A stretch of 42,661 nucleotides of DNA, taken from positions 1 through 42,661 of the forward strand of contig JAIPGA010000012.1 of assembly GCA_021736445.1 (NCBI GenBank), given 5' to 3'. The notes below the pieces were generated by a model. It saw only the letters and a list, made by a program, of their open reading frames with translations, did no database searches and had not been told where the DNA came from. A program made the translations under genes and the position numbers. Shown here in pieces: positions 1-42,661 of the stretch (positions are counted from its first letter, which is position 1; the number at the start of each line of letters is the position of its first letter). The DNA is from Synergistales bacterium. GTDB lineage: Bacteria > Synergistota > Synergistia > Synergistales > Aminiphilaceae.

Positions 1-391
1 GTATATCCCTCAGGAAAATGTGCGGATCGCGCTCTACAGAAGGCTCTTGCAATCTCGGGAAACAGCGGAGGTTGAACAGCTTGCCTCCGAGATGGCGGAC
101 AGATTCGGGGCCCTTCCACCGGATACCAAGACCCTGCTGGACGCAACCACAGCACGAATCCTTGCAACAGCTCTGGACATACAAAACATTTCCATATCCC
201 CGGAGGCAGTACGGGTAAAGGGTCCGGCAGAGCTGTTGGTTGCGCTTGGTGCAGAAAAGCAGCGGTGGATACGGGAGAGCGGGGCGCAGTGGCTCCACGG
301 GCCGGGAGGAACCGCTGGTCTGCAAGATTTGAACAGGATATTCAAGAGATACCTTACGGAGAAAGAAGATAAAGCCACCACGACCCATTGA
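1..391 (+). CDS. mfd: Transcription-repair coupling factor Mfd, C-terminal end (partial)
   Basis: The reading frame is open from base 2, with no start in the window, and ends with TGA at 389-391. The first visible residues, YIPQENVRIALYRRL, match the conserved start of the Mfd C-terminal (TRCF, D7) domain, where a YIP..-R..LY.R pattern is typical. Only about 129 residues are present; the helicase and RNA-polymerase-interacting parts lie upstream. In known family members Mfd displaces RNA polymerase stalled at DNA lesions and recruits UvrA; the D7 domain is autoinhibitory. It is followed 16 bases later by mazG with its own strong ribosome binding site, so the two are probably co-transcribed. 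The call rests on the C-terminal domain only, but the mfd-mazG neighbourhood is common in bacteria. Confidence 0.85.
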   Translation, partial: YIPQENVRIALYRRLLQSRETAEVEQLASEMADRFGALPPDTKTLLDATTARILATALDIQNISISPEAVRVKGPAELLVALGAEKQRWIRESGAQWLHGPGGTAGLQDLNRIFKRYLTEKEDKATTTH

Positions 392-407
392 GAGGAGGCG
401 TCACACC

Positions 408-1199
408 TTGGGGGAACCGAAGGAACATCCCTTTGACCGATTGGCGGGAATCATGGAGCAGCTCCGTGCTCCCGACGGCTGTCCCTGGGATAGAGAGCAG
501 AATCTCCGGTCATTGCGACCATACATCATTGAAGAGGCCTACGAGCTCATTCAGGCCATCAATAAAGAAGATGCAGAAGATATACGCGAAGAGTGCGGGG
601 ATCTCTTGCTTCAGGTTATCTTTATCAGCCAAATCGCCAAAGAGCACCAGTGGTTTGATATTTCGGGTGTCCTTGACGCCATCTCAGAGAAACTGGTGCG
701 ACGCCACCCGCACGTGTTTGGCAATGTGAACGTGGACACCAGCAGTGACGTCAGCAGGAATTGGGATGAGATCAAAGCTGAAGAGAAGAAAAAAACAACC
801 CGGAAGAGCCGACTCAGTGGCATTCCACAATCCCTTCCTGCCCTTATCCGCGCCCACCAGCTGCAGGAACGGGCGGCAAAAGTTGGATTCGACTGGCCAA
901 AGGGTGATCAGGAAGCCGTTTTTGGCAAAATCGAAGAGGAGCTTCAAGAGGTGCAGGAAGCAATGCAGCATGAGAACCAACAACACATAGAAGAGGAACT
1001 CGGAGATCTTTTCTTTGCTCTTGTAAATCTTAGCAGACGACTTGACATGGATGCAGAACTCCTGCTGCAGGAGGCCAACGAAAAGTTTACCAAACGCTTT
1101 GAATATGTGGAACAGAGAGTGGAAGAAACAGCAGGGGGATGGGTACAGCATGAACTGGAAGAGCTTGAAGCCTATTGGAAAGAAAGCAAACAGAAATAG
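408..1199 (+). CDS. mazG: Nucleoside triphosphate pyrophosphohydrolase MazG
   Basis: The 263-residue protein hydrolyses (d)NTPs to NMP and pyrophosphate, a house-cleaning role inferred from the family. Two tandem MazG domains are visible. In the first, the metal-binding pattern EExxE falls at residues 42-46 and is followed by E61, E62 and D65 (REECGDLLLQV). The second contains KIEEELQEVQEA and later EEELGDLFFALVNLSRRL. The length fits the two-domain E. coli type. The start is TTG at 408, preceded by AGGAGG (393-398) at good spacing; no ATG or GTG in frame is better placed. It lies 16 bases after mfd. The 122-base gap to the next gene shows no clear terminator. Confidence 0.93.
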   Translation: MGEPKEHPFDRLAGIMEQLRAPDGCPWDREQNLRSLRPYIIEEAYELIQAINKEDAEDIREECGDLLLQVIFISQIAKEHQWFDISGVLDAISEKLVRRHPHVFGNVNVDTSSDVSRNWDEIKAEEKKKTTRKSRLSGIPQSLPALIRAHQLQERAAKVGFDWPKGDQEAVFGKIEEELQEVQEAMQHENQQHIEEELGDLFFALVNLSRRLDMDAELLLQEANEKFTKRFEYVEQRVEETAGGWVQHELEELEAYWKESKQK

Positions 1200-1321
1200 G
1201 CCCTTCCGGTGGTTTCCTGCCGTGGTATCGAACGTTGCATAAGCGGCTGTGAGGTTGTACGCTACACAGGTTCAACCACCACAGAGAGGCGAAGAGATTA
1301 TTCTATTGGAGGATAACCTAT

Positions 1322-1555
1322 ATGATTAATAAGCAAGATATCGTGAATCTCATCGATGAAAAGGTCCGACCCGCCCTGCAGAGCCATGGCGGTGATATCG
1401 AGTTTAAGTCCTATGACGAGCAGAGTGGCGTTGTACAGGTAGAGCTGACGGGAGCCTGCGGCTCCTGCCCATTTGCCCGGGAAACGTTACGTGGACACGT
1501 AGAGGCCATCCTGATCTCGGAACTGCCTGATGTGAAGGCGGTTGTGCAGGGTTAG
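1322..1555 (+). CDS. NifU C-terminal-domain (Nfu-type) iron-sulfur cluster carrier
   Basis: This is a 77-residue stand-alone NifU C-terminal domain. The family signature is clear: an N-terminal helix, VRPALQSHGGDIEF, and then the cluster-binding motif C46-G-S-C49-P. Proteins of this size bind a [4Fe-4S] cluster at a dimer interface and pass it to client apoproteins. The ATG at 1322 is preceded by GGAGG (1308-1312). It is followed 12 bases later by phoH with a GTG start, so co-transcription is likely. No other iron-sulfur assembly genes are in view, so its clients cannot be inferred from context. Confidence 0.9.
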   Translation: MINKQDIVNLIDEKVRPALQSHGGDIEFKSYDEQSGVVQVELTGACGSCPFARETLRGHVEAILISELPDVKAVVQG

Positions 1556-1567
1556 GCGAAGGTAGGC

Positions 1568-2566
1568 GTGACACACAGAGAAGACTCAAAGAAAGAACTG
1601 GAATACGTGGACGGATCCTACCAATGGGTAGAATCGATCCCCGCTGAACCACTCATGCGGATATTGGGGCAAAACGATTCGAATCTCCGGCTTATCGAAG
1701 AACGGTATCCCGTACAGATTGTAGCGAGAGGAGAAACGATCACCATACAGGGGCCTGACCGGCATGCTGTAGCCATTGTAGGACGCCTCATTCAAGAGGT
1801 GAAAACCGTTGCGCAGCGGGGCCACCGTATCACCGCCTCGGAGTTGCGCTATGGCATGGACACCCTCGCTCAGGGAGAGGCTTTAGACTTGGCTTCGCTG
1901 CATGAAGAAATCATCTGTTTCACCACAAGAGGGAAGCCTGTCCGACCCCAAACCGCCGGCCAGCAGCGTTACCTTCAGGCAATCCGTGCAAATCACGTCG
2001 TATTCTGTATTGGCCCCGCCGGAACAGGCAAGACATATCTCGCCGTGGCCATGGCGGTCGCGGCGCTCAAGGAAAAAATGATCAGCCGTATTATCCTGGT
2101 ACGGCCTGCAGTGGAAGCGGGGGAAAGCCTTGGGTATCTCCCTGGAGATCTGAAAGAAAAGATAGAACCCTACTTGCGACCTCTGTATGATGCGTTCTAT
2201 GACCTTCTCACTCCCGAGCGGTTCATGAGATATGTAGATAAAAATGTCATAGAAATCGCCCCGCTGGCATATATGAGAGGGCGTACGCTGAACGACAGTT
2301 TCATCATCCTGGATGAAGCTCAAAATACCACACCTGAGCAGATGAAAATGTTTTTAACACGGATGGGGTTCGGCTCCCAGGTCGTGGTAACAGGGGACAT
2401 CACACAGGTTGATCTCCCTTCCGGAAAGGGCTCGGGACTGGAAATCGTGCATAAAATCCTCTACGGGCTGGAGGGAATCGCGTTCACGTCCCTTGATAAG
2501 GAAGATGTCGTGCGCCATGAAATTGTGCAGCGGATAGTTCAGGCCTATGAAAACTTCGAACGGTAG
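1568..2566 (+). CDS. phoH: PhoH family ATPase (PhoH/YbeZ type)
   Basis: The protein has 332 residues, the usual length for the family. A short N-terminal KH-like region precedes the PhoH ATPase core, which has Walker A GPAGTGKT at residues 149-156 and Walker B FIILDEAQN near residue 250; TGDITQVDLP is the conserved sensor region. YbeZ-type PhoH proteins are ATPases that work with the endonuclease YbeY in rRNA processing and ribosome quality control, and ybeY lies two genes downstream here. The GTG start at 1568 is preceded by a purine-rich GCGAAGGTAGG. The 3' end overlaps pgpH by 20 bases, which suggests translational coupling. Confidence 0.93.
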   Translation: MTHREDSKKELEYVDGSYQWVESIPAEPLMRILGQNDSNLRLIEERYPVQIVARGETITIQGPDRHAVAIVGRLIQEVKTVAQRGHRITASELRYGMDTLAQGEALDLASLHEEIICFTTRGKPVRPQTAGQQRYLQAIRANHVVFCIGPAGTGKTYLAVAMAVAALKEKMISRIILVRPAVEAGESLGYLPGDLKEKIEPYLRPLYDAFYDLLTPERFMRYVDKNVIEIAPLAYMRGRTLNDSFIILDEAQNTTPEQMKMFLTRMGFGSQVVVTGDITQVDLPSGKGSGLEIVHKILYGLEGIAFTSLDKEDVVRHEIVQRIVQAYENFER

Positions 2567-4613
2567 AACCCATTGGGCGTCTTCGCTCTCTATAGCACGG
2601 AAGTTTCTGTCCTCAACCAGCACCTTCTGCCTTGTGCTGGTTGTGATGGCGCTGTTACTCCTTATCGTGAACTGGCAACTTCGTGCGGGACAGAACGGAT
2701 TCCAGATTGGGAGGGCTGCCCCCAAAACCTATCTGGCTCTCTCTTCAATGCGGTTTCCCGATCAACGGATCACGAATATCCTCAAAGACTATGTCTCAGA
2801 CCGGGTGGCCGGCGTAGTGATCAGAAGCCCCTCACAGTTTACGGATTCCGTGGAAGCTCTCTCCCAGGGGAAATACCTCCGCCAGGGGGGAGAAAGGAAA
2901 GAGGAAGGGAAACTGCTTCCGGAAGCACTCCGGCTCCGTTTGGACCGGTTGCCGTCTGAGGATCGACTCACGCTCCTCAGAGCCGCTTCGTCAATCGGCT
3001 CCGGGGTGATCAGGCAGGGACTCTACAGCAATGAAGACAAACGCGACGTCTGGTCACGTATCCAAAAACGGGATCTCTCGCCGGCACAGCGCAATCTTGC
3101 GTACCAGCTTATCGATCACCTTGTAACGCAGGCTCAAAGAGAGGATAGGGAACTGACAGACGAAGTCAGGCAGGAGCTGCGCGGTTCTGTTCCACCAGTG
3201 GAACGCAGCGTGCACCCTGGCGACGTAATTGTGGAAAAAGGGGAAACGGTCACCCCCTTTATCGGCACAATCCTTGCACGGCAGGGATATCCCCCGAGCC
3301 ATTTCCCTGTTGAGCATATGGTGCTCGCCATTGCGGTAGCGCTCCTGTGGGCCTCCTGGTTCATCTCCGGATGGAAAACACTTTTTCCGCAACAGCGCAG
3401 TCTGTTTCGGAGTTTTACCCTTGTACTCTTTTGCATCACATGGGGTGTGGAGATATCCTCTGCGAGATTCGGCTTCTACGGGCTCGGCATGATCCTGCTT
3501 GCCGGCTGGGGCTATCTCACTCTTCCTCACTCGCTGGCACATGTGGTGATCATCGGTGGCGGGCTGATCGCCGGAATAGTGGCCACGGACTTTTCCCTGG
3601 CGGCAACCGCCATTATCTATCTGGTGACGGCAGTGACAAGCGGAGCCGGTCTCGTTCTGTTTCGGAGTATACAGAGCCGCTCTCAGGTATGGAAGGAACT
3701 CTTTTTTCTCACTGTAGGCGCCGTCGCGATGGCCATTGCCGCTCTATGGACCCGGGGGGAAGAGCTGTCGTGGCTACGTCTCCTATTATATCCCTTTCTG
3801 GCCTTATTGCTGGACACGATGCTCATCGCACTTTTGCCACTCTGGGAAAAGATGTTCGACGTGCTTTCACCCTTACGTCTCATGGAACTGAGCCAGCCGG
3901 GCAGTGCACTCCTGAAACGGCTCCAGCTGGAGGCTCCGGGTACCTACCACCACACGCTCATGGTGGGGACATTGGCTGAAAATGCCGCCGACGAGGTGGG
4001 CCTGGACGGATTGCTTGTGCGTACTGGAGCCTACTATCATGATATCGGAAAGCTAAAACGCCCGGACTATTTTGTCGAAAACCAGCTGTTCACAACCAAC
4101 CCGCATGATGAAATGGCACCGACCCTCTCTGCGCTGGTCATTATCGCTCACGTTCGCGATGGAGAAAAGCTGGCAAAGAACTATAAGCTTCCGGCAAAAT
4201 TGTGCGATTTCATTACGGAGCATCACGGGACAACCATGCTCTCCTACTTTTACAAAAAGGCGAAGCTGGAGAACGTCTCCATCCAGCCGGAACAGTTTAC
4301 CTACCCCGGCCCGCGGCCACGCTCCAGGGAAACAGCCATTGTCATGCTGGCCGACTCGGTAGAGGCAGCGGTGCGTGGAGCTGGAAGCTCCATCGCCCAA
4401 GTAGGAGAGCTTGAGGAGTTGGTGAATGACGTCGTTCAAGCCAAGATCTCCGAAGGACAGCTTGACTATGTCCAGTTTACCCTTGCCGACCTCGCCGCCA
4501 TAAAATTCAGCTTCACCAATACGCTCCGATCTATGTATCATTCCAGGAAGATTCAGAATTTCCCGCAGGAACGCAAAGAGGAAACCGCATCGGTAGAGCA
4601 GGGAGTTGTATAA
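2547..4613 (+). CDS. pgpH: PgpH-type membrane HD phosphohydrolase (probable c-di-AMP phosphodiesterase)
   Basis: The 688-residue protein has the 7TMR-HD architecture: one N-terminal transmembrane segment (about residues 28-46), an extracytoplasmic 7TMR-HDED region, seven transmembrane segments (about 250-450) and a cytoplasmic HD hydrolase domain. The HD part reads TYHHTLMVGTLAENAADEV and then YYHDIGKLKRPDYF, with the diagnostic H498-D499 and a later EHHGT. In Listeria and Bacillus this family hydrolyses cyclic di-AMP. The length is close to that of B. subtilis YqfF. The ATG at 2547 lies inside the end of phoH; the stop overlaps the ybeY start by one base (TAATG). The position between phoH and ybeY is the standard one. 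No cyclic di-AMP cyclase is in this window. Confidence 0.92.
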   Translation: MKTSNGRTHWASSLSIARKFLSSTSTFCLVLVVMALLLLIVNWQLRAGQNGFQIGRAAPKTYLALSSMRFPDQRITNILKDYVSDRVAGVVIRSPSQFTDSVEALSQGKYLRQGGERKEEGKLLPEALRLRLDRLPSEDRLTLLRAASSIGSGVIRQGLYSNEDKRDVWSRIQKRDLSPAQRNLAYQLIDHLVTQAQREDRELTDEVRQELRGSVPPVERSVHPGDVIVEKGETVTPFIGTILARQGYPPSHFPVEHMVLAIAVALLWASWFISGWKTLFPQQRSLFRSFTLVLFCITWGVEISSARFGFYGLGMILLAGWGYLTLPHSLAHVVIIGGGLIAGIVATDFSLAATAIIYLVTAVTSGAGLVLFRSIQSRSQVWKELFFLTVGAVAMAIAALWTRGEELSWLRLLLYPFLALLLDTMLIALLPLWEKMFDVLSPLRLMELSQPGSALLKRLQLEAPGTYHHTLMVGTLAENAADEVGLDGLLVRTGAYYHDIGKLKRPDYFVENQLFTTNPHDEMAPTLSALVIIAHVRDGEKLAKNYKLPAKLCDFITEHHGTTMLSYFYKKAKLENVSIQPEQFTYPGPRPRSRETAIVMLADSVEAAVRGAGSSIAQVGELEELVNDVVQAKISEGQLDYVQFTLADLAAIKFSFTNTLRSMYHSRKIQNFPQERKEETASVEQGVV

Positions 4614-5143
4614 TGAATATCGAGTTGGATTGTATAGAGCACCTGGATAAAGCCGAACTAGGCCTGGAGGATGCCGGGGTGCACCTCGACAACATCGCGG
4701 CACTCTACGATACCATTGTACGTAAAGAGCACCCCCAGCTTCTTCAGATACCCACAGTGGAGGTCGCGCTTGTTATCCTCCCGCCGGCGGAAGTACAGGA
4801 TATCAACGAGCAGTACCGGGGATTTGATGAACCGACGGATGTATTGTCCTTCCCCCTTTGGGAAAATAACGGGAGCTTTTCTCCGCCCCTGGATTGGGCC
4901 GAGGTACCGCTTGGGGATATCGTTCTGTGCCCCGCCGTTATCCGGGAGAATGCGGCCTTTCATCAGGTTCAGCTTGTACAGGAGAGTCTGCTTGTGCTGA
5001 TACACGGTTTTTTGCATTTGTTGGGTTGGGATCACGATACTTCAGAACGTGAGGCTGCTATGTGGAAGGTGCAGCAGAGATACCTGGACGAGGCAGGCAA
5101 GCAATTAGGCCTCACGTTCCCTCACAGTGATAGGGAGGTCTGA
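4613..5143 (+). CDS. ybeY: Endoribonuclease YbeY (rRNA maturation factor)
   Basis: The protein has 176 residues. The metal-binding signature HGxLHLxGxDH is present as HGFLHLLGWDH, with zinc ligands at H131, H135 and H141. The preceding GFDEPTDVLSFPLW matches the family's TDVLSFP element. YbeY is a single-strand endoribonuclease needed for 16S rRNA 3'-end processing and 70S quality control. The start ATG at 4613 overlaps the pgpH stop by one base. The N-terminal 40 residues are less conserved, which is usual. Together with phoH, era and rbfA it makes this window rich in small-subunit assembly factors. Confidence 0.93.
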   Translation: MNIELDCIEHLDKAELGLEDAGVHLDNIAALYDTIVRKEHPQLLQIPTVEVALVILPPAEVQDINEQYRGFDEPTDVLSFPLWENNGSFSPPLDWAEVPLGDIVLCPAVIRENAAFHQVQLVQESLLVLIHGFLHLLGWDHDTSEREAAMWKVQQRYLDEAGKQLGLTFPHSDREV

Positions 5144-5150
5144 TGGCTCT

Positions 5151-6440
5151 GTGGGAGATGACATAACCGGCAATCTGGCATCGCTTGTTGTTCTGCTCGT
5201 TCTTTCAGCACTGTTCAGTAGCACCGAAACGGCCATCACTGCAACAAGTCGCGCAAAGCTGACATCGCTTCAGGAGCGACATCCAATACTCAAAAGATTT
5301 TACAGCTGGTTGATGAACGACACCCAGGGTGCGTTGACGGCTACCCTTGTGGCAAATAACCTGATCAACATCGCTGCAAGTGCTCTCGCAACGACCATCT
5401 CGGTAAGGCTCTTTGGAAATCAGGGTGTACTCTACGCTATTATCGGCATGACGACACTGATTGTCATCTTTGGAGAAATCTTTCCCAAAAGTGTCGCCAT
5501 CATCCGTTCTGAGCACATTCTCTTTTTTACGTTGCCTGTACTGCGATTGACCTATCTCGTGTTCTTGCCGATTTTGTGGGGCCTCACGAAGATTGTGAGA
5601 TTCCTGGGTATTCTAACCCGCATCGACCTCTCCCCACAGCATACGTTTGTAACCCGGGAAGAGGTGGAACAACTCGTGCGCATGGGGGAGGCCTCGGGTG
5701 CCCTGGAGACGGAAGAGCGGAGGATGATCCACGGCATCATCTCGTTTGAAGAAACCAGGGCCTGCGAAATCATGGTGCCGAGAATGGACATGGTGGCCAT
5801 ATCTTCCGAACGCACCATCCATGAGGCGGTGGCGGTGTTTCAGGAATACGGGCATTCCCGTATTCCTGTTTTTGAAGAAGGTTTGGACAAGATCTCGGGC
5901 ATCCTCTACGTGAAAGATATCATCGGTGCGCTTTCGGGAGGAAGAATGGACGCACATATCTCCGAAATCCAGCGTGTGGCCCTCTTCGTTCCCGAGGTTG
6001 TCCGGACCAGCGAGCTCTTTGAGCTCATGAAACGCGAACGGACCCATATGGCGATCGTGGTGGATGAGTACGGGGGAACAGCCGGCCTTATTACCCTGGA
6101 GGATCTGCTTGAGGAAATCGTGGGCGAGATCCAGGATGAGTACGATCAGGAAGCCCCCGCCATACAGAAGGAATCGGAGTCCAGCTATCTGGCCGAGGGA
6201 TATGTAAATCTCGAGGAGCTTTCGGAGCGCCTGGGCTACTCCTTTCAATCGGAGGATGTGGACAGCCTGGGCGGCCTGATTCTCTCCCTCACCGGACGAT
6301 TCCCCGAAAAGGGGAATATTGTCTACTACGGGCCCTGGGTGATCGAGGTTCTCGAGGTGGAAGACCACCGGATCAAACTGCTCCGTCTGCAGTACGACGA
6401 AGATCGGTTTCAGTCTGGCGAAAATGCAGAGAAGGAATAA
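5151..6440 (+). CDS. CNNM/CBS-domain membrane protein (CorC/HlyC family)
   Basis: The protein has about 429 residues. An N-terminal DUF21/CNNM membrane domain has about four hydrophobic segments (first LASLVVLLVLSALF). It is followed by two CBS domains (first around ACEIMVPRMDMVAISSE, second around MKRERTHMAIVVDEYGGTAGLIT) and a C-terminal CorC_HlyC domain (SYLAEGYVNLEEL). Such proteins are linked to magnesium or other cation efflux; the older label haemolysin is not meaningful. The GTG at 5151 has GGGAGG (5133-5138) 12 bases upstream. An alternative GTG at 5127 lies within ybeY, adds eight polar residues and lacks a ribosome binding site. It is co-directional with ybeY and cdd. Confidence 0.88.
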   Translation: MGDDITGNLASLVVLLVLSALFSSTETAITATSRAKLTSLQERHPILKRFYSWLMNDTQGALTATLVANNLINIAASALATTISVRLFGNQGVLYAIIGMTTLIVIFGEIFPKSVAIIRSEHILFFTLPVLRLTYLVFLPILWGLTKIVRFLGILTRIDLSPQHTFVTREEVEQLVRMGEASGALETEERRMIHGIISFEETRACEIMVPRMDMVAISSERTIHEAVAVFQEYGHSRIPVFEEGLDKISGILYVKDIIGALSGGRMDAHISEIQRVALFVPEVVRTSELFELMKRERTHMAIVVDEYGGTAGLITLEDLLEEIVGEIQDEYDQEAPAIQKESESSYLAEGYVNLEELSERLGYSFQSEDVDSLGGLILSLTGRFPEKGNIVYYGPWVIEVLEVEDHRIKLLRLQYDEDRFQSGENAEKE

Positions 6441-6455
6441 AGAGGAGGAGTGGTT

Positions 6456-6878
6456 GTGCAGAACAATGTCGACTGGCCTTCTGTTTGGGCTGTATCGCCT
6501 GAACAGTTACTGGAAACAGCCCGCAGCCTTGTACAGCGGGCCTATGCGCCCTACTCCCGCTTCCCCGTTGGCGCAGCACTCCTGACCGAAAAAATGGAGG
6601 TGTTCGGCGGCTGTAATATCGAGAATGGGAGTTACGGTCTCACGATCTGCGCCGAACGCGTAGCGATAGGAAACTGGAGATGCAGATCCGATGCACCCAT
6701 CCTGGCGATAGCCATAGTAGCCGCGGATATCGGTCCCTGTTACCCCTGCGGGGCATGTCGCCAGGTTCTGCAGGAGTTTGCGCCTGATGTAAAGGTCCTG
6801 CTCGAAGATTGGGAGAACGGAAAGAAACCGCTGCTTCTTCCCATGCAGGATCTGTACCCCTATCCATTTCGTCCATGA
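6456..6878 (+). CDS. cdd: Cytidine deaminase
   Basis: This protein of about 140 residues deaminates cytidine and deoxycytidine to uridine forms in pyrimidine salvage. The zinc site is complete: C65-A-E67, with the proton-shuttling glutamate, and PC98-GAC101-RQVLQEF. NIENGSYGLTICAER is the family's substrate-binding segment. The length is that of the homotetrameric class. The GTG at 6456 is seven bases after AGGAGG (6443-6448); the in-frame GTG at 6450 is too close to that site. The stop overlaps the era start as ATGA. The cdd-era adjacency is common in Gram-positive-like operons. Confidence 0.93.
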   Translation: MQNNVDWPSVWAVSPEQLLETARSLVQRAYAPYSRFPVGAALLTEKMEVFGGCNIENGSYGLTICAERVAIGNWRCRSDAPILAIAIVAADIGPCYPCGACRQVLQEFAPDVKVLLEDWENGKKPLLLPMQDLYPYPFRP

Positions 6879-7780
6879 GTATCCCATTCCGTTGCGGATT
6901 CATTTCCCTGATCGGTCGCCCAAACGCCGGGAAATCCTCGTTGATCAACCGTCTGGCAGGTGAGAAATCCTGCATCGTTTCTCATGTTCCCCAGACAACA
7001 AGGAAAAATGCGCGTACTATCATCACGACCGGGGAAGCCCAGCTCATCTTTATCGACACCCCTGGTATCCACACACCGCATCACGTCCTTGGGGAACACA
7101 TGGTAGAGCAGGTCCACACTGCCACCGAGGGCATTGACTGTATAGGTCTCATCCTCGACGCTACACGTTCGCGAAGCGGAGAGGAAGAACGGCTACTCCG
7201 GGAGACACTGCGTTCGGTCAGGGTTCCCGTACTGCTCATACTCAATAAAATCGACATCTGTACAGAAAGCGACCTCCTGGAAAAGGTACGCAAAGCATGG
7301 TCGGAACTGAACCCCCGGGAGGTCGTCGCCGTATCGGCACTGCGTGGCGATGGTTGCGACGAACTCCTGAGTCAATGCATCGCCTATCTTCCCGAATCGC
7401 CTCCGCTCTATCCTGAAGAGCAGTTATCCGACCAGAGCGAACGTTTCCTCGCCGGGGAGCTGATCCGGGAACAGATATTCCTCGTAGCCAAAGAGGAGGT
7501 ACCGCATGACACGGCAGTCAAAATCGAAGAATTCAAATCGCCTGAGGAATATCCGGAACGTCGGGTCCTGTACATACGCGCCACCATTCTGGTACGCCGA
7601 ACCGGTCAAAAAGGCATACTTATCGGCAAAAACGGCGCTATGCTGAAAAACATAGGGAAGACCTCCAGAACCGCTTTGGAGCAACAATTCGGTCAGAAGG
7701 TTTACCTGGATCTCTGGGTACAAGTCCGCAAGGACTGGAAAACAAACCCCCGGAGACTCCAGGAACTCGGGTACCTGTAA
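6875..7780 (+). CDS. era: GTPase Era
   Basis: Era has 301 residues, typical length. The N-terminal GTPase domain shows G1 GRPNAGKS (residues 14-21), the switch I region with PQTTR, G3 DTPG, G4 NKID and G5 SAL. The C-terminal KH type-2 domain contains IGKNGAMLKNIG. Era binds the 3' end of 16S rRNA and checks small-subunit maturation. I chose the ATG at 6875, which overlaps the cdd stop (ATGA), rather than the far-upstream in-frame start at 6809 that would lie inside cdd. It sits next to recO, a classical arrangement, and near ybeY and phoH, whose products act on the same rRNA region. Confidence 0.96.
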   Translation: MSIPFRCGFISLIGRPNAGKSSLINRLAGEKSCIVSHVPQTTRKNARTIITTGEAQLIFIDTPGIHTPHHVLGEHMVEQVHTATEGIDCIGLILDATRSRSGEEERLLRETLRSVRVPVLLILNKIDICTESDLLEKVRKAWSELNPREVVAVSALRGDGCDELLSQCIAYLPESPPLYPEEQLSDQSERFLAGELIREQIFLVAKEEVPHDTAVKIEEFKSPEEYPERRVLYIRATILVRRTGQKGILIGKNGAMLKNIGKTSRTALEQQFGQKVYLDLWVQVRKDWKTNPRRLQELGYL

Positions 7781-7792
7781 AGTAGTGGAATC

Positions 7793-8509
7793 ATGGAACC
7801 ACAGGGGTTTCTCGCCGTTCAGGGTGTCGTGCTCAAACGGACCACCACACCTGAGGGGGATATGCGGATCTGCCTCGTTGTGCGCAAAAAAGGGAAAATC
7901 TACGTGCGCGCTCCCGGGGCCGCCAGGGGGAAGGTGCGTTTCGGAGGGGGGACGGAACCCCTGGTCTGGGCGGAATTCTATCTCTATCGGAGTCCGCGCG
8001 GGATAATCCTGCAGGATATGGCGGAAAAGGACGTGTTGTGGAGAGTCCGATCCGCCCCGGAACGTCTCCGAGTCGCATGCTCGTGGGCAGCCATGATGGA
8101 CAGGTATCTCCCTGCAGGCATAGAAACCAACGAATTGCTGGGCCAGTTCTACTGGCATCTGACAATGCTTGGCTCAAGCGAAAATATCCCCAGTCTGGAA
8201 TGGCGTTTTTTCTGGTATTGGATGAAGGCATGGGGCGTGGCACCCGACTTCACGCGTTGTGTCCGTTGTGGTCAAAGGGTCGAAAAGGGATACTGGACAA
8301 CGGAGGGCTTTGTGTGTTCTCCCTGCAAAAAACGGTGTCCTGGGCATGCCAAAGCGATTTGGGTGGACCCCGCTACGCTCCAGGCACTCCGAGAGGCGAC
8401 CACACTCAATCGTCAGGATTTCTTTTATTGGCACCACCAATGCAGGGCGCTCGCCGTAGAGTGGGGTTTGTGGTCGCGATTCGCCCGTACAATACTGGAA
8501 AGTCAATAA
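7793..8509 (+). CDS. recO: DNA repair protein RecO
   Basis: The 238-residue protein begins with an OB-fold-like segment ([19 protein letters not shown]) and has a C-terminal zinc cluster, C156-x2-C159 and C175-x2-C178. RecO helps RecR load RecA onto SSB-coated single-stranded DNA and anneals complementary strands. Overall similarity is weak, as usual for RecO. The order era-recO-glyQ, the length and the zinc motif support the call. The ATG at 7793 follows the era stop by 12 bases. There is an 80-base AT-rich gap to glyQ. Confidence 0.85.
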
Positions 8510-8589
8510 GACCTGCCCGGGGAAGCACACAGGCATCCGAAAAAAGCAACATTACATTATATTTATATATACCGATAAGGAGGCTGGGT

Positions 8590-9468
<879 letters not shown>

Positions 9469-9485
9469 ATGGTAGGGTGATCGCT

Positions 9486-11555
9486 ATGGAAAAGACAAAC
9501 GTCTTGCTGGAAATCGGAACCGAGGAGATTCCCGCCGGATACATGGAATGGGTGCTCGAAGCACTCAAGGAAGTGGCCCAGGAGGAGCTCAGTTCGTCGC
9601 GCCTCCCTCACGGGGAGATCTCCACCGCGGGCACGCCGCGCCGTATCACCCTCATGGTGAAAGGTGTCGCTCTCCGTCAGGAGGATGCCGTGGAGGAGTT
9701 CAAGGGGCCCAGGTGGAGCCAGGCTTTCGACACGCACGGGATGCCCACCAAGGCGGCAAAGGGCTTTGCGCGCAGCAAGGGCGTCAGCGTTGAAGATCTT
9801 GTCATGCAAACAGTGGGGAACGACGAGTTCGCCTTCGCTCACGCTCGGCACTCCGGGGCCGAGGCCCGGGAGGTGCTTCCCGGTATCCTGCAATCAATGA
9901 TCAGGCGTCTCGTCTTCCCCAAGAATATGTACTGGAATGATCCTTCCTTCAGATTCGCCCGTCCGATCCGATGGATTGTAGCCCTCCTGGGGGAAGAGGT
10001 GCTCCCGCTCGAAATCGCCGGTGTGACCGCCGGCAATGTCTCCCGGGGGCACCGTTTCCTGGGCAAAAAACGGGTCCCCATCCCCTCTCCCAGAGACTAC
10101 CTCGACCGCATGTATGATAACTATGTCATCGTAGATCCGGCGAAGCGTCGAGAAAAGATGCTGAGCGGCATTGCCGCGATTGAAAAGGAACTCGGAGTAC
10201 GGGCATCACTGGAGGAAGACCTGATTCAGGAGAACCTCTTTCTTGTGGAGTACCCGGTCCCCTTCTACGGCAACTTCGACGAGGCGTTCCTCGAAATGCC
10301 GCCGGAGGTGCTGAAGATAACCATGCAACACCACCAGCGCTACTTCCCGGTTGAAGACGATCAGGGGAATCTCCAGCACTACTTTATCGGCGTCAGCAAC
10401 AACAGAGCCTCGAACATGAAGGTGGTCCGCGAAGGAAACGAACGTGTCCTGAAAGCCCGACTCTCCGATGCCGCCTTCTACTGGCAGGAAGACCTCAAAA
10501 CCCCCCTGGAAGGGAAAACCGAGGCGCTGAAAAACGTAGTGTACCAGGAGAAGCTTGGTTCGGTCTGGGAAAAGACGGCACGGGTCCGCCGTCTGGCCGC
10601 TTCTGTGGGGCGCGCTCTCGACAGGGACGCGGCTTTCCTGTCCAAGCTGGATCGGGTTGCCCTGCTGTCCAAAGCCGATCAGGTCACCAGCATGATCTAT
10701 GAACTCCCTGAACTGACGGGCATCATGGGTAGGGAGTACGCGCTGCAAAGTGGCGAACCCAGGGATATCGCCGCCGCTCTCTACGAGCAGTACCTTCCCG
10801 CCGCTGCAGGAGGAGAGCTGCCCAGAGGCGAACTGGGAGCACTGCTCGGTATCGCAGATCGTATGGACACGATCGTGGCATGCATGAGTGTCGGCCTGGA
10901 ACCGACAGGTTCACAGGACCCCTATGCCTTGCGGCGGGCAGCCAGATGCATCAACGAGGTGCTCTGGGGGCTGAATATCGACCTGAATCTGGGGACGCTG
11001 ATCGAGGAAGCCTGCACACTCGTGGGCGGTTCCGCAGAAACCCGGGAGAAGGTCCGTGCCTTTCTGCAACAGAGACTGCTTGTCCAGATCAAACAGAAGG
11101 ACATCAGCCATGACTCCGCCACAGTAGCTCTCGCCGTGGCCCCCCTGCGACCTGTCCAAACCCTCGCCCTGGCCAAGACACTCGAATCGGTGCGGGACAA
11201 GGAGTGGTTCCAGGGCCTGGCTCTCTCGGCAGGCAGGGTTGGGAATATCTTGAGCAAGGCGGAACCCGTACCTCAGGAATACGATGCCGCTCTCTTTGAT
11301 GAAGAGGCGGAACAGGCCCTCCACAGCTCTCTTGATGAGGTCGCCGACGAGGTCAACAAGGCTGTGGAGCAGAACAGGTGGCAGCTGCTCATGGAACAAC
11401 TCGCCCAGCTGGAACCACACATCTCGCGTTTCTTCGACGAGGTCATGGTGATGGACCAGAACGCAACGAAACGTCAAAACCGCCTCGGACTCCTGTATCG
11501 GGTCAAACGTCTGTTCGATCAGATTGGCGACTTGGGGCGGATGAAAACGAAATAA
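9486..11555 (+). CDS. glyS: Glycyl-tRNA synthetase beta subunit
   Basis: The beta subunit has about 689 residues. It opens with the conserved LLEIGTEEIPAGYM, and FKGPRWSQAFD and EVLKITMQHHQRYFPVED are hallmark segments. The C-terminal part contains the anticodon-binding (DALR-like) region ending FFDEVMVMDQNATKRQNRLGLL. It recognises tRNA-Gly in complex with GlyQ. I chose the ATG at 9486 with GGTAGGG (9471-9477) upstream; an in-frame GTG at 9477 would overlap that site. A stem-loop at 11610-11639 with a T-rich tail probably ends the transcript. Confidence 0.96.
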   Translation: MEKTNVLLEIGTEEIPAGYMEWVLEALKEVAQEELSSSRLPHGEISTAGTPRRITLMVKGVALRQEDAVEEFKGPRWSQAFDTHGMPTKAAKGFARSKGVSVEDLVMQTVGNDEFAFAHARHSGAEAREVLPGILQSMIRRLVFPKNMYWNDPSFRFARPIRWIVALLGEEVLPLEIAGVTAGNVSRGHRFLGKKRVPIPSPRDYLDRMYDNYVIVDPAKRREKMLSGIAAIEKELGVRASLEEDLIQENLFLVEYPVPFYGNFDEAFLEMPPEVLKITMQHHQRYFPVEDDQGNLQHYFIGVSNNRASNMKVVREGNERVLKARLSDAAFYWQEDLKTPLEGKTEALKNVVYQEKLGSVWEKTARVRRLAASVGRALDRDAAFLSKLDRVALLSKADQVTSMIYELPELTGIMGREYALQSGEPRDIAAALYEQYLPAAAGGELPRGELGALLGIADRMDTIVACMSVGLEPTGSQDPYALRRAARCINEVLWGLNIDLNLGTLIEEACTLVGGSAETREKVRAFLQQRLLVQIKQKDISHDSATVALAVAPLRPVQTLALAKTLESVRDKEWFQGLALSAGRVGNILSKAEPVPQEYDAALFDEEAEQALHSSLDEVADEVNKAVEQNRWQLLMEQLAQLEPHISRFFDEVMVMDQNATKRQNRLGLLYRVKRLFDQIGDLGRMKTK

Positions 11556-11601
11556 GCGCAGCGAAGGCTCAGTCGTTGTTTTCTTACCGCCGTTGAACCG
11601 T

Positions 11602-11607
11602 TACAAT
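11602..11607 (+). promoter_or_regulatory. Possible -10 box upstream of ppsR
   Basis: TACAAT at 11602-11607 is a good -10 box. The best upstream hexamer, TTGTTT (11576-11581), would need a 20-base spacer; TTTTCT at 11579-11584 gives 17 bases but a poor match. A transcript from here would begin at the stem-loop described next. Weak evidence. Confidence 0.3.
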
Positions 11608-11609
11608 AG

Positions 11610-11647
11610 GGAGGGATGTAGCTGAGGCTTCATCTCTCCTTTATTTT
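11610..11647 (+). terminator. Stem-loop with T-rich tail between glyS and ppsR
   Basis: GGAGGGATG (11610-11618) pairs with CATCTCTCC (11631-11639), with one G-U pair. AGC/GCT inside extends the stem around a TGAG loop, and TTTATTTTG follows. It looks like the intrinsic terminator of the glyQS transcript. Since it lies directly after a possible -10 box, it could also act as a leader attenuator of ppsR-ppdK. Confidence 0.6.
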
Positions 11648-11669
11648 GCATACTCGAAAGGAGAAGAGT

Positions 11670-12494
11670 ATGTCGCTAAAAATCTTTGTGGTTTCGGACT
11701 TTACCGGAGAGACAGCGGAACATGTCGCCAGAGCCGCCGCCAGTCAGTTCGGACGGGGCGCCACCACCATTTCACGGTACAAGTATGTCAACACCGTGGA
11801 ACGAATGCAGCACGTGCTCGAGGAGGCCGTTGCCGAGCGACCTGTGATCATCTGCACGCTGGTGGATCAGCAGCTGCGCCAGGAATTCGTCACCAAGGCC
11901 CAGGAGCTGGAGCTGGACCTTGTAGACCTTTTGGGGCCGATCCTGGATATCCTCGAGTCGCGTCTCGAAAGCCCACCCCTGGAGACCCCGGGGCTTCTGC
12001 GGCGTATGGACGAAGAATACTTCAGGAGAGTCAAGGCGATAGAGTTTGCGATAAAATGTGATGATGGGCGTAGCCCCGAACTGCTCAGTCAGGCGGATGT
12101 CATCATCATCGGTGTATCCAGAGCGAGCAAAACGCCGCTTTCCATGTATCTCGCCCAAAAGGGATTTATGGTGGCGAACATCCCCCTTTTCCCGGAGATG
12201 ACACCCTCGGAGGAGCTTTTCGAGGTAGATCCCAAACGCGTCATCGGTCTGACCATCAGATCGGAGAAACTGATGCAAATCCGCAGGGAACGACTCCGTG
12301 TCATGGGTCTTGAAGCAGACATATCGACCTATGCACAGTGGGAACGTATCGAAGAGGAGCTGCGGTACGCCAAGAACATATTCAGACGCATCGGCTGCCC
12401 TGTACTGAACGTGACCAACAGAGCGACCGAAGAGACGGCACAGGAGATCATCGATGTGATTCTGGAGCCTGCCGGAAGGCAGAGTCCTGCATAG
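11670..12494 (+). CDS. ppsR: Bifunctional kinase/pyrophosphorylase regulating pyruvate phosphate dikinase (DUF299 family)
   Basis: The 274-residue protein opens with KIFVVSDFTGETAEHVARAA, the conserved DUF299 start, and has the P-loop-like GVSRASKTPLSMYLA from residue 148. Family members inactivate PPDK or PEP synthase by ADP-dependent threonine phosphorylation and reactivate it by phosphate-dependent pyrophosphorylysis. The target, ppdK, starts 12 bases downstream, so PPDK is the likely partner and the product could equally be named PDRP. The ATG at 11670 is preceded by AAAGGAGAAG (11657-11666); an ATG in frame at 11646 lacks a ribosome binding site. Confidence 0.93.
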   Translation: MSLKIFVVSDFTGETAEHVARAAASQFGRGATTISRYKYVNTVERMQHVLEEAVAERPVIICTLVDQQLRQEFVTKAQELELDLVDLLGPILDILESRLESPPLETPGLLRRMDEEYFRRVKAIEFAIKCDDGRSPELLSQADVIIIGVSRASKTPLSMYLAQKGFMVANIPLFPEMTPSEELFEVDPKRVIGLTIRSEKLMQIRRERLRVMGLEADISTYAQWERIEEELRYAKNIFRRIGCPVLNVTNRATEETAQEIIDVILEPAGRQSPA

Positions 12495-12506
12495 GGGGGA
12501 AAAGAC

Positions 12507-15164
12507 ATGTGTGCACGTACCAAGTATATCTACCGGTTTGCAGAGGGCGACGCATCCATGAAATCGCTGCTGGGAGGAAAGGGGGCCAACCTGGCCCAGA
12601 TGATGCAGCTGGGCCTGCCCGTTCCTCCTGGATTCATTATCAGCACGGAGGCGTGCAACCGCTTCCTGGAAAACCCCAACGCCCTGATGGAGGAGATCTG
12701 GCAAGGCGTACAGAGCCACCTTCGTGAGCTCGAAAAGGAGACGGGAAAACGTTTTGACGGCGAAGGAACGCCCCTTCTGGTCTCGGTGCGTTCCGGCGCC
12801 GCGATCTCCATGCCCGGTATGATGGACACGGTGCTCAACCTGGGGTTGAACGACCAAAGTGTGCAACGGCTTGCCGATGTCGCTTCCGACGAACGATTCG
12901 CCTACGACAGCTACCGCCGCTTTATCCAGATGTTCTCCGACGTGGTGCTGGGCATCGACGCGGAGGAGTTCGACTTTCTCATCACGCAGAAAAAGCGGGA
13001 ACTGCAGCTTGACTTCGACTACCAGATGCCCGCCGGGGCCTGGAAAGAGTTGATCGAAAAGTTCAAGACCATCGTCAAGTCCAACACAGGCTCGCCATTC
13101 CCTATGGACCCCTGGGACCAACTCTACAAGGCGATCGAGGCGGTCTTCAACAGCTGGAACACCCAGCGCGCCTACACCTACCGCAACATCAACAAGATCC
13201 CCCACGATCTGGGTACGGCGGTCAACATCGTTTCCATGGTCTTCGGAAATCTTGGCAACGACTGCGGAACCGGTGTCTGCTTCACACGAAACCCCTCGAC
13301 GGGGGAACCGAAGCTCTACGGCGAGTTCCTGATCAACGCACAGGGAGAAGATGTAGTGGCGGGGATACGCAACCCCGAGGATATCCAGCAGCTCAGCGAT
13401 GAGATGCCGGAGGTGGCCCGGGAGCTGACGCAGACAGCACAACAGCTGGAGAGCTACTACAAGGATGTGCAGGATATCGAATTCACTGTGGAACGGGGCA
13501 AACTCTATCTGCTCCAGACCAGGAACGCCAAGCGTACCGCCCGGGCCGCCGTCCGGATCGCCGTGGACATGCTGGACGAAGGCGTGCTGCGGGGGGCCGA
13601 GGCCGTCCACCGCGTGACACCGACTCAGGTCGAACAGCTTCTGCACAAACAGGTCGATCCCGATGCGGACATCACCGTTCTCGCCAAAGGCCTTCCCGCG
13701 TCACCGGGCGCCGCCGTCGGCAAGGTGGTCTTCGATCCCGATGACGCGAAAAATCAGGGCGAAGCCGAGGAACAGATCATTCTGGTCCGCCCCGAGACAA
13801 CACCCGACGATATCCACGGTCTGTTCGCCTCACAGGGGGTTTTGACCAGCCGGGGCGGCATGACAAGCCATGCCGCCGTGGTCGCCAGAGGCCTGGGAAA
13901 ACCCTGCGTCTCGGGCTGCGATGCGCTGGAAATCGACCTGAAAAACGAACGGTTCACGGTTGGAGAAACGGTCGTCAAGAAGGGGGAAACCATCACCATC
14001 GATGGAACCGAAGGAACGGTGATGCTCGGCGAGGTGCCACTGGTCCAGCCCTCCTTCGACGAAGACTTCCGAAAGCTTCTGCGGGAGGCAGACAAGGTGG
14101 CCAGACTTCAGGTATGGGCGAATGCCGACACCCCCGATGACGCCGCCAAGGCAAGGGACTTCGGCGCCGTTGGAATAGGGCTCTGCAGAACGGAACACAT
14201 GTTCATGGCCCAGGAACGCCTTCCGGTGGTGCAGCGGATGATCATGGCCGACAGGAAAGAGGATCGTATCACCCACCTCAATGAGCTGGAGGCAATGCAG
14301 ACGGAAGACTTTACCGGCATCTTCCGGGCCATGGAGGGCTTCCCCGTAACGGTACGGTTGCTCGATCCCCCGCTGCACGAGTTCCTCCCCGACGAGGTGG
14401 AGCTCCGCGAAGAGTTGCATTCGCTGGAAAACGATTCTTCGGCGGATGCCGAGACAAAGAGGAATGAACTCCAGAAGAAACTCGACAATGTCCTCACGTT
14501 GCAGGAAGCCAACCCTATGCTCGGTTTCCGGGGCTGCCGGCTGGGCATCATCTACCCTGAGATCTACGAGATGCAGGTTCGTGCGGTCATGACAGCCGCC
14601 TGCACGCTGCATAAAGAGGGGCGGAAGGTGATTCCCGATATCATGCTTCCCTTGATCGGAACCCGGGAGGAGATGCGCCGCCTTCGGGAAGCCGTAGAGG
14701 AGACAGTGAAGACAGTTCTGCAGGAACAGAGGATCACCGACCTCACCTATCTGATCGGAACAATGATCGAGGTACCCCGGGCAGCGCTTGTGGCCTCGGA
14801 GCTTGCCGAGTTCGCCAGTTTCTTCAGCTTTGGGACCAACGATCTGACCCAGACAACCTTCGGGTACTCCCGTGACGATGCAGAGGGCAAATTCCTGGCC
14901 GAATACGTCAGACAGCACGTTCTCGACAATAATCCCTTCCACAGCCTCGACGTTTCGGGGGTCGGACGCCTTATGCAGATTGCCGTCGAAGAGGGGAGAC
15001 AGACCCGCAAGGATATCCAGCTGGGTATCTGCGGCGAGCACGGAGGCGACCCCGACAGCATTACATTCTGCCACCAGCTGGGCCTCGACTATGTCAGCTG
15101 CTCCCCCTTCCGTGTACCTGTAGCCAGACTTGCAGCCGCCCAGGCCGCCGCCGAACCGGCATAG
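12507..15164 (+). CDS. ppdK: Pyruvate, phosphate dikinase
   Basis: The 885-residue enzyme interconverts ATP, phosphate and pyruvate with AMP, pyrophosphate and PEP. The N-terminal ATP-grasp region begins LLGGKGANLAQMMQLGLPVPPGF. The swivelling phosphohistidine domain has GGMTSHAAVVARGLGKPCV, with the catalytic H455 and the regulatory T453 modified by PpsR-type proteins. The C-terminal TIM-barrel binds PEP/pyruvate and includes SFGTNDLTQTTFGYSRDD and GICGEHGGDP, with the general-acid cysteine. The length is typical. The ATG at 12507 follows ppsR by 12 bases. In amino-acid-fermenting anaerobes the enzyme serves gluconeogenesis or pyrophosphate-based energy saving; that role is inferred. Confidence 0.97.
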   Translation: MCARTKYIYRFAEGDASMKSLLGGKGANLAQMMQLGLPVPPGFIISTEACNRFLENPNALMEEIWQGVQSHLRELEKETGKRFDGEGTPLLVSVRSGAAISMPGMMDTVLNLGLNDQSVQRLADVASDERFAYDSYRRFIQMFSDVVLGIDAEEFDFLITQKKRELQLDFDYQMPAGAWKELIEKFKTIVKSNTGSPFPMDPWDQLYKAIEAVFNSWNTQRAYTYRNINKIPHDLGTAVNIVSMVFGNLGNDCGTGVCFTRNPSTGEPKLYGEFLINAQGEDVVAGIRNPEDIQQLSDEMPEVARELTQTAQQLESYYKDVQDIEFTVERGKLYLLQTRNAKRTARAAVRIAVDMLDEGVLRGAEAVHRVTPTQVEQLLHKQVDPDADITVLAKGLPASPGAAVGKVVFDPDDAKNQGEAEEQIILVRPETTPDDIHGLFASQGVLTSRGGMTSHAAVVARGLGKPCVSGCDALEIDLKNERFTVGETVVKKGETITIDGTEGTVMLGEVPLVQPSFDEDFRKLLREADKVARLQVWANADTPDDAAKARDFGAVGIGLCRTEHMFMAQERLPVVQRMIMADRKEDRITHLNELEAMQTEDFTGIFRAMEGFPVTVRLLDPPLHEFLPDEVELREELHSLENDSSADAETKRNELQKKLDNVLTLQEANPMLGFRGCRLGIIYPEIYEMQVRAVMTAACTLHKEGRKVIPDIMLPLIGTREEMRRLREAVEETVKTVLQEQRITDLTYLIGTMIEVPRAALVASELAEFASFFSFGTNDLTQTTFGYSRDDAEGKFLAEYVRQHVLDNNPFHSLDVSGVGRLMQIAVEEGRQTRKDIQLGICGEHGGDPDSITFCHQLGLDYVSCSPFRVPVARLAAAQAAAEPA

Positions 15165-15207
15165 GAAAACAGAGCAACCCGGCAAGCCAATGAGCAAGGC
15201 AAACCGC

Positions 15208-15234
15208 GCAGGGCCCGTTGTACCCGGGCCCTGC
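15208..15234 (+). terminator. GC-rich stem-loop after ppdK
   Basis: GCAGGGCCCG (15208-15217) pairs perfectly with CGGGCCCTGC (15225-15234) around a seven-base loop. No T tract follows on the plus strand, so it is either a poor terminator, an mRNA-stabilising 3' structure for ppsR-ppdK, or a leader structure just ahead of the dgt ribosome binding site. Confidence 0.45.
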
Positions 15235-15253
15235 CAATGAGGTGATATGCAGG

Positions 15254-16282
15254 ATGAATCTGCGGACACGGTGGGAACAGCTCGAAGCGGAGATCCTCTC
15301 CCCCTGGGGGACAAAGAGCGCGGAGACCCGCGGGAGGGCACGCGAGGAACCGGAATGTACGGTGCGTACCGCCTTCCAGCGTGACCGGGACCGTATCATA
15401 CATTGCAAATCCTTTCGGCGCCTCAAACATAAGACCCAGGTACTGCTGCTCCCCGAGGGCGACCACTACCGGACCAGATTAACCCATACACTGGAGGTCG
15501 CGCAGATCGCACGGACCATCTCAAGGGCACTTGGGTTGAACGAAGACCTTACCGAGGCCATCGCCCTGGGCCACGATCTGGGCCATACGCCCTTCGGACA
15601 TATGGGGGAACGGACGCTCCGGGAGCTTGCGGAGGAATATGGGCTCCCCCCATTCCGCCATGCCGCACAGAGCCTTCGGGTAGTGGAACACCTGGAAAAG
15701 AAAGGACAGGGACTCAATCTCACCTGGGAAGTACGTAATGGAATCCTCTACCATTCCAAAGGTCAGATAAACGTGCGCCATGGCTTTACGCAGAACGTTC
15801 CGGCAACCCACGAAGGCTGGGTGGTCCGCATTGCTGATTCGGTGGCCTACCTCAATCACGATCTGGACGATGCGCTGCGGGGAGGAATTCTGCGTACAGC
15901 CCAGGTACCCTCCGGGATTATCAGAGATCTGGGAGACAGTCACGGCGACCGGATCGATACGATTGTTACCGACATCATTCAACAGAGCGGAGCGGAAGGC
16001 ATAACTATGAGCGCCCCGATCATGGAGACCGTCGAACAGCTGCGGCATTTCCTCTACGAACAGGTCTATTCGGGGCAACGGGCCAACAGGGAACGCCCCA
16101 AGGTGCGGCACGTCCTGCGGACACTGTTTTTCCATCTCCTCCAGGGAGAGAGCAGGGAGACAGCTACGGCCATACAGGAGCTCATCGATTTTCTTTCAGG
16201 CATGACGGACCGTTACGCTCTCCACTACTTCCAGCAGATCGCCATGCCATCCCCCTGGCCGCTACAGCGGTTCCCGGACTGA
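15254..16282 (+). CDS. dgt: dGTPase-like HD triphosphohydrolase
   Basis: The 342-residue protein has the deoxynucleoside triphosphate triphosphohydrolase pattern. RDRDRIIHCKSFRRLKHKTQV is followed by the HD metal site: RLTH (H78), ALGHD (H107-D108) LGHTPFGHMGE, and a later aspartate in RIADSVAYLNHDLDD. The family cleaves dNTPs to deoxynucleoside and triphosphate and tunes dNTP pools. This short type lacks the long insertions of E. coli Dgt. I chose the ATG at 15254 with GAGGTGAT (15239-15246) upstream; the longer frame from 15218 starts within the preceding stem-loop. It converges with the penicillin-binding protein gene, with only four bases between the stops. Confidence 0.9.
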   Translation: MNLRTRWEQLEAEILSPWGTKSAETRGRAREEPECTVRTAFQRDRDRIIHCKSFRRLKHKTQVLLLPEGDHYRTRLTHTLEVAQIARTISRALGLNEDLTEAIALGHDLGHTPFGHMGERTLRELAEEYGLPPFRHAAQSLRVVEHLEKKGQGLNLTWEVRNGILYHSKGQINVRHGFTQNVPATHEGWVVRIADSVAYLNHDLDDALRGGILRTAQVPSGIIRDLGDSHGDRIDTIVTDIIQQSGAEGITMSAPIMETVEQLRHFLYEQVYSGQRANRERPKVRHVLRTLFFHLLQGESRETATAIQELIDFLSGMTDRYALHYFQQIAMPSPWPLQRFPD

Positions 16283-16286
16283 GGGT

Positions 16287-18566
16287 CTAGTTGGAAAGCC
16301 CGTACTGCTGCAACAGGTCCTGATAGCGCTTTTCCACCTGCGAAGCCGGACTGGGATCGGATTGGTAGGCATCCTGTTGCAGAGAGGGAACGGCATCGTC
16401 CGGAATATCCTGTTTCTGCACCTGTCCATGCCGCTGTTCCGCCGGGATATTGGGTGCCTGCGCAACCTCGATAGAATACTTGGCCATCTTCGTGTCGTCG
16501 TCATCGATAAGATAGAGTTTCGGTGCATTGGTATCCTGCTCCGCCAGAAAGAAGTCGCCTCCATGCAGGGGGCAGCTTGATTCCGGCACTTCCTCCTTCG
16601 GGAGCAGCAATTGGAGCGATGAACACTGGGGGGTCGCAAGAAACCCGGTTTCGGTGCAGATCGAAACGGATTCATCGATGCTCTCCTGACCTACAAAGGA
16701 GGAAGGGAGATCGAGGATCTCGATAGCCTGGCTGACGAACTCCTTCCATACCGGTGCGGCAATCTTCCCTCCCGTAGCCTTGTAACCCAGCTTCGAGTGA
16801 TCGTCCTTTCCCGCATACACGGCGACGACCAGCCCCGGTGCCCCTCCTACAAACCAGGCATCGATAAAGCCATTGGTCGTCCCCGTTTTCCCGAAGGTAT
16901 ACTGTTCTGGGATACGGGCCCGCCTTCCAGTCCCCTGGAGCACTACCTGGCGGAGCAGCGAACGCATCGTGACGGCATGCTGCGGATCAATGGCCGCCAC
17001 GATGGAAGGCCCGTTTTGCTCAAGCATCTGCCCTTCCGAGGTCCGAATCTTCTGGATCGCATAGGGCGTCACCTTGTACCCCCCATTGGCAAAGGCACAG
17101 TAACATCGAGCCAGCTCAAGAGGCGTGATACTTGCGGAACCCAGCGCCACGGAAAGATCATGGGGGAGATGGGGGGACGTGATCCCCAGTTTGCGGGCCA
17201 TGGTAATGACCTTGTCAATGCCTGTGAGATTGGCCACCCGAACCGCGACAGCGTTGTAGGAATGCACGAGACCATTGGCGATGGTCATCTCGCCATGGAA
17301 TTCCCCACTGTAATTACCTGGCTTCCAACCATTTCCGAATTCCAAAGGCGCATCCAGCACGCGATCAATAGGACGTATCCCCTCCTGAAGCGCCGCCGTG
17401 TACACAATCGGCTTGAAGGCGGAGCCGGGCTGCCGGAAGGCCTGGATCGCACGGTTGAACTTACTTTCGGCAAAGTCCTTCCCTCCAACCATGGCGAGGA
17501 TCTCTCCGGTGCTGGGAGCAAGGGCGATCAGCGCCCCTTCCGAGTCGAGTTTGCTCACTGCCTCCTGGGCTACCTGCTGGAGCTCCAGATCCAACGTCGT
17601 TTCAACACGGAGCCCTCCTTCGTAAACCTGGTCGGTCCCGTAGGCGGGGAGCAGCTTTTTAAAAAGAAGATAGGAGGTAAAATAAGGGGCTCTCGAAGAA
17701 AGCAGTCCGACCTTGCGCTTCGATTCCTGGACGAGATGGAGATCCTGTTCCAGGGTACGGCGCATCTCCTGTGGATTGATGTAGCCGATATCCACCATCT
17801 GCTGGAGCACATAACGCTGCCGCTCCCGTGCACGCTCGGGATGCTTGAAGGGACTGAAACGCTCGGGGGCAGCGATCAAACCAGCGATCACGCTGGCTTG
17901 AGCCAGCGTCAGCGAGCCGGCGGGCTTGCCGAAGTATTGCTTGGCAGCAGCCCCAATACCCCAGGTCCCATGACCGAGATAGATGGTGTTCAGGTACATC
18001 TCAAGAATCTGTTCCTTGGAGAAGAGGCGTTCGATCCGCATGGCAAGAATGGCCTCTTTGGCTTTCCTGGTGATAGTCTGCTCTCTGGAAAGAAAGAGAT
18101 TCCTCGCCAATTGCTGTGTTATCGTACTGCCCCCCTGATGTATTCCTCCCTTTTGTATATCAATCCAGAGCGCACGGAGTATGCCGGAGAAATCAAGCCC
18201 GCCGTGTTCGTAAAACGTGGCATCCTCGGCAGCGATGACAGCCTTGCGCAGCCAGGGCGAAATGGAGTGATAGGGCACCCATACCCTGTTTTTTTGGAAC
18301 AGCGTGGCTATCTCTTCACCATCCCTGTCGTAAATGATAGAGGCAAGACTCGGCTTCTGCTTGATGATTTCATCTGTTGTGGGAAGATCCGCACTGATTT
18401 CCTTCACAAACAGAGCAAGCCATACCGACACAGCTCCAATAGCGATCAACACAAGGAGAAGCATCATAAGGAGGAAGCCGGAGAGCAAACCCCGGCGTTT
18501 TCTGGGGGGTTTCGACTGTGCGTGTCTTTCTTGTTCGCGTGAGGAAGGGGTCCTCTTTTGCCGCAT
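16287..18566 (-). CDS. Class A penicillin-binding protein 1A (transglycosylase/transpeptidase)
   Basis: The 759-residue protein has a basic cytoplasmic tail, a transmembrane segment (about residues 28-52), a GT51 transglycosylase domain and a transpeptidase domain. GT51 motifs are E114-D-A-T-F-Y-E-H-G, GGSTITQQLARN and RKAKEAILAMRIE. Transpeptidase motifs are S382-A-F-K385, S436-Y-N438 and K560-T-G-T. A cysteine-containing PBP1A-type C-terminal segment (CTETGFLATPQC, CPLHGG) is followed by about 100 Gln/Asp/Pro-rich residues of unknown role. It polymerises and crosslinks peptidoglycan on the outer face of the inner membrane. The ATG at 18566 has GAGGTGG four bases upstream. It is the only large minus-strand gene in the first 34 kb. 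Confidence 0.95.
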   Translation of the reverse strand: MRQKRTPSSREQERHAQSKPPRKRRGLLSGFLLMMLLLVLIAIGAVSVWLALFVKEISADLPTTDEIIKQKPSLASIIYDRDGEEIATLFQKNRVWVPYHSISPWLRKAVIAAEDATFYEHGGLDFSGILRALWIDIQKGGIHQGGSTITQQLARNLFLSREQTITRKAKEAILAMRIERLFSKEQILEMYLNTIYLGHGTWGIGAAAKQYFGKPAGSLTLAQASVIAGLIAAPERFSPFKHPERARERQRYVLQQMVDIGYINPQEMRRTLEQDLHLVQESKRKVGLLSSRAPYFTSYLLFKKLLPAYGTDQVYEGGLRVETTLDLELQQVAQEAVSKLDSEGALIALAPSTGEILAMVGGKDFAESKFNRAIQAFRQPGSAFKPIVYTAALQEGIRPIDRVLDAPLEFGNGWKPGNYSGEFHGEMTIANGLVHSYNAVAVRVANLTGIDKVITMARKLGITSPHLPHDLSVALGSASITPLELARCYCAFANGGYKVTPYAIQKIRTSEGQMLEQNGPSIVAAIDPQHAVTMRSLLRQVVLQGTGRRARIPEQYTFGKTGTTNGFIDAWFVGGAPGLVVAVYAGKDDHSKLGYKATGGKIAAPVWKEFVSQAIEILDLPSSFVGQESIDESVSICTETGFLATPQCSSLQLLLPKEEVPESSCPLHGGDFFLAEQDTNAPKLYLIDDDDTKMAKYSIEVAQAPNIPAEQRHGQVQKQDIPDDAVPSLQQDAYQSDPSPASQVEKRYQDLLQQYGLSN

Positions 18567-18640
18567 GCATCCACCTCAACGATTTCCGCGTCTGAGTCCA
18601 GCAAGCCGGAATGTGTTGCAATATAGTGGAAATCAGCGGA

Positions 18641-18665
18641 ATTATACCATAGCCATGCTATATGG
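18641..18665 (-). promoter_or_regulatory. Extended -10 promoter of the penicillin-binding protein gene
   Basis: Read on the minus strand, TATGG directly precedes TATAAT (the -10 at 18646 down to 18641), a full TRTGn extended -10 element. The -35 position is a poor match, as is normal for such promoters. An imperfect inverted repeat (ACCATAGC / GCTATATGGT on the plus strand, 18645-18665) covers the spacer and might be an operator. The rest of the 410-base gene-free stretch 18567-18976 holds the rimP promoter and leader; I see nothing else in 18670-18840. Confidence 0.55.
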
Positions 18666-18843
18666 TCGCCACGAACCGTGAAAGATTGTCCGTTCCCTAA
18701 AGCCAAATGCGCCGATCCGCCGGTTCAGACACAATCCGCCTGGTTGGAAGGATGCCGAGTATTCCCTGTCAAAGAGTGACGTCATCTCCCTTCCGGATCA
18801 AAGTGACACGATCACGGCCCGGTCACAGAGCGGATCGAGGAAC

Positions 18844-18872
18844 TTGTTTCGCACTAGCCTTCATGCTATACT
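18844..18872 (+). promoter_or_regulatory. Promoter of the rimP-nusA-infB operon
   Basis: TTGTTT (18844-18849), a 17-base spacer and TATACT (18867-18872) form a sigma-70 type promoter. TGC directly before TATACT gives an extended -10. Transcription should start near 18880, leaving a leader of about 97 bases ahead of rimP that contains the terminator hairpin at 18908-18940. Confidence 0.7.
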
Positions 18873-18907
18873 TCCTCATTGGTCACAGGTGGAATGCGGA
18901 ACGATCG

Positions 18908-18940
18908 AAAGAGTGGGCGCGTCCCACTCTTTCTTTTTTC
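18908..18940 (+). terminator. Leader terminator hairpin ahead of rimP (rimP-leader-like attenuator)
   Basis: AAAGAGTGGG (18908-18917) pairs perfectly with CCCACTCTTT (18923-18932) around a five-base loop and is followed by CTTTTTTC. This is a textbook intrinsic terminator placed between promoter and coding region, not after a gene. From memory, a GAGTGGG/CCCACTC hairpin upstream of rimP is a conserved attenuator (rimP leader), and in B. subtilis NusA represses its own operon by stimulating leader termination. That assignment is by recall and position, without a covariance-model search. Confidence 0.7.
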
Positions 18941-18976
18941 GCATACACCCAATATGCCTCGGTAGGGGGATAACTG

Positions 18977-19468
18977 ATGAAACAAAAAAAGACACGAAAA
19001 CCACTGCCTACTGATAGAGTATCTGCTCTGGTTGAAGAAATGGGTTATGAATGTGTAGAAATCAAGGCCCGCACTGAACAGGGCAGGAAGGTGCTCAGCA
19101 TATTGATTGATACCCCTGACGGTGTCGGTGTGGAGGACTGCGAAACCGTCTCCAAACACATCAGCTCCTTCCTGGACGCCAGACCTGAGATCTTTGAGGC
19201 CCGATATTTCCTTGAGGTCAGCTCGCCGGGGGTAGAGCGACCGTTACATGGACCAAAGGATTTTTTGCGCTTTACCGGCAAAAAGGCGAGGCTGAGCATC
19301 TCCAGACAAGACAGCCCGAAAAAGCGGCGCCTCACGGGGGTCATCGTCGCTGCGGACAACACAGCCATAACGTTGCAACTCGACGACGGAACAGAAGAAC
19401 AGATAGAGATCGGTCGCATTAACAAAGCCAGACTTGTTTTTGAGCAACCCTCGAAAGAGCGCTGGTGA
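18977..19468 (+). CDS. rimP: Ribosome maturation factor RimP
   Basis: The 163-residue protein has the RimP N-terminal domain (VSALVEEMGYECVEIKAR, then ISSFLDARPEIFEARYFLEVSSPGVERPLHGPKDF) and the C-terminal Sm-like barrel (FTGKKARLSI, ending EIGRINKARLVFE). The LEVSSPGVERPL motif is diagnostic. RimP is needed for 30S subunit maturation. The ATG at 18977 is preceded by GGGGGA (18965-18970). The stop overlaps a rejected upstream start of nusA; the real nusA ATG is 17 bases downstream. It is the first gene of the classic rimP-nusA-infB operon. Confidence 0.95.
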   Translation: MKQKKTRKPLPTDRVSALVEEMGYECVEIKARTEQGRKVLSILIDTPDGVGVEDCETVSKHISSFLDARPEIFEARYFLEVSSPGVERPLHGPKDFLRFTGKKARLSISRQDSPKKRRLTGVIVAADNTAITLQLDDGTEEQIEIGRINKARLVFEQPSKERW

Positions 19469-19485
19469 AGGAGGGGTACGAAAAG

Positions 19486-20613
19486 ATGTCTTTAGGTCGC
19501 GATTTCGTTCGGGCGTTAAGGCAAATAGAAGAGGAAAAGGGGCTGCCCACAGAAACCATCAAGGCGAGCCTGGAAGCCGCACTCGTGTCGGCGTACCGAA
19601 AGCACAAGGGCGGCAATCAGAATGTTGAGGTTCATCTCGATCTGGAAAACGGGGAGTTCTCGCTCCACGAGGTACGTCAGGTTGTCGAAGAGGTTGAACA
19701 TTCCGACACGGAGATCAGTTTAGAGGAGGCCAGGGAAAAGGGGTACAATGACATCCATACTGGCGACCTCATCAGGATGGAGGTGTATCCCCAAGGTTTT
19801 GGCCGAATCGCTGCACAAACAGCCAGGCAGGTGATCATCCAACGTTTGAAGGACGCCGAACGACAGGTGATCTTCGACGAGTTTTCGGGACGCGTCGGAG
19901 AACTGGTGAACGGCATTGTCTTTAAAGCTGAAGAGGAACATGTCCTCGTACGCCTGAACGACCGAACAGAGGCAATCCTTCCACGTGATGAGCGCATTGT
20001 CGGAGAATACTATGCTCCGGGTCACCGAAAGAAATTCTATCTCCTGGATGTACGACGGACAACCAGGGGACCCCGTATCGTTGTCTCCCGCACCCATCCC
20101 GGCTTACTCCGCAGGCTTCTGGAACTCGAGGTTCCGGAAATTCAGGAGGGCACGCTTGAAATCAAGGGGATTGTACGGGAGGCAGGGGCGCGTTCCAAGG
20201 TAGCCATTCATACAACTGACCCAAATGTCGATCCCGTCGGCGCTTGTGTGGGGGCCAAGGGAGCCAGAATCAAGTCAATCGGCGAGGAACTCGGCGGCGA
20301 GCGCATGGATGTTATTATCTGGAACAACGATCCACTACAGTTTATCAAAAATTCCCTTTCTCCAGCTAAGGTGGTTAAAGTGGAGCCTGTGCTGGAAACG
20401 GAAAAGGCGGTTCGTGTATTCGTTCGCCCCGATCAGTTGTCCCTGGCTATCGGGAAGGCCGGACAGAATGTCAGGTTGGCGGCACGCTTAACCTCCTGGA
20501 AGATCGATATCAAGGTTTTGGAACCGGAACGGATGCCCACGCTGCAGGACCTCTTTGAGGATATCGTAAAGGGAGGCACCTCAAAGGAATGGGAAAACAA
20601 GGAAGAGGGGTAA
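19486..20613 (+). CDS. nusA: Transcription termination/antitermination protein NusA
   Basis: About 375 residues: an N-terminal RNA-polymerase-binding domain (RDFVRALRQIEEEKGL, GYNDIHTGDLI), an S1 domain (GRVGELVNGIVFKAEEEHVLVRLND) and two KH domains (VGACVGAKGARIKSIGEELGGERMDVI, LSLAIGKAGQNVRLAARLTSWKIDI). It lacks the C-terminal acidic repeats of E. coli NusA, as in Gram-positive bacteria. NusA modulates pausing, termination and antitermination and may act on the hairpin in its own operon leader. The ATG at 19486 is preceded by AGGAGGGG (19469-19476). The 3' end overlaps ylxR by 25 bases. Confidence 0.97.
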   Translation: MSLGRDFVRALRQIEEEKGLPTETIKASLEAALVSAYRKHKGGNQNVEVHLDLENGEFSLHEVRQVVEEVEHSDTEISLEEAREKGYNDIHTGDLIRMEVYPQGFGRIAAQTARQVIIQRLKDAERQVIFDEFSGRVGELVNGIVFKAEEEHVLVRLNDRTEAILPRDERIVGEYYAPGHRKKFYLLDVRRTTRGPRIVVSRTHPGLLRRLLELEVPEIQEGTLEIKGIVREAGARSKVAIHTTDPNVDPVGACVGAKGARIKSIGEELGGERMDVIIWNNDPLQFIKNSLSPAKVVKVEPVLETEKAVRVFVRPDQLSLAIGKAGQNVRLAARLTSWKIDIKVLEPERMPTLQDLFEDIVKGGTSKEWENKEEG

Positions 20614-20906
20614 GAAAACGTCGCCCCCGCACTTGTGCCGGCTGCGGGAGCGAGCATTCCAAAAAAGAGATGATCCGGATAGTTCGAACCCCGCAAGGCG
20701 AGGTTCGGATCGACCCGACAGGGAAAGCGCCGGGAAGAGGCACCTACCTTTGCCGCGATCCCGAGTGTGTCAGGAAAGCTCGAAAGCGGAAAGCGTTAGC
20801 GCGCGCCCTCAAAACAGGGGTGCCGCAGGAAGTGTACAATATATTGCTAGAACATTATATGACAAGTCCAGCCCCTAACAGGGCAAAGGAAAGCCCGGAT
20901 GAGTAA
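20589..20906 (+). CDS. YlxR family RNA-binding protein
   Basis: The 105-residue basic protein carries the DUF448/YlxR signature: RTCAGCGSEHSKKEMIRIVRTP near the N terminus and GKAPGRGTYLCRDPECVRKARKRKAL. YlxR-fold proteins are small and cytoplasmic and are thought to bind RNA; in B. subtilis YlxR is described as nucleoid-associated. The ATG at 20589 lies inside the end of nusA, with GGGAGG (20572-20577) upstream at rather long spacing. The 3' end overlaps the L7Ae-type gene by eight bases. The position between nusA and the L7Ae-type gene is the standard one. Confidence 0.92.
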   Translation: MGKQGRGVRKRRPRTCAGCGSEHSKKEMIRIVRTPQGEVRIDPTGKAPGRGTYLCRDPECVRKARKRKALARALKTGVPQEVYNILLEHYMTSPAPNRAKESPDE

Positions 20907-21237
20907 CAATAACACACAAAGGATTCTTTCCTACCTTCAGCTTGCTACACGAAGCGGCAGCCTGATCATTGGTCAAGATAGAGTTATTGAGGCACTCCGG
21001 AAGGGGAAGAAACTCGAACTGTTCGTGACAACGGACTGCGCGGACAATGTGCATCGGAAGCTGTACGGGTATAGGCAACGGGGAGTCTGCACCGTTACGG
21101 TACTCCCAGTACGCCGGGATGCACTCCTACTCTCCCGCGGCAGGTCGGCTACACAGATCGCAGGTTTGCCGCACGGTCACGACCTGGTATCCCCTATCAA
21201 GACGTTATGTACAGAGGGAGGCGAACGCCTTGAGTAA
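20899..21237 (+). CDS. L7Ae/L30e family ribosomal-type protein (YlxQ)
   Basis: The 112-residue protein shows the L7Ae-like fold pattern: ILSYLQLATRSGSLIIGQDRVIEALRKGKKLELFVTTDCADNVHRKL. This segment binds kink-turn RNAs in the family. YlxQ proteins are encoded between ylxR and infB in many bacteria and are non-essential; the exact role is unknown. The ATG at 20899 follows ...GGAAAGCCCGG, a modest ribosome binding site, and overlaps the end of ylxR by eight bases. Its last codons overlap the infB start. Confidence 0.9.
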   Translation: MSNNNTQRILSYLQLATRSGSLIIGQDRVIEALRKGKKLELFVTTDCADNVHRKLYGYRQRGVCTVTVLPVRRDALLLSRGRSATQIAGLPHGHDLVSPIKTLCTEGGERLE

Positions 21238-23209
21238 AATACGCATTTACGAACTCGCTAAGCTGTTAGGAAAATCAAACAAGGAGCTTATGGAGATCCT
21301 TCACTCGCTAGACGTAGAAGTGAAGAGTCACATGAGTTCCATTGATACCGAAACCGCACAGCTTGTGGAAGACACTGTACTTGAAGCAGGAAAGCCATCG
21401 GTAGTGAAAGAGCATCAAAAAGAGGAAGAAACCCTCGCCGTGCCTATGGAAAGCACGGTTTCCGATGTCGCCGGCATCCTTGGTGTCAGCCCGGGGGAAG
21501 CTGTCAACACACTGATCCAGGATGGCATGATGGTACCGGCCAATGCTCCGGTTGACGAGTCTATCCTCCGCTCGCTCAGCCATGCCTTCGGGAAAAAGCT
21601 GGTCCAGTCAGCTGAATCGAAAAAGGGCCCTGAGGAAGAAAGCACCGAAGCAACCCCGGCAAAGACACTGAAGGAGAGACCATCGGGGGAACACCTTGGA
21701 CCAAGGCCGCCGATCGTCACCGTAATGGGCCACGTTGACCACGGAAAGACAACGTTGCTGGATTATATCAGGGAAACAAAGGTTGCTGACGCCGAAGCCG
21801 GCGGCATTACCCAACACATCGGGGCCTCTGTGGTGCAACATGAAGGCGGTACAATCGTCTTCCTCGACACGCCTGGACACGAGGCCTTCACCGAAATGCG
21901 CTCCCGGGGAGCACAAGTGACGGATATCGCCATTCTGGTCGTCGCCGCGGAGGATGGCCTGATGCCGCAATCGGTGGAAGCCATCAACCACGCTAAAGCC
22001 GCCGGAGTACCCATCGTTGTTGCTATCAACAAAATCGACAAACCCGAAGCCAACCCGGACAGGGTCCGCCAGCAGCTCTCCGAGCACAAGCTGATCCCGG
22101 AAGAGTGGGGCGGCAATACAATCATGATCGAGGTATCCGCCAAAAAAGGGATCGGGGTAGACCAGCTTCTGGAAATGGTCACCCTTACCGCCGAGATGGA
22201 AGAGCTGAAGGCCGATCCAACGGTAGATCCCAAAGGTGTTTTTATCGAAGCCCGGCTTGACAAGGGCAAAGGTGCCGTCGGCACTGTAATCGTACAGGAA
22301 GGCACCCTGATGCGCGGCGACATTATCCTTGCGGAGACCACCTGGGCCCGTATCCGAGCGATGATCTCCGACACGGGTGCACCTGTGGATACGGCAGGTC
22401 CGAGCACCCCGGTGGAGATCCTGGGCTTGAACGGTGTCCCGCACGCGGGAGAGCGATTCCATAAGGTAGCTCATGAAAAGGACGCCCGGGATGCCGTCAA
22501 CCGCATGCAGCAGGAGAAGCGCGAACAGCAGGTTGTCAAGGCCAACAAACCAACCCTGGAACAGATCTACGAACAGATGCGGGAAGGGTCGATACCCCAG
22601 CTCAATCTGGTCATCAAGGCCGACGTCCAGGGATCTCTGGAAGCATTGAAGGGGTCCATTCAGAAACTGCCGACCGAAGAGGTGGGCCTGAATATCATCC
22701 ACGAAGGCGTGGGACGGCTTTCCGGGTCGGACATCCAGCTGGCTTCCGTGTCGGATGCCATCGTCATCGGGTTTAATGTCCGTCCAGACTCGAATGCAAA
22801 AAAACTCGCAGAAAAAGAAGGTGTGCAGGTACGTCTGTATCGGGTCATCTACGACCTGATCGAAGATGTGCGGAGCGCCCTGGAGGGCATGCTTGCCCCG
22901 ACAGTCCGGGAACATATCATCGGAGAGGCCGAGATCAGAGCGGTATTCAAGGTGCCCAAGGCAGGCAAGGTTGCGGGCTGTTACGTCACGAACGGTTCGA
23001 TCCGCCGCAATGCAAAGGTGCGCATTGTCCGAGATGGTGTGGTTACCTGGGATGGGTCCCTGTCGGCCCTAAAGCGTTTCAAGGACGACGTCCGCGAGGT
23101 TGCGCAAGGGTACGAATGCGGAATGGACTTTGCAAACTTTCAGGACATTCGAGAAGGCGATGTTGTAGAAGCCTATGAGATGATTGAAGAGAAGCGCAAT
23201 CTCGAATGA
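21230..23209 (+). CDS. infB: Translation initiation factor IF-2
   Basis: The protein of about 659 residues is a short-form IF-2. The N-terminal IF2N helix reads KIRIYELAKLLGKSNKELMEILHSLDVEVKSHMSS, a second IF2N-like element follows, and the G domain has GHVDHGKT (from residue 167), DTPGHEAF and NKID. Domains II-IV end EAYEMIEEKRNLE. It places fMet-tRNA on the ribosome. The start is TTG at 21230, with GGGAGG (21216-21221) at ideal spacing; longer in-frame starts lie inside the previous gene. The long charged N-terminal extension of E. coli IF-2 is absent. The stop overlaps ylxP as ATGA. Confidence 0.97.
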   Translation: MSKIRIYELAKLLGKSNKELMEILHSLDVEVKSHMSSIDTETAQLVEDTVLEAGKPSVVKEHQKEEETLAVPMESTVSDVAGILGVSPGEAVNTLIQDGMMVPANAPVDESILRSLSHAFGKKLVQSAESKKGPEEESTEATPAKTLKERPSGEHLGPRPPIVTVMGHVDHGKTTLLDYIRETKVADAEAGGITQHIGASVVQHEGGTIVFLDTPGHEAFTEMRSRGAQVTDIAILVVAAEDGLMPQSVEAINHAKAAGVPIVVAINKIDKPEANPDRVRQQLSEHKLIPEEWGGNTIMIEVSAKKGIGVDQLLEMVTLTAEMEELKADPTVDPKGVFIEARLDKGKGAVGTVIVQEGTLMRGDIILAETTWARIRAMISDTGAPVDTAGPSTPVEILGLNGVPHAGERFHKVAHEKDARDAVNRMQQEKREQQVVKANKPTLEQIYEQMREGSIPQLNLVIKADVQGSLEALKGSIQKLPTEEVGLNIIHEGVGRLSGSDIQLASVSDAIVIGFNVRPDSNAKKLAEKEGVQVRLYRVIYDLIEDVRSALEGMLAPTVREHIIGEAEIRAVFKVPKAGKVAGCYVTNGSIRRNAKVRIVRDGVVTWDGSLSALKRFKDDVREVAQGYECGMDFANFQDIREGDVVEAYEMIEEKRNLE

Positions 23210-23616
23210 AGAGACACCCCGCATCGAACCGACCCTTCTTTGGGTACTATATTGCCGAGTTCACCGTCCCCTGGGCACAGACCAGGAAGGATAGGCGGCA
23301 GATCACACGATCTTTGACGGACCATCTCAGACGCGGGTGGAATGTCTCCGTGGCCGACCTGAGTCCCGACGAGTCCGTGACAAAGGGTGTGCTCTGCATT
23401 GTCAGCGCCGGAAGTGCCGAGGTTTCGTTGCGGGAGAAAATCGCAGCACTCGATGAGTACCTTGGCAGACGCGAGGACCAGGGGGATTTTGAAGTGTACC
23501 GAAGAGAACAAGGGGTTTTCCGTTATGACGAGTTTCAGAATGAAACGGATCAACAGTCAGCTACAGAGGGCAATCTCCGAAACCCTGCAGAGAAGGATCA
23601 AGAAGGGGCCGGCTAA
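23206..23616 (+). CDS. DUF503 family protein (YlxP)
   Basis: The 136-residue protein starts at ATG 23206, overlapping the infB stop. The DUF503 core is visible: an N-terminal strand YYIAEFTVPWAQTRKDRRQITRSLTDHLRRGWNVSVADL followed by TKGVLCIVSAG. Homologues are usually about 90-100 residues. This one continues with about 40 polar residues to 23616, overlapping the start of rbfA in another frame by 92 bases. The function is unknown; it is conserved between infB and rbfA in Gram-positive-like operons, which suggests a role in ribosome assembly or translation. Confidence 0.82.
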   Translation: MKRHPASNRPFFGYYIAEFTVPWAQTRKDRRQITRSLTDHLRRGWNVSVADLSPDESVTKGVLCIVSAGSAEVSLREKIAALDEYLGRREDQGDFEVYRREQGVFRYDEFQNETDQQSATEGNLRNPAEKDQEGAG

Positions 23617-23905
23617 GGAAGCGGTCATCACCGACGTGGAATGCTCCAAAGACCTCGCCCACGCGAAGGTGTTTTTTACTGTCATCGATAAACACAGGAG
23701 AGGAGAAATCAAACAGGCCCTGGAAGGGGTATCCGGTGTCTTGCGGGGGATGCTGGGCGAACATCTCCATCTGAGACAAATCCCGGAACTGCACTTTATT
23801 GTGGACGTTTCGGAGGAACGTGCCCGGGAAATCGACAGGCTGCTTGACTCCCTTCCCGAGACGCAGAGTCATTCCAAGAATGAGGAGACCGACGAAGATG
23901 TCTAG
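23525..23905 (+). CDS. rbfA: Ribosome-binding factor A
   Basis: The protein of about 126 residues has the RbfA KH-type pattern: RMKRINSQLQRAISETLQRRI at the N terminus, VITDVECSKDLAHAKVFFTVID in the middle and LRGMLGEHLHLRQIPELHFIVDVSEERAREIDRLL at the end. RbfA binds the 30S subunit and is needed for late 16S processing and cold adaptation. The ATG at 23525 has AAGGGG (23511-23516) upstream; an internal ATG at 23540 is the alternative. The gene begins inside ylxP. It ends within the first codons of nrnA, with an eight-base overlap. Confidence 0.93.
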   Translation: MTSFRMKRINSQLQRAISETLQRRIKKGPAKEAVITDVECSKDLAHAKVFFTVIDKHRRGEIKQALEGVSGVLRGMLGEHLHLRQIPELHFIVDVSEERAREIDRLLDSLPETQSHSKNEETDEDV

Positions 23906-24911
23906 GCATGCTCCCAAGCAATCTGACCTTGCATCCATCATCAAAACAATGGAAACAGCGGATACCTGGCTTCTGATCAGCCACGAAAAACCCGACGGCG
24001 ATACCCTGGGTTGCGCCGCTGCCCTCTACGAAGCAGCGCAAATGATGGGAAAAGGCTGTAGATGGATAGGGAAGAGCCCCATTCCTGCGGTTTTTTCCTT
24101 CATCAGGCATGTGGACTGTTACGAACAACGCTCCACACTCCCCAGCGATTTCCCCGGCCCCGAGGGATGCATCATCGTTGTGGATACCAGCACCCCTGAC
24201 CGGGCCGTTGCAGGAATCCCGGAGGAGTGCGGGGGCAGGCCGCTCATCGTGATTGATCACCACGGCGACAATGCGGGGTACGGCACCATGGATCATGTCG
24301 ACAAGGAAGCAGCGGCAACAGGAGAGATCATATGGTCTCTCTTTGAAAAGGCAGGATGGGGTGTTTCGAAGAGCCAGGCTGAAGCGCTCTATGTGGCGAT
24401 CGCCACCGATACAGGTGCATTTTCCTTCAGTAACACCACACCCCGGACACACCAGGTTGCAGCGCAGCTTTTGCAATACGGCGTTCTGCCGGAAAAGATT
24501 GCACAGCACCTCTACTCGCAGGACAGTCTCGGGAAATTGCGACTCTGGTGCCGCGTGCTTGAACGTGTCGCACTGTGGGCAGGGGGCAGGGTTGCCTATA
24601 TGGAGGTGCGTCAGGAGGACTTCGAGGCAACCCAGACAACACGCGATGACATCGAGAACCTCGTTAACGAGGCATTCCGTCTCCGTTCGGTTGAATTTGC
24701 CCTGCTTCTTACCGAAAACAGCGCCGAGACCCGGGCAAGCCTCCGCTCACGAACAGAGCTCTCGGCAAGAGCGATCGCCACCGAGTGGGGCGGCGGCGGT
24801 CATCTCCAGGCCGCGGCGTTTTCGACGGACACACCTATCGAGACAGTACGGAGCTCCCTGCGTGATCGGATTGAGATGGACTATGCTGAACGGGCTTCTC
24901 TGCCTCAATAA
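23898..24911 (+). CDS. nrnA: DHH/DHHA1 phosphoesterase, NrnA type (nanoRNase / pAp phosphatase)
   Basis: The 337-residue protein has an N-terminal DHH domain (LLISHEKPDGDTLGCAAALY, then VVDTSTPD and VIDHHGDN) and a C-terminal DHHA1 domain with the GGGGHLQAAAF signature. NrnA enzymes degrade 2-5 base RNAs and dephosphorylate pAp; some act on pApA in cyclic di-AMP turnover, which would complement PgpH encoded upstream. The ATG at 23898 overlaps the rbfA end, with GAGGAG (23882-23887) 10 bases before. The position between rbfA and truB is standard. The overall pattern does not fit RecJ, which is longer. Confidence 0.92.
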   Translation: MSRHAPKQSDLASIIKTMETADTWLLISHEKPDGDTLGCAAALYEAAQMMGKGCRWIGKSPIPAVFSFIRHVDCYEQRSTLPSDFPGPEGCIIVVDTSTPDRAVAGIPEECGGRPLIVIDHHGDNAGYGTMDHVDKEAAATGEIIWSLFEKAGWGVSKSQAEALYVAIATDTGAFSFSNTTPRTHQVAAQLLQYGVLPEKIAQHLYSQDSLGKLRLWCRVLERVALWAGGRVAYMEVRQEDFEATQTTRDDIENLVNEAFRLRSVEFALLLTENSAETRASLRSRTELSARAIATEWGGGGHLQAAAFSTDTPIETVRSSLRDRIEMDYAERASLPQ

Positions 24912-25815
24912 ACCAGCTGGCTTGAGAAGCACCGATGCGGTTGCCTCGGTGCGGCGCAGACTTCCCAAAAAGACCAAAGTCGGTCATGCGGGGACCCTGG
25001 ACTCACCGGCAGAGGGACTGCTCATTCTCCTGATTGGACGGGCAACCCGTCTGAGCCAGTATGTCATGAAACTCCCCAAATACTACAGGGCCACCATTCG
25101 GCTGGGAGCAGTGACCGATACAGACGATCGGACCGGCACGGTACTGGAAACAACCGTCGTCCCTCCTGAGGAAGAACTGCTGCGGCGGTTGAAAGCGACC
25201 CTGCCTGCCTTCCTCGGTGAAAAGGCACAACTGCCGCCTGCAATCTCGGCTGTCCGTGTCGGAGGGGAACGGGCCCATGCGTTACAGCGTTCAGGGAAAA
25301 CCGTCCGGCTTACCCCCCGCCTTGTCTCGATCAACCGAATCGATTTTCTCGGCTACAACGCCGGAACAGAGACGCTGCAACTCGGGGTCCTCTGCGGTAA
25401 AGGGACATATATTCGAAGCCTCGCCCGGGATCTGGGAGAAGCGCTCCAATGTGGAGGGTATGTGGTGTCGCTTGAGCGTTCCAGCATAGGAGCATTCCGC
25501 AACGGTCAGGCGGTGTCCGTTGATGGACTCTGTTCTTCCCGGGAAGTGGAGCATTCCATGCTGCCGGTTCACACCCTGGCGTCCCAATTTACCCGGTTTG
25601 CACCGAGCTGGAACTGGCAGAAACCGCTGCGGAACGGATCGGCCATCCCTCTCTCGGGACTGACCAGAAAGGGCTGGGGATCGGTGACCTCTGATTCCCC
25701 GCTGGTGGTGGAAGGGGAAGACTGCTACGCCTTCGGCGCCCTCGACAGAACAGGACCAACCGTCACATTCCAGCCCGAGACCGTGTTGCACCTTGCAGGG
25801 GATCATGCGCGATGA
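24883..25815 (+). CDS. truB: tRNA pseudouridine-55 synthase TruB
   Basis: The 310-residue enzyme makes pseudouridine 55 in the T-loop of tRNAs. The N terminus GLLCLNKPAGLRSTDAV and the active-site motif GHAGTLDSPAEGLL with catalytic D40 are clear; KYYRATIRLGAVTDTDD and GKGTYIRSLARDLGEAL are further family motifs. The C-terminal part resembles a divergent PUA-like tail. The ATG at 24883 lies inside the end of nrnA (29-base overlap), so translation is probably coupled. The reading frame extends upstream to 24253, but that part is antisense-free shadow of nrnA. The stop overlaps ribF as ATGA. Confidence 0.95.
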   Translation: MLNGLLCLNKPAGLRSTDAVASVRRRLPKKTKVGHAGTLDSPAEGLLILLIGRATRLSQYVMKLPKYYRATIRLGAVTDTDDRTGTVLETTVVPPEEELLRRLKATLPAFLGEKAQLPPAISAVRVGGERAHALQRSGKTVRLTPRLVSINRIDFLGYNAGTETLQLGVLCGKGTYIRSLARDLGEALQCGGYVVSLERSSIGAFRNGQAVSVDGLCSSREVEHSMLPVHTLASQFTRFAPSWNWQKPLRNGSAIPLSGLTRKGWGSVTSDSPLVVEGEDCYAFGALDRTGPTVTFQPETVLHLAGDHAR

Positions 25816-26732
25816 TTGCTGCCCTGGGCTCCTTTGACGGATACCATCTCGGACACCAACTCCTGCTTTCCCGGGCCTGTGCTATGGCAACCCGCAAGGG
25901 CAAGGAGTGGGGCGTTCTCACATTCGACCCGCATCCTCAGGAAGTTCTTTCGCCTTCTCCCTTCGAGCGCCTCTTCCTCCCCAAAGAACAGAGAGCGCTT
26001 CACCGCATGTTTTCCGTTCCCCGCGTTGCGTACATCCCCTTTTCCCGGGGTTTGGCGGATTGCACGCCGGAACACTTTCTGGAATACATCGAACACAACC
26101 ACGAGGTAGAGGGGTTAGTGGTAGGTCACAATTTCTGTTTCGGCCGGGGACGATCTGGCACGGTTGATTTCCTGCGCTCTGCCTGTCAGCAGCGCCAGTG
26201 GAGTCTGGACATCATTTCCCCGGTAGTCGTAGGGGGAACGCAGATTAGCAGCACCCGCATTCGGAAACTTGTGACCTCAGGAAATGTCACGGCTGCAAAA
26301 CAGTTTCTGGGATACCCTTTTTTTCTCTACTCCTCTGTCGTTGAAGGGGATCAACGCGGTGCCGGTCTCGGTTTCCCCACGGCAAATCTCTTCGTACCGG
26401 AAGGAAAAGCGCTCCCACCAAGTGGCGTATACGCCTGTGCGGCAGGCGTTGACGGATCCTTTCTCCCCGCCGCGGTCAATGTTGGGTTCAATCCCACCTT
26501 TTTGGGACTCCGAAGCCTGCGTCTGGAAGCTCATTTACTCGACTTTGATGGAAACCTGTACGGGAAACACCTCTATATCTTCTTTTTGGAGCATCTCCGC
26601 CCCGAGCAACGATTTACATCCGTCAATGAGCTCAAAGAACAAATGGCAAGGGATTGCAGACAAGCACGGCACAGCTTTCTCCATTGGCGCACCTTTCAAA
26701 ACCCGCTCACGGAAAAGCTTGTACGACAGTGA
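25812..26732 (+). CDS. ribF: Bifunctional riboflavin kinase/FAD synthetase
   Basis: The 306-residue enzyme converts riboflavin to FMN and FAD. The N-terminal nucleotidyltransferase domain shows ALGSFDGYHLGHQLLL (HxGH-type), VLTFDPHP, VVGHNFCFGRGRSG and the TQISSTRIRKL motif. The C-terminal riboflavin kinase domain shows VVEGDQRGAGLGFPTANL, PPSGVYAC and VNVGFNPTF. The ATG at 25812 overlaps the truB stop. After the usual end of the domain (ARDCRQARHSFL) about 17 extra residues run into a converging minus-strand gene (26-base overlap), which suggests the 3' end was redrawn by an insertion or deletion. Confidence 0.95.
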   Translation: MIAALGSFDGYHLGHQLLLSRACAMATRKGKEWGVLTFDPHPQEVLSPSPFERLFLPKEQRALHRMFSVPRVAYIPFSRGLADCTPEHFLEYIEHNHEVEGLVVGHNFCFGRGRSGTVDFLRSACQQRQWSLDIISPVVVGGTQISSTRIRKLVTSGNVTAAKQFLGYPFFLYSSVVEGDQRGAGLGFPTANLFVPEGKALPPSGVYACAAGVDGSFLPAAVNVGFNPTFLGLRSLRLEAHLLDFDGNLYGKHLYIFFLEHLRPEQRFTSVNELKEQMARDCRQARHSFLHWRTFQNPLTEKLVRQ

Positions 26733-26976
26733 CTGCCCCAGCCGGGGCCAGGCCGTCTTCGCCTACGTACGTCAGGACATACCGCCTCGTGGCCTTGTGT
26801 TTGCTCCACGCCTCGTGGTGCCGGCCAAAGAAGCGCCGCACGTGACAGCCGTAATCGTCTATTGTTCGCGGGGCGTATCCGTTCGCCCTCAATTCAAGCT
26901 GGAACTCATCCAGGGCCTCGTCTACTGTCATGGTGCACTCGTGGAGGCTTACAATCTGCGCCGCACTGCCTGTCAT
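26707..26976 (-). CDS. Stand-alone tyrosine-recombinase core-binding (SAM-like) domain; probable integrase remnant
   Basis: The 89-residue product contains TVDEALDEFQLELRANGYAP-RTIDDYGCHVRRFF, the helix pattern of the N-terminal core-binding domain of phage integrases and Xer recombinases (EFL.EL..RG.S..TI..Y...LRRF). It stops where helix 4 would be, and no catalytic domain with the R-H-R-Y residues exists nearby. The ATG at 26976 has AAGG and GGAGGGGGG upstream, so it may be expressed. It ends inside ribF, tail to tail, and its start lies about 150 bases from tRNA-Arg(CCT), a typical integration site. It is either a decayed integrase or a small DNA-binding protein kept for another use. Recognition is by pattern only. 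Confidence 0.5.
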   Translation of the reverse strand: MTGSAAQIVSLHECTMTVDEALDEFQLELRANGYAPRTIDDYGCHVRRFFGRHHEAWSKHKATRRYVLTYVGEDGLAPAGAVTVVQAFP

Positions 26977-27084
26977 GTCAACCTTCCCCCCTCCAAAAAA
27001 TGGGCTTCGGTAGAGACACGGCCACTTTTCCGCCGGGGGGCCTGGAACCGCGACGGCCTGCGGGGCAAAGAATGCCCGCGATGC

Positions 27085-27114
27085 TTGACACAACAAGCTT
27101 CATGCCGTTATAGT
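27085..27114 (+). promoter_or_regulatory. Promoter of tRNA-Arg(CCT)
   Basis: TTGACA (27085-27090), an 18-base spacer and TATAGT (27109-27114) lie 13 bases before the mature 5' end of the tRNA. The -35 is a perfect consensus match, as expected for a stable RNA promoter. Confidence 0.75.
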
Positions 27115-27127
27115 ACCCATGCCAAAC

Positions 27128-27204
27128 GGGCCCGTAGCTCAGCAGGATAGAGCGACGGCCTCCTAAGCCGTAGGTCAGGCGTTCGAATCGCCTCGGGCCC
27201 GCCA
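27128..27204 (+). tRNA. tRNA-Arg(CCT)
   Basis: The acceptor stem GGGCCCG (27128-27134) pairs with CGGGCCC (27194-27200), followed by discriminator G and an encoded CCA. The anticodon stem ACGGC/GCCGT encloses the loop CTCCTAA, giving anticodon CCT for AGG codons. The T-loop TTCGAAT is standard. It stands alone, with its own promoter and terminator. Confidence 0.96.
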
Positions 27205-27223
27205 ATAGTGGGAGAAAAGACAT

Positions 27224-27269
27224 GAGGCTGAGATCGCGATCCAAGCGTACCTCGGCCTCTTCCGTTTTT
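27224..27269 (+). terminator. Intrinsic terminator after tRNA-Arg(CCT)
   Basis: GAGGCTGAG (27224-27232) pairs with CTCGGCCTC (27251-27259) with one G-U pair; an 18-base loop lies between and TTCCGTTTTTC follows. The position 20 bases after the CCA end fits a tRNA terminator. Confidence 0.6.
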
Positions 27270-27304
27270 CAATAAAAGCACAATACCATGTTAGCAGAAA
27301 GCGT

Positions 27305-27832
27305 GTGATTGAGGTGCCGTTCGTCAGAGCAAGGAACCTTGCTGTTATTGCGGTTGCGTTGAGCGTCCTCATTCTTGTTCTAGCTCCCGTTCCGATGCTT
27401 TCCATCGGCACACCTGACGGGAAGCTCTTCTTCCGGCGCCCCATCGCACCGGGACAGTCGATTGTACTCCGGTACATCCATTCCGTACAAAGGACACCAG
27501 TGGAGGACGAATACAAGGTGACCGGCGGCACCCTGTGGCAGTGGGAAGAACGGGTTGTCTCCCATAACGCCGGATTGCCCGTCGAGGCCTCTCCTCAGGG
27601 AACATTTCTACAAACCGATGAATGGATGATCTTCAGAGGGGGAGGAAACACGTTTTCACCCTTGTACTATAGAGTTGGAAATGAGAAACTAGGACGAAAC
27701 AAACTTTTTGTACCGCCGTGTTGCGGATACGATCTTTACCAGCGCATTCCAAATGTGCTCCTTCGGATCGACGTAGGGTATCAGGTATTCCCCTGGGCAA
27801 GAACGCAGAACTTGTTCGAAGCAGCCCAATAA
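27305..27832 (+). CDS. DUF1850 domain protein associated with a TRAP transporter
   Basis: The 175-residue protein has an N-terminal hydrophobic segment (residues 11-28, a signal anchor or signal peptide) followed by a DUF1850 domain. Its pattern includes LRYIHSVQRTPVEDEYKV, then WEERVVSHNAGLPVEA and a C-terminal LRIDVGY. DUF1850 genes are regularly found beside fused TRAP permeases of the TAXI type, and the next gene is exactly that. The function is unknown; a periplasmic accessory role is inferred from position. The GTG start at 27305 has no strong ribosome binding site; GTG 27314 is an alternative. Confidence 0.8.
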   Translation: MIEVPFVRARNLAVIAVALSVLILVLAPVPMLSIGTPDGKLFFRRPIAPGQSIVLRYIHSVQRTPVEDEYKVTGGTLWQWEERVVSHNAGLPVEASPQGTFLQTDEWMIFRGGGNTFSPLYYRVGNEKLGRNKLFVPPCCGYDLYQRIPNVLLRIDVGYQVFPWARTQNLFEAAQ

Positions 27833-27944
27833 AATGGCTTTCGCTTCTCTCGAAAAGACAGGAACGCTTTGTGAAGGGTATCATCCCCGCTTTCAGAGAA
27901 AGCGTACAGGATAGATAGCTTTATACAGAATGGAGTGAGGTTGC

Positions 27945-29921
27945 GTGTCGGACAGCACGGAAAAATACGATGCAAATGGGGTTCTCCACGAACAGGGAGA
28001 GGATCAGATTGACCTCGACGAATTGCGTCGTCAATTTGACACTGAGGCGCGATACCGGTTGTTGGGTGGGTGGCAAGCATGGTTGATCACCATACTGTGT
28101 GTTGTCCTGGCCGGATTCCATCTCTACACAGCCGGTTTTGGTCTGTATCCCGCAAAGATCCAACGCTCGTTCCATATAGGCATGATTCTGATGCTCGTCT
28201 TTCTTTTGTATCCCGGATTCAAAAAATCAAACTCGGCAAAAATACCATGGTATGACTTCGTACTTGCGGCAATCGCTTCTCTTGCCTTTTTCTATCATGT
28301 CTTCTTTTATCAAGAACTCAATATGCGCCCCGGTCTGCCGACTACAGCCGATATTGTTGTGGGCTTCGTGGCCATCGCCATGTTACTTGAGGGAACCAGA
28401 CGGGTGTCAAACCCGGTCCTTCCTGTGATCGGCATCCTGTTCATCCTCTACTGCTACTACGGACGCTATTTCCCGGCTCTCTTCGCACATCGAGGATACA
28501 ATACGCTCCGCATTATCAACCACATGTACCTGGGAACGGAAGGTGTCCTCGGAACACCGCTACAGGTGTCGGCAACCTTCGTGTTCATGTTCATCACCTT
28601 CGGGACATTTCTGGAACAGACAGGGATGGGCCGCTTTATCATCGACCTTTCCATGGCGCTGGCCGGCCACTCAACAGGAGGCCCGGCAAAGGTGGCCGTC
28701 ATCAGCTCCGGTTTTATGGGTTCCATCTCGGGCTCTTCTGTGGCGAATGTCTGCACAACGGGTATGTTCACGATTCCACTCATGAAAAGTGTGGGCTACC
28801 GTCCCCACTTTGCGGGGGCGGTCGAAGCCGTGGCATCCACAGGAGGGCAGATCATGCCGCCGATCATGGGAGCGGCGGCGTTCATCATGGCCTCCATGAT
28901 GGAGGTTCCCTATCTGCAGGTCGCGGCGGCAGCCATTATTCCCGCCTTTCTGTACTATTTCGCCGTCATCGTACAGGTACACCTTGAAGCAACGCGACTG
29001 GGGCTGCGGGGCCTTCCCCGGGAACAGCTGCCGAAGTTTGGTCCGCTGCTGAAAGAGCGGGGACACCTCTTGATTCCCGTTATCGCGATCGTCTACTTCC
29101 TCGTCACCGGACTCACCCCGCTGAAAGCGGCCTTCAACGGCATATTGATCACCGTAGCCATCTCCATGCTGCGCGCTGACACCCGTCTGACCCCCAAGAA
29201 ACTCCTCATCGCACTGGAGCAGGGAGCCAGGAACGCTCTGGGGGTCGCCTGCGCCTGCGGCACGGTCGGTATTATTGTGGGTACCGCAACACTCACGGGT
29301 CTGGGACTCGCGCTGGCCAATGCTATCGTTCAGATCTCCGGCGGTTTGATGCTCCCCACGCTGATGCTCACCATGGTCGCCTGCATACTGCTCGGCGCAG
29401 GTCTGCCCACCACGGCAAACTTCATTGTCACCAGTACCATGGCGGCTCCGGCACTCTTCAAGCTCGGCGTCCCGCCCATGGCGGCCTATATGTTTGTCCT
29501 GTATTTCGGCATCGCCGCGGACCTGAGTCCTCCTGTCGCACTGGCGGCCTACGCAGGTGCGGGCATTGCGGGTGATGATCCGATGAAAACGGGGATAACG
29601 GCGGTAAAGCTGGCTCTCGCCGGATTCCTGATCCCATACATCTATGTCTTCAATCCTATGCTCGTTCTGGTGGACGTCGAGCCTGTCCGTTTTGCCGTTG
29701 CCCTGATAACCGCCTTAGTCGGAGTGTTCCTCCTGGGTATGAGCACCATCGGGTTCTACAAGGTTCATGTCCCCTACTGGCTGCGGGGTATCGCGATGGC
29801 AGGAGCCCTCTCTCTTCTCATCCCCGGCTGGATGAGCGATATCGGTGGGCTTTCCGTCCTGGTCATCGTTCATTTCGTCCAAACACTACGTGCAAAGCGG
29901 GCGAAGCCGACAACGGGATAA
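27945..29921 (+). CDS. TRAP transporter permease, fused 4TM/12TM (DctQ-DctM type)
   Basis: The 658-residue membrane protein has a soluble N terminus of about 40 residues, a small-subunit-like 4TM part (about residues 45-170) and a large-subunit (DctM) part with repeated hydrophobic segments. Signature stretches include ISGSSVANVCTTGMFTIPLM, ASTGGQIMPPIMGAAAFIMA and LGAGLPTTANFIVTSTMAAP. Fused permeases of this kind work with TAXI-family substrate-binding proteins in sodium-driven uptake of organic acids or amino acids such as glutamate. No such binding protein is encoded next to it here. The GTG at 27945 has GGAGTGAGG (27931-27939) upstream. Confidence 0.92.
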   Translation: MSDSTEKYDANGVLHEQGEDQIDLDELRRQFDTEARYRLLGGWQAWLITILCVVLAGFHLYTAGFGLYPAKIQRSFHIGMILMLVFLLYPGFKKSNSAKIPWYDFVLAAIASLAFFYHVFFYQELNMRPGLPTTADIVVGFVAIAMLLEGTRRVSNPVLPVIGILFILYCYYGRYFPALFAHRGYNTLRIINHMYLGTEGVLGTPLQVSATFVFMFITFGTFLEQTGMGRFIIDLSMALAGHSTGGPAKVAVISSGFMGSISGSSVANVCTTGMFTIPLMKSVGYRPHFAGAVEAVASTGGQIMPPIMGAAAFIMASMMEVPYLQVAAAAIIPAFLYYFAVIVQVHLEATRLGLRGLPREQLPKFGPLLKERGHLLIPVIAIVYFLVTGLTPLKAAFNGILITVAISMLRADTRLTPKKLLIALEQGARNALGVACACGTVGIIVGTATLTGLGLALANAIVQISGGLMLPTLMLTMVACILLGAGLPTTANFIVTSTMAAPALFKLGVPPMAAYMFVLYFGIAADLSPPVALAAYAGAGIAGDDPMKTGITAVKLALAGFLIPYIYVFNPMLVLVDVEPVRFAVALITALVGVFLLGMSTIGFYKVHVPYWLRGIAMAGALSLLIPGWMSDIGGLSVLVIVHFVQTLRAKRAKPTTG

Positions 29922-30003
29922 CTGCGCACAGATCGCGCAGCCGCAAGAAGCACGGCAAAGGCTCGATGAGTGACATCGTCTGTCAAGAAACCAACGCTTC
30001 CAT

Positions 30004-30032
30004 GCCGTCCCCTCTGCTCCTGAGGGGACGGC
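30004..30032 (+). terminator. Perfect stem-loop between the TRAP permease and ileS
   Basis: GCCGTCCCCTC (30004-30014) pairs with GAGGGGACGGC (30022-30032) around a seven-base loop. No T tract follows. It ends 26 bases before the ileS start and just before its ribosome binding site, so it is either a weak terminator of the transporter transcript or a structure in the ileS leader. No T-box elements were recognised around it. Confidence 0.5.
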
Positions 30033-30058
30033 TAACCGTAATCTGAGGGGGACTTGTA

Positions 30059-32863
30059 GTGGCTCAAGATTTCAAAAAAACGTTAAATCTCCCCAAAACA
30101 AAATTTCCTATGCGTGCAAACCTCGCTAAAAGAGAGCCGGATTTTTTGAGTTTTTGGGAAAACGAAGATATATACAACAAGCTGAGAGAAAAAAACACGA
30201 ACAACGAAACCTTCATACTGCATGATGGTCCGCCCTACGCCAACGGAAACATTCATATTGGCACAGCCTTTAACAAAATATTGAAGGATTTCATACCTAA
30301 ATACAAGTGGATGCGCGGATACTACGCTCCCTATGTCCCAGGCTGGGACACACACGGGTTGCCCATTGAACTCCGTGTGTTACGGGAGAAAGGCATCACC
30401 AAAGAGGAAATCCCCGGGGCAACCCTCCGCTCCCAGTGCCAGGCCTATGCGGAGAAATACATCGATGTACAGCGCGAGGAATTCAAACGCCTTGGGGTGC
30501 TTGGCGAGTGGGGGAATCCCTACCTCACCTTCCGTCCGGAATACGAAGCGACCCAGCTGGAAGCATTCAGCGATATGGCGGAAAAAGAGCTCATCTACAA
30601 AGGTTTGAAATCCGTCTATTGGTGCACCGATTGCCAGACGGCGCTCGCTGCGGCAGAGATAGAATACGAAGACGAGTCGTCCACCTCGATCTATGTAGCC
30701 TACCCCCTTCTGGATATCTCGGATCGGTTTCCTTCGCTGGCCGGCAAGGAGGTATCGGTACTCATCTGGACAACAACAACCTGGACGCTTCCAGCAAGCC
30801 AGGCTGTTGCGATACATCCTGCCCTCACCTATGGCTTCTTCCCCACAGAGGACGGGCACATCTATCTCTTCGCCAAGGAACTCCAGGGAAAAATGGAGCG
30901 GATCTCCGGACTGGAGTTCGGCCAGCCTCTGCTCACGGTCAAGGGGAAAGAACTCGAGCTGGCCATGACAAGACATCCCTTTTACGACGACAGGGAGCTT
31001 CCCATCGTTCTGGCCGATTATGTCCAGCTTGATCAGGGAACAGGCTGTGTCCACACCGCGCCAGGTCACGGTGTGGAAGACTTCGAGACAGGCATGCGCT
31101 ACAACCTGGTAGTAGCGAATCCCGTTGATTCGAAAGGGGTATTCCTCCCCGATACGCCACTGGTTGGCGGCAAGGATCTCTCCGATGGCGCCGAGGTCAT
31201 CCTCGATGAACTCAGGACAAGAAACCGTCTTCTGGGAACAGAAAGGATTGTCCATTCCTATCCACACTGCTGGCGTTGCAAACAGCCGGTGATCTTCAGA
31301 GCCACCGAACAGTGGTTCGTCTCGGTGGCGCAATTCCGGAAGCAGGCGCTGCAACAGATCGACAACGTACAGTGGGTCCCGCACTGGGGACAGGACCGTA
31401 TCATGAACATGGTCCGGGACCGGTCCGACTGGTGTATCAGCAGACAGCGTGTCTGGGGTGTCCCGATCCCCGCGTTCTACTGTTCCGACTGTGGCGGATT
31501 GGTGTTGACGCCAGACCGGATCAGACGTGTGGCGGACAGGGTACGCAAAGAAGGCAGCAATATCTGGTGGGAGTTGAGTCCCCGGGATCTGCTGGGCGAC
31601 CTGGCCAGCTGTCCGGCCTGCGGGTCCACGAAGCTGAGAAAGGACACGGACATCATGGATGTCTGGTTCGATTCGGGCGTCAGTCACCTCTCGGTACTGG
31701 AGAACTGGCCCGACCTCTCCTGGCCGGCTGATATGTATCTGGAAGGGAGCGACCAGCATAGAGGCTGGTTCCAGACCTCCCTCCTCACCTCCGTAGCGAT
31801 TCGGGGAAGGGCACCCTACAGAAGCGTTCTCACCCACGGCTTCATCGTGGACGGTGAAGGACGGAAGATGTCAAAATCCCTGGGCAACGTCATCGCCCCC
31901 CAGGAGATCATCCAGAAATACGGCGCCGATATCCTGAGGCTATGGGTTGCGTCCACGGATTATCGCAATGATGTCCGGATCTCGGACAGCATCGTCAAAA
32001 ACCTCGTCGAGTCCTACCGTCGTATCAGGAATACCGCGCGCTTTATGTTGGGGAACCTTCGCGGCTTCTCCCCCTCGGATATCCTTCCCTACAAAGAGCT
32101 GACGGAGATCGACCAATGGATTCTCTCCAAGTTGCAACGCGTCATCAGCAAGAGCACACAGAGCTTCGACCGTTACGAGTTCCATGTGCCCACCTTTATC
32201 ATCCATCAGTTCTGTGTCAACGAAATCAGCTCCCTGTTACTGGATACCGGAAAGGACAGGCTCTACTGCGAGCACCCCTCCAACACCCGGAGGCGGAGTG
32301 CTCAGACGGTGATGTGGTATCTGCTGGACGCCCTGACACGGATGCTGGCCCCGGTGTTGAGCTTCACCGCCGAAGAAATCTGGCAGTATCTCCGCAAAAT
32401 CGATCCGACTATGCAGGAAAGTGTCCTTCTGGCGGATTGGCCCACTATCTGGGAACAGGCGGATGACCGAGCACTTGAAGAAGAATGGGAAACACTGCTT
32501 TCCTATCGAGGAGCGGTGAGCAGAGCACTGGAGCAAGCGAGAAGCCGGGAAATCATCGGACATCCCCTCGAATCGAGGATTACCATCGACGGCGATGGAA
32601 AAACAATGACATCCATGCAGAGGCGGGAACCCAGCTTCTGGGAAGAGCTGTGCATCGTTTCCCAGATGGCGTTTGCGCCCCCCGCCGCATCAATGGAAAG
32701 GTTTGAAGACGAACAGACAGGCCTGATCATCGGTATTGGCCCGGCAAAAGGCGAAAAGTGCCCCCGTTGCTGGCGATTTACCGAACAGGCCTCGGCGGAT
32801 GGACTCTGCCCGAGATGTGCCGAAGTCATGGAGAGGCTCTCTTCGGAAGAACGGCTCGACTGA
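30059..32863 (+). CDS. ileS: Isoleucyl-tRNA synthetase
   Basis: The 934-residue class I synthetase charges tRNA-Ile. The HIGH-box region reads PYANGNIHIGTAFNKILKD with H66-I-G-T69 in place of HIGH; the KMSKS loop is intact (K603-M-S-K-S607). The CP1 editing domain (WTTTTWTLPASQAVAIHP, GTGCVHTAPGHGVEDFE), the tryptophan-rich anticodon domain and a C-terminal zinc finger (CPRCWRF, CPRC) are all visible. The size and zinc finger fit the bacterial, mupirocin-sensitive type. The GTG at 30059 has GAGGGGG (30045-30051) upstream. A promoter for the next gene begins just after its stop. Confidence 0.97.
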   Translation: MAQDFKKTLNLPKTKFPMRANLAKREPDFLSFWENEDIYNKLREKNTNNETFILHDGPPYANGNIHIGTAFNKILKDFIPKYKWMRGYYAPYVPGWDTHGLPIELRVLREKGITKEEIPGATLRSQCQAYAEKYIDVQREEFKRLGVLGEWGNPYLTFRPEYEATQLEAFSDMAEKELIYKGLKSVYWCTDCQTALAAAEIEYEDESSTSIYVAYPLLDISDRFPSLAGKEVSVLIWTTTTWTLPASQAVAIHPALTYGFFPTEDGHIYLFAKELQGKMERISGLEFGQPLLTVKGKELELAMTRHPFYDDRELPIVLADYVQLDQGTGCVHTAPGHGVEDFETGMRYNLVVANPVDSKGVFLPDTPLVGGKDLSDGAEVILDELRTRNRLLGTERIVHSYPHCWRCKQPVIFRATEQWFVSVAQFRKQALQQIDNVQWVPHWGQDRIMNMVRDRSDWCISRQRVWGVPIPAFYCSDCGGLVLTPDRIRRVADRVRKEGSNIWWELSPRDLLGDLASCPACGSTKLRKDTDIMDVWFDSGVSHLSVLENWPDLSWPADMYLEGSDQHRGWFQTSLLTSVAIRGRAPYRSVLTHGFIVDGEGRKMSKSLGNVIAPQEIIQKYGADILRLWVASTDYRNDVRISDSIVKNLVESYRRIRNTARFMLGNLRGFSPSDILPYKELTEIDQWILSKLQRVISKSTQSFDRYEFHVPTFIIHQFCVNEISSLLLDTGKDRLYCEHPSNTRRRSAQTVMWYLLDALTRMLAPVLSFTAEEIWQYLRKIDPTMQESVLLADWPTIWEQADDRALEEEWETLLSYRGAVSRALEQARSREIIGHPLESRITIDGDGKTMTSMQRREPSFWEELCIVSQMAFAPPAASMERFEDEQTGLIIGIGPAKGEKCPRCWRFTEQASADGLCPRCAEVMERLSSEERLD

Positions 32864-32875
32864 GTGACAAACCGC

Positions 32876-32903
32876 TTGGTACAACGATATCCTGACGTAT
32901 AAT
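32876..32903 (+). promoter_or_regulatory. Promoter of the DksA/TraR-type gene
   Basis: TTGGTA (32876-32881), a 16-base spacer and a consensus TATAAT (32898-32903) lie between ileS and the zinc-finger gene. The predicted start near 32910 falls within the palindrome at 32901-32928, which overlaps the last bases of the -10 box. Confidence 0.65.
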
Positions 32904-32928
32904 GGGTACGGTGCATACCGTACCCATT
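32901..32928. repeat. Perfect 12-bp inverted repeat over the transcription start
   Basis: AATGGGTACGGT (32901-32912) and ACCGTACCCATT (32917-32928) are exact inverted copies around GCAT. The position over the -10 box and start point suits a repressor operator. As RNA it would form a 12-bp hairpin at the 5' end of the message; as an ileS terminator it lacks a T tract. Confidence 0.75.
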
Positions 32929-32956
32929 AGCAGTTTGAGAGGAGGGCGTTCCTCGA

Positions 32957-33319
32957 ATGGACTATGAAGCTCTGAAACAACGGCTGCAGCATGCGCATGC
33001 GCACAATCACGGACTTTTGCAGCAAATTGAAGAGCAGGTGGCAGCGGATGACACAGGGGATCCCCCCTTTCTTGATTCCGAACATCTTGGAGAGGGTGCC
33101 TCCTACCTGGCCAGCAGGGAAAGCGATATAGGTAATGTCGCCACACTCAGGCACGTACTCCGCGAAATCGAACACGCCCTCCATAAGATTGCTCACAAAC
33201 CGGGTGAGGTTGGATACTGTGAAATCTGCCGCAAGGAGATCAGTGAAGAGCGGCTGAGGGTAAAGCCGTGGGCCCGTTACTGCAGCTCCTGCCGGAGCAA
33301 ACGGGAGCAGAGGAGGTAG
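32957..33319 (+). CDS. DksA/TraR family C4 zinc-finger protein
   Basis: The 120-residue protein has an N-terminal helical region and the C4 zinc finger C88-x2-C91 ... C109-x2-C112 of the DksA/TraR family (YCEICRKEISEERLRVKPWARYCSSC). The middle stretch RESDIGNVATLRHVLREIEHALHKI resembles the YteA-type proteins of Gram-positive bacteria more than E. coli DksA. Family members bind RNA polymerase through the secondary channel and adjust promoter choice, often with ppGpp; whether this short form does so is unknown. The ATG at 32957 follows GGAGGG (32941-32946). It has its own promoter and palindrome. Confidence 0.85.
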   Translation: MDYEALKQRLQHAHAHNHGLLQQIEEQVAADDTGDPPFLDSEHLGEGASYLASRESDIGNVATLRHVLREIEHALHKIAHKPGEVGYCEICRKEISEERLRVKPWARYCSSCRSKREQRR

Positions 33320-33351
33320 ATCCTACGACGTTCGTTGGAAAAGACAGCTCT

Positions 33352-34326
33352 GTGCTGAATACAAACGAAAGAGAAAGCGGTTTCGATTCTACCGGAAGAT
33401 CGGAACAGGAGGCTCAGGACTTTGAGCAAATCGGCCTCACTGTGGGTCGAAAGGATAAGACAAAACGACTGGATGTGGTCGTTGCAGAGAAGCTGGAGAT
33501 CTCGCGTTCCCGTGCCGGCCGGCTCATCCGAAACGGGAATGTACACACCAGCCCTGCGTTTCCAGTCAAGCCCTCACTGAAATGCCCCTCTGGAACCCGG
33601 GTTACCGTCGAGTTCCCCCTCCTGTCCGAATTCCAGCTGGAAGCAGAAGAGGTCCCCTTTCAGGTTGTCTATGAAGACGAAGACTGTGTCGTTGTGGACA
33701 AACCGGCCGGTGTTGTCGTCCATCCGGCCCCAGGAAACTGGCATGGAACGCTGGTACAGGGGCTGCTCCATCGTTTCCCGGATCTAAAAGACTGGGGCAA
33801 TCTGCGACGGCCCGGTCTGGTGCACCGACTCGATGCCGGAACCTCAGGTCTTCTGGTCATCGCGCGGAATCAGTACGCCCAGGAGGAGCTGGGACAGGCC
33901 TTTCGGCTCCGCCAGGTGGAAAAGCACTATCTCGCTCTGGCGTGGAAGCGTGTGCAGTGGAGGGAAAAAACAGTGGCCCTTCCCTTGGGACGGGACCCGC
34001 ACAACCGTATCAGGATGACGGTCATTTCCTCGGGAAAGGCCGCAAAAACAGGATTCCAGCTATTGCGCTATGCCGGGAAAACCTCCCTGCTGCAATGCAG
34101 GCTCCATACCGGACGCACCCATCAGATCCGTGTGCATTGTGCGGCACAGGGACACCCTCTTGTGGGGGACAGACTGTACGGACCGGAGTTCCCACGGCTT
34201 CTAGATTTTGAAAGGCTTTTTCTGCATGCATGGAAACTTGGGTTCCGCCACCCTCGAACCAATCGCTTCCTCCAATTCAGATCGCCCCTCCCTCCGGAGC
34301 TGATTGAGCGTCTTCAAGCATTTTGA
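33352..34326 (+). CDS. Large-subunit pseudouridine synthase, RluD family
   Basis: About 324 residues: an S4 RNA-binding domain (KRLDVVVAEKLEISRSRAGRLIRNGNV) followed by the RluA/RluD catalytic domain with VVDKPAGVVVHPA and the active-site motif HRLDAGTSGLL (catalytic D161), then LHTGRTHQIRVHCA. It should modify uridines in 23S rRNA. The start is uncertain: AGGAGGT at 33311-33317 has no ATG, GTG or TTG in frame at usual distance. GTG 33352 is the first canonical start after dksA and is used here; GTG 33442 would just spare the S4 domain. It overlaps rqcH tail to tail by 50 bases. Confidence 0.9.
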   Translation: MLNTNERESGFDSTGRSEQEAQDFEQIGLTVGRKDKTKRLDVVVAEKLEISRSRAGRLIRNGNVHTSPAFPVKPSLKCPSGTRVTVEFPLLSEFQLEAEEVPFQVVYEDEDCVVVDKPAGVVVHPAPGNWHGTLVQGLLHRFPDLKDWGNLRRPGLVHRLDAGTSGLLVIARNQYAQEELGQAFRLRQVEKHYLALAWKRVQWREKTVALPLGRDPHNRIRMTVISSGKAAKTGFQLLRYAGKTSLLQCRLHTGRTHQIRVHCAAQGHPLVGDRLYGPEFPRLLDFERLFLHAWKLGFRHPRTNRFLQFRSPLPPELIERLQAF

Positions 34327-35968
34327 GCGCTCCGGTCGGTTCGGTAATCAGGGTGCTGTAGTCCTCATAGCGAACGTAGGCCGGGCCGCCCCCTGGAATG
34401 TGCCGGACATGCTTCCGCAGCGTATAGTCCACCGGCACGTGTGTGCTCTCCCGTGCTTTGCTGTAGTGCGCCGCAAGGGTGCACGCCAGCTCGACGGCGC
34501 CCGCTGGAAGGTCCTTTCCGTGAGGCTTGACGACAACGTGGGCCCCAGGGATCTCCTTGGCATGCGCCCAGATATCCTCTGGGTTGGCTAGAGAAAAGGT
34601 GACATAGCGATTTCCTTTTGCCGACAGCCCGATGTAGAGCTTCCCCCACGGAAACTCGTAGGAGAGATGCGGGGGGAGCTCTTTGTTTTTCCCCCTTCTT
34701 TTACTCCCCTTCTTCGTTCCCGCTGCTGCTCCAAACACCTCTCTCCGCAGCGACAGGAGGGGATCGGGATCCTCAAGCGCCTGGACGACAGACGCTTCCT
34801 CCTCCACGGCGGTGATCTCGCTATTGAGCCGCTGTTCCTCTTCTTCCAGGACCTTGCCGTATTTTTTGTGTTTTTTGTATTTCCTGAAATAGCCTTGCGC
34901 ATTTTCAACGGCACTTTTTTGGACATCAATGGGGATGCAAACCTCGTTGCCTGGTTGATTCCAATCGGGAAGCGCCACCTCGCGGACACCCCTCGGAATC
35001 TGCTTGCTGTGAGCCAGAAGCAGCTCCCCGTACAAACGGAGTGTCTCACTCTGTTGGAAACGCCTTCTTTTGTTCGCCAGTCCCTTGCGTTGCTGCTCCA
35101 CCGCTCTGTGTCGCCTGTTGAAGTAAAGCAACAGTTCCTGCCTGTAGGCCCGGGCGCGGCGATCAAGCATAGGGACCGCTGTTATCTCGCTACTCTCGGA
35201 AAGGGCATCGTTTTCCTCCACTCTTGCCTGGGGCAGCAGAACAGGGAAAGCGGTGAGATAGCCCTGGGGCAAGAGTTGCGGAAACAGGGCATCCGAGGGG
35301 GTCTCCGGATCAGAGGTGCGTTGCAGCGCAACGTACCATCGTTCCGCGGAGAATGCAGACCAGTAGGCACGAATATGCCGGAGCAGGGGTTTCCCGAATC
35401 CATTCAGAGAGAGGAACGCTTCCGGGGAATCTTCGGTAATGTTCTCCAGAAGGGTCCCTTCGAAAGGTGGGGGAGGGGTGTAGCCGATGCCGGGGTGGAT
35501 GCTTCGATAGCGGTTGATATCAGGGTAGACATGCTTGGCCGATTCAATGATGTTGCGACTGCCGTCAAGAAGAATAAGATTACTGTACCGACCTGTAGCT
35601 TCGAGTATAAGATACAGGGAGCTCTGAAATCCCGCCCCGATCGTCTTCCGGAAGTGGAGTTCCACCACCCTGTCCTGCTGGAGCTGCCGTGATCCCGTGC
35701 ACAGGGTGCTCAGGAGATGCGCACGCAACGCAGGCAACAGCGGGGACACACCCGGGGTGTGTCGCTCCAGTTTCTCGATCATCTCAGGTCGAAGAGCGGC
35801 AATCCCGTATCCCTCTGTATCCCAACTGAGCAAGAGATGTCTTTCAGCGGCAAACGAAAGGACAACCCAGCGGTCTCCGCCCCGAAGACGCTGCACCTTG
35901 CGGGGTTTGGGGAACCACCCTTCCAATTCGCGGCACCACTGCGTCACAAGTTCCGGTCCAAGCGCCAT
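34277..35968 (-). CDS. rqcH: RqcH/NFACT family ribosome quality-control protein (formerly fibronectin-binding)
   Basis: The 563-residue protein has the NFACT-N domain (MALGPELVTQWCRELEG, LRGGDRWVVLSF, RKTIGAGFQSSLYLILEATGRYSNLILLD), a long coiled-coil middle (about residues 270-420) and the NFACT-R domain (YEFPWGKLYIGLSAKGNRYVTF, DIWAHAKEIPGAHVVVK, VDYTLRKHVRHIPGG). In B. subtilis RqcH binds 50S subunits with stalled chains and adds alanine tails that mark them for ClpXP; tRNA-Ala is the substrate carrier. tRNA-Ala, clpP and clpX are all nearby. The ATG at 35968 has GGAGGAGGCG six bases upstream; a longer frame to 36022 lacks this. Confidence 0.9.
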   Translation of the reverse strand: MALGPELVTQWCRELEGWFPKPRKVQRLRGGDRWVVLSFAAERHLLLSWDTEGYGIAALRPEMIEKLERHTPGVSPLLPALRAHLLSTLCTGSRQLQQDRVVELHFRKTIGAGFQSSLYLILEATGRYSNLILLDGSRNIIESAKHVYPDINRYRSIHPGIGYTPPPPFEGTLLENITEDSPEAFLSLNGFGKPLLRHIRAYWSAFSAERWYVALQRTSDPETPSDALFPQLLPQGYLTAFPVLLPQARVEENDALSESSEITAVPMLDRRARAYRQELLLYFNRRHRAVEQQRKGLANKRRRFQQSETLRLYGELLLAHSKQIPRGVREVALPDWNQPGNEVCIPIDVQKSAVENAQGYFRKYKKHKKYGKVLEEEEQRLNSEITAVEEEASVVQALEDPDPLLSLRREVFGAAAGTKKGSKRRGKNKELPPHLSYEFPWGKLYIGLSAKGNRYVTFSLANPEDIWAHAKEIPGAHVVVKPHGKDLPAGAVELACTLAAHYSKARESTHVPVDYTLRKHVRHIPGGGPAYVRYEDYSTLITEPTGALKMLEDAQSAPEGGAI

Positions 35969-36053
35969 AGTCGCCTCCTCCGCACAGTCCCTGTTCCCTG
36001 GGATTCCCAGGCAGGGGTGCATGAAGAAATCAGCCTAGCATGCAATTCCGGCC

Positions 36054-36082
36054 TTGACAAGGTTCCGCTCCCTCTCTACAAT
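36054..36082 (+). promoter_or_regulatory. Promoter of the tRNA cluster
   Basis: TTGACA (36054-36059), a 17-base spacer and TACAAT (36077-36082) lie 16 bases before tRNA-Ala. It is the strongest promoter match of this stretch and divergent from rqcH. Confidence 0.75.
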
Positions 36083-36098
36083 TACCGTCGTCGCTCGT

Positions 36099-36173
36099 GG
36101 GGCTGTGGCGCAGTGGGAGCGCGTTTCCTTCGCACGGAAAAGGTCGGGGGTTCGAATCCCCCCAGCTCCACCA
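36099..36173 (+). tRNA. tRNA-Ala(CGC)
   Basis: GGGGCTG (36099-36105) pairs with CAGCTCC (36163-36169), with the G3-U70 pair that identifies alanine tRNAs; CCA is encoded. The anticodon stem TTTCC/GGAAA encloses TTCGCAC, giving anticodon CGC for GCG codons. Confidence 0.93.
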
Positions 36174-36179
36174 ACAATA

Positions 36180-36257
36180 CGGGGCGTAGCGCAGTCTGGC
36201 TAGCGCACCTGCTTTGGGAGCAGGGGGTCGAAGGTTCGAATCCTTTCGCCCCGACCA
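36180..36257 (+). tRNA. tRNA-Pro(TGG)
   Basis: CGGGGCG (36180-36186) pairs with CGCCCCG (36247-36253), followed by A and CCA. The anticodon loop TTTGGGA between CCTGC and GCAGG gives TGG. It follows tRNA-Ala by six bases. Confidence 0.95.
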
Positions 36258-36269
36258 TGGATGTTGTGT

Positions 36270-36344
36270 GCGGGAATAGCTCAGTGGTAGAGCAACTGCC
36301 TTCCAAGCAGTAGGTCGCGGGTTCGACTCCCGTTTCCCGCTCCA
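36270..36344 (+). tRNA. tRNA-Gly(TCC)
   Basis: GCGGGAA (36270-36276) pairs with TTCCCGC (36334-36340); discriminator T and CCA follow. The anticodon loop CTTCCAA between ACTGC and GCAGT gives TCC. It is a substrate of the GlyQS synthetase encoded in this window. Confidence 0.96.
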
Positions 36345-36360
36345 TCTTGGCTCCGGCCCC

Positions 36361-36389
36361 TTGACAGCCCAGGGGGCGCTCAGTATAGT
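36361..36389 (+). promoter_or_regulatory. Second promoter inside the tRNA cluster
   Basis: TTGACA (36361-36366), a 17-base spacer and TATAGT (36384-36389) lie 25 bases before tRNA-Arg(TCT). The cluster therefore seems to be two transcription units. An imperfect inverted repeat (GGCGCTCA / TGAGGGGCGC) surrounds the -10 box. Confidence 0.7.
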
Positions 36390-36414
36390 GAGGGGCGCTT
36401 TGACATCAGCTGTG

Positions 36415-36491
36415 GCGCCCGTAGCTCAACTGGAAAGAGCAACGGACTTCTAATCCGTAGGCTGTGAGTTCAAATCTCGCCGGGCGCGCCA
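36415..36491 (+). tRNA. tRNA-Arg(TCT)
   Basis: GCGCCCG (36415-36421) pairs with CGGGCGC (36481-36487), then G and CCA. The anticodon loop CTTCTAA between ACGGA and TCCGT gives TCT (AGA/AGG codons). It resembles the tRNA-Arg(TCG) at 36601 closely in acceptor and anticodon stems. Confidence 0.95.
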
Positions 36492-36508
36492 ATCCGCACC
36501 TTTGATAT

Positions 36509-36586
36509 GGTGAGCGTAGCTCAATTGGTTAGAGCGCTGGACTGTGGCTCCAGAGGCTGGGGGTTCAAGTCCCCTCGCTCACCCCA
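36509..36586 (+). tRNA. tRNA-His(GTG)
   Basis: GTGAGCG (36510-36516) pairs with CGCTCAC (36576-36582). The preceding G at 36509 is the extra G-1 of histidine tRNAs, opposite C73 (36583); CCA is encoded. The anticodon loop CTGTGGC gives GTG. Confidence 0.95.
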
Positions 36587-36600
36587 AGGTATACAGACAG

Positions 36601-36676
36601 GCGCCCGTAGCTCAGTGGACAGAGCGACGGACTTCGGATCCGTTGGTCGTGGGTTCGAATCCTTCCGGGCGCGCCA
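36601..36676 (+). tRNA. tRNA-Arg(TCG)
   Basis: GCGCCCG (36601-36607) pairs with CGGGCGC (36666-36672), then G and CCA. The loop CTTCGGA between ACGGA and TCCGT gives TCG, reading CGN codons. With the CCT and TCT forms, three arginine isoacceptors lie in this window. Confidence 0.94.
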
Positions 36677-36680
36677 ATGT

Positions 36681-36756
36681 GGACCGTTAGCTCAACTGGC
36701 AGAGCACCTGACTCTTAATCAGGGGGTTATAGGTTCGATTCCTATACGGTCCACCA
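36681..36756 (+). tRNA. tRNA-Lys(CTT), copy 1
   Basis: GGACCGT (36681-36687) pairs with ACGGTCC (36746-36752), then A and CCA. The anticodon loop CTCTTAA between CCTGA and TCAGG gives CTT. It is identical to copy 2 at 36870. Confidence 0.95.
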
Positions 36757-36869
36757 TTTATCTGCAAAGAAATACGCATAGCCACGTTCTAGAGGTTAAG
36801 CAGAAACGAAACCTTACCTATCATAGGAGCATCGACGTGTCTCGCTTTACCGCCAAATGTTTTGTGAAT

Positions 36870-36945
36870 GGACCGTTAGCTCAACTGGCAGAGCACCTGA
36901 CTCTTAATCAGGGGGTTATAGGTTCGATTCCTATACGGTCCACCA
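36870..36945 (+). tRNA. tRNA-Lys(CTT), copy 2
   Basis: It matches copy 1 at every base over the mature tRNA, and the identity includes one flanking T upstream (77 bases in all). The copies are separated by 113 bases of unrelated sequence in which I see no gene or promoter. Confidence 0.95.
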
Positions 36946-36953
36946 GAATGTCT

Positions 36954-37037
36954 GCGAGAGTGGTGGAATTGGTAGACACGTAGGATTTAGGATCCTATGG
37001 CTTAGCCGTGGGGGTTCAAGTCCCCCCTCTCGCACCA
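36954..37037 (+). tRNA. tRNA-Leu(TAG)
   Basis: GCGAGAG (36954-36960) pairs with CTCTCGC (37027-37033), then A and CCA. The anticodon loop TTTAGGA between TAGGA and TCCTA gives TAG. The long variable arm (TGGCTTAGCCGT) is that of a leucine tRNA; total length is 84 bases. Confidence 0.95.
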
Positions 37038-37083
37038 GGGAGATACCCTTGCAGAACCGGTATATAAACTATCGTTAGAACAC

Positions 37084-37112
37084 ATCGGTCGCCGGCATCG
37101 CTGGCGACCGAT
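37084..37112 (+). terminator. Stem-loop ending the tRNA cluster
   Basis: ATCGGTCGCC (37084-37093) pairs perfectly with GGCGACCGAT (37103-37112) around a nine-base loop. The tail CTATCTATTG is only moderately T-rich. Its position 46 bases after tRNA-Leu suggests the end of the tRNA transcript. Confidence 0.55.
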
Positions 37113-37153
37113 CTATCTATTGAGACTCGCTCTTTGTTAAAAGGGGGGCGCAA

Positions 37154-38005
37154 ATGTCGCGTTTATTTAATTACACTAAAGTAGCTATAATAATTATTTT
37201 TTTTCATGTATGCTTTTTTTCAACCTTGCCCATAATGGCCAACAACAGAGCGACTGATCCCGCTGTAGCCACTTCAGAAGATTTATTGCAACTGCTTGTA
37301 GAAGAAATTAAACCTGAAAGACTCCACGTGATTGTTGATCATCCGCCCAACGGCAGCAATGTGATCGGACATCTCTACCTTGCTGCCAAGAATGCCGAAC
37401 TCGGAGGGGTGCGGATAGCCTCCCTCGAGGTGGAGGCCATGGACGTCCAGCTTGCTCCGGTGGAAAACGACCGGAAGCAGGGCGCTCCTCCCAACAAATA
37501 TAAAATTGAAAGCACGCTCCTGACATATTGCTTCGCCAAATTGACCGAAAAAGACTTAAATGACTCTGTCCACAAGAAACAGTTCGAAAACGATGAAGAT
37601 CAATGGAAGGAGCTGTTGTTTGACTTTGGCTCGGAATCTCTCTACGCTAAAGGGTTAATTACAGTTGACTGGTTGTTTACCTTCGACGTCCTCCTCGAGT
37701 TGACAGGTGAACTGACGCTGGAAAGAGGGAAGGAAATATGGCTTTCCGACTACACACTTTCGGTCAACAATCGATCAGTGCCTCAGTTTGTCGCCAGAAA
37801 AGCAATCCAGCGGTTACAGCCGCTCCTGGATATGGATCGGTTTCCCTTTCCAGTCTTTCTCAAGCAGTTGGTCCTCACCGAGGAGGAACTGACCATCGCA
37901 ACCAGAGCTCGTCCAGACCCGTTCCAGGGAATCTCGTTATTCCATCCATCCAGCTGGCGTCCGGAATCCGCGGCCACAGATTATGGGCAGGATAACCCAG
38001 AATAA
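37154..38005 (+). CDS. Exported protein of unknown function (possibly DUF2993/LmeA-like)
   Basis: The 283-residue protein begins with a clear signal peptide (basic MSRLFNYTK, then hydrophobic VAIIIIFFHVCFFSTLPIMA) with likely cleavage after MA-N. The mature part contains HLYLAAKNAELGGVRIASLEVEAMDVQLAP, which resembles the strand pattern of DUF2993 lipid-binding proteins, and a later VSVNNRSVPQFVARKAIQRLQPLLDMDRFPFPV-like region typical of that fold. I do not recognise it securely. The first 60 bases are much more AT-rich than neighbouring genes. The ATG at 37154 follows AAAAGGGGGG (37139-37148). It stands alone between the tRNA cluster and tig. Confidence 0.75.
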   Translation: MSRLFNYTKVAIIIIFFHVCFFSTLPIMANNRATDPAVATSEDLLQLLVEEIKPERLHVIVDHPPNGSNVIGHLYLAAKNAELGGVRIASLEVEAMDVQLAPVENDRKQGAPPNKYKIESTLLTYCFAKLTEKDLNDSVHKKQFENDEDQWKELLFDFGSESLYAKGLITVDWLFTFDVLLELTGELTLERGKEIWLSDYTLSVNNRSVPQFVARKAIQRLQPLLDMDRFPFPVFLKQLVLTEEELTIATRARPDPFQGISLFHPSSWRPESAATDYGQDNPE

Positions 38006-38020
38006 TTCGGGAATCGCCAG

Positions 38021-38049
38021 TTGACAGACATAGTGAAAAAGCCTACTAT
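38021..38049 (+). promoter_or_regulatory. Promoter of tig
   Basis: TTGACA (38021-38026), a 17-base spacer and TACTAT (38044-38049) lie 87 bases before the tig start. No heat-shock inverted repeat (CIRCE) is visible around it. Confidence 0.7.
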
Positions 38050-38136
38050 CCAGCGGATAGGGACATCTCTGACCAAGATCTCTCCGAACAAGCTTTGGAT
38101 TTTGGTAGAGAAGAGATCTGAAAGGGGTTTACCACA

Positions 38137-39453
38137 ATGCGATCCGAGATCATTTCACAAGAGAGCAACCAAATACGGCTGCACGCCGAGATTCCTGCCG
38201 ACCAGTTCCAGCGTGCAGTGGAGAGTACAGTTCGTGAGCTTTCCCAGAAAGCCAACATCAAGGGCTTCCGCAAGGGGCACATCCCGCGTAAGGTGCTGGA
38301 GATGAACTACGGCAAACAGGCCATCTATAACGAAGCACTGGAGAAGGTGGTCCCCCAGGCAGTCCAGCAGCTGGTGGAGGAATACGAACTGGTGCTCCTG
38401 GAAGAACCCTCCTTCGACTTTAAGGAAGTCACGGAAGGAGAACCCCTTTCTTTTGACATAGACTTCGAAGTCCGCCCCGAGATCACTCTTCCTGCTCTTG
38501 AAGACATTTCCGTAACAAAACCGGGTGTCTCGATAACAGAGGAGGATATCGACCAGGCTATCGAGAGACTTCTCCAGAACGCAGCGGAAGGGAAGACCGT
38601 TGAAGGCAAGGCAGCCGAGGAGAACGACACGGTAGTGGTGTCCTACACTCCGGCTGAAGCAGGGGAGGAGGCAGAAGGACAAACCGCCCCGATCCAGCTC
38701 AATTCCCCGCAGCTTCGCCAGGAAGTCCGCGATGCGCTGATCGGAACCTCTGCAGGAGACGAGGTCCTTGTAGAGCTTGACGGAACAGAGGATGGCCAAG
38801 AGCCCAAATACCGTTTCACAGTCAATGAGGTACAGGAAGAGATTGTACCGGAACTCAATGAAACAACCATACAGCAGCTCACCAACAACGAGGCATCAAC
38901 GGAAGCGGAGTTGCGGGAGCTGGTTGCCAGGAAACTGCACGAAGAAAGCGAACGGCGAACGATGGAGAGCGCTCGCAACGAAGCCTTTGAGATCCTCACC
39001 GAGAGAGCAGAGATCGACAGCATCCCTGAAAACAAAGTCGAGCAACAACGCAAACAGTTAGAGGAAAACGAGAAAAACCGCCTCAAAAACGAAGGAGGCA
39101 TGACACTCGAACAGTACCTCGAACAGAAAGGTCAAAGCAGGGAGGAATACGAAGCCGACCTGCAGACCAATGCCGAGGCTCAGGTACGGAATGGCTTTAT
39201 CATGGATGCCCTGGCTGACTCCCTTGATATAGAGGTGCTCCAGGACGATATCGACAGTGCCCTCCACGGCATGGCGCGACGGAATGGGCTTGAGCTGAAA
39301 AAGGTGTATGAAGCGTACCGTGATAACGAGCAGATGCTCAGAGAGTTGGTCCATAAACTCCGTATGCACAAAACGATGGACAAGGTAATGGAAGTGGTGG
39401 ACATAGAGGAAACCCCGCCGGAGGAAGCGCATTCCGGCGAGGAAGAGAGTTGA
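38137..39453 (+). CDS. tig: Trigger factor
   Basis: The 438-residue ribosome-associated chaperone has the N-terminal ribosome-binding domain with GFRKGHIPRKVLE (ribosome-docking signature, about residues 43-55), a peptidyl-prolyl isomerase-like middle domain (about 150-250; ENDTVVVSYTP) and a helical C-terminal chaperone domain. The middle domain is more divergent and acidic than in E. coli, so isomerase activity is uncertain. The ATG at 38137 has AAAGGGG (38121-38127) upstream. It is followed by clpP and clpX, the classical tig-clpP-clpX-lon order. Confidence 0.95.
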   Translation: MRSEIISQESNQIRLHAEIPADQFQRAVESTVRELSQKANIKGFRKGHIPRKVLEMNYGKQAIYNEALEKVVPQAVQQLVEEYELVLLEEPSFDFKEVTEGEPLSFDIDFEVRPEITLPALEDISVTKPGVSITEEDIDQAIERLLQNAAEGKTVEGKAAEENDTVVVSYTPAEAGEEAEGQTAPIQLNSPQLRQEVRDALIGTSAGDEVLVELDGTEDGQEPKYRFTVNEVQEEIVPELNETTIQQLTNNEASTEAELRELVARKLHEESERRTMESARNEAFEILTERAEIDSIPENKVEQQRKQLEENEKNRLKNEGGMTLEQYLEQKGQSREEYEADLQTNAEAQVRNGFIMDALADSLDIEVLQDDIDSALHGMARRNGLELKKVYEAYRDNEQMLRELVHKLRMHKTMDKVMEVVDIEETPPEEAHSGEEES

Positions 39454-39512
39454 CGGCCCCAATCGACCCATTGCATTCCGCCGCAGCGCAAGGAAAGAGG
39501 TGACCGCACTTG

Positions 39513-40091
39513 ATGCTTGTACCCTATGTAATCGAACAGACGGGGAGAGGCGAACGCTCCTACGACATCTACAGCCGACTCCTCAAAGACCGAATTATCT
39601 TCCTGGGCGAGGATATCGACGATCACGTAGCCAACCTGATCGTCGCGCAGCTGCTGTTTCTGGAGAGCGAGGACCCTGACAAGGACGTCAATATCTATAT
39701 CAACAGCCCGGGTGGCTCCGTCACCGCGGGACTGGCCATATACGATACGATGCAGTACATAAAGTGTCCTGTTTCTACTATCTGCGTCGGCCAGGCCGCC
39801 AGCATGGCCGCCGTCCTTCTGGGAGCCGGTACCCAGGAGAAGAGATACGCACTTCCCCATGCGAGGATCATGATCCATCAGCCGCTTGGCGGTGCCCAGG
39901 GACAGGCCACGGATGTTGAAATCCAGACCAAAGAGATCCTGCGGGTCAAGGAAACCCTGAATAGAATCCTCGTCCACCATACGGGGCAGACAAAGAAACG
40001 GGTGACCACCGACACGGATCGCGATTTCTACATGTCGGCAGAGGAAGCGCAAAAATACAATATTATCGACAGTGTAATCGAGAATCGCTAG
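39513..40091 (+). CDS. clpP: ATP-dependent Clp protease proteolytic subunit
   Basis: The protein of about 192 residues has a complete serine-protease triad: S97 in [10 protein letters not shown]122 in MIHQPLGG and D171 in [32 protein letters not shown] is the conserved handle and oxyanion region. ClpP forms tetradecamers that work with ClpX, encoded next. AGAGGTGA (39496-39503) serves as ribosome binding site; TTG at 39510, directly before ATG 39513, is an alternative start adding one residue. Confidence 0.97.
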
Positions 40092-40123
40092 ACCTCCACG
40101 GTAGCCCTTTGTGTTACCCTGCC

Positions 40124-40149
40124 AACAGGGGAGCCTCTGCTCCCCTGTT
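40124..40149 (+). terminator. Stem-loop between clpP and clpX
   Basis: AACAGGGGAGC (40124-40134) pairs perfectly with GCTCCCCTGTT (40139-40149) around a CTCT loop. The tail ACTTATTG is weakly T-rich. It probably ends or attenuates the tig-clpP transcript, with clpX having its own promoter. Confidence 0.6.
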
Positions 40150-40154
40150 ACTTA

Positions 40155-40183
40155 TTGTGACGAAAAGCGTTTTGCGCTAGGAT
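40155..40183 (+). promoter_or_regulatory. Promoter of clpX-lon
   Basis: TTGTGA (40155-40160), a 17-base spacer and TAGGAT (40178-40183) lie directly after the clpP stem-loop and 48 bases before the clpX start. Confidence 0.5.
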
Positions 40184-40231
40184 ACAGATTCAGACCGTTG
40201 GCAGCAGATAACGGCGTCAAGGAGGATGTTC

Positions 40232-41521
40232 ATGTTTCAGTTTGATGGGGATAATCGGGACGGAAAGCACAAAGGCATCCGTTGCTCCTTCTGTGGCAAG
40301 GGGCAGAAAGAGGTGCAAAAGATCATCGCCGGCCCAGGGGTGTACATCTGCAACGAATGTGTACATCTTTGCAACCTCATTCTCAAAGAAGAACAGGAAT
40401 CGACGGAACCACAGGACACGGCAACGGAACCTGATTTTGAGGATGTTCCACGGCCTCAGGACATTAAAAACTTCCTCGATCAATATATAGTTGGACAGAA
40501 TCAAGCGAAGAAAGTCCTTTCGGTGGCAGTCTACAACCACTACAAGCGGATTCTGCAAAAGCAGTCCAGCGAAGCCGATGACGTGGAGCTGCAAAAAAGC
40601 AATGTACTGCTCATCGGCCCCACCGGATGCGGGAAAACCCTTCTGGCCCAGACAATGGCCAAGAAGCTGAATGTGCCCTTTGCAATGGCCGATGCAACAA
40701 CCCTTACCGAAGCAGGCTATGTCGGCGAGGACGTGGAGAACATCCTCGTCCGCCTCTTGCAGGCAGCCGACTACGATGTGCAATCCGCTGAGCGCGGCAT
40801 CATCTATCTCGACGAGATCGACAAGGTAGGACGAAAGTCCGAGTCAACCTCCATCACCAGAGACGTATCGGGTGAAGGGGTCCAGCAGGCTCTTCTGCGC
40901 CTGCTGGAAGGCACCGTGGCCAATGTCCCTCCCAAAGGGGGGAGAAAGCATCCGCACCAGGAATTCATTCAGATCGACACCTCCAACATTCTCTTCATTT
41001 GCGGCGGGGCCTTTGATGGGCTTGACGATCAGATCGCACGCCGCATGGACCGGCGCGTGATCGGCTTTGGCGGCGAGGTGACGGGGAATTCCAGGGAGGA
41101 TCGGTATTCGCTGCTGCAACAGGTCCAACCGGAGGACATGATGAGCTATGGATTCATTCCCGAGTTTGTCGGGCGACTCCACGTATTCGCCGCCTTAGAG
41201 GCCCTCTCCGAGGAAGATCTGGTTCGCATCCTGATTGAACCCAGGAATGCGCTGATCAAGCAATACATCAAAACATTTCAACTGGAGGGCGTCGAGCTCG
41301 AATTCTCCGATGAAGCATTGCGCGCCATCGCCAGAAAGGCCGCCGGCAAGAATACAGGTGCCCGGGCGATGCGGTCCATCATGGAAGAGATTATGCTGGA
41401 TCTGATGTACACAATCCCGTCATCGGAAAAGAAGCTCAACAAAATCGTGATTGATGAACATACGGTCGAAGATCCCGAGCATCCAGCGAGGCAGTTTCTC
41501 AACAACAGGGAGGTTGCCTGA
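40232..41521 (+). CDS. clpX: ATP-dependent Clp protease ATP-binding subunit ClpX
   Basis: The 429-residue unfoldase has an N-terminal zinc-binding domain (C18-x2-C21, C40-x2-C43), Walker A GPTGCGKT (from residue 129), Walker [10 protein letters not shown], the pore loop GYVGEDVE and the IGF loop (VIGFGGEV) that docks on ClpP. The ATG at 40232 is six bases after AAGGAGG (40219-40225); the in-frame ATG at 40226 directly abuts that site and is unlikely. lon follows two bases after the stop. Confidence 0.97.
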
Positions 41522-41523
41522 TA

Positions 41524-42661
41524 ATGGCCGGCGAACAGCCTGTCGAACGGATGCCGGTTCTGCCCGTACGTGACATTGTTCTGTTCCCCGGGGTCATTGC
41601 CCCGCTCTTTGTGGGAAGGCCGCGTTCCCTGAAAGCGCTTGAAGAGTGCATGCTCAAAGACAAGAAGGTCTTCATCGTCGCACAGCGGGACATGCAGGTG
41701 GATGAACCAGGCCCGGAGGATTTCTTCACCGTGGGCACCGTATGTCAGGTTCTCCAGATGACGCGCGTTCCCGATGGCTCTACAAAAGCACTCGTCGAAG
41801 GTTTGTATCGCGGAAAAGCCGAAGACTACACCCTGGAAAGGGACTACTATGAGGTCTTCCTTCCCGAAAACGGCGACCAAGCGGAAGGAAGAGAAGAGGA
41901 TGACGACGAGGGACAGATGGAAGCTCTCCGACGGAGTGCGCTGGAGCAATTTGAGCACTATGTCTCGCTGCACCCGAAGATCCCGAACGAGGTCATCGCC
42001 TCCGTCAGCTCTGTTGACAATACGGATCAGCTGGCGGATATCATCGCCTCCCATGCCCTTTTAAAGGTCGATCAGAAGCAGCGTCTTCTGGAAATCGGTA
42101 CACCGGAACAACGACTGGAAGAGCTGCTCAAGCTGCTCATGGGCGAGGTGGAAATCCTCGAGCTTGAGCATAACATCCATGACCGAGTCCGGCAGGAGAT
42201 GGAGCACAGCCAGCGGGAATACTATCTGCGGGAACAGCTGAAGATCATCCAGGACGAGCTTGGCACAGGCGAAGGCTCATCGGAAATCCAGGAATTCAAG
42301 GAACATATCAAAAAGGCCAAAATGCCAAAAGATGTGGAACGCAAGGCCTACAAAGAGACGGAACGCCTGTCCAAAATGCCTGGAATGTCTGCAGAAGCAA
42401 CCGTGGTCCGCACCTACATCGATTGGCTCACCTCCCTCCCCTGGCAAAAGCAGTCCAAGGACATCCTGGATATATCACGGGCGCAGAAAGTCTTAAACGA
42501 AGACCACTACGGACTCGACGAGATCAAGGAACGGATCCTGGAGTTTCTGGCCATCCGGAAGCAGGCGAGACAAGGTGTGAAAGGGCAAGTGCTCTGCTTT
42601 GTAGGCCCGCCTGGTGTCGGGAAGACATCTCTGGGGAAATCCATCGCTCGGGCATTGAATC
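41524..42661 (+). CDS. lon: ATP-dependent protease Lon, N-terminal part (cut by the window end)
   Basis: The frame starts with ATG at 41524, behind GGGAGG (41508-41513), and stays open to the end of the window (379 residues visible). The N-terminal LonN domain reads MPVLPVRDIVLFPGVIAPLFVG; helical regions follow with HSQREYYLREQLKIIQDELG, then YIDWLTSLPW and HYGLDEIKERILEFLA. Walker A GPPGVGKT begins at residue 361, near the edge. The rest of the AAA+ domain and the Ser-Lys protease domain lie beyond the window. An acidic insertion (about residues 115-135) is present in the N domain. It is the last gene of the tig-clpP-clpX-lon group. Confidence 0.95.
   Translation, partial: MAGEQPVERMPVLPVRDIVLFPGVIAPLFVGRPRSLKALEECMLKDKKVFIVAQRDMQVDEPGPEDFFTVGTVCQVLQMTRVPDGSTKALVEGLYRGKAEDYTLERDYYEVFLPENGDQAEGREEDDDEGQMEALRRSALEQFEHYVSLHPKIPNEVIASVSSVDNTDQLADIIASHALLKVDQKQRLLEIGTPEQRLEELLKLLMGEVEILELEHNIHDRVRQEMEHSQREYYLREQLKIIQDELGTGEGSSEIQEFKEHIKKAKMPKDVERKAYKETERLSKMPGMSAEATVVRTYIDWLTSLPWQKQSKDILDISRAQKVLNEDHYGLDEIKERILEFLAIRKQARQGVKGQVLCFVGPPGVGKTSLGKSIARALN

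Follow-up and report, generated by a model that had tools for sequence, protein, structure and literature searches.

What does a long perfect palindrome do when it lies across the predicted promoter of one gene and, at the same time, shortly behind the stop codon of the gene before it? The question is raised by a 93-bp gap between ileS and a gene for a DksA/TraR-type zinc-finger protein in an uncultured Synergistales bacterium, a gap that holds a perfect palindrome of 30 bp (32900-32929). Coordinates refer, unless a locus is named, to the window, that is, the whole stretch of 42,661 nucleotides that was analysed. The palindrome may act on DNA, as the site of a repressor, or in RNA, as a hairpin belonging to one of the two messages, and these possibilities are weighed here with evidence from the locus itself, from the source genome and from related genomes.

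Results

The palindrome and its surroundings

The gene preceding the palindrome, ileS, encodes isoleucine--tRNA ligase (30059-32863, plus strand; TIGR00392, 934.7 bits, over the cut-off), and its stop codon is followed by the palindrome at a distance of 36 nt. The gene after it, referred to here as dksA-like (32957-33319, plus strand), encodes a YteA-like C4 zinc-finger protein of 120 aa, which matched PF01258 over the cut-off and both TIGR02890 (YteA-type) and NF033459 (DksA-like) below their cut-offs. Its likely ribosome-binding site, read from the sequence as AGGAGG (32940-32945, plus strand), begins 11 nt past the last base of the palindrome, with 10 bases between them, and is left uncovered by it. 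Next comes an ORF for a pseudouridine synthase of the RluA/RluD family (33268-34326, plus strand), the true start of which is probably downstream of 33268. Further along the same strand, the window also carries nine consecutive tRNA genes (36099-37037), including two copies of tRNA-Lys(CTT).

The two arms, TAATGGGTACGGT at 32900-32912 and ACCGTACCCATTA at 32917-32929, match exactly over 13 bases each and enclose the loop GCAT; a sequence-only reading of this DNA had recognised the perfect symmetry and the loop, and had measured the element short, at 28 bases with 12-base arms. As a piece of RNA folded in isolation, the palindrome is predicted to form a 13-bp stem of -19.8 kcal/mol. Among perfect inverted repeats of the window with loops of at most 10 bases it ranks first in length, and among 20 Markov versions of the window arms of at least 12 bases were absent, those of 11 occurring 0.05 times per version. 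The same reading was right that no T tract follows the stem, GCAGTTTGA having 3 T in 9 bases, and that the window holds no further copy, exact occurrences of the half site GGGTACGGT being confined to the two arms. Another palindrome of the window (5841-5868) was set aside, as it falls within the coding frame of a 437-aa ORF.

Searching the window with Rfam returned only tRNAs above the gathering score and left the palindrome unmatched, and a terminator scan of the window did not list it. Compared with a canonical intrinsic terminator, it has the stable hairpin and lacks the U tract right after the stem; compared with a REP-type repeated element, which has many copies in a genome, it is present as a single copy.

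A predicted sigma-70-type promoter (32876-32903, plus strand), identified by consensus match only, runs into the palindrome. It consists of TTGGTA (32876-32881) and TATAAT (32898-32903) with a spacer of 16, agrees with the consensus at 10 of 12 positions, and its -10 hexamer is a perfect box of a kind found 27 times on both strands of 442,661 bases. The last four bases of this box, TAAT, are the first four of arm 1, so the palindrome had been correctly placed over the -10/+1 region of this consensus-defined promoter. By the rule of thumb that transcription begins some 5-8 nt past TATAAT, we take the start to lie at 32908-32911, within arm 1, and RNA beginning there folds into a short stub only. 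Because the predicted start is inside arm 1, the full stem would be available only to a protein bound to the DNA, or in RNA that reads through from ileS.

Intergenic palindromes in the source genome

The palindrome was compared with others in a genome sample made up of the window and 40 further stretches (L071-L110), totalling 841,089 bases or about a third of the assembly, with genes delimited by crude ORF calls. Perfect intergenic palindromes with arms of at least 9 bases numbered 38 in this sample against about 4.25 expected, those with arms of at least 11 bases 25 against 0.45, and those with arms of at least 13 bases 15, the element at 32900-32929 being one of them, against none in 20 rounds. 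None of the other palindromes listed for the sample shares its letters. Within its own genome, the palindrome is therefore not outstanding among intergenic palindromes.

Many members of this class are as poor in T as the element studied here. Fewer than 5 T were counted in the nine bases after the stem for 25 of the 38 palindromes with arms of at least 9 bases and for 15 of the 25 whose arms are at least 11 long, the richer side being taken in convergent and divergent gaps. The dismissal of a terminator by the sequence-only reading was thus accurate as to the missing T tract, but it loses force in a genome where a T-poor flank is shared by 25 of the 38 intergenic palindromes sampled. As for gap type, divergent gaps, which make up 23% of bases, hold 2 of the 25 palindromes with arms of at least 11 bases (binomial p 0.046), the other 23 being in tandem or convergent gaps; the depletion is not significant for arms of at least 9 bases (6/38, p 0.18). 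The element at 32900-32929 has the sequence features expected of a gene-end hairpin without U tract, namely a strong stem, a tandem gap, a position 36 nt past the ileS stop and T-poor sequence behind it. Taken together, these observations suggest that long T-poor palindromes are a gene-end hairpin habit of this genome.

The ileS-rluD junction in related genomes

A protein search detected the dksA-like gene in 13 of 61 genomes, the source genome included, each time between ileS and rluD; in the majority of the remaining loci that were read, these two are direct neighbours without it. The order ileS-(dksA)-rluD accordingly recurs in relatives. Three genomes of the same family gave no match to the dksA-like protein, two of them being only 81-83% complete, and the 180 genomes of the order included no further genome of the source genus. 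Searching genome contigs for close relatives yielded four distant loci only (33, 42, 41 and 31% identical), in a search from which near-identical records may be omitted. Reading the regions upstream of orthologues, the alignment of which the sequence-only reading had proposed as a check, revealed no similar palindrome in 12 relatives, whose proteins, at 29-47% identity, are too distant for a fair footprint.

The end of ileS was examined for hairpins in the best 30 of the 58 genomes with a match, the source included, by folding the 80 nt past the ileS stop (73 in L046, where the contig ends) and, as control, a stretch inside ileS. A folding z below -2 was obtained at 13 of 30 loci after the stop and at 3 of 30 inside the gene (Fisher p 0.0074), the loci not being independent of one another. 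Where no dksA-like gene was found the corresponding counts were 9/17 and 2/17 in the control (p 0.026), and loci with the gene, including the source, did not differ significantly from those without it (4/13 vs 9/17, p 0.28). Since 9 of the 13 positive loci have no dksA-like gene that could be found, the hairpin at the ileS end appears to be independent of dksA. Of the four positive loci with the gene, two (L048 and L055) form weak folds of -11.6 kcal/mol, and such a hairpin is missing from both same-family genomes that have an ileS locus (z 0.04 in L040 and 1.82 in L054).

Perfect arms of considerable length also occur after the ileS stop, reaching 21 bases in L050, 17 in L056 and 12 each in L052, L058 and L061. 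Four of these loci (L050, L052, L058 and L061) belong to a single genus (g13) and share stem letters that are almost identical in an alignment of the four. T runs follow the stem in L038, L056, L060 and L064, and are absent in L050 and L052. In another genus (g9), represented by L043, L044, L056, L060 and L064, a 13-pair stem lies between ileS and rluD, with 93.8% of pairs kept and both partners changed at 4 of the 13 pairs. Among 500 shuffles, which ignore relatedness and were evaluated on a structure taken from one of the five sequences, the observed value was reached by 1 for the percentage paired, by 4 for the number of such doubly changed pairs and by none for the covariation score. The pattern suggests that RNA pairing behind the ileS stop is under selection in genus g9, the stems of which are not homologous to the 32900-32929 palindrome.

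Repressor binding, 5' hairpin or chance

A dimeric repressor bound to the DNA palindrome over the -10/+1 region could block transcription of dksA-rluD, a reading that we take as the main alternative to an RNA hairpin and consider possible though less likely. The centre of the palindrome lies roughly 4-6 bp downstream of the predicted start, as in the classical position of a repressor site, and TAAT is common to arm 1 and the -10 box. The genome sample adds to this: among palindromes with arms of at least 7 bases located no more than 100 nt from one of 45 predicted promoters, 8 of 12 lie 0-40 nt past the -10 box (p 0.0006), or 7 of 11 when the 32900-32929 palindrome is left out (p 0.002), in counts checked for doubles in the stretch of that palindrome, where one was removed (two promoter matches precede 32900-32929). 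Lowering the arm length to at least 6 bases gives 12 distinct palindromes at 0-40 nt past the -10 box, three of which precede genes for TetR (arm 7), RpiR (arm 7) and IclR (arm 6) regulators. An operator stays plausible because palindromes cluster in this way just past predicted promoters, three of them before such genes. Like palindromic operators over -10/+1, for which these three are short candidates in the same genome, the element has the fitting position and symmetry; unlike them, it has arms about twice as long, 13 bases instead of 6-7, and neither a cognate regulator nor a second intergenic site was found. It seems, then, to stand where this genome puts operators, with an arm that is atypical of them. 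The short palindromes themselves, which follow the promoters of the TetR, RpiR and IclR genes at L075 524-789, L081 11532-11662 and L101 2424-2611, are candidate autoregulatory operators.

Against a repressor stands the outcome of the search for further sites. With up to 3 mismatches, the 18-base core of the palindrome has one other site in its own genome, at 3 mismatches and in a coding frame, and with up to 1 mismatch it has none in 179 other genomes of the order. Near matches with 2-3 mismatches were examined at 27 loci among the matches listed (18 of the 19 loci from other genomes, L023 being omitted for its identity in letters to L022 of a sister genome, and nine chosen by eye); 24 were coding, and the three intergenic ones (L016, L030 and L116) look, by eye, like gene-end hairpins. 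An Rrf2 operator was also considered and dropped, the site in L116 being more than 100 nt upstream of an Rrf2 gene with a different palindrome of its own; an Rrf2 match is present in 39 of 41 genomes. No DNA-binding repressor family gave a Pfam match among the 23 window ORFs scanned. No regulon was thus detected for the core, searched to 3 mismatches in its own genome, and neither further intergenic sites there nor an adjacent cognate regulator among the 23 window ORFs, either of which would be expected of an operator, came to light. What remains of the dimeric repressor that the sequence-only reading had suggested is the position over -10/+1 and the promoter-proximal clustering, while a regulon, a repressor in the window and a similar palindrome in the 12 (distant) relatives are all missing. 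Autoregulation by the dksA-like protein through the DNA palindrome, which it had raised as well, is unlikely because DksA is described, in part of a published account, as a binder of RNA polymerase (PMC4370453). The core recurs with another loop in two viral contigs that are alike over the 200 bases read. There it is preceded by a 176-aa ORF and, on one strand, TATTCTTTTTTG comes next, which hints slightly that this sequence makes a good terminator stem.

A hairpin at the 5' end of the dksA-rluD mRNA, shielding the message from decay, had also been put forward and appears improbable. It would suit the position of the palindrome, 10 bases before AGGAGG and not covering it, and the layout is repeated at L092 3615-3640, but the predicted start at 32908-32911 inside arm 1 leaves a stub, which weakens the proposal, and a full stem would require transcription to begin no later than position 32900, or ileS read-through RNA to be cleaved upstream of it. 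The L092 palindrome, on the minus strand of a tandem gap, has 10-bp arms with unrelated letters and a TATAAT box 4 nt before it; its flanking ORFs presumably encode, judging from translations alone, alanine dehydrogenase and transketolase. A chance symmetry or a remnant without function would fit letters that are not conserved in relatives and for which the genome yielded no other intergenic copy. Such an origin is very improbable in view of the 20 Markov windows, in which no arm of at least 12 bases arose, and of the 25 palindromes with arms of at least 11 bases, against 0.45 expected, in the genome sample.

Discussion

The reading preferred here, on which we are evenly balanced between acceptance and doubt, is that the palindrome acts mainly in RNA, as a hairpin that closes the ileS message at its 3' end. 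It is favoured over the operator because of the class of palindromes to which the element belongs in its genome and because hairpins recur after ileS in relatives. Transcripts of ileS would copy both arms and form a 13-bp stem 36 nt past the stop codon, and this stem could constitute the 3' end of the message through weak or factor-assisted termination; alternatively, it might block 3' exonucleases after cleavage, or after termination further on. Both a factor-assisted end and the blocking of exonucleases are possible, since Rho and PNPase are encoded in the genome. The dksA-like gene, with its own promoter, would be tucked against the stem, and RNA started from that promoter would begin inside arm 1 without a full stem, so that the hairpin would affect only read-through from ileS. 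In this scheme we infer a working promoter, the position of its start and an RNA end at the palindrome. The RNA role leaves the overlap with a perfect TATAAT box unexplained, and the clustering of sampled palindromes at 0-40 nt past predicted -10 boxes also speaks against it, as do the ileS ends of the two same-family genomes, which lack a hairpin of this kind.

An element serving both functions is a further, rather unlikely option. Here arm 1 would incorporate the last bases of the -10 box together with the dksA promoter's start, such that read-through RNA would be stopped or trimmed while RNA from the promoter would escape; loading of polymerase there and formation of the hairpin in read-through RNA would hence be alternative routes of supply for the dksA-like gene, perhaps with a protein that binds to the same symmetry.

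For the RNA hairpin at the ileS end, several known systems offer partial parallels. 'I-shaped' hairpins, which lack a U tract, are described within operons in parts of PMC5335608, for instance TtsaD in the alr-groEL1 operon of Mycobacterium tuberculosis, and the same pages call the evidence on whether they terminate contradictory. The likeness lies in a stem-loop without U tract between genes of the same direction, in an operon with internal promoters, whereas the phylum is different and the present palindrome is known from sequence alone (PMC5335608). Protective intercistronic hairpins of Escherichia coli, such as that of malE-malF, have been discussed in connection with programmed operon decay in sections of PMC5927463; there too a U-tract-less stem-loop follows the upstream gene of a tandem pair, and PNPase is encoded in the genome studied here, but in E. 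coli the evidence comes from mapped RNA ends and from decay (PMC5927463). Transcript ends dependent on Rho may be trimmed back to a hairpin without U residues and bear a C-rich, G-poor signature, according to portions of PMC13289151. The present locus agrees in its U-tract-less hairpin and encoded Rho, and differs in that no C-rich, G-poor stretch lies downstream of the palindrome (PMC13289151). A literature search for work on termination or promoters in Synergistetes gave nothing of use, though such work may exist.

Most likely, the palindrome is an ordinary member of the class of gene-end hairpins in which the overlap with a promoter is unusual. The locus illustrates that symmetry across a promoter, even when perfect, does not have to mean an operator. 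If the RNA reading is true, Synergistales would be a lineage that commonly ends or protects its messages with hairpins lacking a U tract, many of which would escape terminator finders built to require a T tract.
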